In this document: piece by piece, positions 1-64,000 of the stretch
Numbering within the stretch: the first letter of the stretch is position 1
Layout of the letters: every line of letters starts with the position of its first letter
NCBI GenBank assembly: GCA_022340285.1
Contig: JAJDOG010000087.1
Span: 1 to 64,000 of the forward strand
Reading direction: 5' to 3'
Length of the DNA stretch: 64,000 nucleotides
Source of the DNA: Betaproteobacteria bacterium
Lineage (GTDB): Bacteria; Pseudomonadota; Gammaproteobacteria; Burkholderiales; SG8-39
The notes under the pieces: generated by a model
Database searches by the model: none
What the model saw: the letters and a program-made list of their open reading frames with translations, nothing else
What the model was told of the DNA's origin: nothing
Program-made: the position numbers and the translations under genes

Positions 1-873
1 AAGCGTTTCGGTCTCGCCAGTGATGAAATCGAAGAACGCCGAGACGCGCGGTGTATGGCGCAGGTTGGGGTGGGCGAGAACGCGCCAGATCCGGGCGAGC
101 TCGGGGATGGGACCCAGCACGCGCACCAGCGCTTCGTCGGCATCGCCGAGGACGGCTGGCAGCGGCCCCACGCCGACACCCGACTTCACTGCATAGAGCA
201 TTCCGAGAACGCTGTTGTTGCGGGCGACGACTCGCGCGTTCGGCGCCACCTCGCGTAGCCACTTCGCGGTCCGATGATTGGTCATCGTCTCGTCGAAGCC
301 GACCAGCGGATGCCGTTCGAGATCCTCGATGCGTTCCGGCTTGCCGTGCGCCTCGACGTAGCCCCGGCTGGCGTAAACGGCCCAGATCGAGTCGGCGACC
401 TTGCGCCCGACGAGCTCGTTGTCGTCGGTGTCGCCCGAACGCAGCGCCACGTCGGCATCCCCCTTCGCGAGATCGAGGTACTTGTCGCTCATGACGAACT
501 GCACCCGTAGCCCAGGATACCGGGTATGGAAGCGGTCGAGGAGCGAGGATTGGGTCAAGAGATAGACCAGCGGCTCGGGACACGTAACTCGGACGATCCC
601 GACGACGTCCCGCTTGAACTCGACCAGGCGCTGCTCGAATAGCTGTACCGACTGCTCGATGCGATCCGCGTGCGTCACCATCTCGTGGCCGAGGTCGGTC
701 AAGCGGTACCCGGTCGGATGGCGCTCGACGAGCCGGCATCCTGTGCGCCGCTCGAGTTCGGTGAGGCGCCGATGGACCGTGGATTGATTCACGTTCAGCG
801 CCCGGCCGGCCGCCAGTGTGCTCCCGTGACGCGCCACCGCCAGAAAATATTGAATGTCGTCCCAGTCGATCAT
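1..873 (-). CDS. LysR-family transcriptional regulator, C-terminus cut off by the window
   Basis: Reading the minus strand from the ATG at 873 gives 291 residues before the window edge, so the C-terminus is missing. Residues 1-60 are a winged HTH of LysR type, beginning MIDWDDIQYFLAVARHGS and containing the recognition-helix stretch NQSTVHRRLTELERR. The remainder is a substrate-binding-like effector domain in which the segments VRVTCPEPLVY and GDADVALRSGDTDD are typical. It is divergent from the methyltransferase at 980, with a 106-base shared promoter region (874-979). LysR regulators often control the adjacent divergent gene, so the methyltransferase is the natural target, but no operator was recognised. 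The effector is unknown. Confidence 0.9.
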   Translation of the reverse strand, partial: MIDWDDIQYFLAVARHGSTLAAGRALNVNQSTVHRRLTELERRTGCRLVERHPTGYRLTDLGHEMVTHADRIEQSVQLFEQRLVEFKRDVVGIVRVTCPEPLVYLLTQSSLLDRFHTRYPGLRVQFVMSDKYLDLAKGDADVALRSGDTDDNELVGRKVADSIWAVYASRGYVEAHGKPERIEDLERHPLVGFDETMTNHRTAKWLREVAPNARVVARNNSVLGMLYAVKSGVGVGPLPAVLGDADEALVRVLGPIPELARIWRVLAHPNLRHTPRVSAFFDFITGETETL

Positions 874-979
874 GACCAAGCTATGCGTTCGCGCAGCCCC
901 CTATTGCAAATATGCGGCTTACGCCGTGATGGGAGCACGCGTAGATTCCCGGCTTGACCCGTCATCAAGGAAAAAACCC

Positions 980-1843
980 ATGAGTGAAGCAGAAGCGATT
1001 GCGTCGAATGCTTTCAAGGCGGCCACGCGTGACCAGTGGGAGAAGGCCGCGCAAGGCTGGAACGATCATACTCCCCAGATTCGCGCCTGGCTGCGTTCCG
1101 CCACGGACGCCATGCTCGAAATGGCAGGCGTCAGACAGGGCGCGCGCGTCCTCGACGTGGCCGCCGGCGCCGGTGACCAGACCCTCGACGTCGCCCGGCG
1201 CGTGGGGCCCGACGGATACGTGCTCGCGGTCGATCTCTCGCCCGCCATTCTCGAACTGGCCAAGGCCAATGCGCAGAAAGCCGGTCACCGGAACGTGGCG
1301 ACGCAGGTCGCGGACGGTGAACAATTGCAGGTCGACGAGGCCACCTTCGACGCCGCGGTGAGCCGCCTGGGACTGATGTTCCTGCCGGATCCTTTGCAAG
1401 GCCTTCGCGAGATGCGCCGGGCGCTGAAACCCGGCGGTGGAATCTGCACGATGGTCTTCTCGAAGCCCGACGCCAACCCCTGCATTGCGATACTGATGTC
1501 CACCGCGTTCAAGCACGCCGGTCTGCCTGCTCGCGACCCGTTTCAGCCTGGCAGTCTTCTGAGCCTCGGCAAACCGGGGTTGCTCGACGAGCTGTACAAG
1601 CGCGCGGGATTCAGGGATGTCGCGACGACGAAGATCGACGCTCCCTTCAGGCTCCCTTCCGCTGCGGACTATCTCGCCTTCATTCGCGCGTCGGCCAGTC
1701 CGATCCAGCAGATTCTCGGGAAGTTGGACGGTGGCGCCAGAGACGCAGCCTGGATGGAGATGGAAGAGCGCCTGAAGGTCTTCGAGAATGCGTCGGGCTG
1801 GGAGGGTCCGAACGAGCTGCTGCTCACGGCCGGAAGATGCTGA
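980..1843 (+). CDS. class I SAM-dependent methyltransferase (UbiE/Methyltransf_11 type)
   Basis: The protein has 287 residues. I chose the ATG at 980 because an AAGGA ribosome site lies about ten bases before it; a longer reading frame from 854 overlaps the divergent regulator's start. Residues 57-66 (VLDVAAGAGD) form the SAM-binding glycine motif, followed by an acidic residue in LAVDLSPAILELA, the motif II region and the segment MRRALKPGGG. The fold is that of small-molecule methyltransferases such as UbiE. The substrate cannot be read from sequence. It stands divergent from the LysR gene, which may regulate it, and 223 bases of non-coding sequence separate it from the lipase gene. Confidence 0.85.
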   Translation: MSEAEAIASNAFKAATRDQWEKAAQGWNDHTPQIRAWLRSATDAMLEMAGVRQGARVLDVAAGAGDQTLDVARRVGPDGYVLAVDLSPAILELAKANAQKAGHRNVATQVADGEQLQVDEATFDAAVSRLGLMFLPDPLQGLREMRRALKPGGGICTMVFSKPDANPCIAILMSTAFKHAGLPARDPFQPGSLLSLGKPGLLDELYKRAGFRDVATTKIDAPFRLPSAADYLAFIRASASPIQQILGKLDGGARDAAWMEMEERLKVFENASGWEGPNELLLTAGRC

Positions 1844-2066
1844 CTACTTTCCGGGTTGTGAACCAGAACTCGGCAATCCGCGCCGCGAAGACGGCGGTAT
1901 TCCACGCTCCGTAGCGCGGCGAGAAAGCACTTCCGATACACGCGTACACGCGCGTCGCCCCGCGGGTGCACGCCGCGCGACCGTCTAGTCCCTATGGACT
2001 ATGTATGCCCGGCAATCATCTGGGATTCAATAGGCCTCGGCGGCGCGACCTCTCCGAGACGACGAC
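1844..2066. other. intergenic region before the lipase/protease unit
   Basis: These 223 bases carry no convincing reading frame and no clear terminator. They must contain the promoter of the three-gene unit starting at 2067, but I do not see a strong sigma-70 hexamer pair. Confidence 0.4.
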
Positions 2067-3239
2067 ATGGGCGACACGACGACTTCCGCAGACCGCGACC
2101 TCTCGCCCGCGACCGAGCCCGAGCGCGCCGGACGAGCCAAGCCGCTGACAGGCACCGGCCTGTGCCTGTCGGGCGGCGGCTACCGCGCGATGCTTTTCCA
2201 CGTCGGCGTGCTGTGGCGGCTGAACGAGATCGGCATGCTCTCCAAGCTCGCGCGCATTTCGAGCGTGTCGGGAGGATCGATCACCGCGGGAGTGCTGGCG
2301 TACAAGTGGAGAAATCTCAGCTTCGACGCTGCGGGCGTGGCGACGAATCTCGAGACGGAACTCGTTGCGCCGATTCGTAATCTCGCCGGGGTGACGATCG
2401 ACGCCTGGGCAATCGGGATGGGCACGCTGAACCCCTTTGCGACCATCGGTGACGAGGTCAGCGATGCCTACGCGAAGCACCTGTTCGGCGATGCGACGCT
2501 GCAGGACCTGCCGGACGCGCCGCGCTTCGTGATCAACGCGACCAATGTGCAGTCGGCCGCGCTGTTCCGCTTCTCCAAGAAATACATGGGCGACTGGCGA
2601 ATCGGCCTGGTAATGAGTCCATCGGTCAGGCTTGCCACGGCGGTCGCCGCCTCCTCCGCATTCCCGCCGGTACTGTCCCCGGTGTCGATCAAGCTGAATC
2701 CGGCGAGCTTCGCACCGCCCGACCCCGAAGCACCGCCTGAGCTCACCGGCGACGAGTACCGCTCGCGGATCGTGCTGTCCGACGGCGGGGTATACGACAA
2801 CCTCGGCCTGGAGACGGTCTGGAAGCGCTGCGAGACGATCCTCGTCAGCGATGCGGGCCAGAAGATCGCCGACGATCCGGCGCCCGCCGAAGACTGGGCG
2901 CGTCACGCAATACGCATTCTCGGGGTGATCGACAACCAGGTGCGCTCGCTGAGAAAGCGAATGCTGATCGCGGCGTACCGTCAGGGCGAGCGCAAGGGCG
3001 CATTCTGGGGCATCGGCACCGACATCGCCGACTACGGACTCCCGGACACGCTGCCTTGCCCCCATTCGCGCACGCTCGAGCTCGCGTCAACGCCCACGCG
3101 GCTCGCGAGCACCGAGGAGAAGCTCCAGGAGCAACTCATCAACTGGGGTTACGCAGTCTGCGATGCCGGGATGCGCGCGTATGTGCTGAAAGACGCCCGC
3201 GCGCCCGGCGCGTTCCCCTACCCGCGCGCCGCAATCTAG
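2067..3239 (+). CDS. patatin-like phospholipase family protein
   Basis: The protein has 390 residues. The oxyanion-hole loop is at residues 35-39 (SGGGY), the nucleophile elbow at 66-70 (S-V-S68-G-G) and the catalytic aspartate in the DGG motif at 239-241 (VLSDGGVYDN). Together these give the Ser68/Asp239 dyad of patatin-like lipid acyl hydrolases. The first glycine of the usual GxSxG is serine here, as in some cPLA2/patatin-like relatives. No signal peptide is visible, so it probably acts in the cytoplasm on membrane lipids. Only 17 bases separate it from the dual protease, and the next gene overlaps that one, so the three are probably co-transcribed. Patatins occur as membrane-damaging effectors in several bacterial defence systems; a role of that kind here is inference only. 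Confidence 0.85.
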   Translation: MGDTTTSADRDLSPATEPERAGRAKPLTGTGLCLSGGGYRAMLFHVGVLWRLNEIGMLSKLARISSVSGGSITAGVLAYKWRNLSFDAAGVATNLETELVAPIRNLAGVTIDAWAIGMGTLNPFATIGDEVSDAYAKHLFGDATLQDLPDAPRFVINATNVQSAALFRFSKKYMGDWRIGLVMSPSVRLATAVAASSAFPPVLSPVSIKLNPASFAPPDPEAPPELTGDEYRSRIVLSDGGVYDNLGLETVWKRCETILVSDAGQKIADDPAPAEDWARHAIRILGVIDNQVRSLRKRMLIAAYRQGERKGAFWGIGTDIADYGLPDTLPCPHSRTLELASTPTRLASTEEKLQEQLINWGYAVCDAGMRAYVLKDARAPGAFPYPRAAI

Positions 3240-3256
3240 TCCTGTCCGAACCTGCC

Positions 3257-6200
3257 ATGCCGAATCCCTTTTCAATCGACACCGGACCGGCGCGCATCCT
3301 CGTCCGCGTTCGCGGCCAAGCGGCGCTCACGGGGTCGAAAGCACGCCTGTCCCTCGCGGGTCGCTCGGTCTCGCTGGAACCACTGTGTCCGAACGAGCAC
3401 CGCTCTAAGGCGATCGGCCTGGCGAGCTCCCATCACTGGTATGTGGCGGAGCTCGACGGGCCGGCCGATTCGCCCGGGGAGTTGTGGACCCTCGCACACG
3501 AGGCGCTCGGATCGAAGCAGCTCGCCGCGGCGGGCGGCAACGGCTTCGCCGAACCGGACATGCCCCAGACGTGGCAGTACGAGAACCGCGTCACGGTAAA
3601 GCCGGGAACGCTCGGCGCAGCGCCGGGCGAAACCTGCGAATACAACCCTCAGGACGCGGCGTTTCCGGAAGGGCCGACGCCTTTCGCGTGGCACCTCGCG
3701 GACGGCTATTCGCAGCTCAAGTCGGCGCGCGAGGCGGCGAGGGCCTCGGGCAAGACCGTGCGCATCGGCATTCTCGATACCGGGATCGATCTCGAGCACC
3801 GGGCGATGCCCGCGAATCTGCGGCTCGATATCGCGCGGAATTTCGTGCGCGACGGGCGCGATCCGAACGATGTCCGCGATCCGTACGAGCGCGGACTGTT
3901 CAACAATCCCGGACACGGCACCGGCACGATCGGACTGCTGGCGGGCCGGCGCTTTCGGCCGAGCGAGGCCGGCGTCGAGTTCGACGATGCGATCGGCGGT
4001 GCTCCGGACGCGGAGATCATCCCGCTGCGCATCGCAACGTCGGTCATCCTGTTCAAGACGAGTGCCGTGGCCGAAGCCCTCGACTACCTGATTGCCCCCG
4101 GCGGCAAGGCGACCCTCCGCGCGGACGTCGTATCGATGAGCATGGGCGGTCTCGCCTCGCATGCCTGGGCCGACGTCGTCAATCGCGCCTACGAGGCCGG
4201 CATCGTCATCGTCACGGCAGCCGGCAACAACTATCCGGGCACGCCACAGTTCATCGTTTACCCGGCGCGCTTCGGGCGGGTGATCGCGGCCTGCGGCGTG
4301 ATGGCGAACGGACAGCCCTACATCCGCGAGCATGTACCGGCGTTCCGCATGGCGGGCAACTACGGCCCACCGAGCAAGATGACTACCGCGCTCGCTGCCT
4401 ATACCCCGAACACCCCCTGGGCGGAGATCAACTGCGAGAACATCGTCGACATGGACGGGGCGGGGACGTCTTCGGCGACACCGCAGATCGCCGCCGCGGC
4501 CGCGCTGTGGCTGCAAAAGCACAAGGGATCACTCAAATACAACGCGCCGTGGAAGATCGTCGAGGCGGTGCGCCACGCGCTCTTCTCAAGCGCGCAGCAG
4601 CCGAGCGACGATCTCGCGACGTACCTTGGCCGGGGAATCCTGCACGCGCGCGCCGCGCTCGACCAGAAGGCGCCCGCGAACCCGAAGCAAACACCGGCAG
4701 ACTCCGCCGCCTTCGAACTGCTCCGCGGCCTCTTCGGCCTTCCGGCGGCACCCAGCCCGCGCGAGGCGATGCTCGAGCTCGAGCTCACACAACTGATCCA
4801 GACCGACGCCGCGCTCTCGGCGTCGCTCGGCGATACCGACACGCCCGGTCGCGCGCTCGACGATGCGCAGCGCCGCAGTCTGATCGATCAGGTGGTGAGC
4901 GGCATGGCCGCCTCGCCGCTCCTGAAAGCCGCGCTCAAGAACGCGTACCCCGCGAAGTACCGAACAGAATCCGCGACGAAGGCTGCAGCACATGCTCGGG
5001 CGGCGGGCAAGACGCAGCCGCGTCGCACCGAGTTGCCGATGCCGACCCGTCGCTTGCTGCGGGGCTATGCGTTCGACCCGCAGCTTTCCACGGAGCTCGA
5101 GTCCGTGGAGATCAACGAGATCGTCTACGACATCCCGTGGGAGAAGAAGCTCGCTCCCGGGCCGTGCGGTGATTACCTCGAAGTCATCGACTACGACCCC
5201 GCGAGCCGCGCCTTTTACGAACCGGTCGATCTCAACGCGCCGGAGCTGCTCGCGACCGACGGGCATGCTCCATCTGAGGGCAACCCGCAATTTCACCAGC
5301 AGATGGTGTATGCGGTGATCATGACCACCATCGGGCGCTTCGAGCGCGCCCTTGGACGCCGCGTGCAGTGGTCTCCGCGGATACACGGGCACGACGACAG
5401 GACATACGTGGGCCAGTTGCGCGTCTACCCGCATGCCCTGAGACAGCAGAATGCCTATTACGATCCGCAGCGCAAGGCGTTGCTCTTCGGGTACTTTCCG
5501 GCCGTCGACGTGGAACCGGGCCGCGTCTACCCCGGCGGCATGGTCTTCACCTGCCTGTCGCAGGACATCGTGGCCCATGAATCGACGCACGCGATCCTCG
5601 ACGGGATGCACCGCGCCCTGCTCCACCCCAGCAATCCCGACACGCTGGCGTTCCACGAGGCGTTTGCCGACCTCGTGGCGCTCTTTCAGCACTTCCATCT
5701 GCCTGGCGCTCTGCGTCACCAGATCGCCAAGGCACGCGGCGACCTGCGTGCCCGGAATCTGCTCGCCGAGCTGGCGGTGCAGTTCGGGCAGGCGACGGGC
5801 CGCTACGGCGCGCTGCGCAGCGCCATCGGCCGGATCGATCCGGAGACCAAGGCCTGGACGCCGGTCGCGCCGGATCCGTCCGCGCTGATGCGCACGCGGG
5901 AGCCGCATGCGCGTGGCGCGATCCTGGTCGCAGCGGTGTTCGAGGCGTTTCTCAAGATCTACGAGCGCCGCATCGCCGACCTGCTCCGGATCGCCACGGC
6001 GGGGAGCGGTGTGCTGCCCGCCGGCGCATTGCACCCCGATCTCGTGGCGCGCCTCTCCGACGAGGCCGCGATGAGCGCCGGCCACATGCTCACCATGTGC
6101 GTGCGCGCCCTCGACTACTGTCCCCCGGTCGACCTCACTTTCGGGGACTACCTGCGCGCCCTCATCACCGCCGACGTCCAGATCGTTCCGGAGGACCGGC

Positions 6201-6901
6201 TCGGATACCGGACCGCCGTGGTCGAGGCATTCCGCGCCTGGGGCATCTATCCGAAGGGATTGCGGGCGCTCGCGGTCGACTCGCTGCTCTGGGACCGTCC
6301 TCGGCCGGCGCTTCAGAAGCTGCTCCGCCCTCAGCTCAAGGCCCTGCAACCTTACGCGAGCAGCTATACGTATCTGCACAGCCGGGACAAGCCCGATCCG
6401 CGCCGCGAGACTTTCGGGAAGCTCAGCGAGTGGCGCGCGGTGCTGCACGACCGGATTTCGGATTTCCTGATCTCGCTGGACGCGGCCGACCGACAGGCGC
6501 TGGTCGAGGACATGGGAATCGATCTCGACCCCGGTTACGCCTCGTTCGAGCTGCGTTCGCTGCAGTTCACGCGGAAGGTTTCGCCGGACGGCAACGAGGT
6601 GCCGCAAGCGCTGCTGTCGTTCATCCAGGAGCGTAGCGAAACGGCGGACGGCGGGTCGGAGGCGTTTACTTTCCGCGGCGGCTGCACGGTGATCGTGGAC
6701 CTGCTCTCTGGAGAAATCGACTACGTGATCCGCAAGAATGTCCGCAGCGGCTCGCGGCTCGCCGCGGAAAAGGAGTTTCACCTCGAATCGCGCGCGAGCC
6801 TCGCGGGCATGTACCTCGGCGCGGCGAACGACGCCGACCCGTCGCGACAGCTGGCACTCCTGCACGGAATGGATCCGGAGATCGATCATGGCCAAGGCTA
6901 G
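3257..6901 (+). CDS. dual-protease protein: subtilisin-like S8 domain plus HExxH zinc-metallopeptidase domain
   Basis: From the ATG at 3257 the protein has 1,214 residues. The subtilisin triad is complete: Asp174 in ILDTGID, His220 in GHGTGT and Ser405 in GTSSATP, with the oxyanion asparagine in AAGNN. After a linker, residues 774-778 read HESTH, an HExxH zinc site, and FHEAFADL supplies a possible third ligand, Glu801, 22 residues after the second histidine. That resembles the gluzincin (thermolysin-like) arrangement with a slightly longer spacing. No signal peptide is seen. About 150 residues precede the S8 domain and about 350 follow the zinc site; neither part is recognised. The gene lies between a patatin-like lipase and an MBL-fold protein and overlaps the latter by 14 bases. 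Both catalytic sites look intact. The function of the fusion is unknown. Confidence 0.85.
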   Translation: MPNPFSIDTGPARILVRVRGQAALTGSKARLSLAGRSVSLEPLCPNEHRSKAIGLASSHHWYVAELDGPADSPGELWTLAHEALGSKQLAAAGGNGFAEPDMPQTWQYENRVTVKPGTLGAAPGETCEYNPQDAAFPEGPTPFAWHLADGYSQLKSAREAARASGKTVRIGILDTGIDLEHRAMPANLRLDIARNFVRDGRDPNDVRDPYERGLFNNPGHGTGTIGLLAGRRFRPSEAGVEFDDAIGGAPDAEIIPLRIATSVILFKTSAVAEALDYLIAPGGKATLRADVVSMSMGGLASHAWADVVNRAYEAGIVIVTAAGNNYPGTPQFIVYPARFGRVIAACGVMANGQPYIREHVPAFRMAGNYGPPSKMTTALAAYTPNTPWAEINCENIVDMDGAGTSSATPQIAAAAALWLQKHKGSLKYNAPWKIVEAVRHALFSSAQQPSDDLATYLGRGILHARAALDQKAPANPKQTPADSAAFELLRGLFGLPAAPSPREAMLELELTQLIQTDAALSASLGDTDTPGRALDDAQRRSLIDQVVSGMAASPLLKAALKNAYPAKYRTESATKAAAHARAAGKTQPRRTELPMPTRRLLRGYAFDPQLSTELESVEINEIVYDIPWEKKLAPGPCGDYLEVIDYDPASRAFYEPVDLNAPELLATDGHAPSEGNPQFHQQMVYAVIMTTIGRFERALGRRVQWSPRIHGHDDRTYVGQLRVYPHALRQQNAYYDPQRKALLFGYFPAVDVEPGRVYPGGMVFTCLSQDIVAHESTHAILDGMHRALLHPSNPDTLAFHEAFADLVALFQHFHLPGALRHQIAKARGDLRARNLLAELAVQFGQATGRYGALRSAIGRIDPETKAWTPVAPDPSALMRTREPHARGAILVAAVFEAFLKIYERRIADLLRIATAGSGVLPAGALHPDLVARLSDEAAMSAGHMLTMCVRALDYCPPVDLTFGDYLRALITADVQIVPEDRLGYRTAVVEAFRAWGIYPKGLRALAVDSLLWDRPRPALQKLLRPQLKALQPYASSYTYLHSRDKPDPRRETFGKLSEWRAVLHDRISDFLISLDAADRQALVEDMGIDLDPGYASFELRSLQFTRKVSPDGNEVPQALLSFIQERSETADGGSEAFTFRGGCTVIVDLLSGEIDYVIRKNVRSGSRLAAEKEFHLESRASLAGMYLGAANDADPSRQLALLHGMDPEIDHGQG

Positions 6902-8450
6902 CCGGAAAGCCGGACGCGTCGCGAAACGCGCCGCGAAGAAGCGCGCACCGACCGCCGGACGCGCGCGGGCGAAGCCGGTCCGCCGGACCCGGCAGCGCGC
7001 GGCTCGCACGAAGAAGCCGGCCTTCAGGGTTCGCGTTCGCATGTACCGCCAGGGCATCGGCGACGCTTTTCTCCTCTCGTTCGCGCGCAGTACCGGAACG
7101 CGCCACATCCTCATCGATTGCGGCGTCCTGACCGGCACCGACGATGGCAAGGGATGGGTGACGCGCATCGCAGAGAACGTGGTTCGCGAGACCGGCGGCC
7201 GCATCGACGCGATCGTGGGCACGCACCCGCACTGGGATCACCTGTCCGGGTTCTACGACGCACAGGACGTGTTCGAGAAGCAACTCGAGGTCGGCGAGGT
7301 GTGGATGTCGTGGGCCGAGAACCCGGACGACGCCTGGGCGGCAGAGCGCAGGCGCCAGCTCGCGCTGCAGCTGGACGGCGCGCGGCGTGCGCTGGCGCAG
7401 CTCGCTGCAGCCGATGATGCCCAGACGCGCGCACGCGCCGCAGCTCTCGACGAGATCCTGTCCTTCAATGGCCCGGCGCCGCTCGGCGCAGCGCGAACGC
7501 GCAGTACCGATTCCGCGCTCGAGGTGCTGCGCGGCCTCGTGACAAGCCCGCGGTACGTCAATCCCGGCGATCTGTTGACGCCCGCATGGCTGCCGGGCGT
7601 GCGGATCTACGTGCTGGCGCCGCCGCGCGACGAGCGACTCTTACGCAAGATGCTCGGCAAGAAAGGCTCCGAGATGTATGGGCTCGGCTCGGACACGGGG
7701 TTCTATGCGGGCCTAATGGGAAGGTCGCTGAGCGAGGCGGAGCTCACCCCTGATCAGTTTGCTCAGCTCGAGTCGTTGTGCCCTTTCGAGCAGAGCCTGC
7801 GCTGGAGTCCGGAGGACGTTCCCGAGGTCGGCACGCTTGCCGCGATTCGGGACCGCTATCTGAAGGAAGAGGAGCGCTGGCGGGCGATCGACGACGAATG
7901 GCTCCTTGCCGCCGAGGAGCTGGCGCTCAAGCTCGACAGCGTCGTCAACAACCTGAGCCTGGTGCTCGCGTTCGAGCTGGTGGAGACCGGAGAAGTCCTG
8001 CTTTTTCCCGCCGACGCACAGATCGGCAACTGGCTTTCCTGGAGCAACGTCAGCTGGGAGATTGGCGAGGGGCGCTCGCGCAAGACCGTCCGGTCGGACG
8101 ATCTCCTCGGACGGACGGTCTTCTACAAGGTGGGCCATCACGGCAGCCACAATGCCACGCTGATGGATGGTGGCCTGGAAGGCATGTCGAGCCCAGAGCT
8201 CGTGGCCGCGATTCCGGTCGATCAGGTCTTCGCCAACAAGAGCAAGAAATGGGATATGCCGGCAAAGCCACTTTACTTGCGGTTGATCGAGAAGACGCGC
8301 GGACGCGTGCTGCGCGCCGACGGGAAGGGTCGCACCGCCACTGATGCGAAGCGGAAACCGGATGACGCGAAGGCCTGGGCGGCGTTCGAAAAGCGCGTCA
8401 GCATCGACGAATCCTCTCCGCCGCTGTTCGTCGACTATGTTCTGCCCTGA
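6888..8450 (+). CDS. ComEC/Rec2-like metallo-beta-lactamase-fold protein with basic N-terminal tail
   Basis: The protein has 520 residues. The ATG at 6888 lies inside the end of the protease gene, indicating translational coupling. Residues 1-47 are rich in Lys, Arg and Ala and look like a histone-type nucleic-acid-binding or flexible tail. The MBL domain follows: HPHWDH at 113-118 is the HxHxDH metal-binding motif, and KVGHHGSHNA further on is the conserved HHGS segment of ComEC-like hydrolases. There are no membrane segments, so this is the soluble hydrolase without the ComEC channel. A role on nucleic acid or nucleotides is plausible for the family but unproven. It forms a unit with the lipase and dual-protease genes upstream. 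Confidence 0.8.
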   Translation: MAKASRKAGRVAKRAAKKRAPTAGRARAKPVRRTRQRAARTKKPAFRVRVRMYRQGIGDAFLLSFARSTGTRHILIDCGVLTGTDDGKGWVTRIAENVVRETGGRIDAIVGTHPHWDHLSGFYDAQDVFEKQLEVGEVWMSWAENPDDAWAAERRRQLALQLDGARRALAQLAAADDAQTRARAAALDEILSFNGPAPLGAARTRSTDSALEVLRGLVTSPRYVNPGDLLTPAWLPGVRIYVLAPPRDERLLRKMLGKKGSEMYGLGSDTGFYAGLMGRSLSEAELTPDQFAQLESLCPFEQSLRWSPEDVPEVGTLAAIRDRYLKEEERWRAIDDEWLLAAEELALKLDSVVNNLSLVLAFELVETGEVLLFPADAQIGNWLSWSNVSWEIGEGRSRKTVRSDDLLGRTVFYKVGHHGSHNATLMDGGLEGMSSPELVAAIPVDQVFANKSKKWDMPAKPLYLRLIEKTRGRVLRADGKGRTATDAKRKPDDAKAWAAFEKRVSIDESSPPLFVDYVLP

Positions 8451-8466
8451 CGAGGCGCAGCCCTGC

Positions 8467-8808
8467 TCATCGCGCGAATCCCCACGGCCGCCGCAACTGC
8501 TTCAACCGGGCACGGGCCGCAGAGAGAACTTCGACCACTTCCTCCAACCCGGGCGGCACCTCCCCGCGGGTCCGCGCAATCTCGATGTGTCCGGACACCG
8601 TCGCATGCAGGAGCTCGATGTCGGCGGCCGACCGGACGCGTGATGCCGCGGTGAGAAATGGAAGCGCGTCGCTGCGCTTTTCGAGCGCAGCGGAAAACCC
8701 GCGCGGGTGCTCGTCGGCGATGCGCCGCAGATATCGCTCGACCGTGACCGCAACCTGGCGCTCGGTCCTCGCTCCCATGAGCTCGCCATAAAGATCACCA
8801 CGCGCCAT
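8467..8808 (-). CDS. hypothetical protein, 113 residues
   Basis: I do not recognise a family. The frame has the codon usage of its neighbours (G/C at most third positions) and no conflicting gene on the other strand. The product is soluble, mostly helical and charged, with ERYLRRIADEHPRG near the middle and the conserved-looking end KQLRRPWGF. It is convergent with the MBL-fold gene (16-base gap) and divergent from the phosphoesterase. It could be an accessory of the lipase/protease unit, but orientation does not support co-transcription. Confidence 0.55.
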   Translation of the reverse strand: MARGDLYGELMGARTERQVAVTVERYLRRIADEHPRGFSAALEKRSDALPFLTAASRVRSAADIELLHATVSGHIEIARTRGEVPPGLEEVVEVLSAARARLKQLRRPWGFAR

Positions 8809-9014
8809 CCATGGAAATTACCAATTCGCGTCACGGCCGGACGCGTATGCGAGCCAAATCACTGGCCCAGCGTGGAATTCGTCACGGCATTGCCGGAGGA
8901 TCGACATGCCCCCGGCGTCCATGAGGGGCTCCAGCACGGGGACATGGGCCCGCCCCATTCCCGCATGAGAAAATCCCTGACACGAAGCCGGGCAGCGCCT
9001 GAACAGGTTACACA

Positions 9015-9797
9015 GTGCGACTCCACGTTCTTTCCGATCTTCACGTCGAGGTGACCGACTTCGACCCGCCCGACACGGGTGCCGACATCGTGGTGCTGGC
9101 CGGCGACATACACAACGGCACGCAGGGGCTCGATTGGGCGGCCGCGAAATTTCCCGGGCGACGGGTCTTGTACGTGCCCGGAAACCACGAGTACTACGAC
9201 GGCGAGCTTCGCGGCGTGATGAAGTCGCTCGCGGCGCGAGCGCGCGAGCTTCGTATCGCGCTGCTCGACAACGGCGCGACGGAGATCGACGGCGTGCGCT
9301 TTCTCGGCACCACGCTGTGGACCGACTTCTGCCTGGACGGCGCCGAACGTCGCGACGAGGTGATGAGACTGTCACGACCCTACATCGTGGATTTTCGTGC
9401 GATCCGCGACCGGGAGGGGCTGTTCACGCCCGAGGAGTCGGTGCGACTGCATGAGGCATCACGGGAATGGCTCGGCCAGCGCCTCGGCGAGCGCTTTCCG
9501 GGACCCACGGTCGTGATCACCCATCATGCGCCGCACCCCTTGAGCGTCCACTCACGCTTTGCCTCGCACCCGGCCAACGGCGGCTTCGTCTCGAATCTCG
9601 AGGAGATGATGGGCTCGGCGGTGCTCTGGATCCACGGCCACACCCACAACTCCTTCGACTACTCGGTTAAGGGAACGCGGGTCGTGTGCAATCCGCGCGG
9701 CTACGTGCTCGTAAAGAAGGCGCGGAACAGCGATGCCGTGCTGGACGTGAAGGCCGAGAACCGCGAGTTCGATCCTGGCCTTATTGTCACCGTGTAA
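9015..9797 (+). CDS. calcineurin-like metallophosphoesterase
   Basis: The protein has 260 residues and appears to start with GTG at 9015. All the metal-binding blocks of the calcineurin-like family are present in order: SDLHVE (Asp8, His10), LAGDIHNG, PGNHEYYDG, THHAPHP and GHTHNSFDY. It has no signal peptide, so a cytoplasmic enzyme is expected. The family cleaves many kinds of phosphate ester, and nothing here fixes the substrate. It stands alone between a minus-strand hypothetical gene and the DUF748 gene. Confidence 0.85.
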   Translation: MRLHVLSDLHVEVTDFDPPDTGADIVVLAGDIHNGTQGLDWAAAKFPGRRVLYVPGNHEYYDGELRGVMKSLAARARELRIALLDNGATEIDGVRFLGTTLWTDFCLDGAERRDEVMRLSRPYIVDFRAIRDREGLFTPEESVRLHEASREWLGQRLGERFPGPTVVITHHAPHPLSVHSRFASHPANGGFVSNLEEMMGSAVLWIHGHTHNSFDYSVKGTRVVCNPRGYVLVKKARNSDAVLDVKAENREFDPGLIVTV

Positions 9798-9935
9798 CGG
9801 CGCTGTCTAGGACATCCGGTGTGCAGTGCATCGCCGTGCGCTGCGTAAGCACAGTTCTACGGAAGCCTGCTAATCTGTGTATCGGCACCCGCCCATCTTC
9901 GTTCGCGGCTTCCGTAAATTCCCCCAAGAACCGCC

Positions 9936-12900
9936 ATGCAGAAATCGATGGCTCGTCTCGGCGCCCGACCCCGTATCCTCGGCGGCCACCCTCGTACTCG
10001 TAAAACGCTCTTTTGGCTCGTCGGCATCGTCGTATTCATTGCGGTGGCCGGGTTTCTCGTGGCGCCGCCCATAGTCAAATGGCAGGCCGAAAAGCGCCTG
10101 TCAGCGCTCCTGCACCGCGTGGTCACGATCGAAAGCGTTTCGATCAATCCGTTCGCGCTCTCGGCGAAGGCAGAGGGCTTTCGGGTCAGCGAACGCGAGG
10201 GCAGCGGCGCGGCCCTCCGGTTCGCTTCGCTCTATGCCCGGCTCTCGTACGAGACGCTCGTGCGGTTCGCGCCGGTCGTGGCCGAGGCGCGGCTGGAGAG
10301 TCCGTACGTGCATCTCGTGCGCACGTCGGAGAGGACGTACAACTTTCAGGACCTCGTCGAAGAGTTCGGCAACCGGCCCAAGCCCGAGACACCCGAACCC
10401 GACGAGCCCGCACAATTCTCTTTCAACAACCTCCAGCTCCTCGACGGAAAGATCGAATTCGACGATCGCCCAAAGAAGCAGATGCACGAGGTGACCGGTA
10501 TCAATATCGAGGTGCCTGTCGTATCGAACTTCGATTCCCATGTGAAGGTGTTCGTGCAGCCGAGGTTCGAGGCCGTAGTGAACGGAGACCCTCTGCGCGT
10601 CACGGGCGAGACCAAGCCGTTCGACGAGACGTACGAAACGCGGGTCACCCTGAATCTTACGGACGTCGACCTGCCCCGCTATCTCGACTACTCCCCGGTG
10701 CCGCTGCCGTTCACGCTCGAGTCGGGAAAACTCGATGCGGCGCTGAGCGCGACATTCAAGCAACTGGCGGCCCGGAAGTCACAGCTTGTGCTGAGTGGAA
10801 ATACCTCGGTTCGCGAGTTCTCCCTGTCCGATGCGGACGGCAAGCCGGTGCTCGGGTTTCATCAGCTGGGAGTCGTGGTGAACAGCCTCGACGTCTTCGG
10901 CCGAAAGGTGGACATCGCGCGGGTCGGCCTCGAGTTGCCAGCTGTGGATCTGCGCCGGGAACGCGATGGCAGCCTCAGCCTGGCGAGGCTTGTACCCAAG
11001 ATGCCGAAGCAAGACGAAGCGCGCGCGGGCGACAAGTCAGAACCGCCCTTCGCATTCGAGGTCGGCGAGATCGCGATCACTCATGGATCGATCACGCTCG
11101 AAGACCTGGTCCCCGAGAAGCCCTTTCGCAGGCGCCTTGAAAAGGTGGAACTGCGAGTCAGCAGGTTGGCGAGCGCCGAGAATTCGCGCGCCGCGGTCGA
11201 GCTGGGGTTCGACTCGATTCCCGCTGGCGACAACACGGCCTCGCCCGCACCGGCGCGCGTCGACTATACGGGCGAGGTTCAGCTCACGCCCATGCAAGTG
11301 GGCGGCAAGTTGCAAATCCTTCAGATCAAGCTGGGAGACCTCTATCCGTACTACGAAGCCGCCATCAACACCGAAGTGCTGGACGGCACAGCGGATGTTT
11401 CGGCGCAATTCGACATCTCGGTCAAGGACGGCGCGCCAACCGGTCGCGTCACCGATGTCGCCGCGACCGTCAGCGGGGTTCATCTGCAGCTTCCCGGCGC
11501 CAAGGGGCCGTTCGTGGAAGTCACCACCCTTGCGCTCGAGGGCGGCGCGGTGGACCTGGCAGAGCATCGCGTAACGCTTGGAATGATCTTGGTCGACAGC
11601 CCGAAATACGCGATCGAACGCGATGCGGACGGCAAGCTCAACGTGACGCATGTCCTCAAGCCCGTTCCGCCCGGAGCGGCTGAATCGCCCGAATCCAAAC
11701 CCTGGGTGGTGACATTGCAACGGCTGAAGCTCGAGCGAGGAGGCGCCACTTTCGAGGACCGCACCGTCAAGCCTGCGGTGAAGGTCGCGCTCCGGAACAT
11801 GACCCTCACCGGCGAGGACCTCAGCACGGTGGAGGACTCGCAGGGAAAATTCGCGTTTCGTGCTGCGGTGAACCGCTCCGGATCCCTCTCGCTGCGGGGC
11901 CGCGTATCGCCGAAGCTGTCGGGAAACATGGCCGTTGTTGCGACCAAGATCGATCTCGTGCCCTTCGATCCCTATTTGCAGCCGCACACGAAGGTCGACG
12001 TCGCGAGCGGCAACGTCTCGACACGCGGCTCTGTCGCGTTCAGCAACGACAATGCCTTGCGCGCGAGCTACAAGGGAGAGCTCGACGTCTCCGGACTCGC
12101 GTTGCGTCACGGGAACGAGGGAGCCGACTTGCTGACCTGGGAGTCGCTGCGCTTCGCAGGCGTGGATGCCGCGTCCGAGCCGCTCAAGGTGAGCATCGAG
12201 GAGGTCGCGCTGAAGGACTTTTCCGCGCGGCTGGTCCTGGACGAGAACGGCGAGCTCAACTTGCGCGAGATCGCCCAGGAGGGGCCACCGGACGTGGCGC
12301 CGGTCGTTCGCAAATCCCCGCCGCAATCCAAATCGACGCAGACGGCGGAAGCAAGGCCGCAGAACGCCGAACCCCGGCCAACCGACTCGCGGCGGCCCGT
12401 CGACTGGCTGCGCGTCGGTCGCGTGCGCCTGGAGAACGGCAATGTCGATTTCAGCGATTTCTTCGTGAAACCGAGCTACCGCGCGAATCTGACCGATCTC
12501 GACGGAACCATCTCCACGCTCACGTTCGAGCAGGCCGGCGATCTCCAGTTCACCGGCAAGCTCAATCAGGCGGGCGCCCTGGATATCCGCGGCCGGGTCA
12601 ATCCGCTCGCCGCAAATGTCTTCCTCGACATCCAGGCAGGCGCCCGCGATATCGAGCTACCGCGCCTCTCGCCCTACTCCGCGAAGTACCTCGGGTACGG
12701 CATCGAGCGCGGCAAGCTCTCGGTCAAGGTGAAGTACCTCCTCGAGGAGCGCAAGCTTTCGGCCGAGAACAACATCTATCTCGATCAGCTGAAGCTGGGC
12801 GAGAAGGTCGAGAGCCCGGATGCGGCCGACCTGCCCCTGCCGCTCGCGGTTTCGCTGCTCCAGGACCGGAACGGGGTGATCGACGTGAACCTGCCGATCG

Positions 12901-13592
12901 GCGGGTCGCTCGACGATCCGGAGTTCAGCATCGGCGGGATCGTCATGCAGGTGATCGGCAACATCATCACGAAGGCGGTCACCGCGCCATTCGCGCTGCT
13001 CGGCTCGGTGGCTGGCGCGGAAGGCGAACTCGACTATCTGGAGTTCGAGCCCGGAAGCGCGCGGCTTACGGCGACCGCCGATAAGAAGCTGGAGGCGCTG
13101 GGCAAGGCCCTCGCGGACCGCCCCGGTCTCAAGCTGGACGTCACCGGCAGGGCAGACCCGGCAACCGATCGCGAGGGGCTCAAGCGAACTGCGGTGGAGA
13201 GCGCCGTCAAGCGGCAGAAGTTCGAGGCGCTGCGCGAGGCGGACAAGGCGCCGAAATCGGCAGACGAAGTGGTCGTCGATCCGAAGGAGTATCCGGGGCT
13301 TCTCAAGCAGGCCTATGACGACGCCGACATTCCCGGCAAGCCGCGCAACTTTCTAGGCTTCGCCAAGGACGTGCCGGTCTCCGAGATGGAGAAGCTGATG
13401 CTCGCGAGTGCGTCGGCGTCGGATGAGGACCTGCGCGACCTCGCTATCCGCCGCGCACAGGCCGCAAAGGACTATCTCACCGGATCGGCCAAGATCCAGG
13501 CCGAGCGGGTGTTCATCGTTTCGCCCAAGGTCGAAAGGAAAGACGGCAAGGCAGCCGTCAAGCCGACGCGCGTCGAGTTCGCGTTGCGCTGA
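9936..13592 (+). CDS. DUF748 (AsmA-like) envelope protein
   Basis: The protein has 1,218 residues. One transmembrane segment at about residues 24-44 follows a basic N-terminus. The long remainder consists of repeated beta-rich stretches of the AsmA/DUF748 type, for example NINNF-like segments such as ITHGSITLEDLVP and DVDLPRYLDY. The C-terminal part (ELDYLEFEPGSARLTATADK and onward) resembles the start of an OmpA-like peptidoglycan-binding fold. The family includes inner-membrane-anchored periplasmic proteins, and relatives such as AsmA/TamB/YhdP are linked to lipid traffic to the outer membrane. A second ATG at 9948 could also be the start. It is convergent with the uspA-like gene, with one base between the stops. 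Confidence 0.8.
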   Translation: MQKSMARLGARPRILGGHPRTRKTLFWLVGIVVFIAVAGFLVAPPIVKWQAEKRLSALLHRVVTIESVSINPFALSAKAEGFRVSEREGSGAALRFASLYARLSYETLVRFAPVVAEARLESPYVHLVRTSERTYNFQDLVEEFGNRPKPETPEPDEPAQFSFNNLQLLDGKIEFDDRPKKQMHEVTGINIEVPVVSNFDSHVKVFVQPRFEAVVNGDPLRVTGETKPFDETYETRVTLNLTDVDLPRYLDYSPVPLPFTLESGKLDAALSATFKQLAARKSQLVLSGNTSVREFSLSDADGKPVLGFHQLGVVVNSLDVFGRKVDIARVGLELPAVDLRRERDGSLSLARLVPKMPKQDEARAGDKSEPPFAFEVGEIAITHGSITLEDLVPEKPFRRRLEKVELRVSRLASAENSRAAVELGFDSIPAGDNTASPAPARVDYTGEVQLTPMQVGGKLQILQIKLGDLYPYYEAAINTEVLDGTADVSAQFDISVKDGAPTGRVTDVAATVSGVHLQLPGAKGPFVEVTTLALEGGAVDLAEHRVTLGMILVDSPKYAIERDADGKLNVTHVLKPVPPGAAESPESKPWVVTLQRLKLERGGATFEDRTVKPAVKVALRNMTLTGEDLSTVEDSQGKFAFRAAVNRSGSLSLRGRVSPKLSGNMAVVATKIDLVPFDPYLQPHTKVDVASGNVSTRGSVAFSNDNALRASYKGELDVSGLALRHGNEGADLLTWESLRFAGVDAASEPLKVSIEEVALKDFSARLVLDENGELNLREIAQEGPPDVAPVVRKSPPQSKSTQTAEARPQNAEPRPTDSRRPVDWLRVGRVRLENGNVDFSDFFVKPSYRANLTDLDGTISTLTFEQAGDLQFTGKLNQAGALDIRGRVNPLAANVFLDIQAGARDIELPRLSPYSAKYLGYGIERGKLSVKVKYLLEERKLSAENNIYLDQLKLGEKVESPDAADLPLPLAVSLLQDRNGVIDVNLPIGGSLDDPEFSIGGIVMQVIGNIITKAVTAPFALLGSVAGAEGELDYLEFEPGSARLTATADKKLEALGKALADRPGLKLDVTGRADPATDREGLKRTAVESAVKRQKFEALREADKAPKSADEVVVDPKEYPGLLKQAYDDADIPGKPRNFLGFAKDVPVSEMEKLMLASASASDEDLRDLAIRRAQAAKDYLTGSAKIQAERVFIVSPKVERKDGKAAVKPTRVEFALR

Positions 13593-13593
13593 G

Positions 13594-14043
13594 CTATTCC
13601 TTTTCCTTGTCCGGCGTCAGCGCGATCAGCACGCTGCAGGGCGCGTAGTCCAGAAGCGTCGCACCGACCGAGCCGCTCCACCACCGGGCCGCGAAGGATT
13701 GCTTCTGATGGTGGCCCACCACGATCAGATCGCAGCCGATCTCCCGCGCGCTCCGGCAGATCTCGTCGACGGGCTCTCCCACGGCGAGATGCCCTTGCAC
13801 GTTGAAGCCACGCTCCTCGAGCTTCTTCAGCCCCTCGTCGAGCACCTCCTGCATGCGCTTCTTTTCCTCCTCGATGAGTTCTTCCGGGAGGAACCCTTCA
13901 GTGAGGAACATGCTCGAGGGCATCGTTGCGACGGCAAGCAGGTGGGTTTCCGCTTTCGAAAACGCCGCTAGCTCCGCGCACTTCGTCAGCGCGCCACGGC
14001 CTTCCCGCGTGCCGTTGTAGGCCATCAGGATCTTTCGATACAT
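13594..14043 (-). CDS. universal stress protein, UspA family
   Basis: The protein has 149 residues. The start at 14043 is preferred because a strong GGAGG ribosome site lies nine bases upstream; the frame stays open further but that sequence does not look coding. The N-terminus MYRKILMAYNGTREG and the later block CDLIVVGHHQ are the nucleotide-binding strands of the UspA fold. The C-terminal GSVGATLLDYAPCSVLI is the usual closing signature. Its role is stress tolerance of unknown mechanism. It is a single-gene unit convergent with the DUF748 gene. Confidence 0.85.
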   Translation of the reverse strand: MYRKILMAYNGTREGRGALTKCAELAAFSKAETHLLAVATMPSSMFLTEGFLPEELIEEEKKRMQEVLDEGLKKLEERGFNVQGHLAVGEPVDEICRSAREIGCDLIVVGHHQKQSFAARWWSGSVGATLLDYAPCSVLIALTPDKEKE

Positions 14044-14261
14044 GCCTGCCACCTCCTGTGGTAAACGCCCGCTCCCCTTGCGCGCACGTCCGACAACGGA
14101 ACGTGTTTCTACGCCGGGCCTTTGCGGCCTCTCCTGACGAGGCGCGGGCGGTCCTGCCTGTACGCGGCCAGATTGTGCCAGAACATCACGCCCGGCAGAT
14201 AACCAGCCAACGGTGGGAGCGTAATACAATTCCTGCCCTGACTGCACAATGGATCGACGCC
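14044..14261. other. divergent intergenic region, uspA-like gene / hydroxyacyl-CoA dehydrogenase gene
   Basis: These 218 bases separate two divergent genes and should hold both promoters. I see no clear operator, repeat or RNA structure. Confidence 0.4.
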
Positions 14262-15785
14262 ATGCCGCTGGATGCCACCCGTCAGGATCTCTCGCTCGCG
14301 GTCATCGGAACCGGCGTCATGGGCCGTGGTATCGCGCAGATCGCGGCCCAGGCCGGCATCCGGGTCGTGCTGTATGACACCCGGTCGGGAGCCGCCCCGG
14401 CTGCCCGGGACTACGTGGCGCAAATGCTCTCCAGGCTCGCGGAGAAAGGGCGGCTCGCGCCCGACGCGGCCAAGGCCGCCCTCGACCGGATCGAGATCGC
14501 GAACGTCCTCGAGCGTCTCGATGCCTGCGACGTGGTGGTCGAGGCGATCGTCGAGGATCTCGCGGCCAAGCGCGAGTTGTTCGGTCATCTCGAGGGGATC
14601 GTGTCACCCGAGTGCGTGCTCGCGACGAACACCTCGTCGCTTCAGGTCACCGCGATCGCGGCCGAATGCCGGCACCCGGAGCGGGTCGCCGGCTTCCACT
14701 TCTTCAACCCCGTCCCGCTGATGAAGGTCGTGGAAGTGATCGACGGCGTCATGACCGCGCCGTGGGTCGGCGAAGCGCTTGCAGCGCTCGCCGGGCGCAT
14801 GGGCCACACGCCCGTGCGCGCGAAGGACACGCCCGGTTTCATCGTCAACCACGCGGGCCGCGCCTACGGCACCGAGGCGTTCCAGATCCTGCGCGAGGGC
14901 ATCGCCGAGTTTCATCAGATCGATCGCGTGCTGCGCGAGGCAGCGGGTTTCCGTATGGGTCCGTTCGAGCTTCTCGACCTCACGGGACTGGACGTTTCGC
15001 ACGCGGTGATGGAATCGATCTACAACCAGTACTACCAGGAGCCGCGTTACCGGCCCTCGCCGATCGCTGCGCTGCGCGTCATGGCTGGTCTGCTCGGACG
15101 CAAGTCCGGGGACCGCGGCTTCTATCGCTATAGCGGAGGCAAGGCCGAACCGATTCCCGAACCGCCACCGCCGCCGCCCGCGGACGTGCCTGTCTGGGTG
15201 AGCGGCGAAGGACTGGGACCGGCCCTCGTCGACCTCGTCGCCAAGCTCGATCCGCGCGCGCGGAGCGGCGCCAAGCCGGATGAACGCGCACTCTGTCTAG
15301 TTGCACCGCTTGGCAAGGACACCACCACGGCAGCCCTGGCCGAAGGACTGGACCCGACGCGAACGGTGGCGGTCGATTGCCTGCCCGGACTCGCCAAGCG
15401 CCGGACCCTCATGACGACGCCGCTGACCTCCCCGGCCATGCGGGACGCTGCTCACGCGCTCTTCGCCAAGGATGGGGTCCCGGTCACGGTCATCCACGAC
15501 AGCCCGGGCTTCATTGCCCAGCGCGTCATCGCGCAGATCGTGAACATCGGGTGCGACATCGCGCAGCAGCGCATCGCGACCCCACAGGATATCGATCGCG
15601 CGGTCACGCTGGGGCTGGGTTACCCCGCCGGCCCACTGACGTGGGGCGACACCGTCGGCCCCGCTCGCATTCTCGCCATCCTCGGGGAACTTTTTGATTT
15701 CTATCAAGATCCGCGCTACCGGCCGAGCCCGTGGCTCAAGCGCCGCGCGCGGTTGGGCGTATCATTGCTCGCGCCCGAACAATGA
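14262..15785 (+). CDS. 3-hydroxyacyl-CoA dehydrogenase, PaaH type
   Basis: The protein has 507 residues. The ATG at 14262 places the NAD-binding motif [13 protein letters not shown] at about residues 11-23, as usual for the family. The block [16 protein letters not shown] is the catalytic-site signature, and a second 3-hydroxyacyl-CoA dehydrogenase C-terminal domain follows, with [17 protein letters not shown]. The two-domain length of about 500 residues matches PaaH/PaaC, which oxidises 3-hydroxyadipyl-CoA in phenylacetate degradation, and related enzymes that act on 3-hydroxybutyryl-CoA. It precedes glutaryl-CoA dehydrogenase, whose product crotonyl-CoA is hydrated to 3-hydroxybutyryl-CoA, so a step of that pathway is likely. 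Confidence 0.85.
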
Positions 15786-15819
15786 GTCAGCACTGCGCCC
15801 GCGCGACCAGAGGACCGAG

Positions 15820-17013
15820 ATGAATGCACCCGATGTAAAAGCCAACGCGATGTTCCGGTGGGACGACCCTTTTCTGCTGGAAGATCAGCTCTCCGAGGAA
15901 GAGCGGATGGTCCGCGACAGCGCGCGCGATTATTGTCAGGAAAAGCTCCTGCCGCGGGTACTCGAGGCGACGCGCCAGGAGCGCTTCGATCGCGAGATCA
16001 TGAACGAACTGGGATCGCTGGGATTCCTCGGCGCCACGATCGACGGCTACGGCTGCGCAGGCGTCAACAATGTGTGCTACGGGCTCATCGCCCGCGAGGT
16101 GGAGCGCGTCGATTCCGGGTACCGCTCCGCAATGAGTGTCCAGTCGTCTCTCGTCATGCACCCGATTCACGCCTATGGAAGCGAGGCGCAGCGGCAAAAG
16201 TATTTGCCGAAGCTCGCCACGGGAGAGTACGTGGGCTGCTTCGGCCTCACGGAGCCGAACCACGGCTCCGATCCCGGCAGCATGCAAACGCGCGCCCGCA
16301 AGACCTCCGGCGGCTACGTGCTCAAGGGCTCGAAGATGTGGATCACCAATTCCCCCATCGCCGATGTCTTCGTGGTCTGGGCGAAGGACGAAGGCGGCGT
16401 GATCCGGGGCTTCATCCTGGAGAAGGGCATGAAGGGGCTGTCGGCGCCGAAGATCGAGGGCAAGATGAGCTTGCGCGCGTCGATCACCGGCGAGATCGTC
16501 ATGGACGACGTGGAAGTTCCCGAGGCGAACCTCCTGCCGAACGTGCGCGGCTTGAAGGGGCCGTTGGGCTGTCTGGACAAGGCGCGCTTCGGCATCGCCT
16601 GGGGTGCGCTCGGTGCGGCCGAGGACTGCTGGCACCGAGCGCGCCAGTACGTGCTCGACCGCAAGCAGTTCGGGCGCCCGCTCGCCGCCAACCAGCTCGT
16701 GCAGCTCAAGCTTGCGAACATGATGACCGAGATCAGCCTCGCAATGCAGGCGGTCCTACGCGTCGGCCGGCTGATGGACGAGGACCGCGCGACGCCAGAG
16801 ATGATCTCGCTCGTAAAGCGCAACTCCTGCGGCAAATCGCTCGAGATCGCGCGTACCGCGCGTGACATGCACGGAGGCAACGGGATCGCCGACGAGTATC
16901 ACGTCATCCGCCACATGGTCAATCTGGAGACCGTGAACACCTACGAGGGCACGCACGACATCCACGCCCTCATCCTCGGGGCCGCGCAGACCGGCATCAA
17001 GGCATTCGCGTGA
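15820..17013 (+). CDS. gcdH: glutaryl-CoA dehydrogenase (decarboxylating type)
   Basis: The protein has 397 residues. It closely resembles mitochondrial and bacterial glutaryl-CoA dehydrogenase throughout, including [28 protein letters not shown] and [17 protein letters not shown]. The catalytic base is Glu376 in [10 protein letters not shown], preceded by Tyr375. Arg102 in DSGYRSAM corresponds to human Arg94, which holds the glutaryl carboxylate, and Glu95 to human Glu87. Tyr plus Glu at these places is the pattern of enzymes that both oxidise and decarboxylate glutaryl-CoA to crotonyl-CoA. The enzyme uses FAD and passes electrons to ETF. It overlaps the next small gene through TGATG. Confidence 0.9.
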
Positions 17014-17174
17014 TGGACAAGTGGTCTTTCGGATTGACGATGATGATCGTAGGCGTCGGCGGGACCTTCCTGACCCTGGGCGTCCTGAGCGTCGTGATGG
17101 GCCTGCTCAAGAAGGCGTTTCCGCTGCGCGGCGAAGAGGCCGGTTCGGAGAAGAAGTCCACGCCCGCGAATTGA
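17013..17174 (+). CDS. small OadG/GcdD-like membrane subunit of a sodium-pump decarboxylase
   Basis: This 53-residue protein starts at the ATG that overlaps the gcdH stop. It has one membrane helix (about residues 6-33, including GVGGTFLTLGVLSVVMG) and a short hydrophilic tail, the pattern of OadG and the delta subunits of sodium-pump decarboxylases. Position next to the beta-subunit gene supports this. In such complexes the subunit helps assemble the carboxyltransferase with the membrane pump. Identity rests on topology and context rather than strong motif conservation. Confidence 0.7.
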   Translation: MDKWSFGLTMMIVGVGGTFLTLGVLSVVMGLLKKAFPLRGEEAGSEKKSTPAN

Positions 17175-17249
17175 TCAGTGCTTGACCGCTTGACCGCTCG
17201 TAGAAGCGGGAGCGAGTACACATAAGGCAAGCGCGAAAGGGAGCGCGAA

Positions 17250-18398
17250 ATGCTCGAGAGCATCCTGGCCGGCCTTTCCGGGCTGGCAGCCGGCATCGAA
17301 TTTCTGTTTTCCAGCGGGTTGCCCAACGTGATCATGCTGCTGGTCGGCGGCGGGTTGCTCTATCTGGGCGTCAAGAAGCAGGTCGAGCCGCTGCTGCTCG
17401 TCCCGATCGGCTTCGGCTGCGCGCTCGTGAACATCCCGCTGAGCGAGCTGATGGACGATGGCGGAATGCTCAGGACCTTGTACGAGGCGGGCATCGCGAA
17501 CGAGCTCTTCCCGCTGCTGATCTTCGTCGGCATCGGCGCGATGACCGATTTCGGACCGCTCCTGGAGAATCCGAAGATCCTGCTCTTCGGGGCAGCGGGC
17601 CAGGTCGGCATCTTCCTGACCTTGCTCCTCGCTCTGGCCCTGGGCTTTCCCGAGCTCGAGGCAGTGGCAATCGCGGTCATCGGGGCCTGCGATGGTCCGA
17701 CGGCCATCTACGTGGCTTCCCAGTACGCGCCGCAGCTCCTGGGACCGATCTCGGTCGCGGCGTACTCATACATGGCGCTCGTTCCCATCATCCAGCCGCC
17801 GATCATGAAAGCACTGACCACCGAGAAGGAGCGAGTGGTCAGAATGGGGACGATCAAGAAGAGCGTGTCGCGTCAGACGCGGCTGCTCTTCCCCATCGTC
17901 GTCACGCTTGTCACGGGCCTGATTGCACCCAAGGGGCTGCCACTCATGGGGACGATCATGCTCGGCAACTTCATGCGGGAGTCCGGCGTGGTCGCCCGCC
18001 TGACGCATGCTTCCGAGAACGAGATCGCGAACATCGTGACGCTCTTTCTCGGCCTCGCGATCGGCGGCACGATGGAAGGCCACGCCTTCCTGAAGCCCGC
18101 GACGCTCGCCATCTTCGGCCTCGGTTTCGTCGCCATTGCCCTGGATACCGTGGCGGGCGTCGGCTTTGGAAAGCTCATGTGCTGGCTCTCCGGCGGCAAG
18201 ATCAACCCTCTCATAGGGGCCGCGGGAATCTCCGCCTATCCGATCGCGGCACGGGTCGTCCAGCAACAGGGGCAGCGCTACGACAAGCGGAACTATCTCC
18301 TCATGCACGCGGCGGGCGCCAACACCGGCGGGCAGGTCGGGTCGGTCGTGGCCGCGGCGATCATGCTTTCCGTGCTCAAGGGCATGGGGATGATCTGA
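17250..18398 (+). CDS. gcdB: sodium-translocating decarboxylase, beta subunit (glutaconyl-CoA decarboxylase GcdB type)
   Basis: The protein has 382 residues and many membrane helices. It is the integral-membrane pump subunit of the biotin-dependent oxaloacetate/methylmalonyl-CoA/glutaconyl-CoA decarboxylases. The conserved block VIGACDGPTAIYVASQYAP contains the aspartate needed for sodium transport in OadB, and NPLIGAAGISAYPIAARVVQ and LMHAAGANTGGQVGS near the end are also family signatures. It decarboxylates carboxybiotin and moves sodium outward. The alpha subunit and biotin carrier are encoded on the opposite strand just downstream, which identifies the substrate as probably glutaconyl-CoA. 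A GGGAG site precedes the ATG. Confidence 0.9.
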   Translation: MLESILAGLSGLAAGIEFLFSSGLPNVIMLLVGGGLLYLGVKKQVEPLLLVPIGFGCALVNIPLSELMDDGGMLRTLYEAGIANELFPLLIFVGIGAMTDFGPLLENPKILLFGAAGQVGIFLTLLLALALGFPELEAVAIAVIGACDGPTAIYVASQYAPQLLGPISVAAYSYMALVPIIQPPIMKALTTEKERVVRMGTIKKSVSRQTRLLFPIVVTLVTGLIAPKGLPLMGTIMLGNFMRESGVVARLTHASENEIANIVTLFLGLAIGGTMEGHAFLKPATLAIFGLGFVAIALDTVAGVGFGKLMCWLSGGKINPLIGAAGISAYPIAARVVQQQGQRYDKRNYLLMHAAGANTGGQVGSVVAAAIMLSVLKGMGMI

Positions 18399-18428
18399 GC
18401 GGAGCCGTGTGGTCCGGTCTCCTCCGTC

Positions 18429-20162
18429 TCATCCCTTGATGAGCCGTGGCAACAGCAGCTGGTGCCGCGGGCAGATCGATTTCGGATTCTGATACACCGC
18501 TCCTGCGAACGCCTCGAGATACCTTCGCAGGCTCCCGAGATCGACGATCTCATCGACGAAGCCGTGGCGCGCGCAGTACGCAGGCCGCGACGTGTCGTAG
18601 TAGCTCTGTGCCATCTCGTTCATCTTCTGCGCGATCGGCTCGAGGGGCCGGCCCGAGTCTTTCTCCTTGATCGCGCGGCGCGCATAGGTCGCCACCGCCG
18701 CGGTTTCGCCGTGCATGACGTAGATTTCCGTGGCCGCGGTGCCGAGCGTGAACGCGTTGTGCCGGTTGGCGGTGGGTCCGCCCATGATGTAGTGCGCCGC
18801 CGCGCTGCCCTTGCGGAGCACCACCAGCATCATCGGCACGTCGGTCTGCTGGATCGAGTAGATCAGCGACTGACCGAGACCGAGCAGTTCCGCCTTTTCG
18901 GCCAGATCACCGACATCGATGCCGCTCGTATCCTGGAACCAGATGATCGGGAGCCGGTCGCGTCCGCAATGCGTCACGAACTCGTTCATCTTGATCAGCC
19001 CCTGTCGGTAAAGCTTGCCGCCGATCCCGGGGTAGTCAGCGTACTCGGGATAGCCTTTGGGCAGCAGTCCTTGACGGTTACCGATCACGCCAATGAGCAG
19101 GCCGTCGATCTTCACGAGGCCGGTGTAGATCTCGGGGCCGTACTCGGGCCGAAATTCCATGTGCTCGCTCCCGTCGACCAGGCGGGCGAGAATCTCGTCG
19201 AAGGAGTACACCTCCCGCTGGTTGAAGGGAAGCAAGTGATAGAGGTCGTCGGCCGATAGCTGCGGCTGGCCGGGCTCGGCCACACGAAAGAACATTGGGT
19301 CGTAGGCCGGAATGGCGCGCATGTACTCCTTGATGCCGTCCAGCACACCGGTCTCCTCGTCGTACACCCGCGCAAAGAAACCTGTTTCACCATAATGGGT
19401 CTCGACCCGGCCCGGCGGTCGTTCCTTGATATCTCGCGTCCGTGCAATGAGCTCCTCGAGCCCCTCGACGTCGAAGCCACCCCGCGGCGCCATGCCGGAC
19501 ACGATGCCCGCGCCGCCGACAGCGATGTTGGCGTCCTTGTGCGCAAGCAGGATAGTCGGGCTGATGCCTTGGTATCCGCCGCCCGCCGGATTCGTGCCGT
19601 AGATACCTGCCAGGATCGGAATGCCGGTCTGCTCCAGCTCGGCATGGCGGAAAAAGCAAGTGCCCGAGCCGCGCCGATCCGGGTAGAACTTCTCCTGGTC
19701 CGGAAGCTTCACCCCGCTGCAATTCACGAGCCACACGAGCGGCAAGTTCAATCGCTTGGCGAGATTGGTCACCCGCAGAACGTTTTCCGCCTGTCCGGGG
19801 ATCCACGCGCCGGCCAGAACCTTGTTGTCGAAACCGATGATCACCGCCCAGCGCCCGCCGATCTTCCCCAAGCCGTCGACCACATTGGTCGTGCCCTCTT
19901 CGTTCTCCTCGGGGTTGTAGAGACTGTGTAATGGCCGCCAGGTGCCGGGATCGACGAGATAATCGAGCCGCTGCCAGATCGTCAGCGCGCCGCGCTCGTT
20001 GACCTTGGCCGCGGGAATCCCCACGTTCTGCCTCGCTTCCCGCGCCGCGGCGATCTCTCTCTCGACGGCCTCGAGCTTCTCGCGGCTCTCCCGCGTACGC
20101 GCGATACGGCTCTCCTTCAGCGCCTTGCCGAAGCTCGGCATCTTCTCGAAATACGGTCTCAT
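18429..20162 (-). CDS. gcdA: glutaconyl-CoA decarboxylase alpha subunit (carboxyltransferase)
   Basis: The protein has 577 residues, with the start MRPYFEKMPSFGKALKESR at 20162. It matches, as I remember it, the Acidaminococcus GcdA sequence along its whole length: for example PLVWLVNCSGVKL, GIYGTNPAGGGYQGISPT, GGKLYRQGLIKMNEFVT, IQQTDVP-type segments and the C-terminal AYQNPKSICPRHQ-like end. These features separate it from the shorter propionyl-CoA carboxylase beta subunits. The enzyme transfers the carboxyl group of glutaconyl-CoA to biotin on the carrier protein; GcdB then releases CO2 and pumps sodium. It is downstream of the acyl-CoA dehydrogenase and carrier genes on the minus strand and convergent with gcdB (30-base gap). 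Confidence 0.9.
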   Translation of the reverse strand: MRPYFEKMPSFGKALKESRIARTRESREKLEAVEREIAAAREARQNVGIPAAKVNERGALTIWQRLDYLVDPGTWRPLHSLYNPEENEEGTTNVVDGLGKIGGRWAVIIGFDNKVLAGAWIPGQAENVLRVTNLAKRLNLPLVWLVNCSGVKLPDQEKFYPDRRGSGTCFFRHAELEQTGIPILAGIYGTNPAGGGYQGISPTILLAHKDANIAVGGAGIVSGMAPRGGFDVEGLEELIARTRDIKERPPGRVETHYGETGFFARVYDEETGVLDGIKEYMRAIPAYDPMFFRVAEPGQPQLSADDLYHLLPFNQREVYSFDEILARLVDGSEHMEFRPEYGPEIYTGLVKIDGLLIGVIGNRQGLLPKGYPEYADYPGIGGKLYRQGLIKMNEFVTHCGRDRLPIIWFQDTSGIDVGDLAEKAELLGLGQSLIYSIQQTDVPMMLVVLRKGSAAAHYIMGGPTANRHNAFTLGTAATEIYVMHGETAAVATYARRAIKEKDSGRPLEPIAQKMNEMAQSYYDTSRPAYCARHGFVDEIVDLGSLRRYLEAFAGAVYQNPKSICPRHQLLLPRLIKG

Positions 20163-20208
20163 TCCGCTCGATCCTCTGACTGTGTGAGCCGCCGCGTCCC
20201 GGCGGACA

Positions 20209-21369
20209 CTATTCGCGGTTGGGGGTATGGCCGCACGCCATCCCCGAGATGATGATCTTCTGGATGTTGGACGTGCCCTCCACCACTTGCAGCGACTTCG
20301 CATCGCGGTAGAAGCGCTCCGCCGGATACTCGGTCGAGAATCCGTACGAGCCGAAGATCTTCATGCACTCGTTCGCGGCGTGCACCGCCGCCTCCGAGGC
20401 GACGAGCTTGGCGACGGACGTCTCGTACTGGCTCGGTTTGCCCTGGTCCTTCAGCCACGCGGCGCGGTAGACGAGCATTTGCGCGGCCTGGTGCTCGACG
20501 ACCATCTCGGCGATCTGCGCCTGCACCATCTGATGCTGCGAGATGGGCTTGCCGAACTGCTGACGATCGTTGGCGTAGTTGACGGCGAGCTCGAGCGCGC
20601 CGCCGGCGACGCCGAGCGCGCCGGCCGCGCAGCCCAACCTGGTCTGATTCAGCTGCCACATGCAGATCCGGAAGCCCTCGCCCGGTTTGCCGAGCACGTT
20701 CTCCTTGGGAACCTGCATCCCCTCGAACACGAACTCGCCGGTGGGCGCGCAGTGCAGGCCGAGCTTGGTCTCGATGGGCCGCGCCGTGCAGCCCTTCGTC
20801 TTCCTCGGCTCGATGATGAAAGCCGTGATCCCCTTGTTGCCCTTTTCCTTGTCCGTGTACGCGTAGAGCAGTCCGGCGTCGCCCACCTGCGCCTGCGAGA
20901 TCCACATCTTGTTGCCGTGAACCTCCCAGTGGTCGCCCCGGTCGATGGCGTGAGTCCGCATGCTGGCAACGTCCGATCCGGTGTTCGGCTCGGTCATGGC
21001 GAAGAAGCCAAGCTGCGTGCCGGCCACCCAGCCGGGCACGTACTTCTTCCTCTGCTCGTCGGTGCCGAACTTGGCCACGGTCAGCGCCGGGCCCAGGTTC
21101 TGCATGTTGAACGGCAAACGCCACGACGCCGAGACCCTGGCGATCTGCTCGGCGATCAGCACCGATTCCATGAAACCCATGCCGCTGCCGCCCAGTTCCT
21201 CCGGCAAGGCGCACGAGAAGAAGCCGAGCTCGCCCATCTTGGCGACCCGGTCGGCACGAAACTCGTGCTTGCGCTCCTCGTCCTCGAGTGTCGGCGCGAT
21301 CTCTTCGGCGGCGAAACGCCGCCCGGTGTCCTGGATAAGCTGCTGTTCTGCGGTGAGCTCGAAATTCAT
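20209..21369 (-). CDS. acyl-CoA dehydrogenase, probable non-decarboxylating glutaryl-CoA dehydrogenase
   Basis: The protein has 386 residues. It is an ordinary FAD-dependent acyl-CoA dehydrogenase by motifs (MTEPNTGSDVASM, catalytic Glu364 in VVEGTSNIQK). Three points suggest glutaryl-CoA as substrate without decarboxylation. It sits in one operon with the biotin carrier and gcdA. Arg84 in RVSASWRLPF aligns with the arginine that binds the glutaryl carboxylate. The residue before the catalytic glutamate is Val363, not tyrosine, as in the Desulfococcus non-decarboxylating enzyme as I recall it. It would produce glutaconyl-CoA, the substrate of the decarboxylase. The alternative is a general short-chain acyl-CoA dehydrogenase. 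Confidence 0.8.
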   Translation of the reverse strand: MNFELTAEQQLIQDTGRRFAAEEIAPTLEDEERKHEFRADRVAKMGELGFFSCALPEELGGSGMGFMESVLIAEQIARVSASWRLPFNMQNLGPALTVAKFGTDEQRKKYVPGWVAGTQLGFFAMTEPNTGSDVASMRTHAIDRGDHWEVHGNKMWISQAQVGDAGLLYAYTDKEKGNKGITAFIIEPRKTKGCTARPIETKLGLHCAPTGEFVFEGMQVPKENVLGKPGEGFRICMWQLNQTRLGCAAGALGVAGGALELAVNYANDRQQFGKPISQHQMVQAQIAEMVVEHQAAQMLVYRAAWLKDQGKPSQYETSVAKLVASEAAVHAANECMKIFGSYGFSTEYPAERFYRDAKSLQVVEGTSNIQKIIISGMACGHTPNRE

Positions 21370-21470
21370 ACGTCCCTCGCTGACAGATTGCTGGAAAAGG
21401 CGGGGATTGTTTCCCCTTTTTCGATCGGGGCTGCCGGAAGACGCTTGCCTGCGGAAATGCCGGTGGTCGG

Positions 21471-21686
21471 CTACTCGATCACGAGGAGGACGTCGTCCTC
21501 CGCGACCTTGTCTCCCTTTTTCACCTTGATGTCCTTCACCGTGCCACCGCGGGGCGCGTAGACGGGGTTTTCCATCTTCAACGCCTCGATGATGACCAGT
21601 TCGTCGTCCTCCTCGACCTGCGCGCCCAGCTCGACGAGCACCTGCCAGATATTCCCGGCTAGCGGGGCACGAACTTCCTCTGCCAT
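21471..21686 (-). CDS. biotin carrier protein (GcdC-like, biotinyl domain only)
   Basis: This 71-residue protein is a bare biotinyl/lipoyl domain with the biotin-attachment motif EALKMEN (Lys37). A purine-rich AAGGGGG site precedes the ATG at 21686. In classical GcdC the domain follows a long Pro/Ala linker, which is absent here. It would carry the carboxyl group between GcdA and GcdB. It is the first gene of the minus-strand operon carrier, acyl-CoA dehydrogenase, gcdA. Confidence 0.85.
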   Translation of the reverse strand: MAEEVRAPLAGNIWQVLVELGAQVEEDDELVIIEALKMENPVYAPRGGTVKDIKVKKGDKVAEDDVLLVIE

Positions 21687-21956
21687 GGTTTTCCCCCTTT
21701 CTTCCTTGTTGAGCTGCCAAAGGAAATCGCGTCGCCGCGACGCTCCGATGCCAGACAAGCGCCGGGCGGCACGCGCGCACGAGGGGTTTTTACCGCACTT
21801 CCGCGACCCCGGGTTTGTGGTCGATCAAACCGCGGGCCACGACCCCCGGCTGGAGGCATCCCGATCTCTCCGAGAACTCGAACCTGAGTACGTGGGGCCA
21901 CGGTCCACCCGCGAGCCCGGGTTTCCTTTCCGGTTCACCCGCGCCACAATCCGCCG
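21687..21956. other. divergent intergenic region, biotin-carrier operon / tag
   Basis: These 270 bases should contain the promoter of the minus-strand glutaconyl-CoA operon and that of tag. I see no convincing gene, operator or RNA element in them. Confidence 0.4.
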
Positions 21957-22565
21957 GTGCAGAAGGCCGTCGAGCGCTGTCCGTGGTGCCTCGGGAACGA
22001 GGAGTACATCGCTTACCACGACCGGGAATGGGGCGTGCCGGTCCATGACGACCGGGTTCTGTTCGAGTTCCTGATCCTCGAGGGCGCCCAGGCCGGTCTC
22101 TCCTGGCTGACAATCCTGCGCAAGCGTGCCGGATACCGGAAAGCGTTCGCCGGCTTTGACCCGGAACGCGTTGCGCGCTTCACCGAGGCCCGGCGCGACC
22201 GGTTGATGGCTGATCCGGGGATCGTGCGCAATCGCGCCAAGATCGGTGCGACGGTGGGCAACGCGAGGTCATTTCTCGCGATCCAGGACGAGTTCGGGTC
22301 GTTCGACGCATACCTGTGGCGGTTCGTCGACGGGCATCCGATCGGCAATCGCTGGCGTACATTGCAGCAAGTGCCGGCCCGGACAGCTCTCTCGGACAAG
22401 CTGTCCAAGGACCTGGGGCAAAGAGGCTTCAAGTTCGTGGGATCGACGATCTGTTACGCTTTCATGCAGGCCGTCGGGCTCGTGAACGACCACCTGCGAG
22501 ACTGCTTTCGCCATACCGAAATTGCTGCGGTAAAATCGCTCACCGGTCCTGGTTCCACGAGGTAG
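21957..22565 (+). CDS. tag: DNA-3-methyladenine glycosylase I
   Basis: The protein has 202 residues, probably from a GTG start at 21957. The N-terminal RCPWCLGNEEYIAYHDREW is the Tag signature with the zinc-binding cysteine region, and ILRKRAGYRKAFAGFD and GSTICYAFMQAVGLVNDH are conserved family blocks. It removes 3-methyladenine from alkylated DNA in base-excision repair. It is slightly longer than the E. coli protein at the C-terminus. It is followed closely (7 bases) by the first YqgE/AlgH gene. Confidence 0.9.
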   Translation: MQKAVERCPWCLGNEEYIAYHDREWGVPVHDDRVLFEFLILEGAQAGLSWLTILRKRAGYRKAFAGFDPERVARFTEARRDRLMADPGIVRNRAKIGATVGNARSFLAIQDEFGSFDAYLWRFVDGHPIGNRWRTLQQVPARTALSDKLSKDLGQRGFKFVGSTICYAFMQAVGLVNDHLRDCFRHTEIAAVKSLTGPGSTR

Positions 22566-22572
22566 CCCCGGG

Positions 22573-23190
22573 ATGAACATACTGAGATTCCTGATTCTCG
22601 CCTGCGCGCTGGTTGGCGTGTCGGCCCCCGCCTGGTCCGACGACGGCGACGCGGTCTTCCTGGTGGCGAATCCGCAGTTCAACGATCCGACCTACCGGCA
22701 CACGGTGCTGCTCGCCGCTGCGCTCGAGAACGGCGGGCATATCGGGGTGATCGTCAATCGCCCCACCAACCAGTCGCTCTCGAATCTGTTTCCCGAGCAC
22801 GAGCCTTCCAAGAAGGTCATCGATCCCGTGTATTTCGGCGGGCCGTTCTCGCGCTCGGCGCTCGTCGCGGTGGTGAAGCGCGACACCAGTCCGGGCCGGG
22901 GGTCGGTCTCCCTGATGAAGAGCCTTTACCTCGCGATCAACGTGGGTACCATCGACCGGATCATCGAAACGACGCCGAACGACGCGCGATACTACGTCGG
23001 GTACGTGATCTGGCGGCCGGGAGAGCTCCGCCAAGAGATCGACCGCGGCCTGTGGTCGGTGCAGAACGCAAACGCGGACGTCGTCCTCCGCAAGGACACC
23101 CACGGCCTCTGGGAAGAGTTGCTTCGCCTGTCGCGTCGCATCACGGCGTCGACGAGTCACAATCTCTCGGCGGCAACCGGGCTGCTCTAG
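22573..23190 (+). CDS. exported YqgE/AlgH (UPF0301) family protein, copy 1
   Basis: The protein has 205 residues. A signal peptide (residues 1-22, hydrophobic core FLILACALVGVSA, likely cleavage after AWS) precedes a YqgE/AlgH domain with FLVANPQFNDPTYRHTV, GVIVNRPTNQSL and VYFGGPFSRSAL. Ordinary YqgE/AlgH proteins are cytoplasmic and unprocessed, so export is unusual. The following gene is a second exported copy that starts immediately after this stop codon. The function of the family is not firmly established. Confidence 0.85.
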   Translation: MNILRFLILACALVGVSAPAWSDDGDAVFLVANPQFNDPTYRHTVLLAAALENGGHIGVIVNRPTNQSLSNLFPEHEPSKKVIDPVYFGGPFSRSALVAVVKRDTSPGRGSVSLMKSLYLAINVGTIDRIIETTPNDARYYVGYVIWRPGELRQEIDRGLWSVQNANADVVLRKDTHGLWEELLRLSRRITASTSHNLSAATGLL

Positions 23191-23796
23191 ATGAGATCTC
23201 TCGCCCGCAGCCTGACGACGTGGCTGCTGGCGGTGGCGGGTGCGCTTGCGCTGTTCGTGTCGGGTGCCGCGCTCGCGCAAGGGGACGAGAGAAACGCCGT
23301 CCTGGTCGCAAAACCCCATCTCCTCGATCCAAACTTTCGCGAATCCGTCGTGGTCGTCGCGAAAGCGCCCAACGGGGCGGCTGTAGGCGTCATCATCAAT
23401 CGCCCGACGAAGAAGTCCCTCGCCGAGATTCTTCCGGGCAACGAAACGCTCTCCCGCTTCACCGAACCGCTGTTTTTCGGCGGCCCCGTCGAGCAGGTCG
23501 GGCTATACGCCCTCTTCCGGGCCGCAGAGCCGCCCGGCGAGGCGCTGCGCATCAGCCGCGATCTCTGGCTCGCCATCAATCCCGCCACGGTCGAGCAGCT
23601 CATGAAGCATCCACCCGAGCAGTTGCGCTTCTTCACGGGTTATTCGGGCTGGGCGCCGGGGCAGCTCGCCAATGAGCTGACGCGCGGCGATTGGTGGGTG
23701 CTCGAAGCCGATCCCGACGTCGCGTTTCGCCCCGATCCGTCCACGCTCTGGGAAGAGCTCGCGCGGCGCGCGCGCGCAGTGACTGCGCTGCGGTAA
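23191..23796 (+). CDS. exported YqgE/AlgH (UPF0301) family protein, copy 2
   Basis: The protein has 201 residues and its ATG directly follows the stop of copy 1. A signal peptide (core LLAVAGALALFVSGAALA, ending ALAQ) is followed by VLVAKPHLLDPNFRESV, GVIINRPTKKSLAEIL and LFFGGPVEQVGLY. The domain is the same as in copy 1 but clearly diverged, so the duplication is old. Both keep the domain order and length, which argues that both are functional. Confidence 0.85.
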   Translation: MRSLARSLTTWLLAVAGALALFVSGAALAQGDERNAVLVAKPHLLDPNFRESVVVVAKAPNGAAVGVIINRPTKKSLAEILPGNETLSRFTEPLFFGGPVEQVGLYALFRAAEPPGEALRISRDLWLAINPATVEQLMKHPPEQLRFFTGYSGWAPGQLANELTRGDWWVLEADPDVAFRPDPSTLWEELARRARAVTALR

Positions 23797-23819
23797 CCAC
23801 CCCGTCGCCTTCGGCGCCA

Positions 23820-23840
23820 CCCCTCCTCAAAGAGGAGGGG
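23820..23840. terminator. hairpin between yqgE copy 2 and clpB
   Basis: A perfect 9-bp stem (CCCCTCCTC / GAGGAGGGG) with an AAA loop lies between two convergent genes. There is no T-run on either side, so it may be a bidirectional processing or REP-like hairpin rather than a textbook intrinsic terminator. Confidence 0.5.
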
Positions 23841-23866
23841 AAAACCCTTCTAGCCTTCGCCTTCGT

Positions 23867-26476
<2,610 letters not shown>

Positions 26477-26504
26477 GGATGACTCCCCAAATCAATTGTC
26501 TTGC

Positions 26505-26533
26505 ACTTGTGGCCGAATGCCGAATTTTTCAAG
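26505..26533 (-). promoter_or_regulatory. sigma-32-type heat-shock promoter of clpB
   Basis: On the minus strand CTTGAAA (26533-26527) is a perfect sigma-32 -35 element. After 14 bases comes CCACAAGT (26512-26505), a fair match to CCCCATNT. Transcription would start about 22 bases before the clpB ATG. Confidence 0.7.
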
Positions 26534-26602
26534 TCCGACGGGACCTTGCGGTTCTTTCCCCGGGGGGCGCGGGATAAACTCAGTCAAATCCGCAAATTAG
26601 CC

Positions 26603-27901
26603 ATGGCGATGAAATTCGAGCTGGACTGGCGCATCGGTAAGTACCCGATTCTGAAGGAAATCGGGAAGGGTGCGACCAGCAAAGTCTTTCTCGGCCGCGA
26701 CCCCTTCGCGGACCGGGACGTCGCCATCAAGGTCTTCTTCTTCGAGGATGGCGCAACGGAGCAGCAACGCAAGCTGCTTCGCAAGGGCTTCCTCGCCGAA
26801 GCGGCGCTCGCCGGACGGCTGCAGCATCCGCACATCGTCGAGATCTACGACGCGGTGAGCGAGCCGGAATACAGCTACATCGTCATGGAGCATATTCCGG
26901 GCACCACGCTCGAGAGCTACTGCGAAGTCGACAGCCTGCTCCCGCTGGGCAAGGTGGTCGAGATCATCTTCAAGTGCATCCGGGCGCTGGACTTCGCCTT
27001 CCAGAACGGGGTCATCCACCGCGACATCAAGCCCGGCAACATCCTCTACAGCCCCGACGGCGAAATCAAGGTCAGCGACTTCGGCGCGTCATTCCAGGAG
27101 CAGCTCGCGCAGGACACCACCCAGCTCACCGGCATCGGGTCGCCCGCCTACATGTCGCCGGAGCAGGTGCGCCTCGAGCATCTGACCCACCAGACCGACA
27201 TCTATTCGCTGGGGGTCGTGATGTACAAGCTGCTCACCGGCCGCATTCCGTTCAACGCGTCCAATCAGCTGTCTCTCACCTACGAGATCCTGAACGTGGA
27301 GGCGCCCCCGCCCTCGACCTACCGGCCCGAGCTCCCGCCGCTCCTGGACGAGATCTGCCTCAAGGCGATCCAGAAGAGCCCGGCCGATCGGTATCAGACC
27401 TGGATCGACTTCGGCAAGGACCTCTCGAAGGCCTTCGGAACCCTGCGGCTCGCGGGCGATGCGCTGTCCGACTCGGAAAAGTTCAGCGAGCTGCGCAGCC
27501 TCGCGTTCTTCGAGGATTTCGACGACGTCGTGCTATGGGAAGCATTGCGCATCTCGAGCTGGCGGACGATCCCCAAGGGGACGGTGATCATCAACGAGGG
27601 CGAGCAAGGCGACAGCTTCTACGTGCTCGTTCAGGGTGTCGTGAACGTGAGCCTCAGCGGCAAGATCATCAACACGATCGAGCGCGGCGGCGTGTTCGGC
27701 GAGATCCTCTACTTCAGCCAGCGGCTCGGCCAGCGGACCACGACGATCACCGCGACGGGTGAGATCTCGGTCATCGAGATCAAGTCGAAAGCGCTGCAGG
27801 TCGCCAGTCCCACCTGCCAGGTCAGCTTCCAGAAGGCGTTCATGCGGGTGCTCATCAACCGTCTGACGGAAGTGAACGCCAGGCTGGCCGCCTCGCACTG
27901 A
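26603..27901 (+). CDS. serine/threonine protein kinase with C-terminal cyclic-nucleotide-binding domain
   Basis: The protein has 432 residues. Residues 14-300 form a Hanks-type kinase: glycine loop GKGATSKVFLG, Lys43 in VAIKVFF, HRDIKPGN with catalytic Asp141, and SDFGAS with Asp159. Residues from about 335 to the end form a cNMP-binding domain (GEQGDSFYVLVQGVVNVSL, GGVFGEILYF). There is no transmembrane helix, so it is a soluble kinase probably gated by a cyclic nucleotide or another ligand of that fold. The usual PRAAT-like motif of true cAMP binders is not obvious, so the ligand is uncertain. It is divergent from clpB, sharing a 126-base region. Confidence 0.85.
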   Translation: MAMKFELDWRIGKYPILKEIGKGATSKVFLGRDPFADRDVAIKVFFFEDGATEQQRKLLRKGFLAEAALAGRLQHPHIVEIYDAVSEPEYSYIVMEHIPGTTLESYCEVDSLLPLGKVVEIIFKCIRALDFAFQNGVIHRDIKPGNILYSPDGEIKVSDFGASFQEQLAQDTTQLTGIGSPAYMSPEQVRLEHLTHQTDIYSLGVVMYKLLTGRIPFNASNQLSLTYEILNVEAPPPSTYRPELPPLLDEICLKAIQKSPADRYQTWIDFGKDLSKAFGTLRLAGDALSDSEKFSELRSLAFFEDFDDVVLWEALRISSWRTIPKGTVIINEGEQGDSFYVLVQGVVNVSLSGKIINTIERGGVFGEILYFSQRLGQRTTTITATGEISVIEIKSKALQVASPTCQVSFQKAFMRVLINRLTEVNARLAASH

Positions 27902-27990
27902 CCGCGGCATCTCCCCGCCCGACGTCCTCTGTCGGGCGTGATTTTAGACACAGTATAACCGCGGCCGATCCGCGTCATCCAAATCGGCGA

Positions 27991-28020
27991 TTGGACTTTC
28001 GTCGCCTGACCCCATATATT
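27991..28020 (+). promoter_or_regulatory. sigma-70 promoter of the 73-residue protein gene
   Basis: TTGGAC (27991-27996) and TATATT (28015-28020) are separated by 18 bases, giving a strong predicted promoter and a leader of about 50 bases before the ATG at 28075. Confidence 0.6.
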
Positions 28021-28074
28021 GGTTGTGTGCGATGCAACATCGTAGATAGATCAATGAAATATCAAGGAGTTTGC

Positions 28075-28296
28075 ATGATGAAACCAGAGATTGCGCGGCA
28101 GGGCACAAACCTGGTTTGGGACGAGACGATGCTCGACTACGCGGCGATCGAAAAGCGTGCGCAGGAAATGCGCGCCGAGGCCGCTTGGGGCATGGCCAGC
28201 GCCGTCCGCGAATGGGCAATGAAGGTGTTCGGCCAAGGAAAGGCCAAGGCCCGTGCAGCCGTGCAGCCGCTGGAGCGTCACGGCCAGGCCGTCTGA
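28075..28296 (+). CDS. hypothetical small protein, 73 residues
   Basis: I do not recognise a family. The ATG at 28075 follows an AAGGAG site at 28064-28069 and a good promoter, which supports real translation. The protein is soluble and mainly helical, with a charged middle (EKRAQEMRAEAAWG) and a basic C-terminus. It forms a single-gene unit between the kinase and the acyl-CoA ligase, followed by a perfect hairpin at 28302-28324. Confidence 0.65.
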   Translation: MMKPEIARQGTNLVWDETMLDYAAIEKRAQEMRAEAAWGMASAVREWAMKVFGQGKAKARAAVQPLERHGQAV

Positions 28297-28301
28297 TTTC
28301 C

Positions 28302-28324
28302 CGCCACGGCCACAAGCCGTGGCG
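28302..28324 (+). terminator. hairpin after the 73-residue protein gene
   Basis: A perfect 9-bp stem (CGCCACGGC / GCCGTGGCG) with a CACAA loop begins six bases after the stop codon. No T-run follows, so it may end transcription inefficiently or protect the mRNA 3' end. Confidence 0.5.
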
Positions 28325-28489
28325 CAACAAGAACCCCTCCGCGCTGGGCTGCCCCGGCTGGGCTTCCCTCCTCCTCCTCGCCCAGACGGTCCAGCAGTTC
28401 GGCGTGCGACGGGGCCCCTTCCAGCTCATCGTCGTGCCGAAGGGATAGACGGCTAGAATCGGCTAGGGAACGCCCAGCCGATTTCAGCC

Positions 28490-30028
28490 ATGAACCTGGC
28501 ACGACTACTGGCCCGTGCGGCCAGTGCCTTACCCGACGCACCAGCCGTTTCGCGTGGCCCGATTCGCTACGCGAATTACGCGCAGCTCGCGCAACGCAGC
28601 GCCGAGCTCGCGACGACGCTGCGCACGCGCCTCGCCCTCGCACCCGGCGATCGGGTCGGCGTATTCATGCACAATTGTCCGGAATACGTCGAGACCGTCT
28701 GGGGCGCGTGGTGGGGCGGACTGGCAACCGTGCCGATCAATGCCAAGCTGCACACGCGCGAAGCCCAATACATCCTCGATAACAGCCAGGCGCGAGTGTG
28801 CTTCGTCAGCCCGGACCTCGCTACGGGTCTGGCACCTCTCGCCGGCTCCCCTCCCGCGCTCGAGCATCTGATTGAAGTCGGATCGGCAGACTACCGGGGG
28901 CTCTTCGGCGGTCAACCGGCACCGCTTCATGACGCCACCTCCGACGACCTAGCGTGGCTTTTCTATACGAGCGGTACCACCGGCCGGCCCAAGGGTGTCA
29001 TGCTCACCCATCGGAACATGATGGCGGCAACCTGGTGCTACTTCGCCGACGTCGACACGATCGCGCCCGGCGATTCGATCCTCCATGCAGCACCGATGTC
29101 CCACGGCTCGGGTATGTACGGCATTCCGCACGTTTTGGCGGCCGCGCACCAGGTCATCCCCGAAAGCGGCGCTTTCGAGCCCGGCGAGATCTTCAGCCTC
29201 GTCGCCCATCACCGCGGCGTCGCCATGTTCGCCGCGCCGACGATGGTCAAGCGCATGGTGGACTACGCACGCGAGACTCACCCCGCGCTCGAAGGGCTCA
29301 AGACCGTGATCTACGGTGGCGGGCCGATGTACCTCGCCGACATCCAGGACGCCCTGGCGGTGATGGGCCAGCGCTTCGCGCAGATCTATGGTCAGGGCGA
29401 GACGCCGATGACCATCACCGCGCTCGCCAAGCATCACTTCGGCGCAACGTCGCATCCGCGCTACGCGCACCGCCTGGCCTCGGTCGGCATCGCGCAGTCC
29501 GCGGTCGAGGTGGTGGTGGCCGGGTCCGACGACCGACCGGTTGCGCCGGGCGAGGCGGGCGAAGTGCTGGTGCGCGGCGATTCGGTGATGAAAGGCTACT
29601 GGCGCGATCCGGAGGCCACCGCGGCCACCCTTGCGGGCGGCTGGCTGCACACCGGCGACATCGGCTCGCTCGACGCCGACGGGTTCCTGACGCTGATGGA
29701 TCGTTCGAAGGACATGATCATCAGCGGCGGCTCGAACATCTATCCGCGGGAAGTGGAGGAGGTCCTGCTCCTTCACCCGGGCGTGCAGGAGGTTTCCGTC
29801 GTCGGCCGCGTGCACGAAGAGTGGGGCGAGGAGGTCGTCGCTTTCGTCGTCCGCGCGCCCGGTGCCGAGACGGCCGCCGCGGAGCTCGATGCGCTGTGCC
29901 TCGAGCACATCGCGCGTTTCAAGCGGCCGAAGCATTACCGCTTCGTGGAGCGGTTGCCGAAGAACAATTACGGAAAAGTGCTGAAGACCGAGCTTCGCGC
30001 GCAGCTCGCGCGCGAAGCGGATCGCTGA
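28490..30028 (+). CDS. AMP-forming acyl-CoA synthetase (fatty-acid--CoA ligase family)
   Basis: The protein has 512 residues. The ATP/AMP signature YTSGTTGRPKG is at 159-169, HTGDIGSLDADGFL and DRSKDMIISGGSNIYPREVE form the hinge region, and the catalytic lysine near the end is in KNNYGKVLKTEL. It activates a carboxylic acid to its CoA thioester through an acyl-adenylate. Substrate length cannot be read from the sequence. It is convergent with the HAD gene at the end of the Ehr operon (11-base gap). Confidence 0.88.
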   Translation: MNLARLLARAASALPDAPAVSRGPIRYANYAQLAQRSAELATTLRTRLALAPGDRVGVFMHNCPEYVETVWGAWWGGLATVPINAKLHTREAQYILDNSQARVCFVSPDLATGLAPLAGSPPALEHLIEVGSADYRGLFGGQPAPLHDATSDDLAWLFYTSGTTGRPKGVMLTHRNMMAATWCYFADVDTIAPGDSILHAAPMSHGSGMYGIPHVLAAAHQVIPESGAFEPGEIFSLVAHHRGVAMFAAPTMVKRMVDYARETHPALEGLKTVIYGGGPMYLADIQDALAVMGQRFAQIYGQGETPMTITALAKHHFGATSHPRYAHRLASVGIAQSAVEVVVAGSDDRPVAPGEAGEVLVRGDSVMKGYWRDPEATAATLAGGWLHTGDIGSLDADGFLTLMDRSKDMIISGGSNIYPREVEEVLLLHPGVQEVSVVGRVHEEWGEEVVAFVVRAPGAETAAAELDALCLEHIARFKRPKHYRFVERLPKNNYGKVLKTELRAQLAREADR

Positions 30029-30039
30029 CTCACGTCCCG

Positions 30040-30510
30040 CTACGCGCGCAAGGTCGCGGTCAGTCGCAGGGGGTGGAGGAACAGATCAAGCGCATCGGCA
30101 ATCGAGAGCGCAACGATGTCGGCGGCTGCGACCGACTGCGCCGCAGCGCCCTCCCTCTGGATCACCGCGATGCCGAGGCGCGCCGCGCGCAGCATCCCAC
30201 GGTCGTTGCGACCGTTGCCCACGCACGCCACGCGCGCGGCGCCGAGTCCGCGCACATAGCGCGCCTTCGCCAGGTCTTGGCGCTTCGCGCCCAGAACCAC
30301 GAGTCTGCACGGCATGCCCTCGAGTGCGCGCCCGACCGTCCCGAAGGTGTCGGCGGTCAGCACGTGCAATTCGAGCCGCCGGGCAAGCGCGCGCAGGCGT
30401 GGGCGAACCCCGGGCAGGAGCCGTCCGTCGACGGCGAGCGTGCCGTTGTAGTCGAGCACGAGATGCCCGATGCGCAGCGCTCCGAAGCCCGGAATCGTCG
30501 TTGTGATCAA
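30040..30510 (-). CDS. soluble HAD-family hydrolase related to P-type ATPases (COG4087 type), last gene of the fluoride-controlled operon
   Basis: No ATG is available, so I place the start at a TTG whose bases overlap the stop of the preceding gene (TTGA), giving 156 residues. DYNGTLAVDG is the HAD phosphorylation loop in the form DxNGT, close to the DKTGT loop of P-type ATPases. GAKRQDLAKARYVR supplies the lysine motif, and ACVGNGRNDRGML is motif III with its aspartate. The product is a small soluble phosphatase-like domain without membrane helices. It is translationally coupled to the membrane subunit upstream, hence under the fluoride riboswitch. Its substrate is unknown; a maintenance or metal-handling role for the complex is speculation. 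Confidence 0.75.
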   Translation of the reverse strand: MITTTIPGFGALRIGHLVLDYNGTLAVDGRLLPGVRPRLRALARRLELHVLTADTFGTVGRALEGMPCRLVVLGAKRQDLAKARYVRGLGAARVACVGNGRNDRGMLRAARLGIAVIQREGAAAQSVAAADIVALSIADALDLFLHPLRLTATLRA

Positions 30511-32651
30511 GCCAATCCCAACGTCAGCGCGAGCGCCAGAGCTAGCAGAACGTAGGCGACGTAGGCGTTGAGACGACCATGGTGCATCCTCGCCAAACCG
30601 TTGGCCAGGCCCATCGCCGCCCACCTCGCGGGCTGCATGGCGTAGCGCTCCACGACGTGCACCGCCAGGTGATTGCGGCGGATGGCCATGCGGAAGTGCT
30701 CGGCCACCGTTTCGCGCGTGTCCTCCACCGTCGTGGGGCGAAAGATCGCGTCGAAGATCACCCGTACGGGGTTGGAGAAACCCGTCGCGGTATAGGTCAT
30801 CTCCGGCAGCAACCGCCGCACCCCGCCGTCCCAGCGCTCGCCCCGCGCCAGTCGGCGCCTGCGCGTAAGCCACAAGCGCAGCACCACGTAGGTCAACCCC
30901 AGGAGGACGGCGAGCACCACCAGCATGTAGGAGGTCGACATCGCGAACACCACCGGATTCTCCGCGGCGCCGCGGTGCAGGACGACCAGCCCCCGCCCCG
31001 GCAAAACGCTCTGCCCGACCTGCGCGCCGAGGTCGTGAAACTCCGCTGCGAACGCCGGCGGCAGTGCGCCGTTCGACGCGTGCGACGCGAAGAACGGCGG
31101 GACCAGGGCTTCGGTCGCGCTCGCGTGTGTCCACGGCTGCAAGGCGGGGTCCAGCGCCTGAATCATGTACGTTGGCAGCGTGCCGAGGAGCAAACACAGC
31201 GCCGCCAGGATAACCATCGGCACGATCGACGACTTCCTCGCCTCGGTAGCCCTTGCGGCCCCTTCGGAGCGCGACATGCCGAGAAAGCCCATCGCGAACA
31301 TCTTTGCGAAACAGGTTACGGCCAGCGCCGCGGTCAGAGCTAGCCCCGCGCCGCACAGCGCAAAGACGATCTTGACCGGTATAGAGGGCAGCTCCGCCGC
31401 GCGCAGCATGGTCTGCAGCGTGAGCCACTCGCTGACGAAGCCGTTGAACGGCGGCAAGGCGGAGATCGCCAGCGCGCCGACCAGCATGGCGCCCGACGTC
31501 CACGGCATCGCGCGAACCAGTCCGCCGAGCTGGTTCAGATCGCGGGTGCCGGTGCGGTCGTCGACCGTTCCTGCCCCCAGGAACAGCAGCGCCTTGTACA
31601 CGGAATGGTTGATCATGTGATAGAGGGACGCGACGAAAGCGATTCCCGCGAGAGCCGGACGTTGATAGGCCATGAAAATGAGACCCGCGCCCAGACCGGC
31701 GGTCACGATCCCGATGTTCTCGATGGAGCTGTGGGCAAGCATGGCCTTGAGGTCGTTTTCGGTGGCGGCGTAGAGAATCCCGATCAGCGCCGAGACGGTG
31801 CCGACGACGAGCACGACGAGGCCCGCGCCGACCATGTCGACGGGTACGAGATCGAGATTCAGGCGGACGATCCCGTAGAGCCCGAGATTCAGGATCACGC
31901 CGGAGAGGATCGCCGAGACATTCGCAGGCGCGGCGGGATGTGCGCGCGGAAGCCAGGCGTTGACCGGCACGAGACCGGCCTTGATGCCGAAGCCGAAGAA
32001 GGTCAGCAGGAAGATAAGCCAGCGCGCGGTCGGCCCCAGATCCTCCGCGGCCGCCTTGAGCGCCCGGAATTCCAGCGATCCGGCGTTCGCCGCCAGAAAC
32101 AGGAACACCAGGACGACCGCCACGAATCCCGCTTCGCCCATGGCAAGCATGAGATAGCCCGCGCGGCTGCTCTCGTCGCGGCGGTGCTCGAAGGTGACGA
32201 GCAGATAGCTCAGCACGGACATCGCCTCCCAGGCCAGCAGGAAGAGCAGCGCATCGTCGGCGATCAGGATCAGCACGATCGAGGCGGCGAGCAGCAGGAA
32301 CCAGGCGTTCATCGCCTTCAAGCTGTACCGGCCCGCGTACCGCTTGAGGTAACTTGCGGAGAACACCGAGGCAGCCATCAAGACGACCGCCGCCACGAAC
32401 AGAAAGAGTGCCGAGAGGCGATCGACCGAAACGGCAAGCTTGCCGAACGGAACGACCGTCCAGAGCGTCGCCTCGAAGATGGTTCCCGACCATAGGACGC
32501 TCGCGGCGGCTCCCATTGCCGCAGCAGCGGCGAGCGAGCCGGCCCAAGCGAGCACCGCCGGGTTCCGTCGATCGGACACGATCAGGCCTGCGAGTGCCCC
32601 ACCGGCGCAGAGCGCGAACACCGCGACGAGCATCCACCCTTGAGCGCTCAC
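30507..32651 (-). CDS. Ehr complex antiporter-like membrane subunit (HyfB/NuoL family)
   Basis: From a GTG start that overlaps the previous stop (GTGA) the protein has 714 residues. It is a polytopic membrane protein of the Mrp-antiporter/NuoL-M-N family: LLFLLAWEAMSVLSYLLV, GIKAGLVPVNAWLPRAHPAA with the conserved lysine, KAMLAHSSIENIG and HMINHSVYKALLFLG are signature blocks. Subunits of this type move protons or sodium ions. The length is close to HyfB/HycC of formate hydrogenlyase. It is the sixth gene of the fluoride-riboswitch operon. Confidence 0.88.
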   Translation of the reverse strand: MSAQGWMLVAVFALCAGGALAGLIVSDRRNPAVLAWAGSLAAAAAMGAAASVLWSGTIFEATLWTVVPFGKLAVSVDRLSALFLFVAAVVLMAASVFSASYLKRYAGRYSLKAMNAWFLLLAASIVLILIADDALLFLLAWEAMSVLSYLLVTFEHRRDESSRAGYLMLAMGEAGFVAVVLVFLFLAANAGSLEFRALKAAAEDLGPTARWLIFLLTFFGFGIKAGLVPVNAWLPRAHPAAPANVSAILSGVILNLGLYGIVRLNLDLVPVDMVGAGLVVLVVGTVSALIGILYAATENDLKAMLAHSSIENIGIVTAGLGAGLIFMAYQRPALAGIAFVASLYHMINHSVYKALLFLGAGTVDDRTGTRDLNQLGGLVRAMPWTSGAMLVGALAISALPPFNGFVSEWLTLQTMLRAAELPSIPVKIVFALCGAGLALTAALAVTCFAKMFAMGFLGMSRSEGAARATEARKSSIVPMVILAALCLLLGTLPTYMIQALDPALQPWTHASATEALVPPFFASHASNGALPPAFAAEFHDLGAQVGQSVLPGRGLVVLHRGAAENPVVFAMSTSYMLVVLAVLLGLTYVVLRLWLTRRRRLARGERWDGGVRRLLPEMTYTATGFSNPVRVIFDAIFRPTTVEDTRETVAEHFRMAIRRNHLAVHVVERYAMQPARWAAMGLANGLARMHHGRLNAYVAYVLLALALALTLGLA

Positions 32652-33394
32652 ATCCCCCCCTCGGCCGAGGTCAGCGGGACCGCCGGCTTGCGGCCGGCAG
32701 CTACCAGCAAGCCGTGCAGAATCGCGAGCGGCGGCGGCGGGTTTCCGGGCACCTCGACGTCGACCGGCAGGACTTCGCTCACGCCCCTGCCGCAGACGAA
32801 GCTTTCCGCAAACACCCCGCCCGAAAGCGCGCACGCGCCCACGGCAACGACCCGCTTGGGCGTCGGCATGGCGTCGTGAATCTTCTTCAGCGCCGCATGC
32901 ATGTGATCGGTGACGGGACCCACGACGAGAAGGACGTCGGCATGGCGAGGCGTCGGCGTGATGAAGAAGCCCAGCCGGTGCATGTTGTAGTACGCGTTGT
33001 TGAGCTGCTTCACCTCGTTGAGGCACGCGCCGCAGTCACCGGCATCGACGACCAGGATATGGATGGAGCGCCGGAACGGTCCCCCGAGCCGATCCTGCGC
33101 GCGGGGTTCCCCGCTCAACCCCGCCCATTCGTAGCCAGCCTGCCAGGCGAGCGGACGCGGCACTCCACGAACGCAGCGGTAACAGTGAACGCAGCGTCGG
33201 TAGTCGACCGCGATGTATCCATCCTTCTGGTCGAGTGCCCCCGTGGGGCAGCGCTCCGCGAGCGCCGCGGCCTCCGCGCCGAGCACGTCGCCGACGGGCA
33301 ATCCCGGTGTCACGCCAGGAGCGTGCTCCGGGTCGCGCGGGTACCCGGTCGTCTTGATGCCGGTCCGGATGCCCCTGATGACCCATCGACTCAT
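32648..33394 (-). CDS. Ehr complex NuoB/HyfI-like subunit with a ferredoxin-like N-terminus
   Basis: The protein has 248 residues. The N-terminal part has Cys49 (CPTGAL) and Cys68/71/74 (CVHCYRC), enough for one [4Fe-4S] cluster. The C-terminal part is the NuoB/hydrogenase small-subunit fold with Cys121 and Cys124 (GDCGACLNE) and Cys188 (VGACALSGG). The place of the fourth cysteine, normally PGCPP, reads PGNPP (Asn218). The cluster that sits next to the active site in complex I and NiFe hydrogenases therefore lacks one usual ligand. This is consistent with an electron-transfer role that has changed or been lost. It overlaps the next gene by four bases. Confidence 0.85.
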   Translation of the reverse strand: MSRWVIRGIRTGIKTTGYPRDPEHAPGVTPGLPVGDVLGAEAAALAERCPTGALDQKDGYIAVDYRRCVHCYRCVRGVPRPLAWQAGYEWAGLSGEPRAQDRLGGPFRRSIHILVVDAGDCGACLNEVKQLNNAYYNMHRLGFFITPTPRHADVLLVVGPVTDHMHAALKKIHDAMPTPKRVVAVGACALSGGVFAESFVCGRGVSEVLPVDVEVPGNPPPPLAILHGLLVAAGRKPAVPLTSAEGGM

Positions 33395-33416
33395 GCGCGC
33401 TCCGCCATGTCGCTCG

Positions 33417-35003
33417 TCAGCGGTCGTTCTCGGCCACGGACAGATCGAAGGTCGAGAGAATGATCGGAAAATCCTGGAACGCGAATTTCTCGGCGGCGAG
33501 GTGAAAGCTATGCCAATTGACGAAGGATGGCGTGATGATGTGGTAGCGCGAGACCCGGCCGCCGTCGTCGAGTCTCACCCAGTGGAACGCCGCGCCGCGC
33601 GGCGCTTCGACCGCGCCCAGCGCGGCGCCCCCCCGCAGGTTCACCGGTGCGCGGATTTCGCCTTCCCGCAACGCATCGACGGCCTGCTCCATGATGCGCA
33701 TTGATTGCCGCGCTTCCGCGAAGAGAACGCGCAGCCGCGCGTAGCCGTCGCCCTCCTCCTCGCTCGGCACGTCGAACTCGTACGATTCGTATCCCGAATA
33801 CGGTTGCACGCGGCGCAGGTCGCGGACGAATGCGGAGGCGCGCGCGACCGGCCCGACCAGGCTGTAGGCGCGCGCCACCTGGGGGAAGATCACGCCCACC
33901 TCCTCGATCCGGTCGAGAAAGCTGCTCGAGATGCGAAGCTCGTCGTCGAGCGAGCGCATCCGGGCGAGTACGGCCCTCGCCGCGCCGAGCGCCTCACGGC
34001 ATGCTCCGGTCGGGAGATCACAGGCAAGCCCACCTGGCGTGAGCAGACCGAAGAGGTACCGGTGGCCGGCCAGATTTCCCGATACGCGCAGCAGCTCTTC
34101 CTCGAGAATTCCGGCCTGGCTCGTCGCGACCACGAGCGCCGTGGATTCGCAGATCTCCTGGATCGCGCCCGCGTGCTGGCGCAGGCGTTCCAGCTCGGCC
34201 AGGAAGACGCGCAATACGCACGCCCGCGCGGGCACGTCGGCGCCGGCGATGGACTCGACGGCCTGGCAATACGCCAGGCCATGCGCGAACGCCGTCGTCG
34301 CGGCGAACCGCTCGGCGAGGAGAAGGACCTCATCGGGGGTCTTGCCCTCGGCGAGCTTCTCGACCGCACGCCATTTGTAGAAGAGGCGCGTCGAGGAACG
34401 GATGACGTCCTCGCCGACCGTCTCGAGCAGAAAATGCACCGATTCCGTCACCCCGGAGAACTTTGGTCCGATCGGCATGACGAACGCGCCAGGTTCCTGG
34501 AGGATGCGCTGCGGCCGCCAGTCGGCGTCGGGACGGCGGTTGCGCATTGCGGCCACCGCATCGAAGCCGCGACGCATTGGCTCGACGCTCTCCTGCCACG
34601 CGTCGTCATGGAGCACGAAATCGCCGAGCCGCGGGTGGCCCTCGAAGCGGACGCCGAACAGGTCCTCGGCCTCGCGCTCGTGCCAGTCCGCGGCGTAGAT
34701 CCCTGCTTCGACGACGACGCTGGGAAATGCGTTCTCCGCGAGCGGCGCGGCCACGAGAACGTGAACCCATCCCGCGTCGCGCTCGCCGTAGAACACGTAG
34801 CGGAGGCGCCACGCGTCGGGACCCTCCTCGACGATCAGGCCGGCAAAGCTGAAGTCCCATTCATGGAAAATACGACGGCATACGTCCGCGAGCGCAGCCC
34901 GCTCGCACGTCACTTCGTTCACGCGACGCGCGGCATCGAAGCGGCACCGCGCTCGGCCGGGCCAGCCGTCTTCGATCCGGTCCTTCAGCTCGACGCCGTT
35001 CAT
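33417..35003 (-). CDS. Ehr complex NuoCD/HyfG-like large subunit without NiFe ligands
   Basis: The protein has 528 residues. Residues 1-150 resemble NuoC (WHEREAEDLFGVRFEGHP), and the rest resembles NuoD and the hydrogenase large subunit (PIGPKFSGVTES, FSG loop). In NiFe enzymes the metal is held by RxCGxC and DPCxxC. Here the first place reads HGLAYCQAVE (residues 241-250, a single cysteine, shifted) and the second, at the C-terminus, reads FDLSVAENDR (519-528, no cysteine). It therefore cannot be a hydrogenase. This pattern defines energy-converting hydrogenase-related (Ehr) complexes. Its own catalytic function, if any, is unknown. Confidence 0.85.
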   Translation of the reverse strand: MNGVELKDRIEDGWPGRARCRFDAARRVNEVTCERAALADVCRRIFHEWDFSFAGLIVEEGPDAWRLRYVFYGERDAGWVHVLVAAPLAENAFPSVVVEAGIYAADWHEREAEDLFGVRFEGHPRLGDFVLHDDAWQESVEPMRRGFDAVAAMRNRRPDADWRPQRILQEPGAFVMPIGPKFSGVTESVHFLLETVGEDVIRSSTRLFYKWRAVEKLAEGKTPDEVLLLAERFAATTAFAHGLAYCQAVESIAGADVPARACVLRVFLAELERLRQHAGAIQEICESTALVVATSQAGILEEELLRVSGNLAGHRYLFGLLTPGGLACDLPTGACREALGAARAVLARMRSLDDELRISSSFLDRIEEVGVIFPQVARAYSLVGPVARASAFVRDLRRVQPYSGYESYEFDVPSEEEGDGYARLRVLFAEARQSMRIMEQAVDALREGEIRAPVNLRGGAALGAVEAPRGAAFHWVRLDDGGRVSRYHIITPSFVNWHSFHLAAEKFAFQDFPIILSTFDLSVAENDR

Positions 35004-35010
35004 GCGTGGC

Positions 35011-36480
35011 TCACCTCACCAGTGCCGCGGCGGCGTGCTTCATGAGCTCGTGCAGCGGCTGCGGAACATAGACCCCGAGAACGAGCACCGGCACGGCGGC
35101 CAGAATCAGAATCAGCGTGCAGGTGAACGGCAACCGTGATCCCGCCGCTCCGGGCGGATCGGGCAGGCCCTGGGCTGGTGCGCCGAACACCATCCGATTC
35201 AGATGGACCATCACGCCGAAGAATGCGATCACGATGAAGAGCGCAAGCAGCCCGGTTGCGACATACCGCCCCTGCGCAAGCCCGGCCTTCAGAATCGCGA
35301 ATTCGCTCAGAAAGACGGCGAGCGGTGGAGCGCCGGCAACGGCGAGCCCGCCGAAGATGAGCGCGGCGCCGGCGATGGGCGCGCGCCGTACCAATCCGCG
35401 CACCATGGCAATTTCACGCGTCCCCACGGCGAGCAGCGTCGCGCCAGCGGCGAAGAAGCAGAAGGACTTGGTCACCGAATGATTGACGATCTGTTGCATG
35501 GCGCCGTAGTCGGCGGATGCCCCGAGCCCGACCGCCGTCAGGACGATGCCCATGTGCTCGACGGTGGAGAACGCGAACAGGCGCTTGTAGTCGCTCACTT
35601 GGAGGAGGAGGAGCGCCGCGGTGCCCACCGAGATCAGCCCCAGGACGAGCGCCCAGGTCTGGGCGTGCGCGCCCGGCACGGCCTGCATGATCGGAAACAG
35701 CCGCAGGATCACGTAGAGGATCGACGTGGTCTCGATCCCCGACAGCAGCGCACACACCGGGGACGGCGCCTGGCTGTGGGCATCGGGCAGCCACGTGTGC
35801 ATCGGCACGAGGCCGACCTTGGTTCCGAGACCGATCAAGATCAGCAGGAAAGCCGTTTGCACGAGAAGCGGCGGCATTCCGGGCGCGGCCGCGACGAGTC
35901 CCGCCCAGGTGTACTGGCTCCCGCCGCCCGCGTGCAGGGCGGCGAAAAGCACGAGGAACCCGAACAGTGCGATGCCCGCACCCATGAGCGAGAGCACGAC
36001 GTACTTCCAGGCGGCTTCGAGCGCCTCGCGCGTGTTCGCGAAGGAAACGAGGAGCGCCGAGCAGAGCGTCGTCAGCTCGACCACGATCCAGACCAGCGTC
36101 GGCTCCGCGAGCAGCGGAATCGCCAGCATCGAGAAGATGAAGAGGTTGTAGTTCGCGTGGTAGAGGCGCAGCCTTCGCGGCGCCGGGTTCCCGTGCGCCA
36201 TGTAACCGACCGAGTAGACGGCAGCGGTGGTCGCCACCAGCGCGATCAGGAGCAGGATCAGCACGCTCAGCCCATCCACGGCGACCCAATTCGACCAAGT
36301 GGGATCGAGGCTGTCCGTAACCGGCTCGCCCGCTGCGACGCGCCACGCCATCCGCGCGGCGAGCACCAGAACGATCAGGCACGAGAGCACCGTCACACCG
36401 GGCGCCCAGCCCCTGCGGAACGGAATCCAGGCGAGCGCGGCGGCGACGAGCGGCGGAAAGAGGATCGCGACAACGCTCAT
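35011..36480 (-). CDS. Ehr complex antiporter-like membrane subunit (HyfF/NuoN family)
   Basis: The protein has 489 residues and about fourteen membrane helices. Blocks such as GTKVGLVPMHTWLPDAHSQAP, FSTVEHMGIVL and NHSVTKSFCFFAAG are typical of the HyfF/NuoL-M-N family of ion-translocating subunits. Together with the HyfB-like gene downstream this gives the complex two antiporter-type subunits. Its ATG overlaps the stop of the HyfE-like gene (ATGA). Confidence 0.88.
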   Translation of the reverse strand: MSVVAILFPPLVAAALAWIPFRRGWAPGVTVLSCLIVLVLAARMAWRVAAGEPVTDSLDPTWSNWVAVDGLSVLILLLIALVATTAAVYSVGYMAHGNPAPRRLRLYHANYNLFIFSMLAIPLLAEPTLVWIVVELTTLCSALLVSFANTREALEAAWKYVVLSLMGAGIALFGFLVLFAALHAGGGSQYTWAGLVAAAPGMPPLLVQTAFLLILIGLGTKVGLVPMHTWLPDAHSQAPSPVCALLSGIETTSILYVILRLFPIMQAVPGAHAQTWALVLGLISVGTAALLLLQVSDYKRLFAFSTVEHMGIVLTAVGLGASADYGAMQQIVNHSVTKSFCFFAAGATLLAVGTREIAMVRGLVRRAPIAGAALIFGGLAVAGAPPLAVFLSEFAILKAGLAQGRYVATGLLALFIVIAFFGVMVHLNRMVFGAPAQGLPDPPGAAGSRLPFTCTLILILAAVPVLVLGVYVPQPLHELMKHAAAALVR

Positions 36481-37187
36481 GGTGCCGCCTCCTCGGCCAG
36501 CCGCTTCGCAGGCACCTCCTTCAGGCTTGCCAGCTCGCCGACAGCCGTGGTGCCGACGTGCTGCTCGACCGCCCGGACCAGCACGCCCACGATGAACACG
36601 ATGATCAGGCCGTCGGTGGCGATGGCGAGCTCGACCAGGATGGGGAGGTCGCGAGCGATGGAAATGCCGGCCAGAAACGCCCCGTTCTCCATCGCCAGCA
36701 GGCCGATGAGCAGCGGCATCGCCTCACGCCGAACGGCGAGCGTGAACGCGCCGAGCGCGAGTCCCGCGATCCCGATGGGCACGTTGGGACCGTGATACCC
36801 GGGACCGACGGCGTTCGCCAGCGGAACCCCTAGGAAATAGGCCCCGATCGCCAGTGCCAGGGCGATGATCAGCGCGGTCGGGATGTTCAGGACCTGGTCG
36901 ATCTCGCGCCGCGTATAGATCTCGGCGGGTGCGATCCGGCGCAGGAGCCACGGGACGATGATCGGCTTGCTGATGACGTTCACGAGCGCCACGCCGTAGA
37001 GATGCCCCGAATCGAAGTGCAGTCCGAGCAGCGCGGCCGACGCCGCAAGGAGCAGCGACTGGGCGATGAACAGATGCAAGCAGCCCCGCGCCTGGCGCGT
37101 GGCCACGATTCCGAACGCGGTGAGCAAGAAGAGACCGGTCGCAAGCGCGTTCAGGTTCTCGATCAATTGTGTGGTCGCGTCGCTCAT
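36477..37187 (-). CDS. Ehr complex HyfE-like membrane subunit
   Basis: The protein has 236 residues and about seven membrane helices. Its composition, size and place in the operon match HyfE of hydrogenase 4, which is distantly related to NuoK/MrpC. Helices include GLFLLTAFGIVAT and LIIVFIVGVLVRAVEQHVG near the C-terminus. It lies 7 bases after the NuoH-like gene and overlaps the HyfF-like gene, consistent with equal expression of the membrane arm. Confidence 0.8.
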   Translation of the reverse strand: MSDATTQLIENLNALATGLFLLTAFGIVATRQARGCLHLFIAQSLLLAASAALLGLHFDSGHLYGVALVNVISKPIIVPWLLRRIAPAEIYTRREIDQVLNIPTALIIALALAIGAYFLGVPLANAVGPGYHGPNVPIGIAGLALGAFTLAVRREAMPLLIGLLAMENGAFLAGISIARDLPILVELAIATDGLIIVFIVGVLVRAVEQHVGTTAVGELASLKEVPAKRLAEEAAP

Positions 37188-37194
37188 CGTCCGG

Positions 37195-38145
37195 TCAGGC
37201 CACGAAGACTTGCGCGATCAGCGCCGCGACCGACGTGACAAACGCTGCACCCAGGAACTCGGCGATGCGAAACAGGCGCAGCTTGGCCAGCGACGACTCA
37301 ATGAGGACCAGGACGAGAACGAAACAGAAGAGCTTGAGCAGCACGAGCGGTATGGCGAGCAGCACCGCGCCGAGGTGTTGCTCACCCGCCAGGCCCCACG
37401 GCGTCACCAGCACGTTGAGAAAGATGCACAGGAGCACGAAGAACTTCATCTGCCCGCCCCATTTCATCAGCGCGAAGCCGCGCCCGGAGTACTCCAACGA
37501 CTTGGACTCGTCGATCATCGCCAGCTCGAAATGACCGGTCGGGTTGTCCACGGGGATCCGCCCGCCCTCGGCAAGGATCAGCATGAGAAACGCCAGCACG
37601 AGAAGCACATGGGATGGTGCGAAGAAGTTCGCCAGCGGCGTCACCCACTTCTGCTGGACGATGTAGGGAATCGTCGAGCCGGCCACGAACGAGACGGTGA
37701 AAAACACGATCATGAAGACCGGCTCGGCGAGAAATCCGACCATCCGCGTGCGGCTCGCCCCGATGGGCCCGTAGGGATTGGCCGTGTCGACCGCCGCGAG
37801 CGTGGCGAAGAATCCCCCCAGCGCCAGCACGAAGCCGCCGCCGAGCATGTCGCCCATGAAGGCGAAGAAGAGGGGGTAGCTCGTCAGCACCGGAATCAGC
37901 AGCGCGACGAAGATTGGCGCAACGAAGACGACGTACGGCGTGAAGCGAAAGATCCACGAACTGTCCTCGGACACGATCTCGTCCTTGTGAAACAGCTTCC
38001 ACAAGTCACGGTAGGGCTGAAAGATGCTCGGCCCGCGCTTGGACTGGACCATTTCCTTGAGCCGCGCGAGCACGCCCGATACGAGCGGCGCGAAGGCCAT
38101 CACGACCACGACTTGCAGGAGATTGAAGAGAATGCGCTCGCTCAT
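37195..38145 (-). CDS. Ehr complex NuoH/HyfC-like membrane subunit
   Basis: The protein has 316 residues. It is the NuoH/HycD/HyfC membrane anchor that joins the peripheral arm to the ion-moving arm: SKRGPSIFQPYRDLWKLFHK, AEGGRIPVDNPTGHFELAMI and ESKSLEYSGRGFAL are the diagnostic loops that face the redox module. It is the first gene of the operon, 148 bases beyond the riboswitch terminator T-run (38293-38298). It has no obvious SD right before the ATG at 38145. Confidence 0.9.
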   Translation of the reverse strand: MSERILFNLLQVVVVMAFAPLVSGVLARLKEMVQSKRGPSIFQPYRDLWKLFHKDEIVSEDSSWIFRFTPYVVFVAPIFVALLIPVLTSYPLFFAFMGDMLGGGFVLALGGFFATLAAVDTANPYGPIGASRTRMVGFLAEPVFMIVFFTVSFVAGSTIPYIVQQKWVTPLANFFAPSHVLLVLAFLMLILAEGGRIPVDNPTGHFELAMIDESKSLEYSGRGFALMKWGGQMKFFVLLCIFLNVLVTPWGLAGEQHLGAVLLAIPLVLLKLFCFVLVLVLIESSLAKLRLFRIAEFLGAAFVTSVAALIAQVFVA

Positions 38146-38292
38146 GTGCGTGCAAGCCCATTCTCGGTGGCCTGCCGACGACATCGGCGGCTACCGACCG
38201 CGGTGTCATGGTCGGCGACAGGCTCGTGGGAGAGCGCCATCCGCATCCTCCGAGGTTGTTCTACGCATTCGCGTCACGTCGGAGGAGGGCAC

Positions 38293-38336
38293 AAAAAAGC
38301 CTACGGAACCGCCCTCCTCGGGCGCGTCACGTAGGC
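38293..38336 (-). terminator. intrinsic terminator forming the expression platform of the fluoride riboswitch
   Basis: On the minus strand GCCTACG (38336-38330) pairs with CGTAGGC (38305-38299), an inner GGC-rich stem CGCCC/GGGCG (38324-38320 with 38314-38310) forms inside, and a run of six T follows (38298-38293). The upstream arm GCCTAC is also the conserved 3' end of the aptamer, so ligand binding and termination are mutually exclusive. It also stops read-through from the upstream mobB-moeA-moaDE-crcB transcript. Confidence 0.85.
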
Positions 38337-38385
38337 ATCATCAGCCTTGCGGCGGTTGTTGTTCGGGAGGAATGCCATCTCCCGC
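38330..38385 (-). ncRNA. fluoride riboswitch aptamer (crcB motif) upstream of the Ehr operon
   Basis: Read on the minus strand, all conserved parts of the fluoride aptamer are present in order. P1 is CGGGAG / CTCCCG (38384-38379 with 38369-38364) enclosing ATGGCAT. The AAC-rich linker is followed by P2 GCC-GCAA-GGC (38353-38344). CTGATGATGCCTAC closes the motif. The long-range pseudoknot GGCAT (38376-38372) with ATGCC (38338-38334) is intact. The sequence is close to the Pseudomonas syringae example as I recall it. The last bases overlap the terminator arm, so fluoride should cause anti-termination and raise expression of the seven genes downstream. Confidence 0.93.
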
Positions 38386-38394
38386 TTCAAGACG

Positions 38395-38423
38395 ATCCTA
38401 GCCGCAATCCGCTCACATGTAAA
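38395..38423 (-). promoter_or_regulatory. sigma-70 promoter of the riboswitch/Ehr operon
   Basis: TTTACA (38423-38418) and TAGGAT (38400-38395) are spaced by exactly 17 bases on the minus strand, directly after the DUF190 stop codon. The predicted start, near 38388, is only a few bases before the aptamer, as usual for riboswitches. Confidence 0.8.
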
Positions 38424-38434
38424 CAGGCACGCGG

Positions 38435-38767
38435 CTACTCTTCGCTGTCATCCGGAAACCACCCGTACTCGACTTCGGAGCGCACGAAGAACACCTGCAC
38501 GCGCTCGGTTCGCAGCAATTCGAGCAACCGCTCGGCGAGCACCGGCGTCGTGACAACGCCCAACTCTATCGGCAGTTTGCCGGCCTCTTCGAAGAAGTGA
38601 CCGTAGTGCATATGTCCGTGCCGCCCGAACCCGCCGACCGCGCGAAACGCGGCACCGCCCTTGATTCCGCAGTCGCGCGCCGCGTTCAAGAGCCACTCGT
38701 GCATCAGGTGATGGTGGTGGCGTGCACCTTCCGGAAAGTAGAACTGCAACCTTACGCCCTTGCGCAT
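38435..38767 (-). CDS. DUF190 family protein, partner of CrcB
   Basis: The protein has 110 residues. It is rich in histidine near the N-terminus (ARHHHHLMHEW) and contains GIKGGAAFRAVGGFG and HMHYGHFFEEAGKLPI, typical of the PII-like DUF190 family that is often next to crcB. The function is not established; a regulatory or sensing role for fluoride export is inferred from the neighbourhood. It follows crcB by 4 bases. The promoter and riboswitch of the next operon begin right after its stop. Confidence 0.85.
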   Translation of the reverse strand: MRKGVRLQFYFPEGARHHHHLMHEWLLNAARDCGIKGGAAFRAVGGFGRHGHMHYGHFFEEAGKLPIELGVVTTPVLAERLLELLRTERVQVFFVRSEVEYGWFPDDSEE

Positions 38768-38771
38768 GCTT

Positions 38772-39155
38772 TCACCTCGTCAGGATGCGGACCGCGGCGA
38801 TGCCCGCCGCGGTCATGGCAAGCGAGCCCAGGAGATGCGTGAGCACGTGCAGGCCGGCCCAGGCGTACTGGCCGCGCCCGAGGAGCGTCACCGCCTCCGC
38901 AGAGAAGGTCGAATAGGTCGTGAGGGCGCCGAGGAATCCGGTGATGATCGCCAATCGCCACTCAGGAGCAATTCCGGGGTATGTCGCGAAAAACTCGATT
39001 GCAATGCCGATCGCGAGTCCCCCGCCGAGATTCGCCGCGAGCGTGCCGAGCGGCAGATCCGGGAGTATGGGGTTGAGCAAAGTGCCCAACCCCCAACGCA
39101 GCCAGGCTCCGAGCGCCGCGCCGACCCCGACCGCCGCGAAAGCGAGCGCAGTCAT
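38772..39155 (-). CDS. crcB: fluoride exporter FluC/CrcB
   Basis: The protein has 127 residues with four membrane helices. Signature segments are [26 protein letters not shown] and [14 protein letters not shown], the last being the conserved TTFSTFS-like fluoride pore motif. FluC works as a dual-topology dimer and keeps cytoplasmic fluoride low. The gene lies only 6 bases after moaE, so it appears to be transcribed with the molybdenum-cofactor genes. No fluoride aptamer is visible upstream of it; the aptamer is downstream, facing the Ehr operon. Confidence 0.9.
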
Positions 39156-39161
39156 CTCTGA

Positions 39162-39632
39162 TCAGGCTACGTCCTGCTTGGGCTTCACCCAGCGCTCGGC
39201 GGCGATGTCGTCCGACCCGCGCGCGTCCACCCAACGGCTGCCCTCGGGGGTCTGCTCCTTCTTCCAGAACGGCGCGCGAGTCTTCAGGTAGTCCATCAGG
39301 AACTCGCACGCCGCGAATGCATCGCCGCGATGCTCGCCCACGACCACCACCAGCACGATCTGGTCGAGCGGCTTGAGCTCGCCGACGCGATGAATCACGG
39401 TCGCGTCGATGATGCGCCAGCGCGACCGGGCCTCGGCCACGATGTCCTCGAGGGCCTTCTCGGTCATGCCGGGATAGTGCTCGAGCGTCAGCGTGGCAAC
39501 GGCGTTGCCGTCGTTGACGTCGCGCACGGTGCCGATGAAGCTCGCCACCGCGCCCACCTTGGTGTTGGCCGCCCGCAGCGCGGCGATTTCCCGTCCGATG
39601 TCGAAATCCTCGGTCTGGATGCGCACCGGCAT
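39162..39632 (-). CDS. moaE: molybdopterin synthase catalytic subunit MoaE
   Basis: The protein has 156 residues. Blocks such as GAVASFIGTVRDVN, EHYPGMTEKALEDI, IHRVGELKPLDQIVLVVV and WKKEQTPEGSRWVDARG are characteristic, the KKE lysine being part of the active site. With MoaD it converts precursor Z (cPMP) to molybdopterin. It follows moaD directly, as is common, and precedes crcB. Confidence 0.95.
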   Translation of the reverse strand: MPVRIQTEDFDIGREIAALRAANTKVGAVASFIGTVRDVNDGNAVATLTLEHYPGMTEKALEDIVAEARSRWRIIDATVIHRVGELKPLDQIVLVVVVGEHRGDAFAACEFLMDYLKTRAPFWKKEQTPEGSRWVDARGSDDIAAERWVKPKQDVA

Positions 39633-39633
39633 T

Positions 39634-39888
39634 TCAGCCTCCTGTCACGGGAGGAAAGAACGCGACTTCGTCCCCCGCGTGCACCGGCGTTCCCGGCTCG
39701 GCCATTTCGTGGTTCACCGCAACGCGCAGCGCCCTGCCCTGCTCGAGTGCGCTCTGCCACGTCGCGCCGCGCGCCATCAGATGGGCGCGGAGGCCCGCGA
39801 CGGTCGTCACGCCGCCCGGCAGCGCAAGCTCCTCGGACGCCTTGCCGAGATCCTCGCGCAGCTTTGCGAAATACAGCACTTTAATCAT
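39634..39888 (-). CDS. moaD: molybdopterin synthase sulfur carrier subunit MoaD
   Basis: The protein has 84 residues, with a ubiquitin-like fold and the C-terminal FFPPVTGG whose final glycine becomes the thiocarboxylate. The ATG at 39888 gives the normal length; the frame is open further upstream but that sequence overlaps moeA. It acts with MoaE. Confidence 0.95.
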   Translation of the reverse strand: MIKVLYFAKLREDLGKASEELALPGGVTTVAGLRAHLMARGATWQSALEQGRALRVAVNHEMAEPGTPVHAGDEVAFFPPVTGG

Positions 39889-39892
39889 CGAT

Positions 39893-41098
39893 CTAGCCGA
39901 GCAGCTCCGAGAGCGGGATGTAGCGAACCATGTCGCCACGCGCAATCGGCTGGCGCTCGGGATTGTCGACCAGGCCGTCGGCGAACACTGCCGAGGTCAG
40001 CACGGCCGACCCCTGATTCGGAAAGAGCGCCAGCCCTCCCTCGCCGTTCAATTTTACCCGCAGGAATTCGCGGCGCGCGTCGGGCTTCGGCCAGTCGAAG
40101 TCGGCCCGCATCGGAAACGCGAGAGGCTCGACCGTCGAAACGCCCTGGCAGCGCAGGATGAACGGCCGGACGAAGACGACTGCGGTGACGAAGAGCGACA
40201 CCGGGTTGCCGGGAAGACCGATGAATGCCGCGCGGCCCACCTTGCCGAAGGCGAGCGGCTTGCCCGGCTTGACCGCGATGCGCCACATCTCGATCTCGCC
40301 TTCGGCCTCGACGGCAGCCTTCACGTAATCCTCTTCCCCGACCGACATCCCGCCGCTCGTCACGATGAGATCGCTCGTCGCGGCCGCGCGGCGGAACGCT
40401 TCGCGCGTCGCCGCGAGCGAATCGGGAATGATCCCCAGATCGTTCACCTCGCAGCCGAGTTGCTGCAGCAAGCCGCGGATCGTGAACCGGTTCGAGTTGT
40501 AGATCGCGCCTTCGGGAAGCTTCTCACCCGGCATGACGAGCTCGTTGCCGGTGAAGAACACTGCGACGCGCAGCCGCCGGTACACAGGGAGACTCGCAAG
40601 GCCCACGGAGGCCGCGAGCCCGCACGCCTGCGGCGTGAGCTTCGCGCCGCGCTCGAGAATGCGGCTCCCCGCACGAATGTCCTCTCCGGCCCTGCGTATC
40701 CACTCGCCCTGCTGCGGCTTGTGCCGCACCACGACGTGCTCGCCCTCGACGGTGCAGACCTCCTGGATCACGACCGCGTCGGCGCCCGGCGGAATCGGTG
40801 CGCCCGTGAAGATGCGCGCCGCCGTGCCCGGCGCAAGCGCCTTCCCGATCGTTCCGGCCGGAATGCGCTGGGCAATGTGGAGCCGTGCTTCGCCGCTCCC
40901 ACAATCGGCCGCGCGCACGGCGAAGCCATCCATCGAGGTGTTGTCCAGCGGCGGCACGTTGACGGCGGAAAACTGGTCCGCTGCCAGCACGCGACCGGTC
41001 GCCTCGAGCGTGCTCACGGGCTCGGTATCGGCGATCGGCGCCGCGCCGCCCAGCAGGGCGCCGAGCGCCTCGTCCACGGTGATCATTGGCTTGTTCAT
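39893..41098 (-). CDS. moeA: molybdopterin molybdenumtransferase MoeA
   Basis: The protein has 401 residues, normal for MoeA. VPPLDNTSMDGFAVRA is the N-terminal signature, RIFTGAPIPPGADAVVIQE and VTSGGMSVGEEDYVK are conserved, and LPGNPVSLFVTAVVFVRP is the C-terminal domain signature. It inserts molybdate into adenylated molybdopterin. Its ATG overlaps the end of mobB. Confidence 0.95.
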   Translation of the reverse strand: MNKPMITVDEALGALLGGAAPIADTEPVSTLEATGRVLAADQFSAVNVPPLDNTSMDGFAVRAADCGSGEARLHIAQRIPAGTIGKALAPGTAARIFTGAPIPPGADAVVIQEVCTVEGEHVVVRHKPQQGEWIRRAGEDIRAGSRILERGAKLTPQACGLAASVGLASLPVYRRLRVAVFFTGNELVMPGEKLPEGAIYNSNRFTIRGLLQQLGCEVNDLGIIPDSLAATREAFRRAAATSDLIVTSGGMSVGEEDYVKAAVEAEGEIEMWRIAVKPGKPLAFGKVGRAAFIGLPGNPVSLFVTAVVFVRPFILRCQGVSTVEPLAFPMRADFDWPKPDARREFLRVKLNGEGGLALFPNQGSAVLTSAVFADGLVDNPERQPIARGDMVRYIPLSELLG

Positions 41099-41589
41099 CT
41101 GAACCCGTTGTACTTTAGGACGAAATTCGCGATGCCGTCGTAGTCGTTGAGGTCGAACTGCGGCAGCTTCGTCTCGAGCGGGACGTCCGACGCTGCAGCC
41201 ACGATATCGCTGTCGTCCGGATACAGCATCGGTTTCCCGTTCGCCTCGCGGTAGATCTCGAGCTTCGGCATCGGGTAGCGCTTGTAGCCCTCGATCAGCA
41301 GCAGATCACATGGTGCCATCCGCTTGATCTGATCCTCGATTTCCGGCTCGGGTTCCCCGCGCAGCTCGTGCATGAGCACCCAGCGCTTCCCGGAGGTGAC
41401 CAACACTTCGTGACACCCTGCTTGCCGGTGCCGGTACGAGTCCTTGCCGGGCTGGTCGACGTCGAAGCTGTGGTGCGCATGCTTGATCAATGAAACCTTC
41501 AGCCCGCGCCCGACGAGGCGTGGGATCAGCTGCTCGATAAGCGTGGTCTTTCCGCTGCCGGACCAGCCGGCAAATCCGAACACCTTCAT
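41095..41589 (-). CDS. mobB: molybdopterin-guanine dinucleotide biosynthesis protein MobB
   Basis: From MKVFGFAGWSGSGKTTL at 41589 the protein has 164 residues. The P-loop GWSGSGKTT lies at 8-16, HAHHSFDVDQPGKDSYRH is the MobB signature, and LLLIEGYKRYPMPKLEIYR is the Walker B region. This GTP-binding protein assists attachment of GMP to the cofactor. An in-frame ATG at 41715 would add a non-conserved extension and is not favoured. It is the first gene of mobB-moeA-moaD-moaE-crcB-DUF190. Confidence 0.92.
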   Translation of the reverse strand: MKVFGFAGWSGSGKTTLIEQLIPRLVGRGLKVSLIKHAHHSFDVDQPGKDSYRHRQAGCHEVLVTSGKRWVLMHELRGEPEPEIEDQIKRMAPCDLLLIEGYKRYPMPKLEIYREANGKPMLYPDDSDIVAAASDVPLETKLPQFDLNDYDGIANFVLKYNGFR

Positions 41590-41726
41590 CCCAGGCGCCT
41601 GGCGCCGCTCGGGCGCGAGCCCCCGTCGGCAAAGTGGTTGATTGGAAAGCATGAATTCTAGCAGGCCCGCCTGCTCGACCGCCGCCGCGCGGACCGGCCA
41701 GGGATTCACCGCCACGACAGGTCGGG

Positions 41727-42491
41727 CTACAACGCTCCCACAGCGGTAAAGCCGTGCCGCGAAAGAATCTCCTGTCCCGGTGTCGAGAGCACGAAGAACG
41801 CGAGGTCCCAGGCGCCCTGACTCGCGTTCCGCATGACCGTCAGTCCGTAGTCAGCGCCGACGGCGAGATACTCCGGGACCTCCACGATCGCGAGCTGCGG
41901 CTCCTCCTTCGTCGCAGCCAGCGCATTCGTGCAGTAGGTCAGAAAGATGTCCGCCGTCCCTTGCGCCACCAGCACGCCATAGACCACCCGGTCCTTCGGC
42001 GGCGGCGGCGAATCCGGCCCACCGGTGAGCTTCAGCGCTTTCTCCCTCAGGGTCTTTCCCGCGCCTGGATGCACCGCTTCCGCCCTGTCGAATAGCTGAA
42101 ACGCGTAGTCGCCGGACGGATCGGCATGCGGCGTGGACGTGCCGAGCTTCACACCTGGATCGAGCATGCGTTCGAGGAGGGTCTCGGTCGTCACCGCGAT
42201 CTCGGGCGATGCGAGCGCACACAGCCGGTTGCGTGCGAAGAGCGCGACCGGTCCGCTCATTCCCGCAGCGGCAAGCGCCTGCGGATGCGCAATGTTCGCA
42301 GACGCAAAGACTTCAGCGGGTTCGCCGTCGCCGATGCGCTGCCTGAGGAGGCCAGACGCACCGAACGTCTTGACGACCTTCGGTCCGCCGCCCGCGGTGA
42401 ACGCCGCCGCGATTTCGCTCATCGCGCCCCGCAGGCTGCCTGCGGCGTATAGCCGAACCGCCTCCTGCGCATGCACGGCATTTCCAAACAC
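41727..42491 (-). CDS. ModA-like molybdate (or related oxyanion) binding protein
   Basis: About 250 residues follow the GTG at 42491, with the ModA-type opening LYAAGSLRGAMSEIAAAF and KTFGASGLLRQRI. The same frame continues upstream through a hydrophobic stretch (ALLVLTGLFV) up to the stop of the Tup binding-protein gene without an ATG, GTG or TTG. A signal peptide is therefore encoded, but its start codon is unclear (perhaps CTG, or a start base altered in this strain). It would be a periplasmic binding protein for molybdate or a related anion. No cognate permease or ATPase gene follows; the Tup genes may serve it, or it may be scavenging alone. Confidence 0.7.
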   Translation of the reverse strand: MFGNAVHAQEAVRLYAAGSLRGAMSEIAAAFTAGGGPKVVKTFGASGLLRQRIGDGEPAEVFASANIAHPQALAAAGMSGPVALFARNRLCALASPEIAVTTETLLERMLDPGVKLGTSTPHADPSGDYAFQLFDRAEAVHPGAGKTLREKALKLTGGPDSPPPPKDRVVYGVLVAQGTADIFLTYCTNALAATKEEPQLAIVEVPEYLAVGADYGLTVMRNASQGAWDLAFFVLSTPGQEILSRHGFTAVGAL

Positions 42492-42545
42492 GAACAGCCC
42501 CGTCAGGACGAGCAGCGCAGGCCTTCCCTCATTGCTTCCAGTCCG

Positions 42546-43373
42546 TCACTGCTTTGCGTTGGGGAAGAAGAGCTGCTGGCCGCCGATCTTGTAGCTCGCA
42601 ATCTGCTTCTGACCTGCCGGCGAGAGCACCCAGTCGATGAACACCTGGCCCATGTCCTTCTTCACGTGGGGGTGCTTCGCGGGGTTCACGAGCATGATGC
42701 CGTACTGATTGAAGAGCCGCGGGTCGCCCTCGACGAGGACCGTGAGATCGCCGCGATTCTTGAACGACAGCCACGTGCCGCGGTCTGTGAGCACGTAGGC
42801 GCTCATCCCGGACGCCGTGTTGAGCGTTGCGCCCATCCCGGAGCCGGTCTCCCGATACCAGCTGCCTTTCCCGGCCGTGGGGTCGACACCGGCTGCTTTC
42901 CAATACCGAAGCTCTGCCGAATGGGTGCCGCTCTTGTCGCCGCGCGAAGCGAACGGCGCCTTCGCCGCCTCGATCGTCTTGAGCGCGACGAGGATGTCCT
43001 TGCCGCCGCCGACCTTGGCGGGATCGCTCTTCGGACCGACGAGGACGAAATCGTTGTACATCACATCGTTACGGTCTATGCCGTACCCCTCGGCAACGAA
43101 CTTCTCCTCCGCGCGCTTGTTGTGGACGAACAGCACATCGGCGTCGCCGCGGCGGGCGAGATCGAGCGCCTGTCCGGTACCGAGCGCGACGACGCGCACC
43201 TGGATCCCCGTCTGCTTCTCGAACACGGGAAGGATGGCCTTGAAGAGCCCCGAGTTCTCGGTCGAGGTCGTCGAAGCGACGGTGATGAACTTGTCCTGCG
43301 CGAAGACGGGTGCGGCAGCGAGCGCTGCTCCTCCGATTGCGGCGACGACCAGGGTGCGTCGGATCATGTCCAT
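42546..43373 (-). CDS. tungstate/oxyanion ABC transporter substrate-binding protein (TupA type)
   Basis: The protein has 275 residues. A signal peptide (core TLVVAAIGGAALAAAPVFA, cleaved near AQ) precedes the TupA opening ITVASTTSTENSGLF, followed by RVVALGTGQALDLARRGDADV and FASRGDKSGTHSAEL. These are the TTT-S and RGDxSGT motifs of tungstate-specific binding proteins of the COG2998 group. It captures tungstate, or possibly molybdate, in the periplasm for the permease and ATPase encoded just upstream. Its start overlaps the end of the ATPase gene. Confidence 0.85.
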   Translation of the reverse strand: MDMIRRTLVVAAIGGAALAAAPVFAQDKFITVASTTSTENSGLFKAILPVFEKQTGIQVRVVALGTGQALDLARRGDADVLFVHNKRAEEKFVAEGYGIDRNDVMYNDFVLVGPKSDPAKVGGGKDILVALKTIEAAKAPFASRGDKSGTHSAELRYWKAAGVDPTAGKGSWYRETGSGMGATLNTASGMSAYVLTDRGTWLSFKNRGDLTVLVEGDPRLFNQYGIMLVNPAKHPHVKKDMGQVFIDWVLSPAGQKQIASYKIGGQQLFFPNAKQ

Positions 43374-44113
43374 GGCAACTCTCCTTTGATGAAGGCGGCG
43401 GCCTCGGCCGTCGCCGGGGCGGTGAAGAAACGCTCGGCCGGGGCGTGCTCGGCGAGCCGGCCTTGGTTGAGAAAAAAGATCTCGTCGGCGAGGCGGCGTG
43501 CCTGCCCGAGGTTGTGGGTCGTCATGACGATCTTCGTGCCGCACGCGTGGATCGCGGCGATCGCCGTCTCGATCTCGCGCGTCGCGGTCGGATCCAGGCT
43601 GGCGGTCGGCTCGTCCAGGAACAGGACCTCGGGGCGTAGCGCCCACGCGCGTGCGATCGCGAGGCGTTGCTGCTCGCCGCCCGAAAGCACCCGCGCCGAC
43701 CGGCCCGCGAGATGCCCCAGGCCGACGCGCTCGATCGCTTCGCGCGCGAGGCGGGTCCGATCGGCGCGCGCCACATCCTGCAGGGCGAGCGCGTATTCGA
43801 GATTGGCAATTGCCGATCGCCGCAGCATCACCGGTCGCTGAAACACCATCGCCTGACGCCGACCGATCGCGGCGGTGCCGACCCCGCGCCATACCACTCT
43901 TCCCGACGTTGGCCTGAGGAGCCCGTGGCAGAGCCGCATCAGCACGCTCTTGCCGGCGCCGTTGGGCCCGACGATGACCGTCCGGGAACCGGCGCCGATC
44001 TCGCAGGAGATCGCGTCAACGATTGCCCGCCCGCCGGCAACGAACGAGACGCTCTCCAGCACGAGCGGCAGAATCGACGATGGCGCGCGCACGGCGGACT
44101 CCGGTCTATCCAT
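43364..44113 (-). CDS. tungstate ABC transporter ATPase (TupC type)
   Basis: The protein has 249 residues. Walker A is GPNGAGKS, the ABC signature is LSGGEQQRLAIARA, Walker B is EVLFLDEPTASLDP, and the switch histidine is in MTTHNLGQ. It powers import of the anion delivered by the TupA-like protein. It overlaps the permease gene upstream by eight bases and the TupA gene downstream, so the three are one operon. Confidence 0.88.
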   Translation of the reverse strand: MDRPESAVRAPSSILPLVLESVSFVAGGRAIVDAISCEIGAGSRTVIVGPNGAGKSVLMRLCHGLLRPTSGRVVWRGVGTAAIGRRQAMVFQRPVMLRRSAIANLEYALALQDVARADRTRLAREAIERVGLGHLAGRSARVLSGGEQQRLAIARAWALRPEVLFLDEPTASLDPTATREIETAIAAIHACGTKIVMTTHNLGQARRLADEIFFLNQGRLAEHAPAERFFTAPATAEAAAFIKGELPWT

Positions 44114-44810
44114 AGCGACGCTGGGCGGCTTCCTTCGTGAGATACGCCGCGGCGTTCAGGATCAGCACCAGCGAGATCAGGATCACGCCCAGCCCGAGTG
44201 CGAGCGGCAGATCACCCTTGCTCGTCTCGAGCGCAATCGCCGTCGTCATCACGCGCGTCACGCCGTCGATGTTGCCGCCCACGATCATCACGGCCCCGAC
44301 CTCGGCGGCGGCGCGCCCGAATCCGGCGAGCACCGCGGTCAATAACGAGAAGCGGGTGTCCCAGAGCAGCGTGAAGGCCGCCGACAGGCGCCCCGCGCCG
44401 AGCGATCGGAGCTGTTCCTGGTACTCGGACCACGCGTCCTCGATCGCCTGCCGCGAGAGGGCCGCGATGATTGGCAAGATCAGCACGGTCTGCGCGATGA
44501 CCATCGCTGTCGGCGTGAACAGGATCCCGAGAGCACCGAGCGGGCCCGCTCGCGACAGCAGCAGATACACCAGCAATCCGACCACCACGGGCGGCAATCC
44601 CATCAAAGCGTTCAACACGACGATCAGCGTTCGGCGCCCCGGAAACCGTCCCACGGCGATTGCGGCCCCGATCGGCAGGCCGATCAGCGCCGCGACCAGT
44701 ACGGCGGTAAGGCTCACGCGCAAGCTGAGCAGGACGATTTCGATGAGCGTCGCATCGCCGCTTGCAACCAGTGCCGCGGCCTGCCCGAACGCCTCATGCA
44801 GACTGTTCAT
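44106..44810 (-). CDS. tungstate ABC transporter permease (TupB type)
   Basis: The protein has 234 residues and about five membrane helices. GLPIGAAIAVGRFPGRR, LMGLPPVVVGLLVYLLLS and the EAA-like coupling loop FGRAAAEVGAVMIVGGNIDG are typical of TupB/ModB-type permeases. A GAGAAGG site precedes the ATG. It is the first gene of the Tup operon; its promoter region (44811-44917) contains two palindromes. Confidence 0.88.
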   Translation of the reverse strand: MNSLHEAFGQAAALVASGDATLIEIVLLSLRVSLTAVLVAALIGLPIGAAIAVGRFPGRRTLIVVLNALMGLPPVVVGLLVYLLLSRAGPLGALGILFTPTAMVIAQTVLILPIIAALSRQAIEDAWSEYQEQLRSLGAGRLSAAFTLLWDTRFSLLTAVLAGFGRAAAEVGAVMIVGGNIDGVTRVMTTAIALETSKGDLPLALGLGVILISLVLILNAAAYLTKEAAQRRYG

Positions 44811-44868
44811 TTGCCTTCTCCGAACGAACGCAGACGTCGCCGCGGCGTCAAAAGATGGCGCAGCAATA

Positions 44869-44888
44869 ATATGTTCTTTCGGACATAG
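44869..44888. promoter_or_regulatory. palindrome 1 in the Tup/regulator intergenic region
   Basis: ATATGT-N8-ACATAG is an imperfect inverted repeat with the same geometry as the palindrome at 44937, 68 bases away. The pair probably forms the operator of the adjacent ModE-like regulator. The first copy is close to the tupB start. Confidence 0.55.
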
Positions 44889-44917
44889 ATTCCCATGATT
44901 GCCTGGAAGATTATGCG

Positions 44918-46048
44918 ATGAAGGCTTCCATCTACAATATGCTATGCTTTGCATATATGGTGCGCGTTGAGCTAGATCTCCGATGGCGCCTGGGTCGTCG
45001 TGAAGCCGTCCCATTCGACGACGCGCTGTTCGCCCTTCTCGAGGGAATCGATGAGAGCGAGTCGCTACAAAGCGCCGCCCGGCGCGCGGGGCTCTCGTAT
45101 CGCCACGCCTGGGGCCTGTTGAGCGGCTGGGCCAAGGCGCTCGGACGACCCCTCGCCACGCTCGAGCGTGGTCGTGGCACACGTCTCACCGCGCTCGGTG
45201 CGCGCCTTCTCGTGCTACGGGAAAAGACCGAGGCGCATTTCGGCCCCGAGCTCGCGCGAATTGCGTCGGAGCTCGCCGCCACGCTCGGGGAGACCGATAC
45301 CGGCGTCGCGCGCCGGTTGCGCATCCACGCAAGCCACGATCTCGCCCTCCGGCGCGCCAGCGAGCGCCTTGCCGAAGCGCATGGATTCGACATCGATCTT
45401 GCCGTCCTCGGCAGTCACGACAGCCTGGAGTCGCTCGCGCGCCGGCGCTGTGACGTCGCCGGATTTCACACCGCGCCGGACACCTCCCTCGAGGCGGTGC
45501 TGGGCGAAGCGTTTCCGAAAGGGATCCCCGAGCCGATCCTGGCGTACCGCCTCTTTCAGCGAGAGCAAGGCCTGATCAGCGCGACCGGGGTGCAGCCGCC
45601 GGTGCACACGCTCGCGGAGCTGGCGCGGTCGGGCGCGCGATTCATCAACCGACAACGCGGATCGGGAACGCGAACCCTGTTCGATCGGCTTCTGAGCGAG
45701 GCCGGGCTGCGACCGAGCGACGTGCGCGGCTATCACGACGAGGAGTTCACCCACCTTGCTGTCGCGGCCACCATTGCAGGCGGCGGCGCAGACGTCGGGT
45801 TCGGCATCCGCGCCGCTGCGACCCAGTTCGGGCTCGGATTCACGCCGCTCGCCGTCGAGACTTATTACCTGGCCTGTCGCGAGGCGCGCTCCCGCGACGA
45901 GCCGATTCCGAGGCTGATCGCGTTCCTGCGCAGCGGGGAATTTCGGGAGATCTGCGGCAGCCTCCCGGGCTATGATTCGACCGACGCGGGCCGGTCCCAG
46001 CGGATCGCCCCGCACCGCTCGCGCCGCGCGCGCTCGTTCGCGCGCTGA
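44918..46048 (+). CDS. ModE-type HTH fused to a periplasmic-binding-protein-like domain (COG1910)
   Basis: The protein has 376 residues from 44918, or 363 from the ATG at 44957 (MVRVELDLRW), which I slightly prefer because it places the HTH at the usual distance. Residues 45-115 are a ModE/LysR-like HTH (SLQSAARRAGLSYRHAWGLL). The rest resembles an oxyanion-binding protein, without signal peptide (HASHDLALRR, FINRQRGSGTRTLFDRLL, YHDEEFTHLAVAATIAGG). It therefore looks like a cytoplasmic sensor for molybdate or tungstate that represses or activates the divergent Tup operon. Two palindromes flank its start. Confidence 0.82.
   Translation: MKASIYNMLCFAYMVRVELDLRWRLGRREAVPFDDALFALLEGIDESESLQSAARRAGLSYRHAWGLLSGWAKALGRPLATLERGRGTRLTALGARLLVLREKTEAHFGPELARIASELAATLGETDTGVARRLRIHASHDLALRRASERLAEAHGFDIDLAVLGSHDSLESLARRRCDVAGFHTAPDTSLEAVLGEAFPKGIPEPILAYRLFQREQGLISATGVQPPVHTLAELARSGARFINRQRGSGTRTLFDRLLSEAGLRPSDVRGYHDEEFTHLAVAATIAGGGADVGFGIRAAATQFGLGFTPLAVETYYLACREARSRDEPIPRLIAFLRSGEFREICGSLPGYDSTDAGRSQRIAPHRSRRARSFAR
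44937..44956. promoter_or_regulatory. palindrome 2 overlapping the regulator start
   Basis: ATATGC-N8-GCATAT is a perfect inverted repeat ending just before the ATG at 44957. Its position suggests autoregulation of the regulator gene, and it supports the ATG at 44957 as the main start. Confidence 0.6.
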
Positions 46049-46101
46049 GCGCGTAGCGCCCGTCCATCCGTTCCCGTTCTCGAGACCAAGGAGAGCCCGC
46101 A

Positions 46102-46314
46102 ATGAAGATCAGCGCACGCAACGCGATTCCCGGCAAGATCAAGAAGATCAAGCTCGGCGCGGTAAACGCCGAGATCACGCTCCAGGTCGGCCGTGGCATC
46201 GAGGTGGTCTCGGTGATCAGCGTGGCATCGGCCAAGGCGCTGAAGCTGAAGAAGGGCAAGACGGCCCACGCCGTCATCAAGGCGAGCGACGTGATGATCG
46301 GCGTCGATCACTGA
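46102..46314 (+). CDS. molbindin (TOBE/Mop domain protein)
   Basis: The protein has 70 residues, a single Mop domain: SARNAIPGKIKKIKLGAVNAEITL and KGKTAHAVIKASDVMIG. Small proteins of this type assemble into hexamers that store or deliver molybdate and tungstate. An AAGGAGA site precedes the ATG. It follows the oxyanion-responsive regulator by about 50 bases and may share its transcript. Confidence 0.9.
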   Translation: MKISARNAIPGKIKKIKLGAVNAEITLQVGRGIEVVSVISVASAKALKLKKGKTAHAVIKASDVMIGVDH

Positions 46315-46326
46315 AACGAACACGCC

Positions 46327-46354
46327 GACCTGGACTTGCGGTAAAGTCCTGGTC
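46327..46354 (+). terminator. hairpin after the molbindin gene
   Basis: GACC-T-GGACTT pairs with AAGTCC-T-GGTC around a GCGGTA loop, a 10-bp stem with one T-T mismatch, about ten bases after the stop. No T-run follows. Confidence 0.5.
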
Positions 46355-46446
46355 GGGGAATGCAGACTCCCCTTCAGACGGTGTCCCGTCCAAGCGCTGC
46401 TTGAGTTGCTTGCTTCTCGAGTCGCTTGATCGAGTGAGGGATACAC

Positions 46447-47265
46447 ATGGACACCGTTCTTCCATTCGTTACCGCCAGTGCGCTTCGCGACCTCTCCGGC
46501 ACGTTCCGCGCGCCTCTGATTGTCGACGTACGCAAGCCCGCGGCATTCGCGTCCGATCCCCGAGTGATCGTCGGCGCGATTCGCCGTGCTCACGACGCCG
46601 TCGCATCGTGGGCGCCCGATCTGCCCGCGGGCCAACCGATCGTCGCCTACTGCGTGCTCGGGCATGAGGTGAGCCAGGGCGTCGTGCGGGACCTGCGCGC
46701 TCGTGGCGTCGACGCGCGCTTTCTCGAAGGCGGCGTCGCGGCATGGCATGCGGCAGGCGAGCCGACATTCCGCGCGGACGCGGTTTCGGGCTTGCCAGGC
46801 GACTCGCCGTCCCGCTGGGTGACGCGTGAGCGGCCGAAGATCGACCGCATAGCTTGTCCCTGGCTCGTACGCCGGTTCATCGACCCGCTCGCCCGGTTCC
46901 TGTACGTGCCGGCGGACCAGGTGATCGCGCGCGCGGAAGCCGAGCACGCTATCGCCTTTGACGTCCCACAAGTCCGATTCTCGCACCGCGGCGAGCGCTG
47001 TACCTTCGACGCCATGCTCGAGGATTTCGATCTGCACGAGGCAGCGCTCGACGCGCTCGCCACGATCGTACGCGGTGCCGACACCGCTCGACCGGAGCTC
47101 GCGCCGCAGTCGCCGGGGCTGCTCGCGGTCTCCCTCGGGCTTTCCGCGCTCTACCCGGATGATCACGAGATGCTGGCGGAAGGTCTCGTGGTCTACGACG
47201 CCTTGTATGCATGGTTGCGCGCCGCACGGGAGGAGACCCACAACGCGAACCTCTTCCGGCAATGA
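46447..47265 (+). CDS. rhodanese-domain / ChrB-C-terminal-domain fusion protein
   Basis: The protein has 272 residues. Residues 1-120 are a rhodanese-like domain (LIVDVRKPAAFASDP, active-site-loop cysteine in IVAYCVLGHE). Residues 135-265 are the ChrB C-terminal domain (KIDRIACPWLVRRFIDP, HRGERCTFDAMLEDFDL). ChrB proteins sense or respond to chromate. The overlap with chrA (ATGA) fits a role in chromate resistance. It lacks the N-terminal DNA-binding part of classical ChrB, so it is probably not a repressor. Confidence 0.85.
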   Translation: MDTVLPFVTASALRDLSGTFRAPLIVDVRKPAAFASDPRVIVGAIRRAHDAVASWAPDLPAGQPIVAYCVLGHEVSQGVVRDLRARGVDARFLEGGVAAWHAAGEPTFRADAVSGLPGDSPSRWVTRERPKIDRIACPWLVRRFIDPLARFLYVPADQVIARAEAEHAIAFDVPQVRFSHRGERCTFDAMLEDFDLHEAALDALATIVRGADTARPELAPQSPGLLAVSLGLSALYPDDHEMLAEGLVVYDALYAWLRAAREETHNANLFRQ

Positions 47266-48644
47266 GCGCAGCCGGCCACTCCGCGGGCGCGGCGGCGGAT
47301 TCTCCGCCCGCCCCGGTCTCGCTTCGCGAAGCGCTGTCTTACTGGCTGAAGCTAGGATTCGTCTCGTTCGGCGGCCCCGCCGGGCAGATCTCGATGATGC
47401 ACACCGAGCTCGTCGAGCGGCGCCGCTGGATCTCGGAGCGGCGCTTCCTGCACGCGCTCAATTACTGCATGGTGCTCCCCGGCCCGGAGGCGCAGCAGCT
47501 CGCGACCTACATCGGCTGGCTCATGCATCGGACCTGGGGCGGCTTCGTGGCGGGCGGACTGTTCGTGCTGCCGTCCTTCTTCATCCTGGTTGCGCTGACC
47601 TGGATCTATCTCGCGTTCGGGCAGGTGCCCGCCGTGGCGGGATTTCTCTACGGCATCAAGCCGGCGGTCACCGCGATCGTGGTCTTCGCCGCGTATCGCA
47701 TCGGCTCGCGGGCGCTCAAGAACGCGGCGCTATGGGTGATTGCCGCCGCTGCATTCGTCGCGATCTTCTTCTTCAATGTGCCGTTTCCCGCCATCGTCCT
47801 CACCGCCGGGATCATCGGCTACGCCGGCGGGCGCTTCGCACCGGCGAACTTTTCCGTCGGGGGCGGACACGGCGCTGCCGCCAAGCGCTACGGCGTCGCG
47901 CTCATCGACGACGACACGCCGTCCCCGTCTCATGCGCGACGCGGTTTCATCCATTTCATGGTGGTGCTGGCCGTGTTCGTGGCGCTATGGGCCGTCGCGC
48001 TCGCCGCGGTCATCGGGATTTTCGGCTGGGACGGCGCCTATTCGAGGATGGGGTGGTTCTTCACCAAGGCGGCGCTGCTTACCTTCGGCGGCGCCTACGC
48101 CGTGCTGCCCTACGTCTATCAGGGCGGCGTGGAGACCTACGGCTGGCTTTCGCCGACCCAGATGATCGACGGGCTCGCGCTGGGCGAGACGACGCCCGGG
48201 CCCCTCATCATGATCGTCACATTCGTCGGATTCGTCGGCGGATGGACCAAGGAAGTGTTCGGACCCGATGCCCTCTTTCTCGCCGGGCTTGGAGGCGCCG
48301 CGGTGGCGACCCTCTTCACGTTCCTGCCCTCCTTCCTGCTCATCTTGGTCGGCGGACCGCTAGTCGAATCGACGCACGGCAACGTGAAGCTCACCGCGCC
48401 CCTCACCGGCATCACGGCGGCAGTTGTCGGCGTGATCCTGAATCTAGCGGCGTTCTTCGCTTGGCACGTTCTTTGGCCGAAGGCGAGTGCGAATGCGCCC
48501 TTTTCCGGGCCGTTCGACTGGTTCGCGCTCGTCGTGACCATCACGGCGCTGGCCGTGCTCCATCGCTTCAAGGCAGGTATGATTCCGGTCATCCTCGCCT
48601 GCGGCGCCGCAGGCCTGGCGAGCTACTTTGTGCGGCCGGTTTGA
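47262..48644 (+). CDS. chrA: chromate efflux transporter ChrA, long two-domain form
   Basis: The protein has 460 residues with two homologous CHR halves. SYWLKLGFVSFGGPAGQISMM and its counterpart FFTKAALLTFGGAYAVLPYV mark the halves; VLPGPEAQQLATYIGW and LGETTPGPLIMIVTFVGFVG are the paired PGP motifs. The protein exports chromate from the cytoplasm. It is translationally coupled to the rhodanese/ChrB-like gene. Confidence 0.9.
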   Translation: MSAAGHSAGAAADSPPAPVSLREALSYWLKLGFVSFGGPAGQISMMHTELVERRRWISERRFLHALNYCMVLPGPEAQQLATYIGWLMHRTWGGFVAGGLFVLPSFFILVALTWIYLAFGQVPAVAGFLYGIKPAVTAIVVFAAYRIGSRALKNAALWVIAAAAFVAIFFFNVPFPAIVLTAGIIGYAGGRFAPANFSVGGGHGAAAKRYGVALIDDDTPSPSHARRGFIHFMVVLAVFVALWAVALAAVIGIFGWDGAYSRMGWFFTKAALLTFGGAYAVLPYVYQGGVETYGWLSPTQMIDGLALGETTPGPLIMIVTFVGFVGGWTKEVFGPDALFLAGLGGAAVATLFTFLPSFLLILVGGPLVESTHGNVKLTAPLTGITAAVVGVILNLAAFFAWHVLWPKASANAPFSGPFDWFALVVTITALAVLHRFKAGMIPVILACGAAGLASYFVRPV

Positions 48645-48655
48645 GGAGCTTATCG

Positions 48656-48943
48656 ATGCCCGCGTACGTGATCGCCGAGATGAAAATCACCGATGCCGCC
48701 GGCTACGAGGAGTACAAGCGACTCGCGCCGCCGGCGATCGAAAAGTACGGCGGACGCTATCTCGCGCGCGGTGGCGAGACCGCCGTCCTCGAAGGAGACT
48801 GGACGCCAATCCGTCTCGTCATCCTCGAGTTCGAGAGCCTGGAAAAGGCCAAGGCATGGTACGAGTCTCCGGAATACGGCCTGGCGCGAAAAGCCCGCGA
48901 AGGCAAGGCAACCATGCGGCTGGTTGTCACGGCAGGGCTCTGA
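48656..48943 (+). CDS. DUF1330 family protein
   Basis: The protein has 95 residues. The segments YVIAEMKITDAAGYEEY, YGGRYLARGGETAVLEG and LEFESLEKAKAWYESPEY are the DUF1330 (dimeric alpha-beta barrel) signature. A GAGGAG site at 48643 precedes the ATG. The function of the family is unknown. It follows chrA by 11 bases and precedes the aldolase-family gene. Confidence 0.9.
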   Translation: MPAYVIAEMKITDAAGYEEYKRLAPPAIEKYGGRYLARGGETAVLEGDWTPIRLVILEFESLEKAKAWYESPEYGLARKAREGKATMRLVVTAGL

Positions 48944-48978
48944 ATCCAGCCGCGGACGGAAGATACGGAGAACCTTCG

Positions 48979-49971
48979 ATGAAATACCGAAGATCGGAAG
49001 CCAAGGATTACGCGCGGCAGAACTTGCGCGGGATCTGGGCAGCCGCGCTGAACCCTTTCACGCCGGATCTCGCGCTGGACGAGAACGGCTTTCGCCGCAA
49101 CCTTCGCCACTGGTATCGCGACCTCGGCATATCGGGCGTTTTCGTGGCCGGCAAGCAGGGCGAGTTCTTCTCGATGTCGCTTGCCGAGCGCAAGCGGACG
49201 TTCGAGGTGGCGGTGGAAGAAGCCGCGGCGGCCGGTGACGGTTGCGGCACGATCCTGTCGTGCTCGGACCAGAACCTCGACACGGTGCTCGAGCTCGCGA
49301 ACCACGCGCAGGCAGTTGGCGGAGATTACATCGTCGTGCACAGCCCGCTGCTGCACTTCGGCCACGACGTCGAATCGACGGTCTACGAGTACTACCGTCA
49401 CATCGCCGAAAAAGTGGACATCGGCATCGCCCTGTGGAGCCACCCCGACGCAGGCTATCTCATGAGCCCGGAACTCTGCGCGCGGCTCGCAGAGCTGCCG
49501 AACATCGTGGCCATCAAGTACAGCGTGCCCCGCGACATGTACATCAAGCTCACCCGCATGGCGGGCGACAAGCTGATCGTGAGCACGGCATCCGAGGTCG
49601 AGTGGTTCGACAACATCGTCGAGCTCGGCTGGCAGGTGTATCTGTGCTCCACGCCGCCCTACCTCATGCAGACGAAGCATGACCGCCGCATGAAGGAATA
49701 CACCGAGCTGGCGATGCGAGGCGAGGTGGAGAAGGCGCGCAAGATCCGCGACAGCCTCGAGCCGGTGCGCGAGGCGCTTCGGCGCACCCGCCCGGCGGGC
49801 ACGCCGCAGGCGCATCAGAAATACTGGCAGGAGCTGCTCGGCCAGGCCGGCGGACCGGTACGCCGGCCCCTGCTCAACCTCACCGACGATGAGAAAGCCG
49901 CCACGCGCGCTGCCTTCGAGTCGTGCGGGTTGCGTCTCGGTCCGACGAGCGCGACTCGCGCAGCCGCCTGA
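48979..49971 (+). CDS. dihydrodipicolinate synthase/N-acetylneuraminate lyase family aldolase, unusual active site
   Basis: The protein has 330 residues, a (beta/alpha)8 barrel of the DHDPS family. Lys180 in NIVAIKYSV is the Schiff-base lysine. The usual substrate-loop GTTGE reads GKQGE (58-62), and the catalytic tyrosine region near residue 120 reads VVHSPLLHF, without the tyrosine of DHDPS. It is therefore probably not a lysine-biosynthesis enzyme. The next gene is 3-hydroxyanthranilate dioxygenase, 11 bases downstream, so a hydratase-aldolase step in aromatic or amino-acid catabolism is possible but not shown. Confidence 0.75.
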   Translation: MKYRRSEAKDYARQNLRGIWAAALNPFTPDLALDENGFRRNLRHWYRDLGISGVFVAGKQGEFFSMSLAERKRTFEVAVEEAAAAGDGCGTILSCSDQNLDTVLELANHAQAVGGDYIVVHSPLLHFGHDVESTVYEYYRHIAEKVDIGIALWSHPDAGYLMSPELCARLAELPNIVAIKYSVPRDMYIKLTRMAGDKLIVSTASEVEWFDNIVELGWQVYLCSTPPYLMQTKHDRRMKEYTELAMRGEVEKARKIRDSLEPVREALRRTRPAGTPQAHQKYWQELLGQAGGPVRRPLLNLTDDEKAATRAAFESCGLRLGPTSATRAAA

Positions 49972-49982
49972 GGGGAGAAACC

Positions 49983-50546
49983 ATGGGCATCGCCACAAGA
50001 CTGAAGGCGTTCAATCTCCAGGGCTGGATCGCGGCAAACCAGCACCGCCTGCAGCCGCCAGTGAGCAACCAGCTGCTGTTCGAGGATGCCAGCATGATCG
50101 TCATGGCGATCGGCGGGCCGAATCAGCGCACCGACTTTCACGACGACCCGGTCGAGGAGTACTTCTACCAGTACCGGGGCAATATGGTGCTGCGGGTGAT
50201 GGACGAGCCGGGCAAGCCACCGCTCGACATCCCGATCCGCGAGGGCGAGGTGATGCTGCTTCCGCCCCACGTGCGCCACTCTCCGCAACGTCCCGAGGCC
50301 GGCAGCATCGGCATCGTCGTGGAGAGCCCCCGTCACGATCCGTACGTCGACGCCTTCGAGTGGTACTGCATGGCGTGCCACCGGCTCGTCTACCGGTTCG
50401 AGTATCCGCTGCGCAAGGCACAGGAGATCGTCACGGTCATGCCGCCGCTCTTCGAGAAGTTCTACAGCGACGAGTCGCTGCGCAAGTGCCAGCACTGCGG
50501 GGCGATCCACCCGGGCCGCAAGGCGCTACAGGCGGTCGCGCAGTAG
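49983..50546 (+). CDS. 3-hydroxyanthranilate 3,4-dioxygenase
   Basis: The protein has 187 residues and resembles the Cupriavidus enzyme, as I recall it, throughout. The iron ligands are His53 (TDFHDDP), Glu59 (EEYFYQYRGN) and a histidine in LLPPHVRHSPQRPEAGS. The C-terminal domain has the four cysteines of a rubredoxin-like site (WYCMAC and KCQHCG). It opens the ring of 3-hydroxyanthranilate in tryptophan degradation or quinolinate synthesis. No other kynurenine-pathway gene is in the window. It is convergent with the transhydrogenase gene. Confidence 0.92.
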   Translation: MGIATRLKAFNLQGWIAANQHRLQPPVSNQLLFEDASMIVMAIGGPNQRTDFHDDPVEEYFYQYRGNMVLRVMDEPGKPPLDIPIREGEVMLLPPHVRHSPQRPEAGSIGIVVESPRHDPYVDAFEWYCMACHRLVYRFEYPLRKAQEIVTVMPPLFEKFYSDESLRKCQHCGAIHPGRKALQAVAQ

Positions 50547-50556
50547 GCCCTGCCCT

Positions 50557-51864
50557 TCACCAATAACGTAGCGCGTCGCGGTAGATGCTCTCCAGGTCCT
50601 GCTTGGAAACGCTGCGCGGCGCCATGACCAGCGGCCGCTGCTGGGCGAAGGCCCCCTCGGCCAGGGCCGGCACATCCGCTTCCCCGTAGCCCAGGGCGGC
50701 AATACCCGACGGCAGCGCGGTTTCGCGCATCAGCGAGATGAAGGCCCGCGCGAGAATCTCGCCCGCGTCCTCCGGCGCCGCGCCCGCAACGTCCGCCCCC
50801 AAGGCGGCAGCCGCCTCCAGGTGGCGACCCGGATTGGCGGAGGCGGTGAAGCGGAAAGCGGCCGGTGCGTTGATCACCACCGCGATACCGTGCGGGACCA
50901 TCGGATCGCGCTCTTCGTATCCCTTGGCGGTGAACTCGTGCTTGAGGGTCGCGACCGAATAGGACATGGCGTGAGGGACGTGCACGCCGGCGCTGCCGAA
51001 GGCGAGCCCTGCGAGCGTCGATGCGAACATTAGCCGGTGGCGCGCCTCCTTGTCTTCCGCATCGCGCACGGCGCGGACCAGATACTTCCCGCCGAGGCGA
51101 ATGGCGGCGATGCTGCCGATGTCGTTGTAAGGCGTCGAGCCCTGGTAGGGCGGTCGCTGGAGCGGATGGGCTGGCCGCGGCCGGCTGGTGTACGGCCGCG
51201 CCGTATACGACTCGACAGCGTGGCTGAGCACGTCGAAGCCCGAAGCCGCGACGACGCCGCCCGGGAGGCTCTCGGTAGTCGTCGGATCGACGATCGCGAG
51301 CGAGGGCTTGAGCATGGGCGAGGCGATGCCGGTCTTTAGGCCGACCGACTTCAGATCGACGATCGCGATGCCGGTCGTCTCGCTGCCGGTGCCGCATGTG
51401 GTCGGGCAGGCGATATGCGGCTTCAGTCTGCCGGGAATCGGCTTCGCCTTGCCGATCGGCGCATTGATGTACGCGATGAGCTCATCGGGGTAGGACGACA
51501 GAAGATTGGCCGCTTTGGCGGTGTCCATCACAGATCCGCCACCCATCGAGACGAATCCGTCGATGTCCCCTTCGCGGGCGAAGGCGGCTGCCTCCTCGAA
51601 CGAATCGCTGTTCGGCTCGCAGCGCGCCCGATCATAGACCTCGACGTCGAGGCCCGCCGCACGGAGCGCGCCGAGCGCGGTCTCACCGGGAGCGCTGGCC
51701 AGCACGTGCGGATCGACGAACAGGGCGACCCGCTTCATGCCGAGTGACTGGGCATCCGCTCCGACTTCGCGCAGCGCGCCGGGACCGAACTTGATCGGCA
51801 CGGAACTGACCGAGAAGACCGTCTCCCCTTCGCCGGGGGCCAGAAAGGTTGGATTCGCCGCCAT
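50557..51864 (-). CDS. iron-containing alcohol dehydrogenase, hydroxyacid-oxoacid transhydrogenase (HOT) type
   Basis: The protein has 435 residues. The Fe-ADH family signature is present (GGGSVMDTAKAANLL, CPTTCGTGSETTG, ASGFDVLSHAVESYTARPY), with metal histidines in GVHVPHAMSY and PHGIAVVINAPA. The long segment RPPYQGSTPYNDI is specific to the ADHFE1/HOT branch. That enzyme oxidises 4-hydroxybutyrate with 2-oxoglutarate as acceptor, using bound NAD. Whether it has the same substrate here is inferred. Its start lies 109 bases after the end of the APC permease gene on the same strand. Confidence 0.87.
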   Translation of the reverse strand: MAANPTFLAPGEGETVFSVSSVPIKFGPGALREVGADAQSLGMKRVALFVDPHVLASAPGETALGALRAAGLDVEVYDRARCEPNSDSFEEAAAFAREGDIDGFVSMGGGSVMDTAKAANLLSSYPDELIAYINAPIGKAKPIPGRLKPHIACPTTCGTGSETTGIAIVDLKSVGLKTGIASPMLKPSLAIVDPTTTESLPGGVVAASGFDVLSHAVESYTARPYTSRPRPAHPLQRPPYQGSTPYNDIGSIAAIRLGGKYLVRAVRDAEDKEARHRLMFASTLAGLAFGSAGVHVPHAMSYSVATLKHEFTAKGYEERDPMVPHGIAVVINAPAAFRFTASANPGRHLEAAAALGADVAGAAPEDAGEILARAFISLMRETALPSGIAALGYGEADVPALAEGAFAQQRPLVMAPRSVSKQDLESIYRDALRYW

Positions 51865-51973
51865 TGTTTGGATCGCTCTCAGCTTGTATGGGGGAATATG
51901 CTACTCCTCCGAACGGACCAATTCCGACCCCAGGCGTCAGACGTGTCGCTCGAAAGCGGGATGCGATTGTGCG

Positions 51974-53281
51974 TTATCTCGGCGCCCTCAATCGAAGCTC
52001 GCGTTTGGTGATGGAGCGGTAGATTATTTCGGCAAACAGCGCGGCCAGAATCATGCCCACGATGATCCAGACCTGATTCCGCGTCGCCGGATCCTCCTCG
52101 GTCTGCAGACACAGGACAAACAGGGCGACGCCGCACGCCAGCGCGCCGATGAGCGAGATCCAGGCGTTGCTCCGGGTCTCCTTGCGCAGCCGGACGTTGG
52201 CGATGTTGACGGCCATGAAGATGAGGAGGAATCCGGCGCTGCCCATGGTCGCGATGGCGTGCAGGGGGATGAGGTTCGCCATCACCAGCGTCAGGCCGGC
52301 GAAGATGATCATGCCGTCCAGGGGCTGGCCGCGTATCTCCCGCTCGAGCTCCTTCGGCAGCTCCCCGGTCTTCGCCACGATGTACGTCAGTCGCCCCGAG
52401 CTGTAAAAAGTGGCGTTGATGGCGGAACTGGTCGCCAACAGAGCCGCAGCCGCGATCATGACGAAACCGGCTCGCCCAAGGAACGTTTCCGCAGTCGCCG
52501 AGAGCGCGTAGTCGCTGACCTTGGCGATTTGGGCGACGTCCATGTGCCCCACCACCACGAGCGCGATGCATATGTAGCATGCCATCACGATCAGGACGCC
52601 GCCGACGTAGGCGATCGGCAGCGACCTCGCGGGAGTCTTCACGTCCTTGGCGGCGTTGGCGATCAGCTCGAAGCCTTCGTAATTGAGAAAAATGACCATC
52701 GCCCCGGAAACAAGCGCCAGGGGCGAGACATAGTGTTCGGGAGCGAAGCGGCTCCACTCCATGGGGCTCGCGAGCCCGACGACAACGAAGATCGCCAACA
52801 GGATCATCTTGCTCGCATTGAAGAAGTTCTCGGACTTCACCACCAGGTTTGCGCCGAAATAATTGATCGCCGCCAGGATCACGATCACCGCGGTGATGAA
52901 CATGTGCTTCCAGAAGACCTGATCCTGCGAGAAGAAGCTTGCCGCATAGCTGCCAAAGGCATAGGCGTATACGGACAGCAGCACCACGTAACTGAGGCAG
53001 AGCAGAATGTTGGCAGCGCCGGTGACGATTCCGGTGCCAAAGCCTCTGTTGAGAAACTCCACCGTGCCGCCCTCCCCGGGAAACCTCAGGGTCAGCTTCA
53101 GGTAGGAGTAGCTGGTGAGGAGCGCCACGACGCCGGCGACCACGAATGCGATGGGGGCCGCCCCCTTGGTGAGCTCGACGGTGAGCCCGGTCACTGCAAA
53201 GATCCCTCCGCCGATCATCCCTCCCAGGCCGATAGAGAGCGTGGAGAAGGTCCCGAGCTTTGGATCCTGTTTCGTGGCCAT
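51974..53281 (-). CDS. APC-superfamily amino-acid/polyamine permease
   Basis: The protein has 435 residues and about twelve membrane helices. SIGLGGMIGGGIFAVTGL is the first-helix substrate motif, and FPGEGGTVEFLNRGFG and NYEGFELIANAAKDVKTP are typical APC blocks. It imports an amino acid or related organic cation, the identity of which cannot be read. It lies 48 bases after the ClC-like fragment, at the end of a long minus-strand series of exported and membrane proteins. Confidence 0.85.
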   Translation of the reverse strand: MATKQDPKLGTFSTLSIGLGGMIGGGIFAVTGLTVELTKGAAPIAFVVAGVVALLTSYSYLKLTLRFPGEGGTVEFLNRGFGTGIVTGAANILLCLSYVVLLSVYAYAFGSYAASFFSQDQVFWKHMFITAVIVILAAINYFGANLVVKSENFFNASKMILLAIFVVVGLASPMEWSRFAPEHYVSPLALVSGAMVIFLNYEGFELIANAAKDVKTPARSLPIAYVGGVLIVMACYICIALVVVGHMDVAQIAKVSDYALSATAETFLGRAGFVMIAAAALLATSSAINATFYSSGRLTYIVAKTGELPKELEREIRGQPLDGMIIFAGLTLVMANLIPLHAIATMGSAGFLLIFMAVNIANVRLRKETRSNAWISLIGALACGVALFVLCLQTEEDPATRNQVWIIVGMILAALFAEIIYRSITKRELRLRAPR

Positions 53282-53329
53282 GGGGTATCGGCGGCAACCT
53301 TCGCGGCGGGGTGCGAGCTCGAATGCCGG

Positions 53330-53668
53330 TTAGGTCACGAGATCTCTCGAGATCTCGTCCTCGGTCGCTACCGTACGAGCCAGCACTGCAGCCGCGACTA
53401 CTCCTACCACATCCTCGGTCCGCCGGGAATCCGGGCGGCGCGAGACCACGATCAGCTCCGCGCCTTCCTCGCAGACCGCGCGCACTGCCGACAGCAGCGT
53501 CGCCTGCTCGGGCAGAACTTTGTAACGCAAGGCGCGCCCGCCCGGACCGGAGCTGTCAGCCCCGGAGTCCGCGCCGATCAGCATGCGAAAGCCCCATGCG
53601 CCCACACCGGCGACCACCCCGACCGCAATGGCCATGAGCAGCACGAACACGGTGCCGCGCGGTCGCAT
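53330..53668 (-). CDS. short ClC-like membrane segment joined to a CBS-like domain, possible remnant
   Basis: The protein has 112 residues. The N-terminal VFVLLMAIAVGVVAGVGAWGFRML resembles the first helix of ClC chloride channels. After a short linker, residues 48-100 look like half of a CBS domain (EEGAELIVVSRRPDSR, VVGVVAAAVLARTVA). A full ClC has ten or more helices between such parts. I read it as a ClC gene that has lost its centre, kept in frame, though an independent small membrane-CBS protein is possible. Confidence 0.5.
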   Translation of the reverse strand: MRPRGTVFVLLMAIAVGVVAGVGAWGFRMLIGADSGADSSGPGGRALRYKVLPEQATLLSAVRAVCEEGAELIVVSRRPDSRRTEDVVGVVAAAVLARTVATEDEISRDLVT

Positions 53669-53712
53669 CGCGCGCGTTCGCTAGGGTTTCGCCACGATGA
53701 GACGTCCCTTCC

Positions 53713-54507
53713 TTACTGCACGATCTGGTCGAGCAACTTTTGCGACTCAGTCTTGTACTGCTCCTCGGAGATGAGTCCCTGCGTCTGCAATGACTTCAGC
53801 TCCTTCAGCTTGGCTACCGCGGCGGACTCCGTTGCGCTCACCGCCGGCGCCGTAGCCGGCGCAGCGGTGTGCACCACCGTCACCGTGGACGGCGGGGGCG
53901 TGTAGTACGCATGGGCCGCTGCCGCACCCGCCGCCGCACCGGCCGCCGCCGCCGCGCTGCCCCAAACTACTGTGCGACGTGCAGTTCGCCGGGCCACGCC
54001 GGCGAACGAGAGCGGCGTGAAGGGCAGACCGATGATGTCGATGAAGAGCGAAGCTGGACCAGCATCCCTGGGGGGTAGCTTGCCCGAGATCACGGTGACG
54101 TCGTAGGTGAGATCGTTGCCGCTCAACCGGGGATTACGCAGCGTCACGACGACCTCGGATAGGTCGTCCCTGCCCTTCTGGAATGTCGAGAGCGTCGCGT
54201 TCGGCGGGTCCTTGTGGAAGCTTTCGGGGCCTGCCTTCCAGAAGTCCAGGTACTCGGCCATGCGATAGTGGCCGGCGATTCGCAGCGGCCGGTCGGCGAA
54301 GAAGAGCGTTGTCGGGCCGACGCCCTTGAGCGTGAGCGTGCGTCCGCCGTCTCCGATTTCCACGCCGGCCGCGTTTTGTACGAAGAGCAGCTCGGCCATC
54401 ACGGGGGCCGCGGCGGGCACCTCTACGGCCATCGCTGCCGGCGGGATGAACACAGTCGTTGCCCCCATCGCCACGGCGACGAGGAGGGTTCGAAATTCGC
54501 GCTTCAT
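53713..54507 (-). CDS. exported protein with C-terminal SHOCT-like domain, paralogue of the next gene
   Basis: The protein has 264 residues. A signal peptide (ending AAMA) is followed by a domain shared with the protein at 54589-55110: ELLFVQNAAG, TTLFFADRPLRIAGHYR, LFIDIIGLPFTPLSFAGVARRTA. A low-complexity Ala/Gly stretch and then a SHOCT-type helix pair (LKELKSLQTQGLISEEQYKT) close the protein. The family name is not known to me. Export and repetition in tandem suggest an envelope role in this cluster. Confidence 0.75.
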   Translation of the reverse strand: MKREFRTLLVAVAMGATTVFIPPAAMAVEVPAAAPVMAELLFVQNAAGVEIGDGGRTLTLKGVGPTTLFFADRPLRIAGHYRMAEYLDFWKAGPESFHKDPPNATLSTFQKGRDDLSEVVVTLRNPRLSGNDLTYDVTVISGKLPPRDAGPASLFIDIIGLPFTPLSFAGVARRTARRTVVWGSAAAAAGAAAGAAAAHAYYTPPPSTVTVVHTAAPATAPAVSATESAAVAKLKELKSLQTQGLISEEQYKTESQKLLDQIVQ

Positions 54508-54588
54508 GATTGGGGCTCCTTCAAGTCGAGGGTTATTGCAGACGTATTGGACCGGTACCGGACGCGAGCGCGCGACCGAGGCCCTGCA

Positions 54589-55110
54589 CTAGCGTCGCCA
54601 GTAGACTCGCCGCCGATATGCGGTGCGGCGTGCTACGCCGGCATAGGACATTGGCGTGAGCGGCATGCCGATGACGTCGATGAAGAGCGACACGGGCCCA
54701 CCGCTGGCGGGCATCTTGCCCTCGAGGACTTTCACGTCGTACGAGAGGTCTTCGCCGTCGAGCGCCGGGCTGGCCAGCGTCAAGACGGTGTCGGCAACGT
54801 ACTTGTCCGGCTCCAGGATCGACAGGTTGGCGTTGGGGTTGTCCTTGGCGAAGCTATTCTTGCCATCGCTCCAGAACGGCACGAAGTCTCGGGTACGCAT
54901 GTTGCCCGCGATCCGTTCGGGCCGGTCGGTAAAGAAGATCGTGACCGGACTGACCCCCCGCAACGTCAGCTTGCCCTTGTCGAAGGTCATGGACTTCGCG
55001 TTCTGCACGAACAGGAAGTCGCCTTGCTTCGCTTGCGCGAGCGCGGTCCTGAGGGGAGCTGCCGTGGCAGCGAGGGCCGCGGCGGCGATGAAACTGCGTC
55101 GACTTGTCAT
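54589..55110 (-). CDS. exported protein, shorter paralogue of the preceding family
   Basis: The protein has 173 residues from the ATG at 55110. A Tat-like N-terminus (MTSRRSFIAAAALAATAAP) leads to a domain homologous to the one at 53713-54507: DFLFVQNAKSM, TIFFTDRPERIAGNM, LFIDVIGMPLTPMSYAGVARRTA. It ends there, without the SHOCT extension. The pair arose by tandem duplication. Function unknown. Confidence 0.75.
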   Translation of the reverse strand: MTSRRSFIAAAALAATAAPLRTALAQAKQGDFLFVQNAKSMTFDKGKLTLRGVSPVTIFFTDRPERIAGNMRTRDFVPFWSDGKNSFAKDNPNANLSILEPDKYVADTVLTLASPALDGEDLSYDVKVLEGKMPASGGPVSLFIDVIGMPLTPMSYAGVARRTAYRRRVYWRR

Positions 55111-55175
55111 GGTGGTGTTCCTTGGTACGTGAAAGACGGTACCGGCGGCGCACGCCGCCCAGTCGGTGCCGGTCC

Positions 55176-55307
55176 TCAAGGCTTCTTGTCCTCGAACGGG
55201 ATCTCGGCGTCCTTCTCGAAGCGCGCCTTGCGCTTGCGGCCGAACGCCCAGATCACGACGCCGACGAACGCGGCGATGAGGATCAGCAGGTAGATTGTCG
55301 TTTCCAT
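55176..55307 (-). CDS. CcoQ/FixQ-like small membrane protein
   Basis: This 43-residue protein starts at the ATG at 55307 with a single membrane helix (IYLLILIAAFVGVVIWAF) followed by a charged tail GRKRKARFEKDAEIPFED. This is the shape and sequence style of CcoQ, the small subunit of cbb3 oxidase, but no cbb3 oxidase gene is nearby. It might be a stray copy or an unrelated one-helix protein of the same shape. Confidence 0.6.
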   Translation of the reverse strand: METTIYLLILIAAFVGVVIWAFGRKRKARFEKDAEIPFEDKKP

Positions 55308-55340
55308 GTGAGACTCCGCGTAGCAAGGCCACCGGCATCG

Positions 55341-56240
55341 TCACTTGCCCAGAAAACGCTCGCGCAGCGCCTGCTGTCCCGCGGCGTCAATACCCAGGCC
55401 CTCGGAGAAGTACCTCTCGATGGATCCGTACTGCTTCTGCATCTCGTCGAGAGACGCCTCCAGGTACTCGGGCTTGACCCCGAGCACGGCCAGCGCGATC
55501 GAGCGCTCGCCGCCGCCCGCAACGAAGGCGTCGATGGCGTGCTGGAATTGCGGCAGCGTGTAGTCGTTGGTGCGCATGTAGTCAGCCATCACCGTCTCCT
55601 TCGGCACCCCGAGCAACGTCAGCAGCGCGGCCGCCGCCCAGCCGGTGCGGTCCTTGCCGGTCGTGCAATGGAACACGCCCGGCGCCATCTGCGGATTGGT
55701 GAGATCCAGGAACAGCGTGCGGTAGGACTGCTTCGCACTCGGGAGCGTGATGAACGCGCGGTAGACCTGCATGAACATCGCCTCGATCTTGCCGCCGCCG
55801 AGCACCACGTTGGCCTTCTTCGGCCGGTGGAGCAACGCTTCGAGCTCCGCGGCGGCGCTTCCCTTCTCGTCCGCCAGCACGTTCAGCAGGTGGTACTTGA
55901 CGCCGGAGGGGATCTCGTCGGGCATGGCCTTGACCTCGGCGGCGGTGCGCAGGTCGTAGTCGTTCTTCAGCGCGAGCAGTTCCAGCTTCTTGATCTCCTC
56001 GGTGCTCATCGGGTTGAAGGTGTCGGAACGGTAGGCGATTCCGCGCGCGACCGTCTTGCCGTCGCGCGTCTTGTAGCCGCCGACGTCGCGCAGGTTGGGC
56101 ACCGTCGGCATGCCGAGCGCAAGGCCCAGGCTCTGGCCCGGTGCGAGCATCGGCAGCGTGCCGGCAGGGGTCTGCGCGTGGGCCGTGGGCATCAGCAGCG
56201 CGCCAGCGGCAAGGATCATGCGAGTCAGCGTGCGTCGCAT
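55341..56240 (-). CDS. exported tyrosine phosphatase (DSP/LpeA-like family)
   Basis: The protein has 299 residues. A signal peptide (core MILAAGALLMPTAHA) precedes NLRDVGGYKTRDG, the family opening, and the phosphatase loop HCTTGKDRTG with its nucleophilic cysteine. YDLRT and DYMRTND are also conserved in this group (Y_phosphatase3). It would dephosphorylate protein tyrosine or inositide-type substrates in the periplasm. It lies 22 bases after the DUF1254 gene. Confidence 0.87.
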   Translation of the reverse strand: MRRTLTRMILAAGALLMPTAHAQTPAGTLPMLAPGQSLGLALGMPTVPNLRDVGGYKTRDGKTVARGIAYRSDTFNPMSTEEIKKLELLALKNDYDLRTAAEVKAMPDEIPSGVKYHLLNVLADEKGSAAAELEALLHRPKKANVVLGGGKIEAMFMQVYRAFITLPSAKQSYRTLFLDLTNPQMAPGVFHCTTGKDRTGWAAAALLTLLGVPKETVMADYMRTNDYTLPQFQHAIDAFVAGGGERSIALAVLGVKPEYLEASLDEMQKQYGSIERYFSEGLGIDAAGQQALRERFLGK

Positions 56241-56262
56241 TGCGTGGGGCTCCTATGCTGCG

Positions 56263-57807
56263 TCACGGCTGCAGTTCGATTTCCCCCGGCCGCCAGGTCT
56301 TGTTGAACCAGGGCTCGAGCGGGCCATACAACCGCAAGATCGTGAACCAGGCTTCGCCCGGAATCGTCTGCACCCAGTTGTTCTGCTTGCCGGCCGGCGC
56401 CTTCGGGCCGAAGTACAGGTCTACCGAACCGTCGGCGTTCTTCTGCAGACTCTTGCTCTGGCTGCTCAGGCTCGGAAACTGCTGGTCCGTCTGCACCATC
56501 GAGCGGGTCTGCGCGCTGTAGACGATGACCGACCAGAAATCCTTGGCCGGAACGTTCGGCGGCAGGCGCAGCTTGTAGTTCTTGCCGCCGTCAAGTGGAT
56601 TGTTGTTCGCGTCCACCGCGGTCCACGGGTAGATCGAGCCTTCGCCAACGATCTTTGTGTCCATCGCCGGCGTCACGCCGGTGGCGATGTAGAAGAAGAA
56701 GGCCGCTGCGTCGAGATTGGCCACGCCCGGCTGCCATTCGAACCGGTAGCCGCCGACGAACGGCAGCCGCCAGTGCGCGTTGTCGTAGTAGTAGCCCTCC
56801 CGGCCCCGGAACCGGAACGCCATTGCCCGTGCGCTCGCCGCGCCGGCCGCGGCGGCTTCGGTGAGGATCTTCTTCATCCGCTCGTCGGGCGCGAAGGGCT
56901 TGCCCTTCTGGATGCCGATCGAAGCCCAGAATCCAAGTGTCGTCGGATCGATCTCGTTGGTGGGCTCCTCCTGCACCACTTGGTTCAGCATTTCCCAGAA
57001 GCGAAAGTCGTCCGGTCCGACCATGTTGAACGGCTTGCCCGACATGTTCACAAACTGCAGCTGCGGCGGGTTGGACGCCTGTCCGAGCGGGTAGATCTTG
57101 GTGAACTTCTTGACCGCGTCGACGCCCGGCTTCGGATCGCCCTTGACGAGAAAGCTGCGCCACGGGATCCAGACGCTGTAGGTCGCCGGCCGGACAACGA
57201 AGTAGCCCTTCGGAACCTCGCCCTTGTGCCCAGGCGGCAGCAGCAGGTACTTGCCGCCCTTGCCCTTGTCCGGCCCGGTGATACCGACGTCGCCCACCCA
57301 GCGGTACCACATGTCGTTGATAAGCCCCAGCACCTTCGGCGGCACTTCGAGCACCAGCGGGCCTTTGCGCAGGTCCAGCCAGAACCAGGTGTAGGGCGTG
57401 TTGTCGTTGGCCGTCAGCTCGATCGTGCGCGAATCCACCAGTTGTTCCCAGATCGGCACGGTCCGGTTCACCGGGCCTACCGACAGGATCGCGTTGCGGT
57501 TGGCGAGTTGGTTCACCGGCGGCAGCGCCAGCAGGTAGGCCTGCACGGCGCGCTGGAAGTCCAGGTTGTCGAAGATCTTTTCCGTGCTGGCCAGGTCCGG
57601 CACGCCGCCGTCGAACTTCAGAGAGCCAAAGCGGGTATCGACCTGCGCGGGCGCGGCGATCCCGGCGGGCAAAGGGGTCGAGAACTTGTACTGCGGGTTG
57701 GCCGGCGGGCCACTCAGGGACTGCGCCATCGCCGGCGTTGCCGCCAGCGCTGTCGCGGTCAGCAGCGCCGGAACCAGCAACGAATTCGGCCATGCTCTCT
57801 TCAGCAT
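56263..57807 (-). CDS. exported DUF1254/DUF1214 family protein
   Basis: The protein has 514 residues. A signal peptide (core LLVPALLTATALAATPAMA) is followed by a DUF1254 half (FDNLDFQRAVQAYLLALP, NRTVPIWEQLVDS) and a DUF1214 half (PAKDFWSVIVYSAQTRSM, TIPGEAWFTILRLYGPLEPW). The biochemical function of the family is not established; related proteins are often near sulfatases and regulators, as here. The start MLKRAWPN is chosen because the signal peptide follows at once. Confidence 0.85.
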   Translation of the reverse strand: MLKRAWPNSLLVPALLTATALAATPAMAQSLSGPPANPQYKFSTPLPAGIAAPAQVDTRFGSLKFDGGVPDLASTEKIFDNLDFQRAVQAYLLALPPVNQLANRNAILSVGPVNRTVPIWEQLVDSRTIELTANDNTPYTWFWLDLRKGPLVLEVPPKVLGLINDMWYRWVGDVGITGPDKGKGGKYLLLPPGHKGEVPKGYFVVRPATYSVWIPWRSFLVKGDPKPGVDAVKKFTKIYPLGQASNPPQLQFVNMSGKPFNMVGPDDFRFWEMLNQVVQEEPTNEIDPTTLGFWASIGIQKGKPFAPDERMKKILTEAAAAGAASARAMAFRFRGREGYYYDNAHWRLPFVGGYRFEWQPGVANLDAAAFFFYIATGVTPAMDTKIVGEGSIYPWTAVDANNNPLDGGKNYKLRLPPNVPAKDFWSVIVYSAQTRSMVQTDQQFPSLSSQSKSLQKNADGSVDLYFGPKAPAGKQNNWVQTIPGEAWFTILRLYGPLEPWFNKTWRPGEIELQP

Positions 57808-57910
57808 TGTCCTGAACCTTTCGCGTTCACGTTCGCAGGGACGGTGGAAAAGAAATGAAATGGCGGGCCGCCCCGAAGACCGGCCCACACATTCCACGGC
57901 CGCAACGCCG

Positions 57911-60505
57911 CTATTGCCGGCCCATTTCGACTTTCTTCATGCCCTCTTCGAGCTTCTTGATGTCCGCGGGCGACAGCTGCGGCCGGTCGATCCTGATCGT
58001 CAGCTTGTTGAACTTCGCCGTCAGCGGGAACGGCGGCTTGTAGTCCGCGTCGTCGATTCCGGTGATGGTGTCGGAGCCGATGTCAAAGCTTTCGTCCCAC
58101 TGCAGGATGATCGGGATCGTCCGCTCCATCTTCTTCGTCTGAACCGCCTTGCCGTCCACGATCAGCGTGCCGGTCCCCGAGCGGCCGATGCCGGAGAAGT
58201 TGTTGTACGCCATGGTGCCGACGCCGAGGCCGTCATACTTGAAGTCGAACGCGATGGTGTGTCTGCCGGGAGCGAGCGCCTCCGGGGCCTCCCACCTGAC
58301 CCATTCGAGGTTCAGCAGGTTCCAGTTGAATACCGGCTTGCCCTTGAGCAGGTAGAAGCCCCATCCCGCAAAGCGTCCGCCGGACGTCGCGATCATGCCC
58401 TCCGCGCCGCCCTGCGGCACGGTGATGTCCGCGGTGAGGGTGTAGGAGGTGTCGAGCAGGTAAGGTGCATCGCCCTGCGGCACGCCGGTCATCGGCCTCG
58501 TGTAGGTCAACTCCGTGAGCCCTGCAGTGAGGCTCGGGCGCGCCGCGGCGACCCGGGCGCCCACCGAGGCGTCCAGCGGGAAGACCTGGTACTTCTTCGC
58601 CTCCTCGACGAACATCTTTCGCATCTCCGCGACCTTGTCCGGATGCTGGGCGGCGATGTCCTCGGACTGGTTCCAGCTCTTGCTCAGGTCGTAGAGCTGG
58701 AAGATCTGGTTGTTGAGCGGGTCCGGGTTGGCCGGGCTGAAGGCGTCCCAGGGCGTCCGGTTGACCTTGGTGGAGAGCAACCAGCCATCGTGGTAGAGCG
58801 CCCACTGGCCCATCATCTCGAAGTACTGCGTCAAGTGCCGCGACGGCATCTTGGCATTCGCGGCGTCGAAGGTGTAGGCGAAGCTGGTGCCCTCGATGGG
58901 TTTCTGCTTGATGCCGTCCACGTATTCCGGCGCCGGGATGCCGGTGACCTCGAGCAGCGTGGGCGTGACGTCGATAAAGTGCATGAACTGGTCGCGCAGG
59001 CCGCCCTTGTCCTTGATGCGCGCCGGCCACGAGATGACCATGTTCTGGTTGACGCCGCCGAGCCGGGACGCGTTCTGCTTGAACCAGTCGAACGGCGTGT
59101 CGAACGCCCACGACCAGCCGGCCGACATGTGGTTGTAGGCGAACTCCGTGCCCCAGGCGTCGTAGTACTTCATCTGCACGTCCACCGGCGGACGGACGCC
59201 GTTGAAGAACGCGACCTCGCTGAACGTCCCCTCGGGTCCACCCTCGGCGCTGGTGCCGTTGTCGCCGTTGATGTAGATGATCAGCGTGTTGTCGAGCTTG
59301 CCCAGGTCCTCGAACGCCTGGATCACCCGGCCGATCTCGTGGTCGTTGTAGGCCACGTAGGCGGCGAACACCTCGACCTGCCGGATGTACAGCTTCTTCG
59401 CCTCGGGCGAGAGCTTGTCCCACGGCGTCAGGATATCGGCCGGCCAGGGCGTGAGCTTCTGGTCCGGCGGAATCACCCCGAGCTTCTTCTGGTTCTCGAA
59501 GATGCGCTCGCGAAGCTTTTCGTAGCCGTCGTCGAAGAGATGCATGGCGTGGATCTTGTCCACCCATTCCTTGGTCGGGTGATGCGGCGCATGCGAGGAG
59601 CCGGGCACGTAATGGAGGAAGATCGGCTGGTTCGGATCGGTCTGGTGGATCCGGTACATCCAGTCGATGGCGTCGTCGGCCATCGCGGTGATCAGGTTCC
59701 AGGAGGGCTCCTTGCCGGTGACCGGCCAGATCGTCGCCTTGGGATCCGAGCGGTCCATCTTCAAGGTGCTCGGGTGATCGTTGAAGGGGTAGATCTGCGT
59801 CGTGTTGCGGAACAGGTTCGGCCCCCACTGGTTGGCGTCGCCGCCGACGAAACCGTAGAAGTAGTCGAAACCCAAGCCTGTCGGCCACTGGGTGAAGGGC
59901 CCCACCTGGCTGGCCTGGTAGGTCGGCGTGTTGTGGTCCTTGCCGAACCAGCTCGTTGCGTAGCCGTTGTCGCGCAGGATGCGGCCGATCGTCGCGTTGT
60001 CGACGCCGATGACGCTGTCGTAGCCCGGGAAGCCCGTAGCCTGCTCGGCGATCACGCCGAAGCCGACCGAGTGATGGTTGCGCCCGGTGATGAGCGCGGC
60101 CCGCGACGGCGAGCACAGCGAGGTGGACATGATCCGGTTGTAGCGCAGCCCATCCTTGGCGATGCGCTCCATCGTCGGGGTCGGGATGACGCCGCCGAAG
60201 ACGCTGTTGATCGCAAAGCCGGCGTCGTCGGTCATGATCAGCAGGATGTTGGGCGCGCCTTTGGGCGGCACCACGCGCGGCGGCCACCAGGATTTGGATT
60301 GCAGCGCATCGTCCTTGATCACGCCGGCAAACTTCGGCGCGGGCGGCGGGAGCTGGTTGCCCGGAATCGTCGTCGTGGCGCCCGGCGTGCCGAGCTGGCC
60401 GGTGACGACGACCGGCGCGGTCTGCTCCGCCTGGTTGGTGGTCGTGCAAGACACGAGCGTTGTGGCGACTGCGACAAGCCCCGCACCGATAAGCATGCGT
60501 TTCAT
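57911..60505 (-). CDS. arylsulfatase (formylglycine-dependent), lipoprotein
   Basis: The protein has 864 residues. A lipoprotein signal (VATTLVSC) anchors it to a membrane. The sulfatase core has NILLIMTDDAGF for metal binding, and the CxPSR motif SLCSPSRAALITGRNH whose cysteine becomes formylglycine. DHNTPTYQ, HYVPGSSHAPHHP and INGDNGTSAEGG follow. The C-terminal 200 residues form a beta-rich domain. It hydrolyses a sulfate ester outside the cytoplasm; the natural substrate is unknown. It is divergent from the AraC regulator and probably controlled by it. Confidence 0.9.
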   Translation of the reverse strand: MKRMLIGAGLVAVATTLVSCTTTNQAEQTAPVVVTGQLGTPGATTTIPGNQLPPPAPKFAGVIKDDALQSKSWWPPRVVPPKGAPNILLIMTDDAGFAINSVFGGVIPTPTMERIAKDGLRYNRIMSTSLCSPSRAALITGRNHHSVGFGVIAEQATGFPGYDSVIGVDNATIGRILRDNGYATSWFGKDHNTPTYQASQVGPFTQWPTGLGFDYFYGFVGGDANQWGPNLFRNTTQIYPFNDHPSTLKMDRSDPKATIWPVTGKEPSWNLITAMADDAIDWMYRIHQTDPNQPIFLHYVPGSSHAPHHPTKEWVDKIHAMHLFDDGYEKLRERIFENQKKLGVIPPDQKLTPWPADILTPWDKLSPEAKKLYIRQVEVFAAYVAYNDHEIGRVIQAFEDLGKLDNTLIIYINGDNGTSAEGGPEGTFSEVAFFNGVRPPVDVQMKYYDAWGTEFAYNHMSAGWSWAFDTPFDWFKQNASRLGGVNQNMVISWPARIKDKGGLRDQFMHFIDVTPTLLEVTGIPAPEYVDGIKQKPIEGTSFAYTFDAANAKMPSRHLTQYFEMMGQWALYHDGWLLSTKVNRTPWDAFSPANPDPLNNQIFQLYDLSKSWNQSEDIAAQHPDKVAEMRKMFVEEAKKYQVFPLDASVGARVAAARPSLTAGLTELTYTRPMTGVPQGDAPYLLDTSYTLTADITVPQGGAEGMIATSGGRFAGWGFYLLKGKPVFNWNLLNLEWVRWEAPEALAPGRHTIAFDFKYDGLGVGTMAYNNFSGIGRSGTGTLIVDGKAVQTKKMERTIPIILQWDESFDIGSDTITGIDDADYKPPFPLTAKFNKLTIRIDRPQLSPADIKKLEEGMKKVEMGRQ

Positions 60506-60684
60506 CAATGACCTCCGCGGTTGAGAATGAACCGGCAAAATCGAAACCCAGAGGCGCAGCCAGCAAAGCGCCCCGTTTGGTTTCTCGACGGAACGGAAAA
60601 AGTTTACTATGGGCGGGATGGCCCTTCTTCACAGTTGGGGCCAATCCACCACTGACTTGATCTATCGCAAGCGGCAGCCCCCCC
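60506..60684. other. divergent intergenic region, sulfatase cluster / AraC regulator
   Basis: These 179 bases should hold the promoters of both units and the site bound by the AraC protein. No clear repeat is apparent to me. Confidence 0.4.
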
Positions 60685-61761
60685 ATGGACCATCGCCCCG
60701 CGTTCGCGACGTCGCAAGACCTCTGGGTCAAGCCGCTACAGTGCATCCCCGACCTGCTCCGCGAGCTGGGCGCTCGACCACAAACGGTATTTCGCAGGGC
60801 CCAGATCAGCCCCCGGGTGCTGCTCGACCCCAAGAATCGCCTCGATTTCGTGCAGGTGGGCCGACTCCTTGTGGAGTGCGTCGTGGCGACCGGGTGCGAA
60901 CACTTCGGACTGCTTGTCGGCCAGCGTGCCGGCCCCGCTACCGCCGGGATCATTCACGAGCTGATGCCGTTCACGCGGACGCTCCGGTCGGCGCTCCACG
61001 CCTTGAGATCGCACCTCCATCTGCATGACCGCGGTGGTGTGTTGGCGCTGACCGAGCAGTCCAGGACGCTGGTTGAAGCTGCCTATATCGTCTTTCGTCC
61101 CAATACGCCCGGAGCCGGGCAGATCGGCGACGGCGCTCTTGCGATCCTGCTTCTGATGCTGCGCAGCCTGTTTGGCCCCGCCTGGAAACCCGTCGGGGTG
61201 ACGATTGCGCATCGCCGCCCGAGCGATACGAGGCCCTACCGTCGGTTCTTCAATGCGCCGATTTCGTTCGACGCCCCGCGGTCCGCCTTGCTCATACCGG
61301 CGGGCTTGCTCGACCGTCAGCTTCCGAGCGCAGACGCCCGGGCAGAGGCAGCGATCCGGGCGGCGATCGTAGATGCCGAGGCAGTGCGTCCGTTGTCACT
61401 CACGCTGCAAGTGAAGCGGCTCGTCAGTGCGATGCTGGCTGGCTTCGCGCCGTCCTTCCCGCAGATCGCATCGTCACTCGGGATGAGCGGGCGGACGTTG
61501 CGGCGGCGTCTGGCCGACGAAGGGACGACCGTCACAGCGATCCTGGACGAGACCAGGACCGAGCTCGCCCGGCAGCTGATCGTTGACACGCGGATGCCGA
61601 TTCACGAGATCGCCCAAACGCTCCACTACACCACGCCAGGAGCGTTCTCGCGGGCCTACCTGGGATGTACGGGCATCACTCCACGTTCGGCACGGAGGGC
61701 GGCATTGCGCGCGGCGACCATTGAGCGCCCGGAACGCCCGCGCCGCCCGCGACGTCGCTGA
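60685..61761 (+). CDS. AraC-family regulator with arabinose-binding-like (PF12625) N-terminal domain
   Basis: The protein has 358 residues. The N-terminal 190 residues are the domain found in OruR/ArgR-like AraC regulators (AQISPRVLLDPKNRLDF, FGLLVGQRAGP). Residues 250-345 are the double HTH (QIASSLGMSGRTLRRRLADEG, IHEIAQTLHYTTPGAFSRAY). It is divergent from the sulfatase gene and is the likely regulator of that cluster. The inducer is unknown. Confidence 0.88.
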   Translation: MDHRPAFATSQDLWVKPLQCIPDLLRELGARPQTVFRRAQISPRVLLDPKNRLDFVQVGRLLVECVVATGCEHFGLLVGQRAGPATAGIIHELMPFTRTLRSALHALRSHLHLHDRGGVLALTEQSRTLVEAAYIVFRPNTPGAGQIGDGALAILLLMLRSLFGPAWKPVGVTIAHRRPSDTRPYRRFFNAPISFDAPRSALLIPAGLLDRQLPSADARAEAAIRAAIVDAEAVRPLSLTLQVKRLVSAMLAGFAPSFPQIASSLGMSGRTLRRRLADEGTTVTAILDETRTELARQLIVDTRMPIHEIAQTLHYTTPGAFSRAYLGCTGITPRSARRAALRAATIERPERPRRPRRR

Positions 61762-61778
61762 TGGCCCTCGCGTCAAAG

Positions 61779-62546
61779 TCAGCGTTTCAGCCCGTTCGCG
61801 AGCATCTTCCGGCGCAGGAAGGCGATCTGGGTCGCGAGCGGCAGGTTCTTCGGACAGACGTCCTGGCACCCCACCAGCGACATGCAACCGAAGACACCCT
61901 CGTCGTCGCCGACCAGCTCGTAGTAGTCGTCATCGGACCGGTTGTCGCGCGGATCGAGGCGAAAGCGTGCGATCTTGTTGAGTCCCACCGCCCCCACGAA
62001 CCCGGGTCGCATGCGCAGCGTCCCGCACGCCCCGACGCAGCAGCCGCATTCGATGCACCGGTCGAGCTCGTAGACCTCCTCGGCGAGCGCCGGATCCATC
62101 CGCTCTTCCATCTTGTGCAGATCGACCCCGGCCTCGTTCATGTGCACCCAGGTCTCGAGGCGCTCGCTCATCGCGCGCATCCACTTGCCGGTGTTGACCG
62201 AGAGATCCCCGATGAGTTCGAAGACCGGCAACGGCGCGAGCGTGATCTCCGAACCGAACTGCGTCGTGAGTGTCCGGCACGCAAGCCCGGGGCGGCCGTT
62301 GATGACCATGGCGCAGCTCCCGCAGATGCCCGCCCGGCAGACGAAATCGAACTGCAGGGAAGGATCCTGTTTCTCCCTGATCTCCGACAGCGCCAGGAAG
62401 AGCGTCATGCCGTGCGCTTCCTCGATCTCGTAGGTCTGCACGCGCGGCTCGGTACCCGCCTCGCGCGGGTTGAAGCGCAGCACGTTGATGTGCAGCCGGC
62501 GTGGTGGTTCGTGGTCATTCGGTGCAACGGTCTGCGGTTCGCTCAT
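61779..62546 (-). CDS. frdB: fumarate reductase/succinate dehydrogenase iron-sulfur subunit, Wolinella (epsilon) type
   Basis: The protein has 255 residues. The [2Fe-2S] ligands are in [10 protein letters not shown] and LACRTL, the [4Fe-4S] ligands in [13 protein letters not shown], and the [3Fe-4S] ligands in [13 protein letters not shown]. The flanking text ([44 protein letters not shown]) follows the Wolinella succinogenes FrdB, as I remember it, much more closely than ordinary proteobacterial SdhB. It passes electrons between FrdA and the haem subunit. The start overlaps the frdA stop (ATGA). It is convergent with the AraC gene. Confidence 0.92.
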
Positions 62547-64000
62547 GTCAGCCTTTCGTCCATGCGTTCGTTGTGGCCGCGCAGACTCACCGGGAGCAGA
62601 TGCTCGTACGGCATGAGCGCGTTCTGCACCGTGAACCGGTCCGCGCCGGCCATGCGGCCCTTCAGCGCCTCGAGCTCCGACGCGCGCCGCGCCGTGTCAG
62701 GGTGATCGATGTAGTCCTTCGCTCCGTAGCCGCGCCAGCCGGGAGGGAGCTCCATGCGCATCACGTCGAGCGGCTCGTAGCCAAGCGTCGGCAGCGTGCC
62801 ACGCTCGTCGGGCCAGGTGGCCAGCGTTCGCTTGAGCCACTCCTGGTCGTTGCGTCGCGGGTAGTCCTCCCTGAAATGCGCGCCCCGGCTCTCGGTGCGC
62901 ACCAGCGCGCCGTAGGCCACGCACAGCGCGAGCTTGAGCATCTTCTGCACGCGGTATGCCGTCACGAGCTCCGGATTGGCGCCGAGAGCGTGACCTCGCA
63001 CCCTGATCGAGCGGCTGCGCACGAGAAGTTTCTGAAGTGCGTCGACCGCCTCCTCGAGTTCGCGGCCGGTACGAAAGATCCCCACCTTGTCGGTCATCAG
63101 GTCCTGCATCTCGGCCCGGATCGCGCTGGCATCCTCGGTCCCGCCGGAGGCGAACAGCGCGTCGAGCTTGCCCTGCTCGCGCTCGACGAAGTCGCGGACG
63201 AGACCGGTCGAAAAGTCGATGTCGTTTGCCGGATCGGCGCAGAAGTCGGCGATGTTCTCGCCCACGATCATCCCCGCGACCACCGTCTCGGCGACCGAGT
63301 TGCCGCCGAGACGGTTGAACCCGTGCATGTCCCAGCACGCCGCCTCCCCGGCGGCGAACAGGCCCATGAGCGCGGGGCTCTGTCCCGACGGGGTCGTGCG
63401 GACCCCGCCCATCGTGTAGTGCTGGGCCGGGCGCACGGCGATCCACTGCTCGGCCGGATCGATGCCGAGAAAGTACGCGCAGATCTCCTTCACCTCGCGG
63501 AGGTTCCGGTCGATGTGCGCGCGCCCGAGCAGCGTGATGTCGAGCCAGAGGTGGTCGCCGAACCGCGACTTGGCGCCCTTGCCCTTGCGGATGTGCTCTT
63601 CCATGCGCCGCGAGACCACGTCGCGCGAGGCGAGCTCCTTCTTCTCGGGCTCGTAGTCCGGCATGAAGCGGTGCCCTTCGCCGTCCTTGAGCAGGCCCCC
63701 GTCGCCCCGACATCCTTCGGTGACGAGAATGCCTGCCGGGAAGATCCCGGTGGGATGGAACTGGACCGCTTCCATGTTCCCCACGGCCGCGACGCCGGTC
63801 TCGAGCGCAATCGCAGTCCCGATACCTTCGCAGATCACCGCGTTGGTGGTGACCCGGTAGAGGCGCCCCGCGCCGCCGGTGGCGATGGCAGTCGCCTTGG
63901 CGACATAGGCCATCAGCTCGCCGGTGATGAGGTCGCGCACGACGGCCCCGTAACAGCGCCCGCCGTCGTGAATCAGGGCAAGCGCCTCGGCGCGCTCATG
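62543..64000 (-). CDS. frdA: fumarate reductase/succinate dehydrogenase flavoprotein subunit, N-terminus beyond the window
   Basis: The last 485 residues are present; the frame is open to the window edge, so the FAD-binding N-terminus is outside. Active-site blocks are complete: [42 protein letters not shown] and [15 protein letters not shown], holding the histidines and arginines that bind fumarate. The C-terminal cap with [12 protein letters not shown] completes it. The order A then B matches frdCAB of Wolinella; frdC is expected just outside the window. Direction in vivo (fumarate reduction or succinate oxidation) cannot be decided from sequence. Confidence 0.92.

Follow-up and report, generated by a model that had tools for sequence, protein, structure and literature searches.

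A fluoride riboswitch precedes operons for a clade of complex-I-type, hydrogenase-like complexes without the [NiFe] site

Fluoride riboswitches (the crcB RNA motif, RF01734) act by an established ON-switch mechanism. Among the targets of the motif, its first description listed 'formate hydrogen lyase' genes (Weinberg 2010, PMC2864571), in agreement with the initial annotation of the locus studied here, which placed hydrogenase-like genes near the motif. A 2024 review explains the formate hydrogen lyase link through formate metabolism (PMC11139923). The aptamer class, its anatomy and its general association with hydrogenase-like genes are known, and the formate hydrogen lyase link has stood since 2010; the switch-linked proteins, as reported below, cannot be hydrogenases. 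In the open literature, we found no paper linking fluoride switches to energy-converting, hydrogenase-related (Ehr) complexes and, as far as our searches show, the identity, the clade and the redox decay of the complex have no earlier description.

All subunits of the complex have homologues in E. coli Hyc, Hyf and complex I, from which the complex differs by having neither a [NiFe] site nor NADH module genes, by altered TM8 residues and by fluoride control. With Ehr complexes it shares subunits of the group 4 hydrogenase type, a membrane part resembling Mrp and the lack of Ni-Fe ligands, but the fluoride-linked members form a separate clade, with a ferredoxin domain fused to NuoB, a further loss of Fe-S ligands and a lysine-to-asparagine change in TM8 of HyfB. 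Mrp cation/proton antiporters, which contain homologous antiporter-type membrane subunits, lack NuoH, NuoB and NuoCD, whereas the clade complex keeps all three, NuoB and NuoCD being constrained even in the branch devoid of Fe-S ligands. The way in which the superfamily ties redox chemistry to the movement of ions is still under debate, and natural members without redox ligands would allow the ion-moving arm to be examined in isolation.

Switch anatomy and gene order at the locus

The window, that is, the whole stretch of 64,000 nucleotides analysed, was searched with cmscan against all Rfam families, and the features of the locus are collected in Table 1. The aptamer aligned over its full length on the minus strand, where the initial annotation had proposed an Infernal check, and its score lies above the Rfam gathering threshold. 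In the cmscan alignment the pseudoknot, which joins the P1 loop to the 3' strand, pairs GGCA with UGCC instead of the consensus GGAG with CUCC, a change that is compensated on both strands. In its own genome (4.37 Mb, 100% complete) this is the sole fluoride switch. The intact aptamer with its pseudoknot, the sigma-70 promoter with 17-base spacing and the terminator that has its first arm in common with the aptamer, all described beforehand from the letters, were recovered. Specifically, the promoter matches the consensus at 9 of 12 positions (0.1 such promoters expected in shuffles of the region), and the terminator folds with -26.7 kcal/mol (z -5.1), no shuffle being as good. A simple terminator scan of the region did not pick up this terminator, because its rule admits short loops only.

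Table 1. Features of the fluoride switch locus; positions refer to the window
Feature	Position	Strand	Details
Fluoride riboswitch aptamer RF01734	38325..38391	-	full length, 64/64 model positions; 51.8 bits, above the gathering score of 34; E 1.8e-11 in a search of the entire window with every Rfam family
Sigma-70-like promoter	38395..38423	-	TTTACA 38423-38418, 17-base spacer, TAGGAT 38400-38395
Intrinsic terminator	38293..38336	-	GCCTACG...CGTAGGC, nested inner hairpin, TTTTTT
NuoH/HyfC-like membrane subunit	37195..38184	-	PF00146, E 7e-32
HyfE-like membrane subunit	36477..37187	-	hydrogenase 4 membrane subunit, E 3e-20
HyfF-like antiporter-type subunit	35011..36480	-	E135, K221, K299, E393 present
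NuoC-NuoD fusion, hydrogenase large-subunit-like	33417..35003	-	0/4 [NiFe] cysteines
NuoB-like subunit, fused to a ferredoxin domain with four Cys	32648..33394	-	C49, C68, C71, C74
HyfB-like antiporter-type subunit	30507..32651	-	TM8 lysine of HyfB/HycC is Asn255
Small soluble HAD protein	30040..30513	-	resembles P-type ATPase phosphatase domain; final gene in the series
DUF190 protein	38435..38767	-	PF02641, E 3e-14; upstream of switch
CrcB/Fluc fluoride channel	38772..39155	-	fluoride efflux transporter CrcB, E 7e-46; upstream of switch

The first arm of the terminator, GCCTACG, overlaps the 3' strand of the aptamer, by which the pseudoknot is closed, so that the two folds are mutually exclusive, in the layout of an ON switch. 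In having a full aptamer, an overlapping terminator and an upstream promoter, the element is a genuine member of the fluoride riboswitch class. Fluoride-dependent read-through is predicted from this anatomy: fluoride binding would stabilise the aptamer and block the terminator, allowing RNA polymerase to enter the operon of the complex.

What distinguishes this switch from the class is its gene set: a hydrogenase-like complex stands under its control in place of crcB itself, even with crcB as the immediate upstream neighbour. Behind it, all on the minus strand, we found the seven genes that had been named from the sequence, namely NuoH, HyfE, HyfF, NuoCD, NuoB and HyfB homologues followed by the small HAD gene (TIGR01494, E 2.5e-6, below the cut-off), after which the next gene (28490-30028, plus strand) is convergent with the operon. 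The lengths of relatives suggest that the true start of the NuoH/HyfC-like gene is near 38145. The crcB and DUF190 genes directly upstream had been absent from the initial annotation; this crcB encodes the only CrcB of the genome, and the switch, promoter and terminator sit between crcB/DUF190 and the complex genes, all on the same strand. Three close relatives (L052, L055 and L056) have the switch ahead of a crcB gene, after which come DUF190 and the complex.

Further upstream, directly adjoining crcB on the same strand (39162-41715), genes resembling those for the molybdenum cofactor (MoaE-, MoaD-, MoeA- and MobB-like) were recognized by eye, and a MobB-like frame is also present in locus L086. 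The window contains, in addition, a chrB-b RNA motif (RF03086) at 46354-46400 on the plus strand (59.2 bits, gathering score 36.5). On contig 101 of the same genome (L051) there is a second, ordinary [NiFe]-less complex, with HyfB-first order and no fluoride switch.

Association of the switch with one clade

Relatives were gathered by NuoCD similarity alone (80 loci), and seven fluoride switches supplied the covariance model used to scan them, a clade-A operon being informative when at least 300 bases precede NuoH (n = 63). A switch lies within 1 kb upstream of NuoH, on the same strand, in 55 of these 63, as found when other genomes were searched, along the lines first suggested, for the same aptamer in front of such clusters. 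One member (L076) escaped the seven-switch model; RF01734 matches there with 39.5 bits, in the expected place. RF01734 itself scored above the gathering score in 46 of 50 genomes and in 12 of 15 genomes of a second set, which included three outgroup genomes.

In front of 33 control operons, comprising true formate hydrogenlyases and other hydrogenase-related complexes, no switch was found. These were 16 operons of hydrogenases or other hydrogenase-related complexes (L037-L039, L041-L046, L048-L051, L127, L128 and L131) and 17 further informative ones, five of which are true FHL/Hyf operons with RxCGxC, again with no switch in front. The difference between 55/63 and 0/33 gives a Fisher p of 1.7e-18 with phylogeny ignored. 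Weak switch matches in L229 (best 18.4 bits) lie elsewhere than in front of the operon. The [NiFe]-less complexes sampled outside the group (L037-L051 and most of L230-L244) showed no switch either.

The NuoCD tree places the switch-bearing rows together in a single group of 88 (SH-aLRT 100), made up of clade A (77 rows, support 100), clade B (10 rows, support 100) and the long-branch row L122_1453. By record titles and tree labels, switch-bearing members belong to 11 phyla; since most of the surveyed genomes are metagenome bins, some taxonomic labels and some absences may be wrong. In 14 genomes, including that of the window, hand mapping showed that the only RF01734 match is the switch of the complex operon. 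Of 55 aptamers, 19 are followed within 80 bases by a run of at least five T, against 3.9 expected, and a regular-expression search before the switchless members retrieved no degraded aptamers.

The neighbourhood points in the same direction. Among clade loci of at least 14 kb, crcB is present in 14 of 47 and DUF190 in 17 of 47, and neither was seen in the 16 control loci. Enolase, named by eye, occurs in 13 clade loci, and pyrophosphatase, MutS-like and Usp proteins recur, Usp being known as a fluoride-riboswitch or fluoride-response gene. Pyrophosphatase and MutS-like proteins are documented as such genes (PMC11139923, PMC2864571). In conclusion, the switch is tied to one clade of complex-I-type machines lying among fluoride genes, and the proposed fluoride control over an Ehr-type complex that lacks a hydrogenase site is strongly supported. 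That the switch serves crcB, or was placed by chance, with the complex as a bystander, would account for the crcB and DUF190 genes next door; this is extremely improbable, given that crcB in the window lies upstream of switch, promoter and terminator, and given the position of the switch before NuoH in the relatives and its absence from the controls.

Several further arrangements were observed in these genomes. Back-to-back fluoride switches on opposite strands, apparently serving divergent operons, occur in L053 (6643-6844), L078 (766-1138), L081 (1384-1695), L101 (3000-3344) and L121 (2891-3129); the genome of L101, a Hyphomicrobiales bin (G313), has twenty RF01734 matches in 6.1 Mb. Clade-A and clade-B complexes stand side by side in L034 (2839-18835), L098, L102, L087 and L112, and in L034 each is behind its own fluoride switch. 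In L122 (1453-2988, minus strand), the divergent long-branch complex, with E, S, T and G at the ligand positions, lies beside a clade-A complex, and no switch was found for it. A plasmid search returned only relatives of other groups, about 30% identical.

The [NiFe] site and the Fe-S centres

None of 91 large subunits (80 clade-A and 11 clade-B) carries the set of four cysteines that binds [NiFe]. At these positions the 80 clade-A rows have mostly Ser/Ala, Ser/Thr/Ala, Ser and Glu, and the 11 clade-B rows have Ser, Gly, Thr and Gly, while the full set is present in HycE, HyfG and the controls L127 and L131. The proteins of both clades are, therefore, not hydrogenases, and the subunit set is that of a group 4 hydrogenase-like complex without Ni-Fe ligands, as defines Ehr complexes. 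No NuoE, NuoF or NuoG gene (the NADH input module) was found in the operon, and the quinone-site motif HPSAHG of NuoD is absent from NuoCD, in which position 187 of the window protein is Glu, as in HycE. The missing C-terminal extension was considered as a mark of lost nickel processing and dropped, since it is equally missing from L127 and L131 with their intact cysteines. An AlphaFold model of NuoCD from a five-sequence alignment (pLDDT 52) was set aside.

A true formate hydrogenlyase, or another [NiFe] hydrogenase, is what the first description of the RNA motif annotated (PMC2864571), and in the solved-structure library the nearest chain to NuoCD is E. coli FHL subunit 5 (7z0s_E, E 1e-52), the nearest solved relatives of HyfB being E. 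coli formate hydrogenlyase subunits as well. This reading is contradicted by the 0/91 count, and the five true FHL/Hyf operons without a switch also speak against it, leaving it barely credible. The published 'formate hydrogen lyase' genes are almost certainly the same kind of operon as that of the window, whose NuoH-HyfE-HyfF-NuoCD-NuoB-HyfB order differs from the HyfB-first order of the control operons. With the [NiFe] cysteines replaced, neither that label (PMC2864571) nor the formate-metabolism reading (PMC11139923) fits the clade proteins. Non-hydrogenase proteins in one clade that spans many phyla point instead to a multi-subunit fluoride-resistance machine, for which we found no recorded function.

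The redox centres of NuoB present a graded picture. Among 65 full-length clade-A NuoB proteins, 64 or 65 have kept the ferredoxin-domain cysteines, as have 10 of 10 clade-B ones, which argues that redox matters for most members; electron input via this domain is probably still used in most of them. The proximal cluster of the window NuoB has three cysteines, the fourth being Asn218. Together with 21 relatives, the window makes up a set of 22 members that have N, D, H, Q, A or F in place of the fourth cysteine; three changes on the tree suffice for this. Cys201 occurs in 14 of the 22 members lacking C218 against 7 of 48 others, counts uncorrected for phylogeny, and may substitute for the lost ligand in some members, for instance in the lineage of the window.

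In three members, Eoetvoesiella caeni DSM 25520 (L103), a Rhodanobacter bin (L104) and Castellaniella caeni NBRC 101664 (L105), the ferredoxin domain and three of the four proximal cysteines of NuoB are gone. The switch is retained, just before NuoH in L103 and L105 and before crcB-DUF190-NuoH in L104. The reading frames are open, and dN/dS values of 0.06 to 0.35 across the six genes indicate purifying selection, with the caveats that some dS values are near saturation, that the L103 NuoCD frame was read too long and that HyfB comparisons with L104, a genome with two HyfB copies, may be between paralogues. No Fe-S-free members beyond these three turned up in a search of the L104 and L105 families, the other matches having kept their cysteines. 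Loss of the Fe-S ligands with the rest of the complex kept indicates that redox is not essential to the role of the clade.

These data bear directly on the possibility of a pump for protons or sodium that is driven by redox chemistry, as commonly understood for Ehr complexes, and induced by fluoride to rebuild the ion gradient. A reductant would hand electrons to the ferredoxin-like domain of NuoB, from which they would travel by way of the proximal cluster to an acceptor close to the former [NiFe] pocket and so drive the membrane arm. Conservation of the ferredoxin-domain cysteines and of the first three proximal cysteines, in nearly all clade-A and in all clade-B members, is consistent with such a pump; the Fe-S-free members with all their genes under purifying selection, the loss of the fourth proximal ligand in 22 members and the lack of any donor or acceptor gene consistently in the operon count against it, and we consider it unlikely, though not negligible for most members. 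The idea that a constant donor, formate dehydrogenase for example, supplies the electrons found no support, an FDH-like gene (by eye) being present in two loci only (L086 and L088).

Membrane arm and proposed role in fluoride response

Fluoride enters as HF and lowers both the cytoplasmic pH and the membrane potential, on which Fluc-mediated fluoride loss depends (PMC11139923). The operon encodes a complex of the complex I/group 4 hydrogenase superfamily, belonging to a fluoride-dedicated Ehr clade without a [NiFe] site. Its NuoH/HyfE/HyfF/HyfB membrane arm would translocate ions and, in doing so, could maintain the cytoplasmic pH and the membrane potential that HF entry disturbs. We thus favour, as a fairly probable reading, a fluoride-induced complex-I-type ion transporter to whose clade role redox chemistry is dispensable; transport, the ion, its direction and the benefit to the cell are what we infer from the sequences.

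The initial annotation had suggested that the complex helps the cell cope with fluoride by ion pumping. This fits the pump residues, which are mostly retained: K221, K299 and E393 of HyfF are present in 71 of 71 clade-A copies (E135 in 67), K224 and E408 of HyfB in 67 of 67 (E142 in 65), and D133, R145, E220 and K247 of NuoH are invariant in 62 clade-A copies. The idea of a redox pump, on the other hand, needs revising, because some members under selection lack the ferredoxin domain and the proximal ligands and the window NuoB itself has one cysteine changed to Asn.

The Fe-S-free members suggest, by analogy with Mrp, a stress-linked ion exchange without redox chemistry. Extended to the whole branch, this becomes a more tentative proposal, which we hold possible, though less likely than not: a dedicated fluoride-response transporter whose essential activity would be a redox-independent ion exchange, possibly including fluoride, with the redox centres in various stages of loss. 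A counterweight, for the favoured ion transporter as well, is that the Fe-S-free form was found in three genomes only.

The favoured ion transporter must also be weighed against a complex that is a fluoride exporter in its own right, perhaps a fluoride/proton exchanger, working alongside Fluc and CLC-F or in their place. No member of the complex I/group 4 hydrogenase superfamily is known to move fluoride. No CrcB was seen in 11 of 25 clade genomes, as such an exporter might lead one to expect, but many members adjoin crcB, and CLC proteins, some of which may be fluoride exporters, are encoded in 15 of 15 genomes tested; being present in all 15, the CLC genes do not discriminate whether the complex replaces other exporters. 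The TM8 residues are also in keeping with fluoride export, which on balance we judge improbable. Specifically, the position of the central HyfB TM8 lysine is Asn in 76 of 77 clade-A and clade-B copies against Lys in 12 of 12 outgroup copies (HyfB/HycC), and position 250 in TM8 of clade-A HyfF is Glu (63) or Lys (8) against Leu in the outgroup. By these changes the ion path differs from that of the relatives and appears kept but altered; without its TM8 lysine, HyfB could have an altered or reduced proton conduction.
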